From contig JAGVKB010000045.1 of NCBI GenBank assembly GCA_020050835.1, positions 1-33,005 on the forward strand: a DNA stretch of 33,005 nucleotides, read 5' to 3'. The position numbers were made by a program, and so were the translations under genes. The notes below the pieces were generated by a model that saw only the letters and a program-made list of their open reading frames with translations, was not told the DNA's origin and did not search any database. The stretch is from Candidatus Obscuribacterales bacterium. Its GTDB lineage: Bacteria; Cyanobacteriota; Vampirovibrionia; Obscuribacterales; Obscuribacteraceae. This document shows positions 1-33,005 of the stretch, one piece after another (positions within the stretch are counted from its first letter, which is position 1; each line of letters begins with the position of its first letter).

Positions 1-1
1 A

Positions 2-142
2 TTTCCGGAAATTGAGAAAATGAAAAGATCTGTTTGTAGAGAAAGAGCAATTCGGCTGTTTAGCAAGGAGCGAATGACGGACCAATATGAAAAGGTCTAT
101 TCACTGTTGCAGTCAAGAAATTTCGCGGCTCAGCGCTTGTAG
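2..142 (+). CDS. Glycosyltransferase, C-terminal end only (partial)
   Basis: An open frame runs in from the left edge and ends at TAG 140-142, giving 46 residues. The end contains RERAIRLFSKERMTDQYEKV followed by a short Leu-rich tail. This pattern (Arg-rich helix, F-S-x-E-x-M, then Y-x-x-V-Y) is what the last helix of GT-B glycosyltransferases of the GT4 type usually looks like, where it crosses back to the N-terminal Rossmann domain. The catalytic part lies outside the window, so donor and acceptor cannot be told. The gene ends 57 bases before a trehalose-phosphatase-like gene on the same strand. The two may be co-transcribed and act in sequence (sugar transfer, then dephosphorylation), but that is inference. 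The 5' end is missing because of the window boundary, not because the gene is broken. Confidence 0.55.
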   Translation, partial: FPEIEKMKRSVCRERAIRLFSKERMTDQYEKVYSLLQSRNFAAQRL

Positions 143-199
143 GTTCCGAGTTCAGGCATCGAGTACGCAAATCGCCGATTCCAATCGGAGACCGCCTTT

Positions 200-1015
200 A
201 TGCTGAAGTACAAGCTCAATGGGAGCATTGAGCCGGCTCAGTTCGGTGATTTGCTGCCAATCCTGTCGAACCGGCTGCCTTTCTTGATTCTGGATTGCGA
301 TGGCACGTTGGTCCCGATTTGCGAGACTCTGGAAGAGGCGGTGTTGCACCCGTCGCAACTGAATCTCCTCAATGATGTCGGACGGCATCTGGTTGGACGA
401 GTGGCGATCGTGAGCGCTCGCGGGTTGAGCCGGTTGACACATGAGTTTGATCCGCAGGTGTTTACACTGGCTGGCAATTACGGGCTGGAGATCAGCTATC
501 CGTCCGGACAGAAATTCGTGCATCCGAAAGCCGTGCATGCTCGCTTGCTAATGATTGAGCTGGCCGCTGAGATGGCTCAGCTGATCTTGAATCTGCCGTC
601 GTTGATCCTGGACAATCATGGCTACTCGCTGTGCCTTCATTTCCATCGTTTACCGGACGACAGACTTTCAGACCTCCACACCTTCATTCATCAGCTTGAG
701 CTAGGCTATTCGACGCTCGAGTTTCGCCGGTTGAATACCAGTTATGAAGTGGTGCCTTCCGTCAACTGGGATAAATCCAGCGCTCTAGACCACATTGCTA
801 CTCACTTGAGTCTCGAAGTGGAAGATCCGCTCTATATCGCCTTTGGTGATTCAGAGATGGATGAGCCGATGTTCTCTTGGGTTAATAGACGGCAAGGTTT
901 GAGCTTTAGCGTCGGCTGCCGGGATTCAACTGCGGCTCTCGGGTTAATGGAGTCGCCCGACGATGTTTTCAAATTTCTGGATAATCTGCTGGTTCTTCAC
1001 CGACCTGTGAATTGA
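200..1015 (+). CDS. otsB: Trehalose-phosphatase-like HAD hydrolase
   Basis: A 271-residue protein of the haloacid dehalogenase superfamily, closest in pattern to trehalose-6-phosphate phosphatase. HAD motif I is LDCDGTLVP, with the nucleophile at D32 and the acid/base at D34. Motif II is VSARGL, with S72. The motif III lysine is probably K192 in WDKSSAL, and motif IV is FGDSEMDE with D217 and D221 for Mg2+. The segment GNYGLEISYPSG after motif II matches the 'GxHGxE' cap entry of OtsB proteins, although His is replaced by Tyr. The length fits OtsB (about 250-290 residues). ATG 200 has GGAG nine bases upstream. The reaction would be removal of phosphate from a phosphorylated disaccharide such as trehalose-6-phosphate, in the cytoplasm, for osmo- or desiccation protection. 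The upstream gene looks like GT4 rather than a GT20 OtsA, so the substrate may be another sugar phosphate. The gene symbol is therefore tentative. Confidence 0.8.
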   Translation: MLKYKLNGSIEPAQFGDLLPILSNRLPFLILDCDGTLVPICETLEEAVLHPSQLNLLNDVGRHLVGRVAIVSARGLSRLTHEFDPQVFTLAGNYGLEISYPSGQKFVHPKAVHARLLMIELAAEMAQLILNLPSLILDNHGYSLCLHFHRLPDDRLSDLHTFIHQLELGYSTLEFRRLNTSYEVVPSVNWDKSSALDHIATHLSLEVEDPLYIAFGDSEMDEPMFSWVNRRQGLSFSVGCRDSTAALGLMESPDDVFKFLDNLLVLHRPVN

Positions 1016-1050
1016 CCCGCCGAGCGATTGTCTGTTGACCTGGGCTTATC

Positions 1051-1058
1051 TGTATAAT
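1051..1058 (+). promoter_or_regulatory. Candidate -10 element before flavin reductase gene
   Basis: A perfect TATAAT hexamer occupies 1053-1058 in the short gap after the phosphatase gene. Transcription would start near 1065, a plausible distance from ATG 1083/1086. The upstream -35 partner is not convincing: TTGACC at 1035-1040 is only 12 bases away and TTGTCT at 1028-1033 is 19 bases away. The call rests on the -10 alone. Confidence 0.35.
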
Positions 1059-1082
1059 CGGCTGGCATGATTGAAAGGTGCC

Positions 1083-1718
1083 ATGATGATTGTCGATGTC
1101 GGTCAGATTGATTCCGAGTCCCTGTACAAAATATTGATCGGTAGTATTTTGCCGAGACCGATCGCCTGGGTCTCAACCGTCAGCAAGGAGCGAGTCTCCA
1201 ATCTCGCTCCATTTTCCTTCTTTACGGTCGCCAGTGCCGACCCGCCGATTCTCTGTTTTTCGCCCGCAAACAAAGAGGCGTCAATTGACGGCGAGGTAGT
1301 GGCGGTGCCGAAAGATACTCTCTCTAACATTCGTCAGACCGAAGAATTTGTTGTAAATATAGTTAGCCGCCAGCTGGCCGAAAAAATGGTTCAATCGAGC
1401 GGGGAGTATCCGTCTGCTGTAAGCGAGTTTGATGCAGTCGGCTTAACGCCGCTGGCGAGCCGAATGGTTTCCGCGCCGCGTGTCGGAGAGTCTTTGATTA
1501 ACATCGAGTGCCGGCTTTATCAGATTCTCGAATTCGGACACCATCCCGGTGCCGGCAATCTCGTGCTCGGCAGAATTCTGTGCATTCACCTGGACGAGTC
1601 AGTGTACAAGAATGGGAAAGTGGATCTTGATATCCTGCAACCTGTCGGCAGGCTTGGTGGCAATCAATACTGTCCGGTAAGCGAGCGTTTCGAAATCTCG
1701 CGACCGAGAGTGGTGTGA
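1083..1718 (+). CDS. Flavin reductase family protein
   Basis: A protein of about 211 residues of the flavin-reductase-like, FMN-binding split-barrel family (COG1853 type). The N-terminal segment, with ILPRPIAWVST, then SNLAPFSFFTVASADPPILCF, is the family signature for the flavin-binding barrel. Members bind FMN or FAD and either reduce it with NAD(P)H or serve as uncharacterised flavoproteins; the exact substrate cannot be read here. A TTG at 1071 would add four residues, but AAAGG at 1074-1078 sits inside that extension and serves ATG 1083 or 1086 better, and a -10 hexamer lies at 1053-1058. It is followed on the same strand, after 171 bases, by the efflux operon, so it is probably a separate unit. 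No cysteine cluster or extra domain is visible. Confidence 0.8.
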   Translation: MMIVDVGQIDSESLYKILIGSILPRPIAWVSTVSKERVSNLAPFSFFTVASADPPILCFSPANKEASIDGEVVAVPKDTLSNIRQTEEFVVNIVSRQLAEKMVQSSGEYPSAVSEFDAVGLTPLASRMVSAPRVGESLINIECRLYQILEFGHHPGAGNLVLGRILCIHLDESVYKNGKVDLDILQPVGRLGGNQYCPVSERFEISRPRVV

Positions 1719-1889
1719 ATACTTGGAGTTGTCGGTGAGTCTGCATCTGCCGAATAGAGAAGGCTTTTCGGACAATCTTAATTATCTGGTAGCTGGTAGA
1801 TTCTGCTGGAAACTTTCTAATGTCTCTGCGACAATGCGGATCTCCGGGCAGCGTGGCTCTGACCGGTTTTTTGTCAAGGGGGCCCGACT

Positions 1890-4800
1890 TTGTGGATTGT
1901 CAAGCTGGCGCTGCGGCAGCCCCACACATTCATAGTCATGTCCATTTTAATTGCCTTGTTCGGCTTCGTTTCACTGAAGCAGATGGCAGTCGATATCTTT
2001 CCGGCGATCGACGTGCCGATTGTCAGCTGCGTCTGGACTTACACCGGAATGTCAGCCGGCAATGTCGAGAATCTGGTTACAACGCCGACAGAGCGAGCGT
2101 TTACATCGACGGTAAATGGCATAGACCACATGGAATCCATGTCGCTCAGCGGCATGAGCGTGATCAAGGTCTACCTTCATAAAGGAGCCGATATCGGGCA
2201 AGCGATCGCCCAGGTATCGTCTACGGCCAACGCGGTTAAGCAGCAGCTGCCGTCCGGTATCAACCCGCCTTTCGTCACCCAGTCATCGGCGACCGATGTT
2301 CCGGTAATTCAGCTGATCGTCGGTAGTCCGACGCTGGGCGAGGCTCAATTGTTTGATGTCGCCAACAACTTCATTCGTATTCAATTGGCTGTGGTTCAGG
2401 GAGCTACCATTCCATTTCCAAATGGCGGCAAATATAGACAAGTTTGCGTAGATCTCAATCCCAATGCGTTGCTCGGCTACGGGCTGTCTCCTAAGGACAT
2501 TGTGGATGCTATCAACGCTGAAAGTGTAATCGCACCTAGCGGCACAGCCAAAATGGGGGGATCTGAGTATGTCATTACCCTTAACAACATGCCTGATGAA
2601 ATCAAGAAGCTTAACGATGTTCCGGTCAAGCACCTCGGCGGTGCTACCGTTTTTGTGCGTGATGTGGCGTTCGTTCATGACGGGTTTCAACCGCAGCTGA
2701 ACATTGTCAATCGTGAGAATCAACGCGCCGTTATTATGAGTATTTTGAAAAATGGCACTGCTTCTACGCTTTCGGTCGTGAATCAAGTCAAAGCGCTCTT
2801 GCCCCGCATTCGAGACTCGTTGCCAGTTCATCCAGTGTCTGTCGATATCTTGACCGATCAGTCCAAGTTCGTGAATGAATGCGTTGACGAAGTATTTCAA
2901 GAAGTGATTACGGCGGCCGGCCTAACGGCGATTTTCATGCTGGCAATTCTGGGCAGCTGGCGCAGTACTTTGATTGTCGTTACATCGATTCCGCTGGCGA
3001 TGATGGCGTCGGTGATCGGGTTGTATATTACCGGTAACACCATTAACTCCATGACATTAGGTGGACTGGCTCTAGCTGTCGGCATGCTGGTTGATGATGC
3101 GACCGTTGAAGTGGAAAATGTGCACCGTCAGATGAGTCTTGGCAAGCACATCGAGCAGGCAATTCTCGACGGTGCCGAAGAGGTGGCGCTGCCGGCGTTC
3201 GTTTCGACAATCTCCATTTGCATCGTTTTCTTGCCGGTGTTCTTGCTTTCGGAGCCGGCGAAATCGTTGTTCATTCCGCTTGGTCTTGCTGTTTCCTTTG
3301 CAATGTTAGCCTCCTATGGGTTGTCTCGGACGATAGTCCCGCTCATGTCCAAGCATCTATTTGGCGCTGAGGAGGAAGGTGCCGGTGGCGGAGAGCATGG
3401 TGCTCCGGTGGCTAATCCCAATATTTTTTCTCGCATTCATCTCTTTATCGATGCGCATTTCAACGGACTGAGAGATGCTTATCACGGCATCTTGACTCAA
3501 GCGCTGAAGTATCGCAAAGCGACTGTTGCCCTTTTCCTGACTGTTTATGCGGCGAGCTTTTGTTTGTTGCCGTTTATCGGAGAAGATTTCTTTCCTCCGA
3601 TTGATGCCGGCCAGCTGCGTTTGCATCTGAATGCTCCTGCCGGAACACGTGTCGAAGAGACTGAGCGAGTATTTCGAAAGGTAGAACATGCTGTTCGTAA
3701 GATTATCGACCCGGCAGACCTCGAGCTCTTGGTGGACAATATTGGCATGCCGGTTAGTGGAGTCAACTATGCCTTTTCCGATTGCCAGACAATTGGTGAA
3801 GCCGATGGCGAGATCCTCGTTACTTTGAAAGAGCACCGGAAGAAGTCTACTTGGTACTATCAAAAGAAAATTAGAGAGATGATCACCGCCGACTTTCCGG
3901 AATGTTCCTATTACTTTCAACCTGCCGATATCATCACTCAAATCCTCAATGCCGGACTGCCGGCTCCAATCGATATCAAGATACTCGGCTTCGATCGCCA
4001 GGCAAACTTTCAAGCTGCTCTGGATATCAAACGTGCGGTCGAGAAGATTCCCGGCGCGGTTGATGTTTGTTTGCACCAGGTAACGAACGCTCCGCAGTAC
4101 ATGTTTAATGTCGATCGCACGCGAGCGAATCAGCTTGGGCTGACTCAAAAGGACATTTCGAACTCGGTTCTAATTACCTTAAGCTCGAGCTTTCAAGTAT
4201 CGCCCAATTTCTGGGTTAATCCGCAGAGCGGAGTACAGTATTACCTGGAAACGCTCGCTCCGCAGTACCGAATAAATTCGATTAACGATCTCGGGAATAT
4301 CTCGATTGCTACTGGCGAGACACAGCAAACAACAACCATTTCCGGTCTTACTAGCACGCAGACGACTGCCGGTCCGTCGCCGATGCAGCTGTTGTCAAAC
4401 GTTGCCAGCCCGGTTAGATCATTTACGCCTTACGTCGTGAATCACTTCAACGTTCAAAATGCCTACGATGTTTATGCCGCCTGCCAGAATCGAGATCTCG
4501 GTGGAGTAGCGCTCGAAGTGCAGCATATAGTCAAGGAGATGAAGAAGAAGCTCCCAGCCAAAGGGACTTTCATCGTCGTAGCCGGGCAGGTGCTCAGTAT
4601 GTTAACTGCATTTGCCGGCTTGCTGATCGGGTTGGTCGGTGCTCTGGTGCTGGTTTATCTGCTGTTAGTGGTGAACTATCAGTCCTGGGTAGATCCACTA
4701 ATTATCCTGATGGCTGTGCCTGGAGCGCTGTCGGGGATAATGTGGAGTCTATTCATCAGTCAGACAACTTTCAGCGTACCGGCTTTGATGGGCACCATTA

Positions 4801-5126
4801 TGACTATCGGTGTCGCGTCCGCCAATAGCATCTTGATGGTGACCTTTTGTAACGAGCAACTGCGCGAGGGAAAGACGGCCACTGAAGCAGCATCGACGGG
4901 TGGATTTCAACGCTTCCGTCCGGTTTGCATGACGGCGATGGCGATGATTCTCGGGATGATACCGATGTCTTTGAGCACTGGTATGAACGCACCGATCGGG
5001 CGCGCAGTGATTGGCGGGCTATCAGTCGCTACATTCTCCACGTTGATCTTTGTTCCAGTTATGTACAGTATTTTGCGCGGGATGAGCCGCTCTTCGAAGC
5101 CGGTATCGATGGATTCTCAACAATAA
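1890..5126 (+). CDS. RND-family efflux permease (AcrB/HAE1-like)
   Basis: A 1078-residue inner-membrane proton-driven drug/solute exporter. It has the duplicated RND plan: TM1 at about residues 10-30, a large periplasmic loop, TM2-6 (about 335-480), then a second periplasmic loop and TM8-12 (about 915-1065). The proton-relay motif GMLVDDATVEVENVHR carries D402 and D403, matching AcrB D407/D408. In TM10 the motif is GVASANSILM near residue 975, so the relay lysine of AcrB (K940) is Ala, as in other RND subgroups. The start is TTG 1890, chosen because AAGGGGG at 1876-1882 lies seven bases upstream and the first residues (MWIVKLALRQP) match typical RND N-termini. It is first in an operon; its TAA overlaps the adaptor ATG by one base. 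No local regulator gene is present, so the transported substrate is unknown. Confidence 0.93.
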   Translation: MWIVKLALRQPHTFIVMSILIALFGFVSLKQMAVDIFPAIDVPIVSCVWTYTGMSAGNVENLVTTPTERAFTSTVNGIDHMESMSLSGMSVIKVYLHKGADIGQAIAQVSSTANAVKQQLPSGINPPFVTQSSATDVPVIQLIVGSPTLGEAQLFDVANNFIRIQLAVVQGATIPFPNGGKYRQVCVDLNPNALLGYGLSPKDIVDAINAESVIAPSGTAKMGGSEYVITLNNMPDEIKKLNDVPVKHLGGATVFVRDVAFVHDGFQPQLNIVNRENQRAVIMSILKNGTASTLSVVNQVKALLPRIRDSLPVHPVSVDILTDQSKFVNECVDEVFQEVITAAGLTAIFMLAILGSWRSTLIVVTSIPLAMMASVIGLYITGNTINSMTLGGLALAVGMLVDDATVEVENVHRQMSLGKHIEQAILDGAEEVALPAFVSTISICIVFLPVFLLSEPAKSLFIPLGLAVSFAMLASYGLSRTIVPLMSKHLFGAEEEGAGGGEHGAPVANPNIFSRIHLFIDAHFNGLRDAYHGILTQALKYRKATVALFLTVYAASFCLLPFIGEDFFPPIDAGQLRLHLNAPAGTRVEETERVFRKVEHAVRKIIDPADLELLVDNIGMPVSGVNYAFSDCQTIGEADGEILVTLKEHRKKSTWYYQKKIREMITADFPECSYYFQPADIITQILNAGLPAPIDIKILGFDRQANFQAALDIKRAVEKIPGAVDVCLHQVTNAPQYMFNVDRTRANQLGLTQKDISNSVLITLSSSFQVSPNFWVNPQSGVQYYLETLAPQYRINSINDLGNISIATGETQQTTTISGLTSTQTTAGPSPMQLLSNVASPVRSFTPYVVNHFNVQNAYDVYAACQNRDLGGVALEVQHIVKEMKKKLPAKGTFIVVAGQVLSMLTAFAGLLIGLVGALVLVYLLLVVNYQSWVDPLIILMAVPGALSGIMWSLFISQTTFSVPALMGTIMTIGVASANSILMVTFCNEQLREGKTATEAASTGGFQRFRPVCMTAMAMILGMIPMSLSTGMNAPIGRAVIGGLSVATFSTLIFVPVMYSILRGMSRSSKPVSMDSQQ

Positions 5127-6487
5127 TGAAACAGACAAACTCTTCGGTCAAAACAATTAGATCTATCCGGTACCGAAATCCGTCCGGAAACGTGCTTCTG
5201 GTCGCTGCCGTTGTGGTGGCAATCATATTGGTCGGTTTGTTAATTGTTGGCGTCATTCCGCGGATGGAAAATGGCAAAGAGCTAAAGCGTATGGAAGCCA
5301 CTACTTCTGGTGCAGTACCGGTAGTGCATACGATTAAGGCTGAGGCTGCACCATATGAAGAATCCGGTATCTTACCCGGCAGCATCGGAGCGATGCAGTA
5401 TGCCAACATTTATGCGCGGGTGGATGGCTACTTGAAGAGCCGCTTCGTCGATATCGGCAGCGTAGTAAAAACAGGTGAGCTGTTGGCCGAGATCGACACG
5501 CCAACGATTGACGAGAACCTCAAGCAATCTCAGGCGGACCTGGCCCAGGCAAAGGCCCAACTCAAGAGCGCTAATTCACAACTAAAAGAGGCTCAAGCTC
5601 AGCTCTTGTCGGCCAAAGCAGTCGTTGAGAGAACGCAGTCCGAAGAGAACTTGGCGGCGATTACGGCTACTCGCTGGAAGAATATGGCTGACAAAGGTGC
5701 GGTTACTCTCCAGAGCAGAGATGAGAAGGTAAGCACCTATGCGGTGCAGACTGCCAGTTTAAAGGCCTCAGTTGCGCAAGAGACTGCTTCCGAGTCTGCG
5801 GTGTCGACTGCTCAGTCGCAGGTGCAGGTGGCGGAGGCGCAAGTTTCAGCTAAGCAAGCCAACGTGCGTTACTGGCTGGTGCAACAGTCCTTCAAGCGGG
5901 TCCTGGCTCCGTTCGATGGTGTCATTACTTTGCGCAAGGTAGACCCTGGTGCTCTGATTACGGCGGGAAGCCAATCATCAAGTCTTGAGCTTTTTCAAAT
6001 GGCGAAATTGGATGTTGTCAGAACTTACATCAACGTTCCACAATCGGTAGCCAGTCTGGTGCGTCCCGGCCAAACGGCGGATCTTCTGCTGGCTGAGTTT
6101 CCCGGACGTGTTTTTGCCGGAACAATAGCCTGCGTCTCTGGAGCGCTCGACCCCAATACTAGAACCAGGCAGACCGAGGTGCGCGTAAACAATCAGGACC
6201 ACATTTTGTTGCCGGGCATGTATGCGCAAGTAAAGATCAAAGTCAGGCAGGACGATCCCTGGGTGAAAGTCGCTGGCACGACGCTTGTGCCCAGAGGCAA
6301 CGGTATGTATGTAGTAGTGGTGAAGGATAACAAAGCCAGTTATCGCAAGGTGGACATCGGTCGCGATTTTGGCGATCAGGTCGAAATTAAGTACGGGCTG
6401 CATGCTGGCGATGAGGTGGCAGTAAGCCCGCCGATTGATCTCAAAGAGGGAGAATCCGTCAAGCCAGTGGCTCTTGCTTCCGAGTAA
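5126..6487 (+). CDS. RND efflux periplasmic adaptor (membrane fusion protein)
   Basis: A 453-residue HlyD/AcrA-type adaptor linking the permease to the outer-membrane channel. Residues 1-22 are cytoplasmic and residues 23-45 form a single membrane anchor, with no lipobox. The first lipoyl half (about 90-125) contains IYARVDGYLKSRFVDIGSVV. An Ala/Gln-rich coiled-coil hairpin spans about 130-250. The second lipoyl half is VLAPFDGVITLRKVDPGALI near 260-280, followed by the beta-barrel and membrane-proximal domains. The open frame extends upstream to 4925, but ATG 5126 overlaps the permease stop (TAATG) and gives a normal MFP N-terminus. The longer version would start inside the permease gene, so 5126 is chosen. 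The overlap implies translational coupling and near-equal synthesis with the permease. Confidence 0.92.
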   Translation: MKQTNSSVKTIRSIRYRNPSGNVLLVAAVVVAIILVGLLIVGVIPRMENGKELKRMEATTSGAVPVVHTIKAEAAPYEESGILPGSIGAMQYANIYARVDGYLKSRFVDIGSVVKTGELLAEIDTPTIDENLKQSQADLAQAKAQLKSANSQLKEAQAQLLSAKAVVERTQSEENLAAITATRWKNMADKGAVTLQSRDEKVSTYAVQTASLKASVAQETASESAVSTAQSQVQVAEAQVSAKQANVRYWLVQQSFKRVLAPFDGVITLRKVDPGALITAGSQSSSLELFQMAKLDVVRTYINVPQSVASLVRPGQTADLLLAEFPGRVFAGTIACVSGALDPNTRTRQTEVRVNNQDHILLPGMYAQVKIKVRQDDPWVKVAGTTLVPRGNGMYVVVVKDNKASYRKVDIGRDFGDQVEIKYGLHAGDEVAVSPPIDLKEGESVKPVALASE

Positions 6488-6498
6488 GGCGTCTATTG

Positions 6499-8289
6499 AT
6501 GAACAGGAAAGCGCAGGAATCTGAGTTGACATTAACGGCTGCTGACAGAGCAAGAAATTCCTTTGCCGAGGGCACATCATCTCCAACCGCGATTTTGCGA
6601 GCGGCAGCGTCGATCTTGCTTGTGCTGTCGTGCATAGTGTCGCTCTTGGTGCTGCCGGCCTGGGCAGAGCTTCCAGCGCCGGCTCCAGCCGAGCCGATTC
6701 CGCTCAGAGGATTGGGTTCTCCGCTGCCTGAACCGGACAAGCATACATTGGACAATATCAGGCTTGACGCCGAAGAGAGCAGCGGTGCGATTTTCGAACA
6801 GCCGGATCAAGTACTGGTAAAACCGCCGCTATTGAAAGCGCTGATTCAATTGGACAATAAGCTCTCTCCCTACGGGTTAGATGCCAATACCAAACCAAGC
6901 AGACCGATTACGCTGGCGGAAGTAGAGAAGATAGCGCTGGACAATAACTTGGTCGTCAAAATCTCTCATACCGATCAGGAAAACTATCATTGGCAGTATC
7001 GCGGAGCGCTCGGGGGATTCTTGCCCAGCATGTCCAACAGCATCAGCTATCAAGCATTAACCGGCAAGTATGCCAGTCCATTTGGATTGCTCGCCTCGGT
7101 AGATAACATCAATCTGGTGATGCCTAATAGCGGCAGCTACTACTTCTTCCAAGGCGGCAAGGTTCTGTATGGCGCGCTTCAGAGCAAGCACAGATACAAG
7201 GCTTCGCAGTTTGCCTTGAAAGGCACTACCAACGACATCCTGTACGAGGCGGCAAAGCTCTATTACGACCTTGTGTTGAATGATGTCCTATTGCAAATCA
7301 AGGTGAAAGCTGTTGAAACATCGCAAGCGCTTCTGGCTCGCGCGATGATCCGTTATGACAACGGGGCTGCTACCAAGCTTGAAGTGTTGCAGGCACGCAC
7401 TCAGCTGTCCAAGGATAGGCAAGCTCTGATTTCACAGCAGATAGCCAGGAGGCAGGCGGCGATTCATCTGTCGACCGCCTTGAATCTGGATACTTCCGAA
7501 GATCTAACCGTGGAAAACAGGCTGTTGTCTAAGGTTCGGTTGGTGGATTCGGCGTTGAGCGCCGGTGATCTTTTAAGCATAGCAATTGATAATCGTCCGG
7601 AGTTAAAGCATTACGAGCAGTTGCGTTTGGCGGCTAAAGATGCCGTGAAAGTGGCTGTCTCAGCCTTGCTGCCGACTGTTCAGGGCACCGCTGTAGCAGC
7701 TTCGACCGGTGCCCGCGTTACCAGCTCCGGCTCTGGCTCGCAGAGTGCGGCATCAACTTCCGGTTTCGCGGCCGGAGGTTTCAGTGTATCGGGTGCTTCG
7801 GCGACTCCCTCCTCTGGTGGTGGCAGCTCTCAACCAAAGTATGCGCAGACTGAAATCTTCGTGATCGGAGTTGCGGTCGAATGGACACTTCCTGGTCTGG
7901 GCTCGATTGCGGCCGCTAATGTGCAGTCGGCTAAATGGGTGGCTCGTAAAGCTCAGTTAGAATTCAATTACAAGCTGGCGCGAGTTTATGAAGAGGTGCG
8001 CGATGCTTATCTGGAAAGTCTGGAGGCGGAAAATCTGATCAAGGAAACCACAGACATGGTGGAGTCCACGAAAGAGCAGCTCAACGTCGCTGTTACCCGG
8101 ATGGAAGAAGGTGTCGGCATTGACGTCGACGTAATCAATGCGCAGCGGGACTACACGTCTGCTCTGGTCGACAAGGCCAGCGCTATCGCAAAGTTCGATT
8201 CGGCACAGGTTAAGCTTTTAAGGACGATCGGCAAGATTTCATATGACACGGTAGCGAGAGCGGTTCCTGTCACCAACCAGTCGAAGTAG
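6499..8289 (+). CDS. TolC-family outer membrane efflux protein
   Basis: A 596-residue outer-membrane channel component with two OEP repeats. ATG 6499 is preferred over the adjacent TTG 6496 because AAGG at 6486-6489 is nine bases away. About 32 hydrophilic residues precede a hydrophobic export signal (ILLVLSCIVSLLVLPAWA), with likely cleavage at AWA-E; this N-terminal extension is unusual. The first repeat has GALGGFLPSMSNSISY and later ELKHYEQLRLAAKDAV; the second has the AYLESLEAE and MEEGVGIDVDVINAQRDYTSA signatures of the helical barrel. Between them sits a Ser/Gly/Ala-rich stretch of about 50 residues (near 405-450) that probably forms an extended surface loop. The gene begins 11 bases after the adaptor stop and completes the tripartite operon. 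Confidence 0.9.
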   Translation: MNRKAQESELTLTAADRARNSFAEGTSSPTAILRAAASILLVLSCIVSLLVLPAWAELPAPAPAEPIPLRGLGSPLPEPDKHTLDNIRLDAEESSGAIFEQPDQVLVKPPLLKALIQLDNKLSPYGLDANTKPSRPITLAEVEKIALDNNLVVKISHTDQENYHWQYRGALGGFLPSMSNSISYQALTGKYASPFGLLASVDNINLVMPNSGSYYFFQGGKVLYGALQSKHRYKASQFALKGTTNDILYEAAKLYYDLVLNDVLLQIKVKAVETSQALLARAMIRYDNGAATKLEVLQARTQLSKDRQALISQQIARRQAAIHLSTALNLDTSEDLTVENRLLSKVRLVDSALSAGDLLSIAIDNRPELKHYEQLRLAAKDAVKVAVSALLPTVQGTAVAASTGARVTSSGSGSQSAASTSGFAAGGFSVSGASATPSSGGGSSQPKYAQTEIFVIGVAVEWTLPGLGSIAAANVQSAKWVARKAQLEFNYKLARVYEEVRDAYLESLEAENLIKETTDMVESTKEQLNVAVTRMEEGVGIDVDVINAQRDYTSALVDKASAIAKFDSAQVKLLRTIGKISYDTVARAVPVTNQSK

Positions 8290-8302
8290 CCGGTCTAGTT
8301 CG

Positions 8303-8467
8303 CATCCGGCTCAGGCGATCATTTTGGAGGCTAAAAGAAGCGCAGTCGATCTGATTGTGATGGGAGCTGAACCTAAGCACGGCAAAAGTTAATTCCTGGG
8401 ACACTCGATTAACTTCGTGCTTCGAAACGCACCATGCGCAGTGGCAATTCTCAAATCGAGCGGATAA
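8303..8467 (+). pseudogene. Decayed C-terminal USP domain (transporter-type) with in-frame stop
   Basis: Directly behind the TolC gene, one frame reads HPAQAIILEAKRSAVDLIVM, then GAEPKHGKS, a TAA stop at 8390-8392, and continues FLGHSINFVLRNAPCAVAIL to a second TAA at 8465-8467. The two halves together match the last half of a universal stress protein domain: the DLIVMGA strand, the glycine loop, the (L/F)G-S/T-helix and the APC-V-A-I-L terminal strand. The FVLRNAPC ending is typical of USP domains appended to APC-type transporters. There is no start codon or upstream half, because the TolC gene occupies the place where it should be. The fragment is therefore a relic of a gene lost by deletion and point mutation, not an active gene. 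Read-through of the stop is possible in principle but would still give only about 55 residues. Confidence 0.6.
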
Positions 8468-8473
8468 GCAAAC

Positions 8474-9493
8474 TTAGAACTTCGGGCCGGTGAGTCCTCT
8501 CAGGCGGCGTTCTCTTTCTAATTGCTCGTTCTGTTCTTGCAGTCGCCGTTTTTCTTCCGCTTGCTCTTGCATAAACTTCTCAAATCTCGCTCGTTGCGCA
8601 TCAAGCTGTTCGTGTCTTATCTCTTCAATGTGCACGTCAATCTGATCTCGCATCAAGTCCAGGTATCTCCTTTCCAGGTGCTCGCGGGAGACCTTGCTGC
8701 TCTCCTGTTTTAGCTCGGGTAGAAATTGGGTACGGTGTTCCTCTACCTCGTTGGTTGCCCAGTTGAAAGAGATTCGATCGCGAGAGAGGTTTGCCGGCCT
8801 CATACGTTCTGCGAACACAGTCTGTTTGCCGGGATCAATTACAAGTGTCTTTAAGTAGGAATCGCCGGTGGTTTTACTCTCTCTGTTATGGAATGAGAGC
8901 GCACCCGTCCGCCGATCATAACTTGCATCGAAACCGAGCAGTGCCAGCTCCTGCCTGAATGGTTCGAAAGCATGAGCAAAGTATGTCTTTTCGGCGTGAT
9001 GACCTTCCCGATGCGGGCTGACACTGTTCACTAGACTCACCAAAGCTTGGATATCTCCGTGCAAGAAGGCTCCTTCCAGTTTGGACAAGGTAAGCCGGTC
9101 CGACTCTGTAAGACTTCTGGTAACTGTGGCATCAACACCGGCCGGTCTCAAGCCGGTGAAATTCAGGTAAGGACGGCTACCTTGGGGAGAGTCGAGCGGC
9201 GCAGCGAGCGCGGGCGGTTCTGCAATGGCAGGGCGAGTGTTCAGTATCTGGTTTAAATCTTGCGAGATGTATCCCCTGGTAATGATCGATTCATTAACAG
9301 CTACTTGCTGATCGTTGGTTGTCCTTGGTTGACCGAAAGGTTTGACCAAAGCATTCTGGTTCGCAGAGGCGGCGACCACCGGATAAGCTGAATCGAAGAG
9401 TTTCGCGTCGGCGGAATTGATTGCATTTGAGTCGCGCGAGTGATCAAAGCTTGATTCAATTCCCGGAAATGTGCTGTCTTTTGGTGGTGCCAT
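8474..9493 (-). CDS. Unknown protein with C-terminal coiled coil
   Basis: A 339-residue protein that I do not recognise. The first 130 residues are Ser/Asn/Pro/Ala-rich and probably disordered. Residues about 130-240 look folded, with mixed charged and aromatic positions (HAEKTYFAHAFEPFRQELALLGFDASYDRR begins this part). The last 100 residues are very rich in Glu, Arg, Gln and Leu and should form a long coiled coil ending in RRLRGLTGPKF. There is no signal peptide or membrane segment, so it is likely cytoplasmic. ATG 9493 has TGGAG about nine bases upstream. It lies downstream of the USP gene pair on the same strand, 289 bases away, and has direct repeats in its own upstream region that may regulate it. 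Its stop is six bases from the end of the convergent USP relic. Confidence 0.75.
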   Translation of the reverse strand: MAPPKDSTFPGIESSFDHSRDSNAINSADAKLFDSAYPVVAASANQNALVKPFGQPRTTNDQQVAVNESIITRGYISQDLNQILNTRPAIAEPPALAAPLDSPQGSRPYLNFTGLRPAGVDATVTRSLTESDRLTLSKLEGAFLHGDIQALVSLVNSVSPHREGHHAEKTYFAHAFEPFRQELALLGFDASYDRRTGALSFHNRESKTTGDSYLKTLVIDPGKQTVFAERMRPANLSRDRISFNWATNEVEEHRTQFLPELKQESSKVSREHLERRYLDLMRDQIDVHIEEIRHEQLDAQRARFEKFMQEQAEEKRRLQEQNEQLERERRLRGLTGPKF

Positions 9494-9580
9494 GAATTTA
9501 CTCCAGGGGCAAGGCGGCGCTGCGAGCGAGCTTGGATTTACAAAGAGTCGAAAGGGAATATGCTGATGCTAACTTCCTGT

Positions 9581-9599
9581 CGGTGACACCCCGGTGACA
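9581..9599 (-). promoter_or_regulatory. Direct repeats with 11-bp period (OmpR/PhoB-type operator candidate)
   Basis: CGGTGACA occurs at 9581-9588 and again at 9592-9599, exactly 11 bases apart. On the minus strand this reads TTGTCAC, four bases, GTGTCAC. The architecture (two 7-mers with TGTCA cores, one helical turn apart) is that of an OmpR-family or PhoB-type binding site. A weak -10-like TAGCAT follows 11 bases downstream on the minus strand, about 75 bases before the start of the 339-residue gene. The function is inferred. Confidence 0.35.
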
Positions 9600-9782
9600 A
9601 TGCGTCATAGATTAAAGGTATGTGCGGTTGACAGCCGAAATTGCCACGTCGGCAGCTGCTTGATGGGAAGCTATCACGAGCAGTTCTTAGGGGCGGCAGG
9701 CACGGCGACGCGCCAGACTTGCCCGACTCTGTAGCGATGGCTGCTTGTGGCCGCTGATGAGATCTCTCGTATAAGTAGCCGG

Positions 9783-10736
9783 CTACCGGTTGCGGTTCTT
9801 CACAGCGCTCAGGTCGGTTGTAGATAGAGTGAGAGGCTGCTCCTCTGGGCAAAGCATGATACATGGTAGTGTCAAATGCCTTATGAAGAAAGCTGGCGAA
9901 CTTCCAAAGACAGTGATTCTTTGTCCGGACAGCTGTCGGGAGGGAATCACCATCAATGTATTCCCGAGGGCGTTCCATTCAAGGTCTTCTTCCGTGCACC
10001 ACCAGGCCGTTTTGTCTTCGGTCAATATGTTGTTGTTGATTCGCTTAACGTATATTGGAACGTTTTCGGTTTTCGGATTGGCAGTTCGCAGATCGTCGAC
10101 GAATTGTTTCGCCCCTTCCTCGTGAACTCCGGAAGATAAAACTGCTATATGCGGCTTGAGGGAAAGACTGGCTGCGGTGGCCAGGCAAGAATTGAGGTAC
10201 CCTTCGTTTATATGTTTGATCGAAGTAATAATGCGCATTTCCGACAGAAAGTCGCACCGGTCTTGAACGACAAGCAGCGGACTCGGGCACTCATGGGCTA
10301 GACTCTCCGCTACGGAGTATCTGAAAGATCTTCTGCGTTCGTCTTCAATCGGCTCGACCAAGCCGGGGCGATGACCGATGATCACTAAGTCATGTTTCGG
10401 GGCATGGCTACAGATTCTTTCAATTGGATCACCTTCCTCGATCAAGGCTGTACCGCTTAGGCCTGCACCATCTTCGTGCATTTCAAAGACTTCGACCAGT
10501 TTCCTGCCAATCGAATTGAGCGATAAGAGTAACTTTTCTCGCTCGCTAATGAACAGCCCGCTTCCGATAAATCCAGTTCGATCGTATCCTAGCAGTTCCC
10601 ATGCTGCCCGCGTATCTACCACGTGGAGGGCATTGAGTGTCGCATCAGCTTTCTTGGCAAGAGACCACCCGAGTTCGGCGGCGAATCTAGACCGTTCCGA
10701 TGCGCTAAGACCTAACAGAAAACTATTCTTCTTCAT
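9783..10736 (-). CDS. Two-domain universal stress protein-like protein
   Basis: A 317-residue protein with two USP-like halves (about 1-160 and 165-300). The first half opens with a beta strand (SFLLGLSASE) and ends DLVIIGHRPG ... RYSVAESLAHECPSPLLVVQ; the second ends LTLPCIMLCPEE. This is the alpha/beta Rossmann-like fold order of USPs. The canonical ATP-binding signature G-x2-G-x9-G-S/T is absent; an I-G-H-R motif stands in its place, so nucleotide binding is doubtful. It is clearly paralogous to the plus-strand protein at 17998-18927, sharing ALHV(V/I)D, a GSG(L/P)F stretch, IGHR and RYS-A-E. It follows the short USP gene (stop 10800) by 63 bases, and both are probably on one transcript. 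The role is presumably stress or starvation survival, with no defined partner. Confidence 0.8.
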   Translation of the reverse strand: MKKNSFLLGLSASERSRFAAELGWSLAKKADATLNALHVVDTRAAWELLGYDRTGFIGSGLFISEREKLLLSLNSIGRKLVEVFEMHEDGAGLSGTALIEEGDPIERICSHAPKHDLVIIGHRPGLVEPIEDERRRSFRYSVAESLAHECPSPLLVVQDRCDFLSEMRIITSIKHINEGYLNSCLATAASLSLKPHIAVLSSGVHEEGAKQFVDDLRTANPKTENVPIYVKRINNNILTEDKTAWWCTEEDLEWNALGNTLMVIPSRQLSGQRITVFGSSPAFFIRHLTLPCIMLCPEEQPLTLSTTDLSAVKNRNR

Positions 10737-10799
10737 GATTTGACTGAGCCTCTTGACTGTTCGACTTTCAATTTGCCGCGGCTTTTGGCTGGTCGCATC

Positions 10800-11324
10800 T
10801 TATGTGGCGGCAACACTGTCCTGTCCTGCACCATCGGCTTTGCTCTTGCCCTTACTTGATACGGCATGTGGGCGTGCATCTTTTTTACCCGGCCGGATGA
10901 TCTCGACCGAACAAGGTGCATGAGCTGCCACCGCTCTGGAAACGCTACCTAAGATGAAACGGGGACAGATGTTTGTTCCGTGAGCGCCCAGGATGAGCTT
11001 ATCGGCTGACCAGCCTATTGCTGAGTCAATAATCTGTGTTTTGACATTTCCCTCTTTGATGTCGTAATGGACGATGCAATTTGCAATGCTGTCTTCCAGC
11101 TGCTTGCGGGCTTTTGCACAGAGGGACTGAGCATAATTCAACCGCCTTGAATGGGCGTTCTCAATCACAGTGTCCCAATTTCGGTCGCTCCTTTCCAGCC
11201 AATTGACCGGCTCGAGTATCTGAAGGAGCTTAAACTGCGTGTCAGCAGGCCACTTACGTCTACATACTTCGTTTATAACTTCAGTTGAGTAAGGTGAATC
11301 ATCTAAGGCAATTATTACTTTCAC
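10800..11324 (-). CDS. Universal stress protein (UspA family)
   Basis: A 174-residue single-domain USP. It starts with MKVIIALDDSPYS, the beta1 strand and Asp of the ATP site. It carries GAHGTNICPRFILGS, an exact G-x2-G-x9-G-S nucleotide-binding signature, followed by the terminal strand APCSVEII. A Lys/Ser/Gly-rich tail of about 30 residues extends beyond the normal end. ATP-binding USPs act in the cytoplasm in growth arrest, oxygen limitation and redox stress. The start codon is GTG 11324, with AAGGAG at 11333-11338 eight bases upstream. A good sigma70-type promoter lies about 165 bases upstream. The protein resembles the 165-residue USP at 14317-14814 (shared K-W-P-x-D-T-x-F segment), which suggests local duplication. 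Confidence 0.9.
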   Translation of the reverse strand: MKVIIALDDSPYSTEVINEVCRRKWPADTQFKLLQILEPVNWLERSDRNWDTVIENAHSRRLNYAQSLCAKARKQLEDSIANCIVHYDIKEGNVKTQIIDSAIGWSADKLILGAHGTNICPRFILGSVSRAVAAHAPCSVEIIRPGKKDARPHAVSSKGKSKADGAGQDSVAAT

Positions 11325-11488
11325 TTTCCTAACTCCTTGAAACGGACTATGCTTTTGCCACTTCGGCGCTGGGATTTGCTAGATGAATTGCGATAACTGA
11401 GCCGGTAGCCTGGGTTACTGATACTTTGTAAAACCCGCAATGAAAGGGTCGGCGATCCACCTTTCGAGATGACTTTCATTCATTGCTG

Positions 11489-11518
11489 CTTATACTGCAG
11501 TAATCCCTACTGTCTCAA
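11489..11518 (-). promoter_or_regulatory. Sigma70-type promoter of the USP gene pair
   Basis: On the minus strand TTGAGA (complement of 11513-11518) is followed after 18 bases by TATAAG (complement of 11489-11494). Each hexamer matches the consensus at five of six positions. Transcription would start near 11482, leaving a leader of roughly 158 bases before GTG 11324. I see nothing else in the gap 11325-11749: no further ORF, no clear terminator and no recognisable FNR-type dyad. Confidence 0.5.
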
Positions 11519-11749
11519 TTTTTCAACATTGCAGCAAGAATCGCGTCATCCGTCCTGCCGAGTTACACATATCCATTAGGCTGATTTTGAACGGCTGGCA
11601 GGCAATAAGCCGGACTTGGCAATTGGCCAGTGGCTGGCGTGCGCAGCTGCTCGATGTACTCTCTCCGGCTACTTCAAGGTTTGTCGGACCGGAAAAGGCG
11701 CATTGCTAAATGCCTTTGCTTCGACGCAAGGAATGAAGTTGAGTTGAGG

Positions 11750-12643
11750 TTACTTCTGGGGTGGTAGCGTCATTAGAAAGTCGGAGATGAGCGTAATATC
11801 CTGTGCGGTCAGTTTAGGCTGTTGAGGCATCTTGTTCTTGGTACCATGCGGTGAAACATGCGCGGCAACTAAGGCGCGGCCTAGACGTATACCCACTCCA
11901 TCGAGGCTTGGCCCGAAGGAACCGCCTACTCCGCCAACTGCATGGCAAGCAGCGCATCCCTCAGCCGAAAAAAGCCGGCGACCTTCCTGGAGCTCTTTAG
12001 ATGATGGCGCCGATTTATGCGGTACTAATTCCGGTATCACTGATTCTGTACCAGCCGGCCGGTGTGCTTTCACGATGAATCCCCCGGTTGGCTCCGGTAG
12101 TGTTAACAAATAGCTGACTAGCGCCTTTACTTCCGCCGGGGACGCCTGCGGGTGCGGCATCAGGTTAGGCCTGTCGCCAAAGGCTTCGGAAAAATCCTTG
12201 ACATTCCTTTCAGGATCGGTCAGGTGAGCGATGAGCCATTGCTCTCCTCGGTGGCCTCCTACTCCGTCTAACGGAGGCCCAACGTTATCTCCGCGTCCGC
12301 CTACCGAGTGGCACTGAGCGCAATGTCGTTGCTCGAATAGTTGTTGACCCTGCCGACTTTGTGCTGTAGCAGCCGCCGGAGTGTAGCCGGTCGGTGGAAA
12401 GAAGTAAGGCGGTAGTTGGTGGTGCTCGATCAGCTGCTCTCTTTCCGATTCACTTAGTGGAAAAATTCTCAAATAGCCGTCATCCTCCAACTCGAGCGTC
12501 TTAGCCGATGCGACCAGGGCATTGCCGTTCGGAGCGCTATCTTTCGTCGCCAAAGGAAGCAATGACAGAAAGGCAGTGAAAAGCAGTAACAAGCCCGCGG
12601 GGATGAAAGTTCTGATATCTCTTGCTCCGCTTGTTCGAACCAA
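11750..12643 (-). CDS. Membrane-anchored diheme cytochrome c
   Basis: A 297-residue c-type cytochrome. Residues about 12-31 form a hydrophobic anchor or uncleaved signal. Two class-I cytochrome c domains follow. Heme 1 binds CAQCH at 108-112, with likely axial ligand M162 (NLMPHP). Heme 2 binds CAACH at 230-234, with likely axial ligand M272 (KNKMPQQP). Each domain has the VGPPLDGVG or FGPSLDGVG loop typical of cytochromes in cytochrome-oxidase-like chains. It would carry electrons on the periplasmic face of the inner membrane. The only usable start is TTG 12643, because a TAA lies six bases upstream in the same frame; no strong ribosome site is seen, so the N-terminus is the least certain part. 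Its neighbours are a hemerythrin-RIC protein upstream and USPs downstream, pointing to respiratory or low-oxygen stress. Confidence 0.88.
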   Translation of the reverse strand: MVRTSGARDIRTFIPAGLLLLFTAFLSLLPLATKDSAPNGNALVASAKTLELEDDGYLRIFPLSESEREQLIEHHQLPPYFFPPTGYTPAAATAQSRQGQQLFEQRHCAQCHSVGGRGDNVGPPLDGVGGHRGEQWLIAHLTDPERNVKDFSEAFGDRPNLMPHPQASPAEVKALVSYLLTLPEPTGGFIVKAHRPAGTESVIPELVPHKSAPSSKELQEGRRLFSAEGCAACHAVGGVGGSFGPSLDGVGIRLGRALVAAHVSPHGTKNKMPQQPKLTAQDITLISDFLMTLPPQK

Positions 12644-12815
12644 ACTAAATTACCATCATAGCCAAAAAATATCTGCCTCAGCATGATTTTAGGTTTGAAA
12701 TCAACCGGATGCAAGCATCATTACCGGGATCGACCAGGTTGCTAACCAGGAAATCATGAAGCGGTCTCAATCAGAATTGAACTGGCTAGCAATCTGGCAA
12801 TACTGTTTACTGTGC

Positions 12816-13880
12816 CTATTGTTTGAGCGCGAAGTTGAATGGACGATATTCGCGATTGCGGTGCCAGGTTCTTGCTTGTACTTCGGCGAGCAGATAGGTC
12901 ATAGGATTTTTTTGAATCACCGGCTGATAACTGCTCGATTGGGGGTATAGCTCCGCGCCGATCATTAACGAAAGGATGACTGCGACAGCCGCTGTGATGG
13001 CTATCGATTTTAGCTTTGATTTGGCTTTTGGCTCGAACGCGTGGCTGAGGCGGCCAGCCGGCAGGAGTGGAGTTTTGTCTGGGTCCTCGTGACAGTGGTC
13101 TTGCTGGTCGTTCATGCTCTGGTTGTTTGCGTTTAACAGATTAGCCAGGGGCCAAAGGAGATGAGTCTCTTCCCGGATGTGTGCTTCCAGGTCAAGCTCT
13201 AGATCGATTAGTGCTTCCAGCCAGATACGATAATCGAGCGCTTCGTGCCCGGTAAAATGAATGCTTGCAGCAGCCTCTCTAATTTCCTTGTATTCGTGTA
13301 ATATCTCTTCGTCTTCCGCGTCTACGATACTCTCTACATCATTGAGCTCGCAGGAAAGCGGTCTGTTCCAACTCTCAAACAGATCATTGCTTTCTAATCG
13401 TGGGAAGAGAAAGCTCTCCTCATTCAGCAGATGCAACATCACTTCTTCCGTGTAAGTTTGGAAGATCTCACGAATTTGAATAATCTCGGCATGCTCTTTC
13501 CCGAGCTTCTTTGTAAACGCGTCAATCTGCTTGTGCAAGAGCGGCAATTCCTTCTTCAGGCGAGCATGATGCTTCTGTCGTATGTGCTGAATTGTATGTC
13601 GCACGATTGACTCGAGCGTCCAGCTATCAAATTTCGTACTGACCTTACAGCCATCGCAGGCTTGGATGGAATTGACAATCTCGATGGGATTTATGTCATT
13701 TTGGTTGCAGACCTTCACTAGTGAGTCTCTAAGACCGCAAGAGAAGCCCAGTCCGGAAGCTTCTATGACGCGGGCTCGCAGTGGATTGTCTTTAACGATT
13801 GTGCCTATATCCTGCTGCAAAATCTTGTTTGAGCTTTCATTGCTATACGCCGATGTGGGCGTAAGCTGTCTGGTGTTCAT
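12816..13880 (-). CDS. DUF542-hemerythrin (RIC/ScdA/YtfE-like) protein with C-terminal membrane anchor
   Basis: A 354-residue protein with an N-terminal ScdA_N/DUF542 region (about 22-78) and a hemerythrin HHE domain (about 88-250). In the DUF542 part the usual Cys-Cys-Gly-Gly is FSCGLRDSL, so only C48 of the pair remains; C58, C75 and C78 follow. Iron ligands can be assigned by pattern: H104/H105, H150-x3-E154, H195 and H234-x3-E238, matching the two H-x3-E pairs of E. coli YtfE. After the domain comes a linker, a hydrophobic helix (about 291-309) and a 45-residue tail, which is not part of ordinary RIC proteins of about 220 residues. The family repairs Fe-S clusters after nitric oxide or oxidative damage and may reduce NO. 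The anchor suggests the iron centre works at the membrane. ATG 13880 has GAGGG just upstream. Confidence 0.8.
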   Translation of the reverse strand: MNTRQLTPTSAYSNESSNKILQQDIGTIVKDNPLRARVIEASGLGFSCGLRDSLVKVCNQNDINPIEIVNSIQACDGCKVSTKFDSWTLESIVRHTIQHIRQKHHARLKKELPLLHKQIDAFTKKLGKEHAEIIQIREIFQTYTEEVMLHLLNEESFLFPRLESNDLFESWNRPLSCELNDVESIVDAEDEEILHEYKEIREAAASIHFTGHEALDYRIWLEALIDLELDLEAHIREETHLLWPLANLLNANNQSMNDQQDHCHEDPDKTPLLPAGRLSHAFEPKAKSKLKSIAITAAVAVILSLMIGAELYPQSSSYQPVIQKNPMTYLLAEVQARTWHRNREYRPFNFALKQ

Positions 13881-14316
13881 GTCAATCCCTCTCGGTCTTG
13901 CGTGCCAGCCAAACCCGAAGCTCTCACGGAACGCTGTCTTCGGAGTGGCTTGGACCGTTCTGCATACCAGGGATGCCGGGGTGCCTTCGAATAGAATTGG
14001 AGTATTGATTGGAATGAACTTGACTGTCCCTTCACGCGCAAATGCAATCAGCTTTGTTCGATTCCTGTTGCCAATTTAGCTTACTTATTTGAGTATGACT
14101 GTTTGACGGATCGGTATCATCCTTCTAAAGTATGATTCAACAAGATGATCTTTTCGGAGCAGGAAGTTCTTCCGGTGCGGAGTCGCACGCTTGGACACAG
14201 TGTGCGTTCTTAAGTCGTGTAGCACCAAAAATAGTGGCAAGGAAGAGAGGCAATGCAGGCAGCTCTCTCCAAGCAGGCAGTTCGTTAGTGGCTTTCTCTC
14301 AAGACGCGACCGATCA
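13881..14316 (+). other. Intergenic stretch with no supported gene
   Basis: The 436 bases between the hemerythrin gene and the next USP gene contain only short frames without ribosome sites or recognisable protein patterns on either strand. A short direct repeat GCAGGCAG occurs twice near 14256-14280. No convincing promoter, terminator or RNA gene was found. Confidence 0.5.
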
Positions 14317-14814
14317 CTAACAGGTTGCTTGAGCTTTCTCTCTGAGCAACTTATCGGCATTGGACTGCTGTTCTGTTTCGTCGTCTTTACGAATTACTAC
14401 AACTGAGCAACTTGCGTTTGAGACTACTCCCAGTGATACACTGCCTAGAATAAAGAGACTAATCCCCTTTCTTCCGTGCGATCCAAGCACTATCATGTCT
14501 GCCTTCCAAGCGCTGGCGGAGGCGATAATTCTTTGCACCGGGCTTCCTTCCATGACTATCTCTTCGACCGAAGCTTTAGGCATTGCCTTTTTGAGCTCTG
14601 CCGCTGCCTCGCTGCTGACTTTACAGGCATAGTGGTGGCGGTCTTCTAGATATTGAGCCAGCGTCTGCGATGCCGTCAGTTCACGTTCCGGCGGTGTCCA
14701 TTCAATAATGTGCAACACCCTAAATTCCGTATCTTCCGGCCACTTATGCTGACAGGCAAACTTGGTTATAGCTGCGCCGAACTCTTGATCGGCGATTGCG
14801 AGTAAAACTTTCAT
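14317..14814 (-). CDS. Universal stress protein (UspA family)
   Basis: A 165-residue single-domain USP with beta1 MKVLLAIAD and the full nucleotide signature GSHGRKGISLFILGS (G-x2-G-x9-G-S). The terminal strand is ASCSVVVI, followed by a short charged tail. The first Asp loop (AIADQEF) departs from the usual A-x-D-G-S, so affinity for ATP may differ. A strong ribosome site (GGAAGGAG) lies seven bases before ATG 14814. The gene sits 169 bases behind PEP synthase on the same strand. That gap holds several inverted repeats, so it could be independently promoted. The K-W-P-E-D-T-E-F segment links it to the USP at 10800-11324. Confidence 0.9.
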   Translation of the reverse strand: MKVLLAIADQEFGAAITKFACQHKWPEDTEFRVLHIIEWTPPERELTASQTLAQYLEDRHHYACKVSSEAAAELKKAMPKASVEEIVMEGSPVQRIIASASAWKADMIVLGSHGRKGISLFILGSVSLGVVSNASCSVVVIRKDDETEQQSNADKLLREKAQATC

Positions 14815-14851
14815 GATCGGTCTCCTTCCCTTTCTTTTCCTTTTAACTAAT

Positions 14852-14921
14852 TGATACAGTGTTTTAATTAGGTATCAGACCAGGCTAACGTCAGTCTGAT
14901 CGGGCTAACGACCCTCGTTAG
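14852..14921 (-). promoter_or_regulatory. Cluster of inverted repeats upstream of USP gene
   Basis: Three dyads lie in the leader region. TGATAC 14852-14857 pairs with GTATCA 14872-14877. ATCAGAC 14874-14880 pairs with GTCTGAT 14894-14900. CTAACGA 14905-14911 pairs with TCGTTAG 14915-14921 across a CCC loop. GGCTAACG is also directly repeated 20 bases apart (14883 and 14903). They could be operator half-sites or RNA hairpins between PEP synthase and the USP gene. No clear -10/-35 pair was found among them. Confidence 0.35.
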
Positions 14922-14966
14922 AGGCCCGCATTCGGTTTGATTCCGGGCTGGACCTCGGTTGCTGGC

Positions 14967-14984
14967 GCCGGCTGGAGTGCCGGC
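14967..14984 (-). terminator. Weak hairpin at the PEP synthase stop codon
   Basis: GCCGGC at 14967-14972 and again at 14979-14984 can pair around a six-base loop, and the stem touches the PEP synthase TAG (14984-14986). There is no downstream U run, so it would be at best a partial or factor-assisted terminator. Confidence 0.25.
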
Positions 14985-17434
14985 TAGAGTATCCGGTTTG
15001 CTAACTGCCTTTGAAAGTCCTCTGGCTTGGTCTCTTTGTTGTTTAACGCCTGTTCGGATTGAGCGATTATTAGCAGTGTCTTGATCACCGCATCTTCATT
15101 TAGGGATATGCTGTCTATTTGCTCTTCAATCAAGAAAAGGGCGAAATCAGGATAGTCGCTCGGCGCCTGCCCGCAAATTCCGATTTTCCTGCCGGCTTTC
15201 TTGGCGGATCTAATCGCTTGGGCTATCATGCGTTTGACGGCCTCATTTCGTTCGTCGAAAAGATGGGCCACTATCGCCGAATCTCGGTCAAGGCCCAGTG
15301 TCAGCTGGGTGAGATCATTCGAGCCGATTGAGAAGCCGTCGAAGATTTCGGCAAAGAGATCAGCTGCAATCACATTAGCTGGAAGCTCGCACATTACGTA
15401 TACTTCCAGTCCGTCTTGCCCGCGTTTGAGACCATTCTTTTCCATCTCAGCCAGGACGCTTTGACCTTCAGAAACAGTTCTGCAAAATGGCACCATTACT
15501 TTTACGTTGTTCAGTCCAAGGGCCTCACGGACGTGCTTGAGAGCCTGGCATTCAAGAGCAAATCCGTCTTTATAGTCTTCGTGGTAATAGCGAGCAGCTC
15601 CTCTGAACCCGATCATCGGGTTTTCCTCTTTCGGCTCGAACTGGGCTCCCCCTAAAAGATTGGCGTATTCATTGGTTTTGAAGTCGGACAGCCGCACGAT
15701 CACTTCGCGCGGGTAGAACGCCGCGGCAATTGTCGCTATTCCTTCGGCGAGCTTCTGAACGAAATAGTCTTCTCGCCTCTGATAATTACGAGTGAGATGC
15801 TCGATCGCCATTCTTGTTTGAGGGTCTGAAATAGAGTCGAACCTGGTGAGTGCTAACGGATGAACCTTCACTTCATTGGCGATAATGAATTCCTCGCGCG
15901 CCAACCCAATACCGTCGACCGGTAGAGAGGCAAGCGAAAGTGCCTGCTCCGGGTTGCCGAGATTGAGCATTATGCGCGTATTGGTTTTGGGGATGTCATC
16001 TAAATGGACGGTTGAGCGGACGAATGGAAGCCGTCCGGCATACACTCGTCCTTCCTCACCACCGGCGCAGCTTACCGTAATCTGACGAGCGTTTTCGAGG
16101 ATTTCCGTTGCCCTGCCGGTGCCAACCACGCATGGCACTCCGATCTCCCGGCTGACGATCGCTGCATGGCAGGTTCGACCGCCGCGATTCGTAACGATTG
16201 CCGCCGCGCGCTTCATTACAGGCTCCCAGTCAGGATCGGTCATGTCGGTAACCAGGACATCACCGTCTTGAAATGACTTTAGCTCGTTGAGATTGTTGAT
16301 GAGCTTGGCTGGTCCGGCGCCAATCTTTTCGCCGATCGCTCGGCCAGTCAATATCACCTGTCCATCGGATTCAAGTCGATAGGAATCGAGTATACGGACG
16401 TCCCGCACGGAATGAACCGTCTCAGGTCTTGCTTGTACAATGTAGAGCAAGCCGTCCTTGCCGTCTTTTGCCCACTCGATGTCCATTCCGACATTTCGCT
16501 GGTACTTTGCGCTGTAATGGTGCTCAATGGCGCATGCCCAGTTGGCCAGGAGCAGCACTTCTTGATCCGTCAGGCTGAGTCGCTCGCGTTCTTCTACTCG
16601 AGTATTTAGGTTGCGCGTGGTTCGCGTTCCATGTGTGTCATAAACCATGCGAAACTGTTTGGAGCCTACCTTGCGGCGAATAATCGAGCTATGTCCAGTC
16701 AGCAAGGTCGGTTTAAACACGAGAAACTCGTCGGGATCAACTCGACCGGCGACCACATTTTCGCCCAGTCCATATGAGGAGGAGACAAGAACGACGTCTC
16801 TGAATCCGCTTTCCGGGTCAAGCGTAAATATCACGCCGGCTGCAGCCAAGTCAGATCTCACCATCTTTTGCACTCCGACCGACAGGCGGACTGTAACGTG
16901 GTCGAATCCCTGGTCTATGCGATATGCGATCGCGCGGTCCGTAAAGAGCGAAGCAAAGCAGTTTAAGCAGGAATCAAGCAGCGCCTGTTCTCCACGCACA
17001 TTGAGGAATGACTCTTGTTGTCCGGCAAATGATGCTTCTGGCAGATCCTCAGCGGTGGCGCTCGATCGTACTGCTACATCTACGCCGGACCCGTAGCGGC
17101 GCTCCATCTCTTTGTAGGCGCTGAGAATCTCTTCTTTCACTGCTGCCGGTAATCCGGTCTGCTTGATCAAGCTTCTCAAGGAGAGAGCGCGCTTGGATAG
17201 CTCTTCCGTGTCGTTTTTGTCAAGCCCGTCGAGCAGCTCCTTTATTTGTCCTTCGATCTTGCCATCTCTAAGAAGCGCAGCATAGGCATCGGCTGTCACT
17301 ATGAACCCACCAGGGACTCGTATACCTTGGCTAGTCAGCGAACGCAACAACTCTCCAAGCGAGGCGTTCTTTCCACCAGCTATCCCGATGTCTTCAAGTC
17401 CTACATTTTCGAGCCAGCGTGTGTAGTTGGTCAT
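14984..17434 (-). CDS. ppsA: Phosphoenolpyruvate synthase
   Basis: An 816-residue enzyme making PEP from pyruvate and ATP (products AMP and phosphate), the entry to gluconeogenesis. The domain order is complete. The N-terminal ATP-binding domain (about 1-345) contains GGKNASLGELL, VRSSATAEDLPEASFAGQQESF and YIVQARPETV. The phosphohistidine domain has GGRTCHAAIVSRE with catalytic H423. The C-terminal TIM barrel has GIGLAREEF, MVPFCRT, GSNDLTQLTLGLDRDS and IGICGQAPSD with catalytic C754. The open frame extends to 17590, but ATG 17434 begins MTNYTRWLENVGLEDI, the standard PpsA N-terminus, and has GGGAGAG just upstream; the upstream extension is noncoding leader. A 15-pair hairpin lies 71-100 bases upstream and a 20-bp palindrome about 180 bases upstream, both possible control sites. 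USPs flank it on both sides. Confidence 0.95.
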   Translation of the reverse strand: MTNYTRWLENVGLEDIGIAGGKNASLGELLRSLTSQGIRVPGGFIVTADAYAALLRDGKIEGQIKELLDGLDKNDTEELSKRALSLRSLIKQTGLPAAVKEEILSAYKEMERRYGSGVDVAVRSSATAEDLPEASFAGQQESFLNVRGEQALLDSCLNCFASLFTDRAIAYRIDQGFDHVTVRLSVGVQKMVRSDLAAAGVIFTLDPESGFRDVVLVSSSYGLGENVVAGRVDPDEFLVFKPTLLTGHSSIIRRKVGSKQFRMVYDTHGTRTTRNLNTRVEERERLSLTDQEVLLLANWACAIEHHYSAKYQRNVGMDIEWAKDGKDGLLYIVQARPETVHSVRDVRILDSYRLESDGQVILTGRAIGEKIGAGPAKLINNLNELKSFQDGDVLVTDMTDPDWEPVMKRAAAIVTNRGGRTCHAAIVSREIGVPCVVGTGRATEILENARQITVSCAGGEEGRVYAGRLPFVRSTVHLDDIPKTNTRIMLNLGNPEQALSLASLPVDGIGLAREEFIIANEVKVHPLALTRFDSISDPQTRMAIEHLTRNYQRREDYFVQKLAEGIATIAAAFYPREVIVRLSDFKTNEYANLLGGAQFEPKEENPMIGFRGAARYYHEDYKDGFALECQALKHVREALGLNNVKVMVPFCRTVSEGQSVLAEMEKNGLKRGQDGLEVYVMCELPANVIAADLFAEIFDGFSIGSNDLTQLTLGLDRDSAIVAHLFDERNEAVKRMIAQAIRSAKKAGRKIGICGQAPSDYPDFALFLIEEQIDSISLNEDAVIKTLLIIAQSEQALNNKETKPEDFQRQLANRIL

Positions 17435-17504
17435 AATCTCTCCCGCACAAGATGAGCGACGGATACGCTGCCTTAATGTTCGTCGCTTACTGAGGTATTG
17501 CGCA

Positions 17505-17533
17505 TCGACCTTTCGGTTGGGTCGAAAGGTCGA
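17505..17533 (-). promoter_or_regulatory. Long hairpin/dyad in the PEP synthase leader
   Basis: TCGACCTTTCG at 17505-17515 and its exact complement CGAAAGGTCGA at 17523-17533 flank a seven-base loop. Beyond one A-C mismatch the stem continues for four more GC pairs (17500-17503 with 17535-17538), for 15 pairs in total. It lies about 70 bases before the ppsA start and would be transcribed in its leader if the promoter is upstream. It could be an operator or an RNA control element. There is no U run, so termination is unlikely. Confidence 0.45.
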
Positions 17534-17610
17534 CGCGCCAGGCTCGACGGTCGATTTCGTAAAGGCTGAAGTGTTCTGGTTGCGCTGCAAACTTGCTACG
17601 GCAAGGCTGA

Positions 17611-17630
17611 AATCATCCGATCGGATGATT
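17611..17630 (+). promoter_or_regulatory. Perfect 20-bp palindrome between divergent ppsA and USP genes
   Basis: AATCATCCGA at 17611-17620 is followed with no spacer by its exact reverse complement at 17621-17630. The surrounding bases do not extend the symmetry. A perfect uninterrupted 20-bp dyad in a divergent intergenic region is the usual form of a dimeric repressor or activator operator. It could serve ppsA on the left, the small ORF and USP on the right, or both. No regulator gene is adjacent, so the binding protein is unknown. Confidence 0.5.
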
Positions 17631-17766
17631 AGCAGATCAGTCCGAATACCAATGCTGAACTACGTTCGGATAAGAGATCATAGCTGTGATTGGAAGCTTG
17701 AGTGAGTCGAAAGCAATCGGTGATTGAGGTTGACTTACAGGCGGAAAGTGCAAATAGGGAGTTTGT

Positions 17767-17874
17767 GTGCTCGATTTATTGGCTGTTTTAGGTCTAGGAG
17801 TCTTGGCGGTCCTGCCGATACTCGTATATATGCTGGATCGATGGGGTTTTGAAGGTGGCGCCAGGAAAGATTGA
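17767..17874 (+). CDS. Possible 35-residue single-pass membrane peptide
   Basis: A short frame from GTG 17767 to TGA 17872-17874 encodes an N-terminal hydrophobic helix (LDLLAVLGLGVLAVLPILVY) followed by a charged tail (MLDRWGFEGGARKD). GGGAG at 17758-17761/62 lies about five bases upstream, and a stop codon at 17755-17757 means the frame cannot extend further. A TTGACT near 17730 could be part of a promoter. The form, one helix plus a short basic cytoplasmic tail, is like small subunits of membrane complexes (KdpF- or CydX-like size), but no family match is claimed. It lies between ppsA and a long USP-like gene, oriented with the latter, 123 bases upstream of it. Confidence 0.4.
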   Translation: MLDLLAVLGLGVLAVLPILVYMLDRWGFEGGARKD

Positions 17875-17997
17875 CTGCTTATCGCCATCTGTTCGGCTGG
17901 GCGAAAAGATACTCACAGCGGAGGATGTCCAAGTGTGGAGGGAGCGGTAGATAATTGATTTATCCTCGCTGTCTCAATACTTAAGGCACCAAATGAT

Positions 17998-18927
17998 ATG
18001 AAAGAATTGTCGCTACTTCTTGCGCTGGATGGATCGCTGGAATGCAAGGCAGCATTTGCTGCTTGCCATAAGTTAGCCACTAAAATGCCGGTACGGGTAA
18101 CTGCCCTACATGTTATCGACTCTGTTGGACTGTGGGATTTCCTCTGTCACGATTCGGAGGGGCTACTCGGCAGTGGCCCGTTTCTAATGGCTCATGAGCA
18201 GATGAAACGAGCGCTGCAGTCGATTGGTGAAACATTGACGGATGTATATAAGATTCATGCTGATTCCAGCGGTATTGAAGGAGACTTGATTTTGGATGAG
18301 GGAAGCACCGTCAGAGAGGTCTACCGGCGGTGCCAAGACTTCGACATGATTGCGATCGGACATCGAATGTGCGGTGTGCGATCGACAGCTGAAGAACGCC
18401 GGAAGTTTCCGCGCTATTCTGCGGCCGAGAAGCTGGTGCACTACGTCAATCGGCCGCTTCTAGTCATGCAGAGCGCACTGACTGATTGGGCCTTTTTGAC
18501 ACTGGCTGTGTCTGCTGATCGACTGTACGTAAATGCCTTTGCCGGAGCGATCCAACTTGCCAAGAAATTGTCTGTACCGCTCAGAGTCACATTCGGAGTG
18601 CAGCCGGGCGACGAAGTGGATCGTATACCCAGCGTTGTGAACCGAATGAGGCAAAGTGCCGGCGTCGCTGACGAGTTTCCGGTTGATGTCAAGATTGTGC
18701 GAGGCGACGGAGCGTGGTTTATGCCACCGATCGAGTCGGCGTCCGATTCGCTCGTGATTGTGCCGACAGCCGCATCCAGTATGGTGCGTGAAACGCCATT
18801 CAGTACTGCTCCTGACTTAGTGCTCCGCTACTCGCCCTGTCCTGCAATCTTGTTCTGGCCCGAGGAGTATTCTGCAACTGGAGCTTTGCAGCAGGAGAAA
18901 GTGACTATCGTGGCGGCTGGCGACTAG
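17998..18927 (+). CDS. Two-domain universal stress protein-like protein
   Basis: A 309-residue paralogue of the protein at 9783-10736. The first half runs from MKELSLLLALDGSLE through VTALHVIDS and FDMIAIGHRMCGV to RYSAAEKLVHYVNRPLLVMQ. The second half spans about 165-290 and ends RYSPCPAILFWPEEYS. The fold order is that of tandem USPs. The first half keeps the LALDGS loop, but neither half has the G-x2-G-x9-G-S/T signature; IGHR replaces it, as in the paralogue. ATG 17998 is used; the upstream ribosome site is weak (AAGG about 13 bases before). The gene is divergent from ppsA, with a palindrome and a small ORF in the gap, and converges on the USP at 19004-19543. Confidence 0.8.
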   Translation: MKELSLLLALDGSLECKAAFAACHKLATKMPVRVTALHVIDSVGLWDFLCHDSEGLLGSGPFLMAHEQMKRALQSIGETLTDVYKIHADSSGIEGDLILDEGSTVREVYRRCQDFDMIAIGHRMCGVRSTAEERRKFPRYSAAEKLVHYVNRPLLVMQSALTDWAFLTLAVSADRLYVNAFAGAIQLAKKLSVPLRVTFGVQPGDEVDRIPSVVNRMRQSAGVADEFPVDVKIVRGDGAWFMPPIESASDSLVIVPTAASSMVRETPFSTAPDLVLRYSPCPAILFWPEEYSATGALQQEKVTIVAAGD

Positions 18928-19003
18928 GTTTACTTAGCTACCTTTCGGTCTAAATCCAAGCGACTATTTGACGGGTTGATTGCAATGGTCACCAACGAGC
19001 TAT

Positions 19004-19543
19004 TCAGATTACTCTGTCGCAAGATTTGATGGTTTGATGATCAGAGCTGGTGTCGCTGGGCGACTGCTGGTCTGAAGCGGTGTTCTGTTCTGAGACCAAT
19101 CTGGATTCTGCCGTCTGTTTCTCCTTAACTATTTCTACCGAACAAGGGGCGATCTTAAGAACGCTCTCGGCAATGCTGCCGAGCATTAATTTGCTCAGAC
19201 CGCGCCGGCCGTGAGAACCCATTACGATCAGATCGGCTTTCCATTCCTCTGCCTTTTCGGCGATGGCGTATTTGACGTTACCGTCAATTACGGATCCCAT
19301 AACTCGAAGATTGGGAAACCGGGCTTGGAGAATTGCGGTATTAGAAGAGACCAGCCGTTCGAGGTGCTGGCGAATTGAATCTAGAAGTCCATCGGGTGGT
19401 GGATAAAAACCATAATCCAGGTAAGGTGAGTCAACGACGCTGAGCAACAAGAACTCTGTGTCCTTGTCCCAGGTTCGCTCGGTGACAGAGCGCAGTGCTG
19501 CGTTGCTGCATTCTGAGCCGTCGAGTGCGATCAGAACTTTCAT
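19004..19543 (-). CDS. Universal stress protein (UspA family)
   Basis: A 179-residue single-domain USP with the clearest canonical features of the set: MKVLIALDGSECS at the start, IVMGSHGRRGLSKLMLGS (G-x2-G-x9-G-S) and the terminal strand APCSVEIV. A 30-residue Ser/Gln/Thr-rich tail follows and is probably disordered. ATG 19543 has AGGAGA about seven bases upstream. The protein is expected to bind ATP and act in the cytoplasm under stress. It converges with the two-domain USP gene (76-base gap) and is divergent from the MFS/spermidine synthase gene, so its promoter must lie in 19544-19759. Confidence 0.92.
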   Translation of the reverse strand: MKVLIALDGSECSNAALRSVTERTWDKDTEFLLLSVVDSPYLDYGFYPPPDGLLDSIRQHLERLVSSNTAILQARFPNLRVMGSVIDGNVKYAIAEKAEEWKADLIVMGSHGRRGLSKLMLGSIAESVLKIAPCSVEIVKEKQTAESRLVSEQNTASDQQSPSDTSSDHQTIKSCDRVI

Positions 19544-19759
19544 GGTAAATCTCCTCTCTCGAGTCCGGTGGCACCGCTTGTTCGGATTTCCACGCTGCCC
19601 GAATCATCTGCTCCAACATCTTAATTCTGGTGCATCTTCGAGTTAACTGCATCGTCCGAATTAGTTAAAGTGATTTGGTCTGGCTCCACCGGCCGATTGA
19701 GTTAAACTGTCGAGCCTACTATTTGTCCCTAACGAGTGGATGTTGTAAGGTTGTTCGCA

Positions 19760-21769
19760 ATGTGTATCAAAATCCTTCTCGGTGTAACGATCTTCCTTTC
19801 AGCCTACTTGATTTTTCAAATCGAGCCGTTGTCTGGCAAGATAGTCACTGCAAGATTAGGAGGCTCTGCCGGTATCTGGAGTGTTTGCGTGCTGTTTTTC
19901 CAGCTGGTCGTTTTGGCTGGCTACGTTCTTACATATCTGTTGTGCAAGCTCAAGCCAAAACTGCAGGCGACTTTGTATGCAACCCTGGCGGTTGCATCGC
20001 TTGGCTTACTGAAGCTACCGCCGCCAGAGCTTTGGATGCCACCGCCGGAGCTGGAGCCGGTCTATTCTCTGCTTTCGCTCCTAATCGGAAATCTTGCTGT
20101 ACCATGCATCTTCCTTTCAAGCGTCAGCGGCATGCTGCAGAAGTGGTTCGCGCAACTTAAGCTGGGTAATCCATATCCGCTCTATAGCATCTCGAACACT
20201 GGTTCATTGGGCGCATTGCTCGCTTATCCTATTCTTGTTGAACCGCACGTCGGGCTAGCTCAAACGATAGACATTTGGAGATGGTTCTACGTGGCAGTAA
20301 TCGGACTGGTGGTCTTGTCCGCGGTTATTGTTTGGCTGATTGTGAAGCCAGAACCAGCAGCGGTAGAACTTGGGGTGGATGAGGCTGCTCCATCGTCAAC
20401 GAGTTTCCTGGTCTGGCTTTGTCTGTCCGCGTTGGGCTCAGTTACGTTGCTCGTGTACACGACTTATCTGACGCAAGATATTGCTCCTGTACCGTTACTG
20501 TGGGTTGTTCCGCTCTCGATTTATCTGGTTACCTTCATTTTGTGCTTCGCCGCTTCTCAGTTTTATGAGCGCAAGATTTTATTGCTGCTTGCTCCGGCAC
20601 TTCTTATCTTTGAGCCCTGTTTGCGTTCGCTTCCTGCGGCAAATGTACTAGCTGTACTGTCGATCATCTTTCTGATTTGCATGATCTGTCATGGTGAGCT
20701 GGTCCTGCGTAAGCCCGGTTATCGCTACTTGCCGCTCTTTTACCTGGCCGTTGCGCTCGGCGGTGCGCTGGGCGGTATCTTAGTCAATTTAGTTGCTCCA
20801 TCGATTTTCGACTCATATGTGGAGCGGGGAATAATCGGGTGGTGCATAATCGCTCTAACTGTCAAGTCCTTTTGGAAGGATGATCTGCGTTTCTTTTCTC
20901 ATCGCTGGTTGGATGCTGCTGCAATTATCACTCTCGTCTATCTGCTGGCATTGCTGAACTTAACTTTCCTGTTGAAACCTGGGAAGGTGACAGTCTGGCA
21001 AAAAAGAAACTTTTACGGTTGTTTGTCTGTCAATAGCGATGGAGACAGAATTACACTTGTCAATGGAGACATCATTCATGGGTCTCAGTACAAAGACAAA
21101 GCATTTCAATTCATTCCGACTCAGTATTATGCACGTAGCTCTGGAGCCGGATTGATCGATGATTGCTGGCGAAGTAGGCATCCAGGTCGCCGGTTGAAAT
21201 ATGGGTTGATCGGGCTTGGTGCGGGCACGATGGCCGCTTATGCAAATCCCGGTGATACTGTTGTTTTCTACGAAATCGATCCGAAAGTGAAGGAGGCAGC
21301 TCAAAGGTACTTCTCTTACTTAAGCAATTGCCGCGGGTCAGTCACCATTTTGAATGGTGATGCCCGCGTAACTTTGTCGACTCAGGCACCGCAGAACTTT
21401 GACTATCTGCTGGTCGACGCTTTCAATGGCGATGCCGTTCCGGTTCATCTGCTTACGAAGGAAGCGGTCAACATCTATCTGAAGCATCTTGCAGCCGATG
21501 GTATTTTGCTGGTGCACATATCCAACAAGTACGTCAATCTCGAACCGGTGCTAGCAAATATTGCGGAGCAACTAGGACTGACCGCCCAGTACATTCGTAG
21601 TCCAAATGGCAGGTATGTTGCCATTTCAAGAATGCATCCGGTCGAGCTTCCGGCTGAAGATCAAAAGTTTTTCCCTGAGTTAACCATCGAACAGGCCAGA
21701 GGCAATCAGCTGGTCGGGGTCTGGACAGACAACTACTCAAATGTTTACGCAATCTTGAATCGAAAGTAG
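19760..21769 (+). CDS. Fused MFS transporter / spermidine-synthase-like protein
   Basis: About 669 residues. The N-terminal 400 residues carry roughly ten to twelve hydrophobic helices, starting IKILLGVTIFLSAYLIFQIEPLSGK, the usual opening of fused MFS/spermidine synthase proteins. A conserved PYPLYSISNTGSLGALLAYP segment follows near residue 140. The C-terminal 230 residues form a spermidine-synthase-like Rossmann domain: GLIGLGAGTMAAYA (cofactor loop), FYEIDPKV (acidic residue), NGDAR and VDAFNGDAVPVHLLTKEA. Family members are thought to make or move polyamines or related aminopropyl compounds; the substrate is unproven. GTG 19736 is possible, but ATG 19760 has GTAAGG nine bases upstream and starts directly before the first helix. 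It is single on its strand, with convergent Tad-like genes only three bases beyond its stop. Confidence 0.85.
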   Translation: MCIKILLGVTIFLSAYLIFQIEPLSGKIVTARLGGSAGIWSVCVLFFQLVVLAGYVLTYLLCKLKPKLQATLYATLAVASLGLLKLPPPELWMPPPELEPVYSLLSLLIGNLAVPCIFLSSVSGMLQKWFAQLKLGNPYPLYSISNTGSLGALLAYPILVEPHVGLAQTIDIWRWFYVAVIGLVVLSAVIVWLIVKPEPAAVELGVDEAAPSSTSFLVWLCLSALGSVTLLVYTTYLTQDIAPVPLLWVVPLSIYLVTFILCFAASQFYERKILLLLAPALLIFEPCLRSLPAANVLAVLSIIFLICMICHGELVLRKPGYRYLPLFYLAVALGGALGGILVNLVAPSIFDSYVERGIIGWCIIALTVKSFWKDDLRFFSHRWLDAAAIITLVYLLALLNLTFLLKPGKVTVWQKRNFYGCLSVNSDGDRITLVNGDIIHGSQYKDKAFQFIPTQYYARSSGAGLIDDCWRSRHPGRRLKYGLIGLGAGTMAAYANPGDTVVFYEIDPKVKEAAQRYFSYLSNCRGSVTILNGDARVTLSTQAPQNFDYLLVDAFNGDAVPVHLLTKEAVNIYLKHLAADGILLVHISNKYVNLEPVLANIAEQLGLTAQYIRSPNGRYVAISRMHPVELPAEDQKFFPELTIEQARGNQLVGVWTDNYSNVYAILNRK

Positions 21770-21772
21770 AAG

Positions 21773-22354
21773 TTAAGGCAAATAGAGCTCCGATTTTACG
21801 ATTGGGAAGAGGTAAGTTCTATTGAGCTTAAGGTAGCCATTCTTGTTAAATTGAGCTCCGAAAAAGAAAATCGGTGCTGGAACTTTAACTGTCGTCTCGG
21901 TGGTCACTGATACATACGGTGATTCGTTATCGGGTGGATTGCCGCCGTAGTCTTCGTAGATGAAGCCGCTTGTAACGACAGCCGGCTTGGTCAGGATGAA
22001 ACTATTGGATGGATATGAGCTGACGATCGCTCTGGCTGCTGACAAGCCGTTAGTGTAGTCCTTTGTTTGCGCGGCCGCGCGGGCTGCATCCCGGCAGGCG
22101 TGATCGTTGACTGCTGCTGCTAACGTAAGAAGTGAGAGGTTTAGTGCCAGCAGTATTAAGGGCACCATACAAACAATAATGGATGCCAGCTCGATGATAC
22201 TCTGACCGATTCGGTGCTGATTTATGCGGTGTTCGTCATTTGAGGACGCACGAGGCGTTTTTGATTTATGTCTCAAGTTGGCCGCAGAACGAATTGTGAG
22301 AATTTTGAGGATTCTAGACATCGGTTTTTCTTCTAGTGATTGAGTTAATGTCAT
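21773..22354 (-). CDS. TadE-like pseudopilin family protein
   Basis: A 193-residue protein with about 49 hydrophilic residues, then GQSIIELASIIVCMVPLILLALNLS. The G-Q-S-x-x-E junction followed by a hydrophobic helix is the TadE/TadG processing and membrane signature. The C-terminal part (about 85-193) is a small beta-rich extracytoplasmic domain ending in FPIVKSELYLP. In Tad systems such minor pilins are cut by a TadV-type peptidase and help assemble Flp pili or related surface structures. ATG 22354 overlaps the stop of the VWA gene (ATGA), so the two are translationally coupled. An internal ATG at 22321 is possible. It is last in the three-gene operon. Confidence 0.75.
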   Translation of the reverse strand: MTLTQSLEEKPMSRILKILTIRSAANLRHKSKTPRASSNDEHRINQHRIGQSIIELASIIVCMVPLILLALNLSLLTLAAAVNDHACRDAARAAAQTKDYTNGLSAARAIVSSYPSNSFILTKPAVVTSGFIYEDYGGNPPDNESPYVSVTTETTVKVPAPIFFFGAQFNKNGYLKLNRTYLFPIVKSELYLP

Positions 22355-24123
22355 GGAACTAATTGAACCAATTGTCTTGCAATGTTTTCGAAAGTAGCAC
22401 GTAAATTGTTTACGTCAGTGACCAGAAAGAATCGACCACCGTTGCCTGCGATTGCTGCCATGCCACCATTGGTAGTGGAGGGATTGGTGTCATTGAGCAA
22501 GTTGATTTCTGACGGGATGATCTCTTGATTCTGAGCAAGTCCGATTGTATAGATCGGAATACCGGATTTCTTCGCTTCAACAGCGGCTTTACGAGCATTG
22601 GTCCATGGATCCGACGAGAGTGGATTGCCGGCCGTCGGCTCGCCATCTGTAAAGAGAATGATCGCTTTCTTTGCGCCTGAACGCGTGTTGTTTTGCAATT
22701 GACGTACCGCTTGAAGGACTGCATCTCCGATATTGGTGCTGGTGGTTGCAACGGTCGCCGGTAAGGCGTTGGAAATGTCATCTAAATTGGTGTCGGCATC
22801 TAGCGCTTTGTCGAGGATAATTTGGGGGATGGCAAACTGTGACTGACCGGCCTGCGAATAGTTACTGTCGACGTTGTATGCTGTGTAAGTGTCGGTAGCC
22901 GAGCGACCGGCGTTGTCAGAAAAGGTAACCAGTCCGAAATGTGCGTTAGTATTAGTGTTCATGACGGTCAGAAATTCATGTGCTGCTACTTGCGCATCAC
23001 TTATAGGGTGGAGTTGCGATCTGCATTGGGCTAGATATTGTGCTTTGTACCCTGCCCGCGGTACCAGTCCTGGTAGTGCGGTCTCGGCTTTGCTGGCGCT
23101 GAAAGCAGAGTAGTTCTCTAAATTTCCGCGCGACGCTTCCACAAGCGATGCAACATTTGGAAATGAGTAGCCATCGATAGTAATTCCGCCGAAGGACTGT
23201 TTGCCGTCGATGTTTAAGACCAGATCTGTATATGTATATTGATTACCCGTGCCTGAGTGAAGTGGCGGGCAATTACCAGGCGGCGAGCCGGTATTGGATG
23301 AACCGCGAAGCCCGCGAGCGCTTCCGCTCGCGGGCCATTTTTCGCTGAAGTTGAGCGGCCATCTGACGTCACTTTGATTGGAAGTGGAGAGATACTGGGG
23401 ATAAAGTCCATTCACGCGAGTACCGGTCGGCGGAGGCCCGATTAGGTCGTAAAGCTTGCCCTGGGCCGAGCTTCTGGGACCACCGCTAGTTGGTGGGATG
23501 ATGTACTCTATCCTGTTTTGAGTGGTATTCCATTGTCGTCTAACGAATGTTACTAAGCTTTGATCGTCCATTGAGCCGGAGAGATCGAAACAGAGCACGA
23601 GATCCAGATCGGGTACGCCACCATGACTGATCGTACGCAGTGGGACTGGTCCCAGTCCAAGGTAGGGAGCGAGTGCCGTCGGCGCATTGAAGGTTGTGGT
23701 CAGACGTAAAATCTTGCCGTTGGGATCGCCCAGCGAGACCGGTTGATTGTTATTCTTGGGATCCAGGAATTCTATGTATAGATATGATTGGCCAGTGATT
23801 GGAATTGCATCGCTGTCGGCGGAAAGGGATGCCGTATCCATTGGAAGTCCCAGAATCATGTTGTGCCTGAAGGTGTTTAGTGCGGTGTGAACGGCTGATT
23901 CGTGCGTTTCGTTTGGATCCATACTGTCGCTGCTTGCCAGCGTCGCTGCACCGGCCAGTGCGGCGGAGTCGCATGCGGATTGGAGCTGCTGGCTTGCCAG
24001 GTACATGCGTGCTGCTTCGAATGCCAGAAACCCGATCGGTGCTATTACCAGTATCGCCAGTAGCAGACCAAGCGTGATTACTGCCTGCGCGCTACAATTT
24101 CGTGGTTCTTGTTCTAAGTGCAT
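22351..24123 (-). CDS. TadG-like protein with von Willebrand factor A domain
   Basis: A 590-residue protein with a short N-terminus, a TadG-like membrane helix (about 13-37) and a conserved AARMYLASQQLQSACDSAALAGAATL segment (the Tad/Flp 'DAAALAGA' motif). A VWA domain follows, with MIDAS motif DLSGS at 180-184, the HFGLVTFSD strand near 400 and AIILFTDGEPTAGNP near 495. Between the first MIDAS strand and the rest lies an insertion of about 190 residues, Pro/Ser/Gly-rich. VWA-TadG proteins sit on the outer surface and may bind ligands in a metal-dependent way, for example as adhesins. The frame can start at GTG 24168, but ATG 24123 has AGGAAG eight bases upstream and follows the preceding stop by 16 bases. 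The gene end overlaps the TadE start. Confidence 0.85.
   Translation of the reverse strand: MHLEQEPRNCSAQAVITLGLLLAILVIAPIGFLAFEAARMYLASQQLQSACDSAALAGAATLASSDSMDPNETHESAVHTALNTFRHNMILGLPMDTASLSADSDAIPITGQSYLYIEFLDPKNNNQPVSLGDPNGKILRLTTTFNAPTALAPYLGLGPVPLRTISHGGVPDLDLVLCFDLSGSMDDQSLVTFVRRQWNTTQNRIEYIIPPTSGGPRSSAQGKLYDLIGPPPTGTRVNGLYPQYLSTSNQSDVRWPLNFSEKWPASGSARGLRGSSNTGSPPGNCPPLHSGTGNQYTYTDLVLNIDGKQSFGGITIDGYSFPNVASLVEASRGNLENYSAFSASKAETALPGLVPRAGYKAQYLAQCRSQLHPISDAQVAAHEFLTVMNTNTNAHFGLVTFSDNAGRSATDTYTAYNVDSNYSQAGQSQFAIPQIILDKALDADTNLDDISNALPATVATTSTNIGDAVLQAVRQLQNNTRSGAKKAIILFTDGEPTAGNPLSSDPWTNARKAAVEAKKSGIPIYTIGLAQNQEIIPSEINLLNDTNPSTTNGGMAAIAGNGGRFFLVTDVNNLRATFENIARQLVQLVP
23310..23335 (+). 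repeat. GC-rich perfect hairpin inside the TadG/VWA gene
   Basis: GCCCGCGAGCG at 23310-23320 and its exact complement at 23325-23335 form an 11-pair stem with a CTTC loop. CATTTTTC follows on the plus strand, giving the look of an intrinsic terminator oriented against the gene. On the coding strand it spells part of the VWA insertion (PASGSARG). It is much more GC-rich than the surrounding sequence. Confidence 0.5.
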
Positions 24124-24139
24124 GCCAATTACTTCCTGG

Positions 24140-24661
24140 CTATTGAGTAAGTCCTTGTGGGAATTCACAAAAGGTCTGGGTTGACACCGAAAGTTTCACA
24201 GGTCCAGTCAGCCCTGGGACCGTACCAAACAGACAACCGTCGAAACTGATCAGCGGACTGACCTTGCCGACTACGACGGTTCGTATGCTGTAAACGTTTA
24301 GATCAGTATCAGCAGGCTGGCTTAGCGGTGTCGATTGCTGAACGCTTGTGCGATCGATTAAATTTGTTACCACGATGTATGTGTTGACGCTCGATAGGGT
24401 TACACCGCTTAAGTTGGCAGCCTTTGCGGTTGCGATGTCGGAAGCAGCCTGGATAGCTGACTGGGACTGCCCAGAGCTGCTCTTCGAGAAGGTTTTGCAT
24501 CGACTTGCTACGAGGGCCGCATCCCTGGCAATCGACTGAAGGAGCACAGCACGTAAGGTTGTGGTGGCGAGATCGACCAGTGGTAGAGCCAGACCTAGCA
24601 TTAAAACCCACAGTGAGAGCGGGACATCGACTAGTGCAGATCCTCGCGCCAATCTTTTCAT
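24140..24661 (-). CDS. TadE/TadG-like minor pilin-type protein
   Basis: A 173-residue protein with a short basic N-terminus (MKRLARGSALVDVPLSLWVL) leading directly into a hydrophobic helix (about 12-40). A beta-rich extracytoplasmic domain follows, containing two cysteines near the end (C143 and C167 region) that could form a disulfide. The N-terminal pattern resembles pseudopilins of the TadE/TadF/TadG group, though the family match is weak. ATG 24661 has AGGAG about ten bases upstream. It is first in an operon: its stop is 16 bases before the VWA protein start. It may form a complex with the other two products at the inner membrane or in a surface fibre. Confidence 0.65.
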   Translation of the reverse strand: MKRLARGSALVDVPLSLWVLMLGLALPLVDLATTTLRAVLLQSIARDAALVASRCKTFSKSSSGQSQSAIQAASDIATAKAANLSGVTLSSVNTYIVVTNLIDRTSVQQSTPLSQPADTDLNVYSIRTVVVGKVSPLISFDGCLFGTVPGLTGPVKLSVSTQTFCEFPQGLTQ

Positions 24662-25080
24662 TATGGCAGCTCCTGGTCACGGGCGGCTTGTGCAATTCAA
24701 TCGTATTCCGCCAGTGGGAACTTAAACATCCACGTAAGGGACGATTTAGGTACCCGAACTGATTACCCCTGCCGGTTGGATGTGCACAACTCAGAGTTGG
24801 CTGGTTGCTTGTATTTGCGTTTCAGTCCTGAGCTTGATTGCCAACCATCGGTGTAATCCTGCCACCAGCCATTTTGTTCGGTCACAGGCTGCTTTATGCG
24901 AGATCATCCTTTCGGGCTGCCGGGATCACCAGATCAGTTGATGGCGCTGGCAAACGAGACCGGTAGGCTTGGTAGCAGCTGATGCGAAAGTCGGAATCGT
25001 TGGTGGCCAACGTCCTGCCGACTGATGAGAGCCAGCTCTGATCGACCGGTAGCTATCGCTAAGTTTTCCTTCTCATTCAG
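24662..25080 (+). other. Divergent intergenic region, no supported gene
   Basis: The 419 bases between the Tad-like operon and the TPR gene must contain promoters in both directions, but no convincing -10/-35 pair was identified. A 28-residue frame at 24896-24982 (plus strand) has protein-like composition but no ribosome site. No strong hairpin or RNA gene was seen. Confidence 0.45.
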
Positions 25081-25089
25081 GTGGCAGCA

Positions 25090-27303
25090 TTGAAAGCTAA
25101 GAAGCCCAGAAGTGTTTGCGCTAAAGCCGGTGACTTGCCGCTTGGAGAAGGGCAACTGTTGTCTGCTCCAGGTTCAGTCAAGCGCGAATCTGGAGCGGTC
25201 GCGCTGTCCTGCCGTTTTCAGTCTAACGATAGTGGGTCGGCGCTGGCAGGCATGCCGGAAGCGATTCAACAGGAGCAAGTGGTTGAACCTGCTCTTGACT
25301 CCTTAGAGTATCAACTGAGTTTGGCGACGACTTGCAAGCAGGAAGGGCGGTACGAGGAAGCGATCGCCGCCTACGCAAAGGCGCTCGAACTTCACCCTGA
25401 TTCGGTAGAGATATTGCTGGCTTGCGCCCACACGAAATTCATGCGGGCAGACTACTCGGCAGCGATCGAGAATTACAATGCTGTTATCTTGCTCGACAGC
25501 CATAATGCTGATGCTTATGAAGGCAGAGGTGTCTCCTACAGCGCTCTGCACAATCACCGGGTCGCGCGCAGAGATCTCTCTACTGCCATTCGCCTCCGCC
25601 CTGTGCATGCTGACTCCGCTTACTACAACCGGGGTCTGTGTTATCTCTTCGAGGCAAGGTACTTGCGCGCCATTAGAGATTTTGACCAGGCGATTGAGCA
25701 GAATTCGGAGTGTCTACCAGCCTACTACGCTCGAGGGCTTTCGCTGTCACAGCTCGGACAGCTGGATGCTGCCTTCGGTAGTTTTGAAAGTTCAGTGCGC
25801 ATTGATGTAGGATTTGCTGAAGGTCATGACGGGCTAGGTCTGATTTTTTTGAAGAAGGGCCAGTACCGCAAGGCAATCGAAAGCTTTACCAAGGCGATTG
25901 AATTCGGCGGTCCGCATGCTGACTACTACCACGGTCGCGGGCTTGCCTTTTCGGAGAGTGGCGAGCCCAGACGAGGTCTGACTGATTTCAACACCGCTCT
26001 TACGCTCGACCCGACCTTTCAGCTTGCGAGTCTTTCTCGTGGCTTGCTACTTCATAGATTGGGTCGAGATAAGGAGGCGCTCGATGACCTGGATCAAGTG
26101 CTTCGGTTGGAGCCAACTTCATTGATCGCTCACTTGCAGCGTGGCATAGTTCTCAGACGATTAGGCCGACTCCAAGATTCAATCAGCGAGATGAATCTCG
26201 TAATCGAAAGGGATTCGAATGCCGATTTAGCATTGAGCGTGCGCGGATTGGATTGGTCGGATATCGGACAATTTCGACAAGCGATCAAAGACTTTTCCGC
26301 TTGTCTGGAGCGCAGAGGTGGTGAGTGTCTGGATTGTCTGGTTTGTAGAGCCCATGCTTTTATGCAGATTGGCGACCTGCCCAGCGCGTTGAACGATGTT
26401 GATCGGGCGATTCAGATCAATCCTCGCCATGCCGAGGCCTTTCTTTGTAAAGCATTAGTATGTGACGGACGAGGAGATTGCATTAGCGCTTTGAGAAATC
26501 TCTCCGTTGCTCTGGAGCTTGACCCTGACAATGCTTGGGCATACAACGCGCGAGGTGTAGTACATCTTAGACTTGGACACGAGAAGAGTGCTATTCGCAA
26601 TTTTGACGAGGCGATCAGGCTCAATTCTAATCGAGCATATTTCTTTCTAAACAGGGGATTGGCATATTATAGGCTCAATGACCAGGCGAGGGCGATTGCA
26701 GATTTTGAAACGGCGCTTCAAATCGAACCATTGAATGCTGAAGTCCATTACGACTTGGGTCAGGCGATTCGTCGGTCTGAACAGAACCTGAGGCTGAACT
26801 CTGCCGAGCAGGCGTTGCCGATCCTTTCGCCTGCGAAGATCGCAAATCATCATGACTTGCGATTCGGGGACAGAATCACTGCCGGCGAGACACCGCTTGA
26901 TGGTGCACGCAGAATTGCCGGTGATGATTGCAGAGCCCATTACAGCAGAGCGTTAGAGTACTTTCGGCTCGGATCGAACATGAGCGCTATGAAGGAGTTG
27001 GACACCGCCATTCAAGTTGAAACGCCCGGTGCTGACGCCTACCATTTGCGCGGTTTACTTCACGCTCAACGCGGTGAAGATAAGCAGGCCGCCGAAGATT
27101 TCAGCCAGTCATTACTGCTCAATCCGGCGAATGCCAGCACCTACTGTGGGAGAGCCGCAGCCTTCGAGGCGTTGCATCTATACGAGTTGGCCTTTAAGGA
27201 CTATCAGTCGGCGCTTCGATTAGATCCGGACCTGGCTGTCACAACAAACGAAAAGATAGAGAAATTGTGCGCTTTCATCAAGTCTGAGCTGGAAGCGACT
27301 TAG
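25090..27303 (+). CDS. TPR-repeat protein, about 17 repeats
   Basis: A protein of about 737 residues consisting almost wholly of tetratricopeptide repeats. After about 80 non-repeat residues, 14 consecutive TPRs follow with a period of 33-35. A linker without repeats (about 560-615) follows, then three more. The consensus positions are clear, e.g. A-Y-x-x-R-G-x-x-x-x-x-x-G ... A-I-x-D-F-x-x-A-L-x-L-x-P. Such superhelices act as protein-protein docking scaffolds; there is no signal peptide or membrane helix, so it is cytoplasmic. The start is uncertain. GTG 25081 lacks a ribosome site, while TTG 25090 has AGGTGG five bases upstream and is chosen. The three CxxC-like cysteines in repeat 11 (CLDCLVC) are unusual. 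A small gene follows after 22 bases and is probably cotranscribed. Confidence 0.88.
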   Translation: MKAKKPRSVCAKAGDLPLGEGQLLSAPGSVKRESGAVALSCRFQSNDSGSALAGMPEAIQQEQVVEPALDSLEYQLSLATTCKQEGRYEEAIAAYAKALELHPDSVEILLACAHTKFMRADYSAAIENYNAVILLDSHNADAYEGRGVSYSALHNHRVARRDLSTAIRLRPVHADSAYYNRGLCYLFEARYLRAIRDFDQAIEQNSECLPAYYARGLSLSQLGQLDAAFGSFESSVRIDVGFAEGHDGLGLIFLKKGQYRKAIESFTKAIEFGGPHADYYHGRGLAFSESGEPRRGLTDFNTALTLDPTFQLASLSRGLLLHRLGRDKEALDDLDQVLRLEPTSLIAHLQRGIVLRRLGRLQDSISEMNLVIERDSNADLALSVRGLDWSDIGQFRQAIKDFSACLERRGGECLDCLVCRAHAFMQIGDLPSALNDVDRAIQINPRHAEAFLCKALVCDGRGDCISALRNLSVALELDPDNAWAYNARGVVHLRLGHEKSAIRNFDEAIRLNSNRAYFFLNRGLAYYRLNDQARAIADFETALQIEPLNAEVHYDLGQAIRRSEQNLRLNSAEQALPILSPAKIANHHDLRFGDRITAGETPLDGARRIAGDDCRAHYSRALEYFRLGSNMSAMKELDTAIQVETPGADAYHLRGLLHAQRGEDKQAAEDFSQSLLLNPANASTYCGRAAAFEALHLYELAFKDYQSALRLDPDLAVTTNEKIEKLCAFIKSELEAT

Positions 27304-27325
27304 CTGGTCGAGAGAAGGAGGCTAT

Positions 27326-27625
27326 ATGGTTAAGAAAGGAATAGTAGATCTTTTGGGGTGGTTAGCCGAACACCTTTTCCCACGAAATGTGGCTGCCAAA
27401 CAGGAAAGAGAAAAGCTGCAACAGATTCGACTTGAGCATGAAGCGCACTGGCGGAGCGATGTGCAGCATCGTGACATCATTGATAGAGTACATTCAGACG
27501 GCCCGCTGGTACAACATATCAGAGATAATGATCGGCAACTGGAACAGTACCTGTTCCACGAAGGTGATACCAGGCGCACTAATGAGTTTGCAGCTGTCGA
27601 TTCTCAGTTTTCGCAGTCTGATTAG
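27326..27625 (+). CDS. Small hypothetical protein next to TPR protein
   Basis: A 99-residue protein not recognised as a family member. It begins with an amphipathic segment (MVKKGIVDLLGWLAEHLFPR), followed by a charged helical stretch rich in Arg, Gln, Glu and His. There is no signal peptide. AAGGAGG is placed six bases before ATG 27326, one of the strongest ribosome sites in the window, so the gene is very likely real. It is 22 bases after the TPR gene and on the same strand, so it may be a partner or ligand of the TPR scaffold. It converges on another small gene with a 28-base gap. Confidence 0.75.
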   Translation: MVKKGIVDLLGWLAEHLFPRNVAAKQEREKLQQIRLEHEAHWRSDVQHRDIIDRVHSDGPLVQHIRDNDRQLEQYLFHEGDTRRTNEFAAVDSQFSQSD

Positions 27626-27653
27626 TATGCAGGCATTTAGATCGGCCGGTGAC

Positions 27654-27887
27654 TTATTTGCGCTTGATTGGCAGCCAGGACTTAATGAGTCTTTCCACTG
27701 AGTTTGCGGCGCTCGTGTTGGTACGTAGTTTCAGTTGGCATGCCGCCATTTGCGTTTCGATGTCCTTCTTATAGTCTTCAATCCAAGCTAACTGGGCCTT
27801 GAGGCGTGACAGCTCCCACTGAATCTGTGAAACATCGTCGTCCAATGTCGGCTCTGGCTGAGGAGCTGATTTAACTGCGGTCGCCAT
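27654..27887 (-). CDS. Small coiled-coil hypothetical protein
   Basis: A 77-residue protein. Residues 1-17 are Pro/Ala-rich and flexible. Residues about 18-60 have heptad-spaced hydrophobics (IQWELSRLKAQLAWIEDYKK) consistent with a coiled coil, and the end is basic (LIKSWLPIKRK). It has no membrane segment. ATG 27887 has AAGAGGA about nine bases upstream, and a perfect TATAAT -10 lies 32-37 bases before the start, so it is transcribed independently of the kinase gene upstream. The function is unknown. Confidence 0.75.
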   Translation of the reverse strand: MATAVKSAPQPEPTLDDDVSQIQWELSRLKAQLAWIEDYKKDIETQMAACQLKLRTNTSAANSVERLIKSWLPIKRK

Positions 27888-27918
27888 TCGTACTGTCCTC
27901 TTGTTACTTGGACGTACA

Positions 27919-27946
27919 ATTATAGTAGCCGCCGCCCGGAGGGCAA
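27919..27946 (-). promoter_or_regulatory. Sigma70-type promoter of the small coiled-coil gene
   Basis: On the minus strand TTGCCC (complement of 27941-27946) is followed after 16 bases by a perfect TATAAT (complement of 27919-27924). Transcription should start near 27912, giving a leader of about 25 bases that contains the ribosome site. The spacer is very GC-rich, part of a GCC/GGC cluster. Confidence 0.55.
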
Positions 27947-28007
27947 GGGGAAAGCCCGTTTGTCCGTCGTCTCGATTGGGAATCTTCCCATTTCAGCTTG
28001 TATGCAA

Positions 28008-29483
28008 TCAGGCTATTGGCACTTTGAACCAAAAGGTCGATCCTCTCACCGGATTGCGTTCGACCCCGATTGCGCCTCGATGGAGTTTGATTATCTCCTT
28101 GCAGATAGGCAGTCCCAGCCCTGTGCCGGACTTTCTGCTTTCGCCTGGAACATGCAGCTGCTTAAATCTCTCGAAGACCAGCTCTTGGAGATCTTCCGGG
28201 ATGCCGGGTCCTTCATCTGCGATTCCAACCCGGGCGAATTCATCTTCCTCAACGGTTGCGATCGTAATGGTGCTTCCTTCCGGTGAAAACTTGATCGCAT
28301 TGGACAATAAGTTGATCGCTACCTGAATCAGACGTTCGCTGTCAGCGAGCACCACGAGATTGCAGTCAAGCACTGCGATATCGATCAGCCGCACATCTGC
28401 GAGATCCCGAACTGATTCGACTGATTGCTCGATTATCTCTTTGAGTTGAGCCGGCTTTGGGTCTACGTCTAGTTTGCCCTGCTCGAGCTTCTCCAGGTCC
28501 AGTAAATCGTTTACCAGACCGACTACTCTCATGGTAGTGCGCTCCATAGCCGACGCTCTTGACTCTGCTTTGTCCGAAATAGGACCGTATACGCCTTCGC
28601 GTAATGAAATCAGGAATAACCGCACCGATGACAGTGGTGAACGAAGATCATGGCTTGCCATCGCGAAAAAGTCCCGCTTGACCCGGTCGAGCTCTTCGAG
28701 CTGGTCGGCCATCTTATGGAAGAAGCTGTCGACCTGGGCTATCTCGTCCTTTCCCGCTAATGGGGGCTTTAAGGGCTGCCTTGCGGTCAGTAACTCCATG
28801 TTTGCCATCAACAACTGCAGGCGACTGACGGTTTCTTTGGTGAAATACTGAGTCAGCAACAACGCGATCAAAATATTCAGCGCAACACCGGCTCCCAGCC
28901 AGATAAGCACGCTGTCACGAGCGCGCCTGGCAGTGTATGGCCTGTCCTTGTGGGTTTCCTCTTCAATGTTGGCCAATCTGTTCAACTCTGAATTGGTCTG
29001 ATCTGCCAAGTAAACTGCCTCTTGATAAAGATCTTCATTGCGAAGCAGGTCAAATTCTCCGCCCCCTTTTTCAAACATCTTTTTGAGTTCTGCTTGAAAC
29101 TCATATTGCCTGGCCATTAGCTTTTCGACGCGCAAGAGCAGTTCGTGTTCGTCCCGATTGTTTGCCGTCTTTTCCTTCAATGAGTTCAAAGTCTCATTCA
29201 TCTGGCTGCGGAGAACATCCAGGTGTTTGGCCTGCTCCGCATTGCGGGTTGCGGTATAAGCGGCAGTGGAAACTCCCGATTCTCCGAAGAGATAATTGAG
29301 TTTTTTTACATCTGCAATCAAGCTCTTCGATTGTGATTCTTGGACTACTTGTCGCTCGGCGTCTCCCAACAACATTGCTAGAACGATTAAAAAAGACAGT
29401 TCGAAGATAAGCGGAATTCCCACAAGGAGAATCTCTTTGTGCCAAATGCTCAGATTTTGAAGCCACTCGTTTGGAGTTCGCAT
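28008..29483 (-). CDS. Membrane sensor histidine kinase
   Basis: A kinase of about 491 residues. TM1 (about 18-40) and TM2 (about 190-212) enclose a periplasmic domain of about 150 residues that is helical and charged, like a four-helix-bundle sensor. Next come a HAMP linker (about 213-267), a dimerisation/phosphoacceptor domain with FFAMASHDLRSPLSSVR (H278) and an ATPase domain with N-box NLLSNAIKFSP, G1 DEGPGIP and G2 GTGLGL. All catalytic motifs are intact. The frame extends to ATG 29552, but that start has no ribosome site. ATG 29483 has AGGTGGG about seven bases upstream and gives the short N-terminus common in such kinases. No response regulator is adjacent; the nearest is the OmpR-type gene at 32299. 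The signal is unknown. Confidence 0.93.
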   Translation of the reverse strand: MRTPNEWLQNLSIWHKEILLVGIPLIFELSFLIVLAMLLGDAERQVVQESQSKSLIADVKKLNYLFGESGVSTAAYTATRNAEQAKHLDVLRSQMNETLNSLKEKTANNRDEHELLLRVEKLMARQYEFQAELKKMFEKGGGEFDLLRNEDLYQEAVYLADQTNSELNRLANIEEETHKDRPYTARRARDSVLIWLGAGVALNILIALLLTQYFTKETVSRLQLLMANMELLTARQPLKPPLAGKDEIAQVDSFFHKMADQLEELDRVKRDFFAMASHDLRSPLSSVRLFLISLREGVYGPISDKAESRASAMERTTMRVVGLVNDLLDLEKLEQGKLDVDPKPAQLKEIIEQSVESVRDLADVRLIDIAVLDCNLVVLADSERLIQVAINLLSNAIKFSPEGSTITIATVEEDEFARVGIADEGPGIPEDLQELVFERFKQLHVPGESRKSGTGLGLPICKEIIKLHRGAIGVERNPVRGSTFWFKVPIA

Positions 29484-29727
29484 GAGAAAGCCCACCTGCC
29501 CTAGTCTAGCCGCCCGTCGCCTGACAGCGAGCTTGACATCGCTATGCTTCATGAGGCGAATTACGTTAACAGTGGAATGCCAAAGTCGACCATGCCTGGT
29601 CTATCTGCCCAGTGTGCGGCGGCGAGCTTGATATAGATGTGCCGGGCAAACTTGGGTACAACTTGCCTTGAAGCCCATGTCGGTATGGTTTGAAGCTAAG
29701 TAGCAGATTGCGCATATCTATACCCGA

Positions 29728-31185
29728 ATGCATCGATTGACCAACCCATTTTCTAGCAAAGTTTTGCTGGTTTTGGCTTGTCTTTCTGCCGGTGCCGCTT
29801 GTTATGCAGCGACGGAGCGAGAGCAATGGTCTTCTACCATAAAGCTTGCTCGTCTGGCGACTTTGAGTGGAAATAATTCCGCTGCTCAGCATCTGTTTGA
29901 GCGTGCGCTCGGCCAAGCAGAAGGCTTTCCCCGATGCGACTCACGGATTCCGGAAACGCTGGATGGTTTGGCGGCGGTCTTTGCTGCCAGAAGGGAGTTT
30001 AAGCGCTGCGAAGAGATTTACAAAGAAAGCCTAGCCAGGAGAGTTGAATGTCTGGAGCGAAGCGACGGTCTGATTGCAGTCTCTTTGCAGCATCTAGGCG
30101 ATGTGAGCTGCCAGCGGATGAATTTTTCTCTGGCCGAGAAATGTTATCGCAGTGAAATTGAGATATTAAAACAGAGGTTCGGACCCGGCGACCGAGTTAT
30201 GTCGCTTCCGCTGGTCAAACTTGCAAACAGCTTATGGCGGATGGGCCGAGACTCTGAGGCTGAACAGCTCTATCGTCAATCGATTGACCTCAGGCAACGC
30301 TTTCTGGGCAGCGACAATCCAGCTTTGTGTCAGGATTTGTCCATGTTGTCTCACCTCTGCCTGAGCCAGCGCAAGTATGCCGATAGCGAAGCGCTCGCCT
30401 CGAAAGTTCTCAAAATTTGCAAACAGGCTTACGGAAATTCCAGCGAAAGATTGATCCAGCCGCTATTATTGCTTGGCACCGTCTCTATTTTGCGTAAAGA
30501 CTACGACCTCGGTCAGTCCAGTGCGCTCGAGGCGCTGACTATTTTACAAAAGAGCGGCAGCGATGAAGGCTCTTTATCAGCCAGGCAGGCTAAACAAATT
30601 TTACTGCGCTCCTACGACGGCAAGTGCCGGTTCGACTTAGCCGAACCGCTGTATGAAGAGCTCTTGGTCCTGGGCAATGAAGATGCAGCAGCTCGCGGCA
30701 GGATGTACGATTTCGTGATCGAACGAGCGACCGGCCTGCGCGACCAAACCAGCTGGGCGGAGCTTGATCTCTGCTGCAATCGAGCCTTGAAGGCTTTCCC
30801 GGCGCTCAAAATGGACCAGGCGATCGAACTTTGGGAATTGATTGGCTTCGGTCGAATCATGAGCAAGCAATGGAACCTGGCTGATAAAACTCTCCAGCAT
30901 TGCATAAGCCTGAAGCGGCAAGCCGGAGTCAAGCTGATCGGTTCGGATCTGACATCGCTCGCTTTCGTGTATATGAATAAGAAGCAATTTGCCCAGTCAG
31001 AAAAATATCTGAAACTCGCCCGCATAGAGCTGGACAGCTTAACCGGTGAAGGTCTGGAAACTAACTGGCTGGATACTTATGTCTGTTTGCTCAAATGTGC
31101 CGGTCGAGCTGATGAGGTGGAAAGTTTGAAGGAGTCCTTTCGCAACAGGCGCGCTGAGAAATCCGTACACTTACCCTCTCACTGA
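29728..31185 (+). CDS. Exported TPR-repeat protein
   Basis: A 485-residue protein with an N-terminal signal (VLLVLACLSAGAACYA, cleavage probably after CYA) and then TPRs of the long 42-residue kinesin-light-chain/TPR_12 type. At least five are visible between residues 60 and 250, and weaker ones after 320. Characteristic segments are ETLDGLAAVFAARREFKRCE and LVKLANSLWRMGRDSEAEQL. The protein should be periplasmic or surface-exposed and act as a binding scaffold. A lipoprotein signal is less likely because the lipobox is poor. The ribosome site is weak. It is divergent from the kinase (175-245 bases away) and converges on a TadE-like gene, with a hairpin between them. Confidence 0.85.
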   Translation: MHRLTNPFSSKVLLVLACLSAGAACYAATEREQWSSTIKLARLATLSGNNSAAQHLFERALGQAEGFPRCDSRIPETLDGLAAVFAARREFKRCEEIYKESLARRVECLERSDGLIAVSLQHLGDVSCQRMNFSLAEKCYRSEIEILKQRFGPGDRVMSLPLVKLANSLWRMGRDSEAEQLYRQSIDLRQRFLGSDNPALCQDLSMLSHLCLSQRKYADSEALASKVLKICKQAYGNSSERLIQPLLLLGTVSILRKDYDLGQSSALEALTILQKSGSDEGSLSARQAKQILLRSYDGKCRFDLAEPLYEELLVLGNEDAAARGRMYDFVIERATGLRDQTSWAELDLCCNRALKAFPALKMDQAIELWELIGFGRIMSKQWNLADKTLQHCISLKRQAGVKLIGSDLTSLAFVYMNKKQFAQSEKYLKLARIELDSLTGEGLETNWLDTYVCLLKCAGRADEVESLKESFRNRRAEKSVHLPSH

Positions 31186-31219
31186 CTAGTTAAATGCCTA
31201 CCGCGCCTGTGTCAATGCA

Positions 31220-31249
31220 GAAGCTCCCTGCCGGTAGGCAAGGAGCTTC
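31220..31249. terminator. Hairpin between convergent genes, possible bidirectional terminator
   Basis: GAAGCTCC 31220-31227 pairs with GGAGCTTC 31242-31249. After one mismatch TGCC 31229-31232 pairs with GGCA 31237-31240 around a GGTA loop. The stem has 12 pairs and is placed between two convergent stop codons. A U run is lacking on both sides, so efficiency is uncertain. Confidence 0.5.
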
Positions 31250-31270
31250 AACTGCCGTTGTTGTGGGTCG

Positions 31271-32017
31271 TTAATATGTTCGCGAACGCATCGCTCCTGC
31301 TTCCATTACTGCCATCAGTGGGATTTTACCGGTCGAGTTGAAGCTGGGATTCGGCACCGGGACGTTGGGCAGATCGGGAATCGGAACGGCTTGAGAGAAG
31401 CTATCCGTCTTCCAGGAGCCACCGTAGCTGGGAATGAGAATGCCTGCATCCGACTTGCTTTGCATCTGTTGGGCATCCGAACCGAAGGGAGTGTGGTGTG
31501 TGTCGAGCAGGGCAATCGCTGGCGGCGGCACTGGAGCGGAAGCTGACACGGCAGTTACCTTACGGGGAATCGACAGAGGGAAGATTGCGCCGCCTCCAAA
31601 TGGCAGGCGAAAGCTTGTCACGGTGATCGTGCACTTTTCGCCCATGATTGGCTCGCCATCTGAGGTTAAGGTGATTGGCTCCAGCACTACATCTTTGCTG
31701 TTAACTGGGATGCCCGAGGCATTAGCGATTGCGACGGCCAGAGCCTGCGCTTTCCGGTCGGCCTGTTCTTTGTCGACATTTTGACGCTCCATGCCGAGCC
31801 AGTAGATGTTGTCTGTTCGCCATTTCACCGCTTCATTGGCGATGAAAGTGAGCTTGGTGTCGATCGTCATGATGGCGTAGATATTGATAAAAAACATTAC
31901 CAGCGCCACTGCTGTCGGCACTATTAGCATGAGTGCACAGACACCTTCGAGCAGACCTTGACCGGCTTGCGTCCGGCTCAGTTTTCTTTGCTTGCTTTCG
32001 TTTCGCTTGTTAGTCAT
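31271..32017 (-). CDS. TadE-like pseudopilin family protein
   Basis: A 248-residue protein with about 18 basic, hydrophilic residues, then AGQGLLEGVCALMLIVPTAV, a G-Q-x-x-x-E junction followed by a hydrophobic helix (about 20-50) as in TadE pseudopilins. The extracytoplasmic part is beta-rich with a Pro-rich C-terminal third (PIPDLPNVPVPNPS). ATG 32017 has GAGGAA about seven bases upstream. It has the same architecture as the protein at 21773-22354 and probably belongs to the same surface system despite being 9 kb away. It is single on its strand. Confidence 0.75.
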   Translation of the reverse strand: MTNKRNESKQRKLSRTQAGQGLLEGVCALMLIVPTAVALVMFFINIYAIMTIDTKLTFIANEAVKWRTDNIYWLGMERQNVDKEQADRKAQALAVAIANASGIPVNSKDVVLEPITLTSDGEPIMGEKCTITVTSFRLPFGGGAIFPLSIPRKVTAVSASAPVPPPAIALLDTHHTPFGSDAQQMQSKSDAGILIPSYGGSWKTDSFSQAVPIPDLPNVPVPNPSFNSTGKIPLMAVMEAGAMRSRTY

Positions 32018-32298
32018 GTGCTGTTCCTCGCCTATTGCCCTAACTCAATCGGGAGTCGAATGAACTGCTCTTGCTTGCGTCCAGCTCCCTTACGCTTCAG
32101 AGACTAAGCAACAGGTGCGACAGCGGTGCGACCATTCGAAACCGAGCCGACCTTACTGTTTCGGTGCAAGACCGATTTTGTTGGCCCGTGCATAAAGTTG
32201 GCTGATTCGAGGAAGAAAGAGAGCGTGCCTGACCGGCATCGAAGGTCAGCAGTTGATAATCTGGAGAGTGCCGTGAGCGCAATCAAAGGAGCTGGAAG

Positions 32299-32973
32299 GT
32301 GTCGAAGATTCTAATAGTCGAAGACGATGCGCCGATGGCTCAGATAATGTTTGATTCGCTCACAGCTCAAAGGTATGAAGTTGATCTGGCCGGTACCGGT
32401 GAAGCGGGCTGGACGATGCTCAGGCATTACAAGTATGACCTGATTATCCTGGACTGGAATCTTCCCCTCATGAGCGGGGTGGAGCTTTGTAAGCAGTATA
32501 GAGGCACCGGTGGCAAGACACCGGTGATCATGCTGACTGCCAAGACTCAGATTCAAGACAAGGAGCAAGGACTGGACTCCGGCGCCGACGACTATCTGAC
32601 CAAGCCGTTTGAGCCACGCGAATTGCACGCCCGGGTGCGAGCACTGTTGAGGCGACCAAGTACGTTTGTCGGTGACACTATCACTCATCGCAACATCGTC
32701 CTTGATTTCGCCGGACAGAGCGTTACCGTCAACGGGCAATCGGTGAAGCTCATACCACGTGAATTTGCTTTGCTGCACTTCTTTATGAAACACCCCAACG
32801 AAGTGTTCAGCATCGAAGCCCTTCAGGAGAGGGTTTGGTCCAACGACTCGGACGCACTGCCCAGTGCAGTCCGTAAATGCATTGAGCGTTTGCGCAAGAA
32901 GGTTGATACAGAAGGCGAGCCAACTGTGATTGAAACTCAGTTCGGAGTCGGATACATAATGCGCAAGCCTTGA
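32299..32973 (+). CDS. OmpR/PhoB-family response regulator
   Basis: A 224-residue two-domain regulator. In the receiver domain (1-120) the acidic pair is E8/D9/D10, the phosphoacceptor is D52 (LIILDWNLP), T80 is in MLTAK and K102 in YLTKPF; all conserved residues are present. The C-terminal winged-helix domain (about 130-224) has IPREFALLHFFMKHPNEVFS, AVRKCIERLRKKV and FGVGYIMRKP. It should bind DNA as a dimer on direct repeats when phosphorylated. The start is GTG 32299 with AAAGGAG seven bases upstream. The kinase partner is not adjacent; the orphan-looking kinase at 28008-29483 is a candidate. The gene ends 32 bases before the window edge. Confidence 0.94.
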   Translation: MSKILIVEDDAPMAQIMFDSLTAQRYEVDLAGTGEAGWTMLRHYKYDLIILDWNLPLMSGVELCKQYRGTGGKTPVIMLTAKTQIQDKEQGLDSGADDYLTKPFEPRELHARVRALLRRPSTFVGDTITHRNIVLDFAGQSVTVNGQSVKLIPREFALLHFFMKHPNEVFSIEALQERVWSNDSDALPSAVRKCIERLRKKVDTEGEPTVIETQFGVGYIMRKP

Positions 32974-33005
32974 AAGGCATATTTCTATAGCAGGGTTAGG
33001 CCAAC

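Follow-up and report, generated by a model that had tools for sequence, protein, structure and literature searches.

A 20-base palindrome that is most likely a stress-regulator binding site for low-oxygen and nitric oxide survival genes in Obscuribacterales

A perfect 20-base palindrome in a contig of Candidatus Obscuribacterales bacterium is most likely the binding site of a stress regulator for low-oxygen and nitric oxide (NO) survival genes across the Obscuribacterales, and the regulator probably receives its signal from a haemoglobin-like, oxygen-sensing kinase. We consider it likely that the palindrome serves as operator for a dimeric NarL-family regulator with a LiaR/VraR-like DNA-binding domain, the gene for which is paired with that of a protoglobin-PAS kinase, and that this regulator would activate a low-oxygen/NO regulon. 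Obscuribacterales are non-photosynthetic Cyanobacteriota known mostly from metagenomes.

RESULTS

The palindrome and its genomic setting

The window is the whole stretch of DNA that was analysed (33,005 nucleotides, contig JAGVKB010000045.1). Consistent with the sequence-only reading that drew attention to it, the palindrome consists of two 10-base halves that abut without a spacer, and it lies between divergent genes, for PEP synthase (−) and a universal stress protein (USP; +), outside supported coding regions. The features concerned are as follows.

17611..17630, no strand: AATCATCCGATCGGATGATT, perfect palindrome and proposed operator, an 8-4-8 dyad AATCATCC-GATC-GGATGATT
14984..17434, − strand: PEP synthase/pyruvate phosphate dikinase-type protein, 816 aa from ATG 17434, proposed target (Pfam PPDK_N, PEP-utilizers, PEP-utilizers_C)
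17998..18927, + strand: universal-stress-like protein, 309 aa, proposed divergent target (weak, divergent Pfam Usp match, E = 3.5e-4, under the curated cut-off)
14317..14814, − strand: USP, next in the minus-strand run behind PEP synthase (Pfam Usp, E = 8.5e-22)
12816..13880, − strand: RIC-like ScdA_N and hemerythrin protein with a C-terminal hydrophobic segment, same run (Pfam ScdA_N and Hemerythrin, both weak)
11750..12643, − strand: two-domain cytochrome c, same run (Pfam Cytochrom_C, two stretches)
10800..11324, − strand: USP, same run (Pfam Usp)
9783..10736, − strand: USP, last of the run (Pfam Usp)

Coding regions supported by homology exclude the palindrome: PEP synthase starts at ATG 17434 (−), preceded by GGGAGAG and about 176 bp from the dyad, and the USP-like gene starts at 17998 (+). 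A longer TTG frame of the PEP-synthase ORF stops at 17590, short of the site. The palindrome is the longest spacer-free one in the window, the runner-up having 7-bp arms. Its symmetry alone is nonetheless weak evidence, since spacer-free palindromes with arms of at least 10 bp are expected 0.03 times per window and 6.4 times per 7-Mb genome.

Three further features of the window were observed. The PEP-synthase leader contains an imperfect inverted repeat at 17500-17538 with 16-nt arms, a 7-nt loop (GCGCATCGACCTTTCG / CGAAAGGTCGACGCGC) and no T-run, which does not recur elsewhere in the genome at up to three mismatches. Between the dyad and the USP-like gene, 17767-17874 (+) could encode a small membrane protein of 35 codons with a GTG start (VLDLLAVLGLGVLAVLPILVYMLDRWGFEGGARKD) and GGGAG upstream. 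A strong G+C hairpin with 11-bp arms (GCCCGCGAGCGCTTCCGCTCGCGGGC) lies at 23310-23335, within the ORF at 22351-24168.

The dyad recurs in promoters across Obscuribacterales

A genome scan with the literal 20-mer at up to two mismatches, the check suggested by the sequence-only reading, returned the window copy alone. Freedom at the four central bases accounts for this uniqueness: at three mismatches, four further copies with varying centres were found in the genome, and three of these four match AATCATCC-N4-GGATGATT to within one base. The recurring element is this 8-4-8 dyad, with core consensus TCATCCTWWAGGATGA; the consensus from the positions fixed and those left free in the search is AATCATCCTWWAGGATGATT, and its centre is symmetric. 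With a free centre, the 7-Mb genome holds three exact copies and one one-mismatch copy of the dyad. Summed over per-genome counts in 50 Obscuribacterales genomes, the dyad at no more than one mismatch gave 58 copies, compared to 0 for a control consisting of the same pattern reversed, itself palindromic. In the same 50 genomes, the 12-base core TCATCC-N4-GGATGA gave 111 exact copies (1 for the control), while among 190 genomes of the class outside Obscuribacterales the core showed no excess (6 versus 7 for the control). Given the excess inside the family and its absence outside, we conclude that the dyad is real and specific to Obscuribacterales rather than a general Cyanobacteriota element.

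Only 12 of 74 distinct core dyads fall inside ORFs of at least 120 aa (called by a simple greedy longest-ORF rule), although 85.5% of the fetched loci is coding. In addition, −10-like hexamers peak 19 to 21 nt from the dyad (16 in this three-position interval, against an average maximum of 10.7 under the null; P = 0.003). This peak would put the dyad centre near −41.5 to −43.5, a usual place for an activator touching the −35 region, and the dyad-to-−10 layout is readable directly in the RIC promoters of loci L023 and L028. In the genome of the window, many one-mismatch cores lie inside ORFs and are probably due to chance, and a few lie in promoters beside target orthologues. Within the island of the window, a search for further dyads gave just 4-mismatch candidates, at chance level.

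Two loci have unusual copies. At L031:1501-1771 (G027:C67), three dyad variants (AATCATCCCAATGGCTGATT twice) with similar flanks occur within 270 bp and look like a locally repeated element. At L039:1480-1540 (G043:C243), unlike at other copies, the dyad centres a longer inverted repeat (TTTTTACAACCTATC ... GATAGGTTGTAAAAA).

The window copy has a G rather than a T at position −2, a base found there in only 11% of half-sites, so that its centre reads GATC instead of the preferred TWWA; its outer 16 positions are perfect. No −10-like hexamer was found at the favoured distance on either side of it. Because of its atypical centre and the lack of a good −10 where one is usually found, the window dyad may be a weaker site or may use a different promoter geometry.

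Genes facing the dyads form a coherent set

The genes that face dyads are USPs, NO reductase, NnrS, RIC/hemerythrin proteins, Hcp, hydrogenase maturation proteins, cytochromes c, Hsp20, cation P-type ATPase, and PEP synthase in three to four genera; an AckA-linked locus is also among them. Representative loci with a dyad are listed here.

NorB (nitric oxide reductase): L034/L091, L121
NnrS: L024
RIC with rubredoxin, ScdA_N and hemerythrin domains, facing the dyad: L107, L122, L127
Hcp/prismane protein: L087
HypF: L088, L119
HypE-linked loci: L021
Cytochromes c and di-haem peroxidase: L016, L042, L113, L148
Cation P-type ATPase: L079, with similar genes in L098 and L133
PaaA/PaaC-like protein: L123, L128, L132, L154 (three genomes and the genome of the window)
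Hsp20-like gene, 97 bp from a one-mismatch core: L154, genome of the window (assigned by eye)

The composition of the window's island matches this set: five USP or USP-like genes, a RIC-like hemerythrin protein, a two-domain cytochrome c and PEP synthase. The USP-like protein at 17998..18927 groups with the USP-like proteins of L138 and L152, which also face dyads, and RIC-type genes like that at 12816..13880 carry the dyad directly in other genomes (the three loci listed above). It is only from this target set that induction by hypoxia or NO may be inferred. A family of small membrane proteins (∼75 to 110 aa), ending in YLLRDDPDIWR or similar, also recurs beside dyads and hydrogenase-maturation genes (L102, L108, L074:14550-14798, L076:11341-11655).

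PEP-synthase orthologues are present in 22 of 50 family genomes, and a site was found in three to four of the 21 promoters compared, most orthologues being without one. All four sites lie ∼140 to 220 bp upstream of the start.

Genome of the window: core exact
G021: core exact, between divergent USP and PEP-synthase genes as in the window
G032: one mismatch
G028: two mismatches, also with a GATC centre

The intergenic DNA as a whole is not conserved in 60 relatives at E ≤ 0.001. The sequence-only reading had proposed an operator shared by a stress regulon and named, as evidence against it, a site unique in the genome and not conserved upstream of ppsA in relatives. The recurrence of the dyad in stress and low-oxygen promoters across the family, together with the sites in G021, G032 and G028, largely supports the proposal; at PEP synthase itself, however, conservation is only partial.

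PEP synthase lies within a few kilobases of the globin-kinase/NarL-type regulator genes described below, or of a paralogue, in many genomes (G021:C199, G013:C1, G041:C42, G037:C88, G025:C52), and adjoins the module in several, e.g., G013 (L075). This nearness suggests that PEP synthase is a core member of the system.

A candidate regulator is paired with a globin-coupled kinase

At L038 the dyad directly precedes a NarL-family response-regulator gene (Pfam Response_reg and GerE); the best candidate for this gene in the genome of the window is G000:C101:60029-60739. Thus, the remark in the sequence-only reading that no adjacent regulator explains the palindrome is correct for the window, but the same genome encodes a likely regulator outside the window, and in other genomes this regulator gene adjoins dyads and PEP synthase. 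The dyad lies ∼70 to 105 bp upstream of the regulator gene in all seven species of genus g21 with a close orthologue, a linkage that is circular because the regulator was first chosen for its position behind the dyad in g21. This circularity does not extend to other genera. In six of them, 10 genomes in all carry an exact-core dyad no more than 6 kb from the gene for a close homologue of the regulator (∼0.2 expected over all genomes). In the g21 intergenic alignment, the dyad's 14 central specified and near-central bases are conserved and the flanks are divergent. Exact dyads are absent from several genomes in which the regulator has a close homologue (e.g., G002, G006, G011 and G017). Since a NarL-type match is present in all 50 family genomes, comparing the presence or absence of the regulator with that of the site is uninformative.

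The regulator gene is divergent from that of a Protoglobin-PAS-HisKA-HATPase_c kinase in eight of eight loci inspected, including that of the window's genome (L074). The sensor region of the kinase comprises a protoglobin domain (PF11563; E = 1.5e-37) and a PAS domain, and a Pfam search gave no match to a GAF domain in it. Its globin is related to HemAT and AfGcHK (PDB 5ohe), and Tyr74 and His127 (L074 numbering), which align with the haem contacts of HemAT, are invariant in all eight kinases. By sequence, the protein is therefore a globin-coupled sensor kinase, in which a protoglobin with proximal His and distal Tyr is joined to HisKA and HATPase_c and haem binding is predicted. The closest PDB matches to the DNA-binding domain of the regulator are LiaR/VraR.

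An uncharacterized protein of ∼130 to 180 aa adjoins the module in a number of loci (L074:7856-8260, L075, L076, L077, L080, L079, L086, L088) and is preceded by a dyad in five genomes. Two members were searched against Pfam, with no match.

From these data we infer a pathway in which the soluble kinase would sense O2 (or NO) through its globin haem. Low oxygen (or NO) would change the ligand state of the kinase, and with this polarity of signal the regulator would become phosphorylated and dimerize. The dimer would then physically bind TCATCCTWWAGGATGA ∼41 to 43 bp upstream of the transcription start and would activate, rather than repress, the regulon. From the window site it may control the divergent USP gene in one direction and, in the other, PEP synthase together with the USP/RIC/cytochrome c run. 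Counting against this operator model, it is unusual for a HisKA-type kinase to phosphorylate a NarL-family regulator.

Alternative explanations

The dyad could be the operator of the same regulon but bound by another protein, namely, a NarL/LiaR-type paralogue, an HxlR-family protein or a CRP/FNR-type regulator, such that the globin-kinase regulator is only a target. We consider this unlikely. An HxlR-family gene lies ∼70 to 90 bp downstream of the dyad in three g5 genomes (L096, L097, L149); however, this linkage is limited to a few genera, whereas the NarL-type regulator is linked in seven. Several paralogues of the NarL type occur in the genome of the window (five matches with E ≤ 1e-30), but the paralogue on G000:C109 differs in its recognition helix (SAETIKTHMRHIM versus SLATAKTHVRNIL). 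FNR-type regulators also use dyads with 4-bp spacing and often control low-oxygen/NO-type genes. Their consensus is TTGAT-N4-ATCAA, that of CRP is TGTGA-N6-TCACA, and the dyad consensus AATCATCCTWWAGGATGATT corresponds to neither. The dyad is unlike the TTGAT half-site and instead resembles the LiaR/CesR box, which belongs to the subfamily of the candidate itself.

Action of the palindrome as RNA, in a leader hairpin or a terminator, is very improbable. The dyad could fold into an 8-bp stem with a 4-nt loop, and a few copies elsewhere precede T-runs or form part of extended inverted repeats (L005 reverse strand, L039), but there is no T-run at the window site, the primary sequence is kept and not only the pairing, and the centre consensus is symmetric. 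Moreover, sites lie upstream of genes on both sides, with −10-like hexamers downstream of the dyad. No Rfam family matched in the window. An intrinsic terminator was also considered and rejected: the site lacks a G+C-rich hairpin with a T-run, and the dyad is followed by AGCAGATCAG on the + strand and TCAGCCTTGC on the − strand. We give equally little credence to a chance palindrome that is functionless in the window. A 7-Mb genome should contain about six perfect 20-bp palindromes by chance, the window site is without the preferred centre or an obvious −10, and most relatives have no site at PEP synthase. Against this, at each of the 16 informative positions the palindrome agrees with a family motif that recurs independently, a match with a chance of ∼1 in 600 per genome, and it does so in a divergent promoter of target-type genes whose corresponding place is occupied in the three other genomes listed above.

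DISCUSSION

The operator model, with the NarL-family regulator and its globin-coupled kinase, can be compared with known systems. The published CesR box is TCAGHCTnnAGDCTGA, and the LiaR box is similar to it (PMC4447274). Compared to TCATCCTnnAGGATGA, the CesR box has equal length and an equal 2-bp free centre and differs at a single half-site position. Like LiaR/VraR-type regulators, the candidate combines a receiver with a GerE/LuxR-type DNA-binding domain (Pfam Response_reg, GerE), and its binding to the site is predicted. Streptococcus mutans LiaR additionally requires an A-rich stretch beside the repeat (PMC4447274). CesR, LiaR and VraR are NarL-family regulators of cell-envelope stress in Firmicutes, whereas the proposed targets here are low-oxygen/NO genes. 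The LiaS and VraS kinases are membrane proteins encoded in an operon with a LiaF-like protein, in contrast to the soluble, divergently encoded protoglobin-PAS-HisKA-HATPase kinase.

DosRS and the system here have in common a NarL-family regulator, a haem sensor kinase (predicted here) and similar target classes; DosR targets include USPs, Hsp20, a cation P-type ATPase and nitrate/NO functions. DosS and DosT, however, hold haem in GAF domains and have HisKA_3-type kinase domains in another phylum, where the kinase here has protoglobin with HisKA. The DosR consensus of Mycobacterium tuberculosis is a 20-bp palindrome, TTSGGGACTWWAGTCCCSAA, with the centre CTWWAG (PMC2275270). Only this central CTWWAG is common to the dyad; the outer half-site bases differ, and the dyad does not conform to the 20-bp DosR site.

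With NmpRSTU of Myxococcus xanthus the system has a globin kinase in common. NmpRSTU comprises a protoglobin sensor kinase and controls an oxygen-utilization regulon including USPs and hemerythrin, by a phosphorelay in which a hybrid kinase passes the signal to an NtrC-like sigma-54 activator whose site is GCGCA-N5-TGCGC (PMC11841059). Unlike in NmpRSTU, the regulator here is not NtrC-like. To our knowledge, the published form of AfGcHK is without a PAS domain. AfGcHK of Anaeromyxobacter has a globin domain homologous to that of the kinase here (PDB 5ohe) and is part of an Nmp-type arrangement in its genome (PMC11841059). By analogy, the putative system should be viewed as working like DosRS with a different haem sensor and as belonging to neither DosRS nor NmpRSTU; it is best called NarL/LiaR-type two-component regulation with a globin-coupled kinase.

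A search of the open-access literature found no description of an oxygen-regulation regulon for Obscuribacter or Obscuribacterales, which is not proof of absence. On balance, we lean toward the view that Obscuribacterales survive hypoxia and NO by means of an undescribed regulon resembling that of DosR, with a globin-coupled kinase passing the signal to a LiaR-type regulator. This combination of haem sensor and output would be new, and its site layout and targets (USPs, Hsp20, cation ATPase, NO detoxification, hydrogenase maturation and PEP synthase) would have converged with those of dormancy control in mycobacteria. Such a system would bear on the evolution of DosR-like dormancy control, as a similar site centre and similar targets go together with a different haem sensor and a different NarL-type branch. 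With a defined operator, a candidate regulator and a candidate oxygen sensor, the low-oxygen physiology of the Obscuribacterales becomes testable in vitro without cultures.
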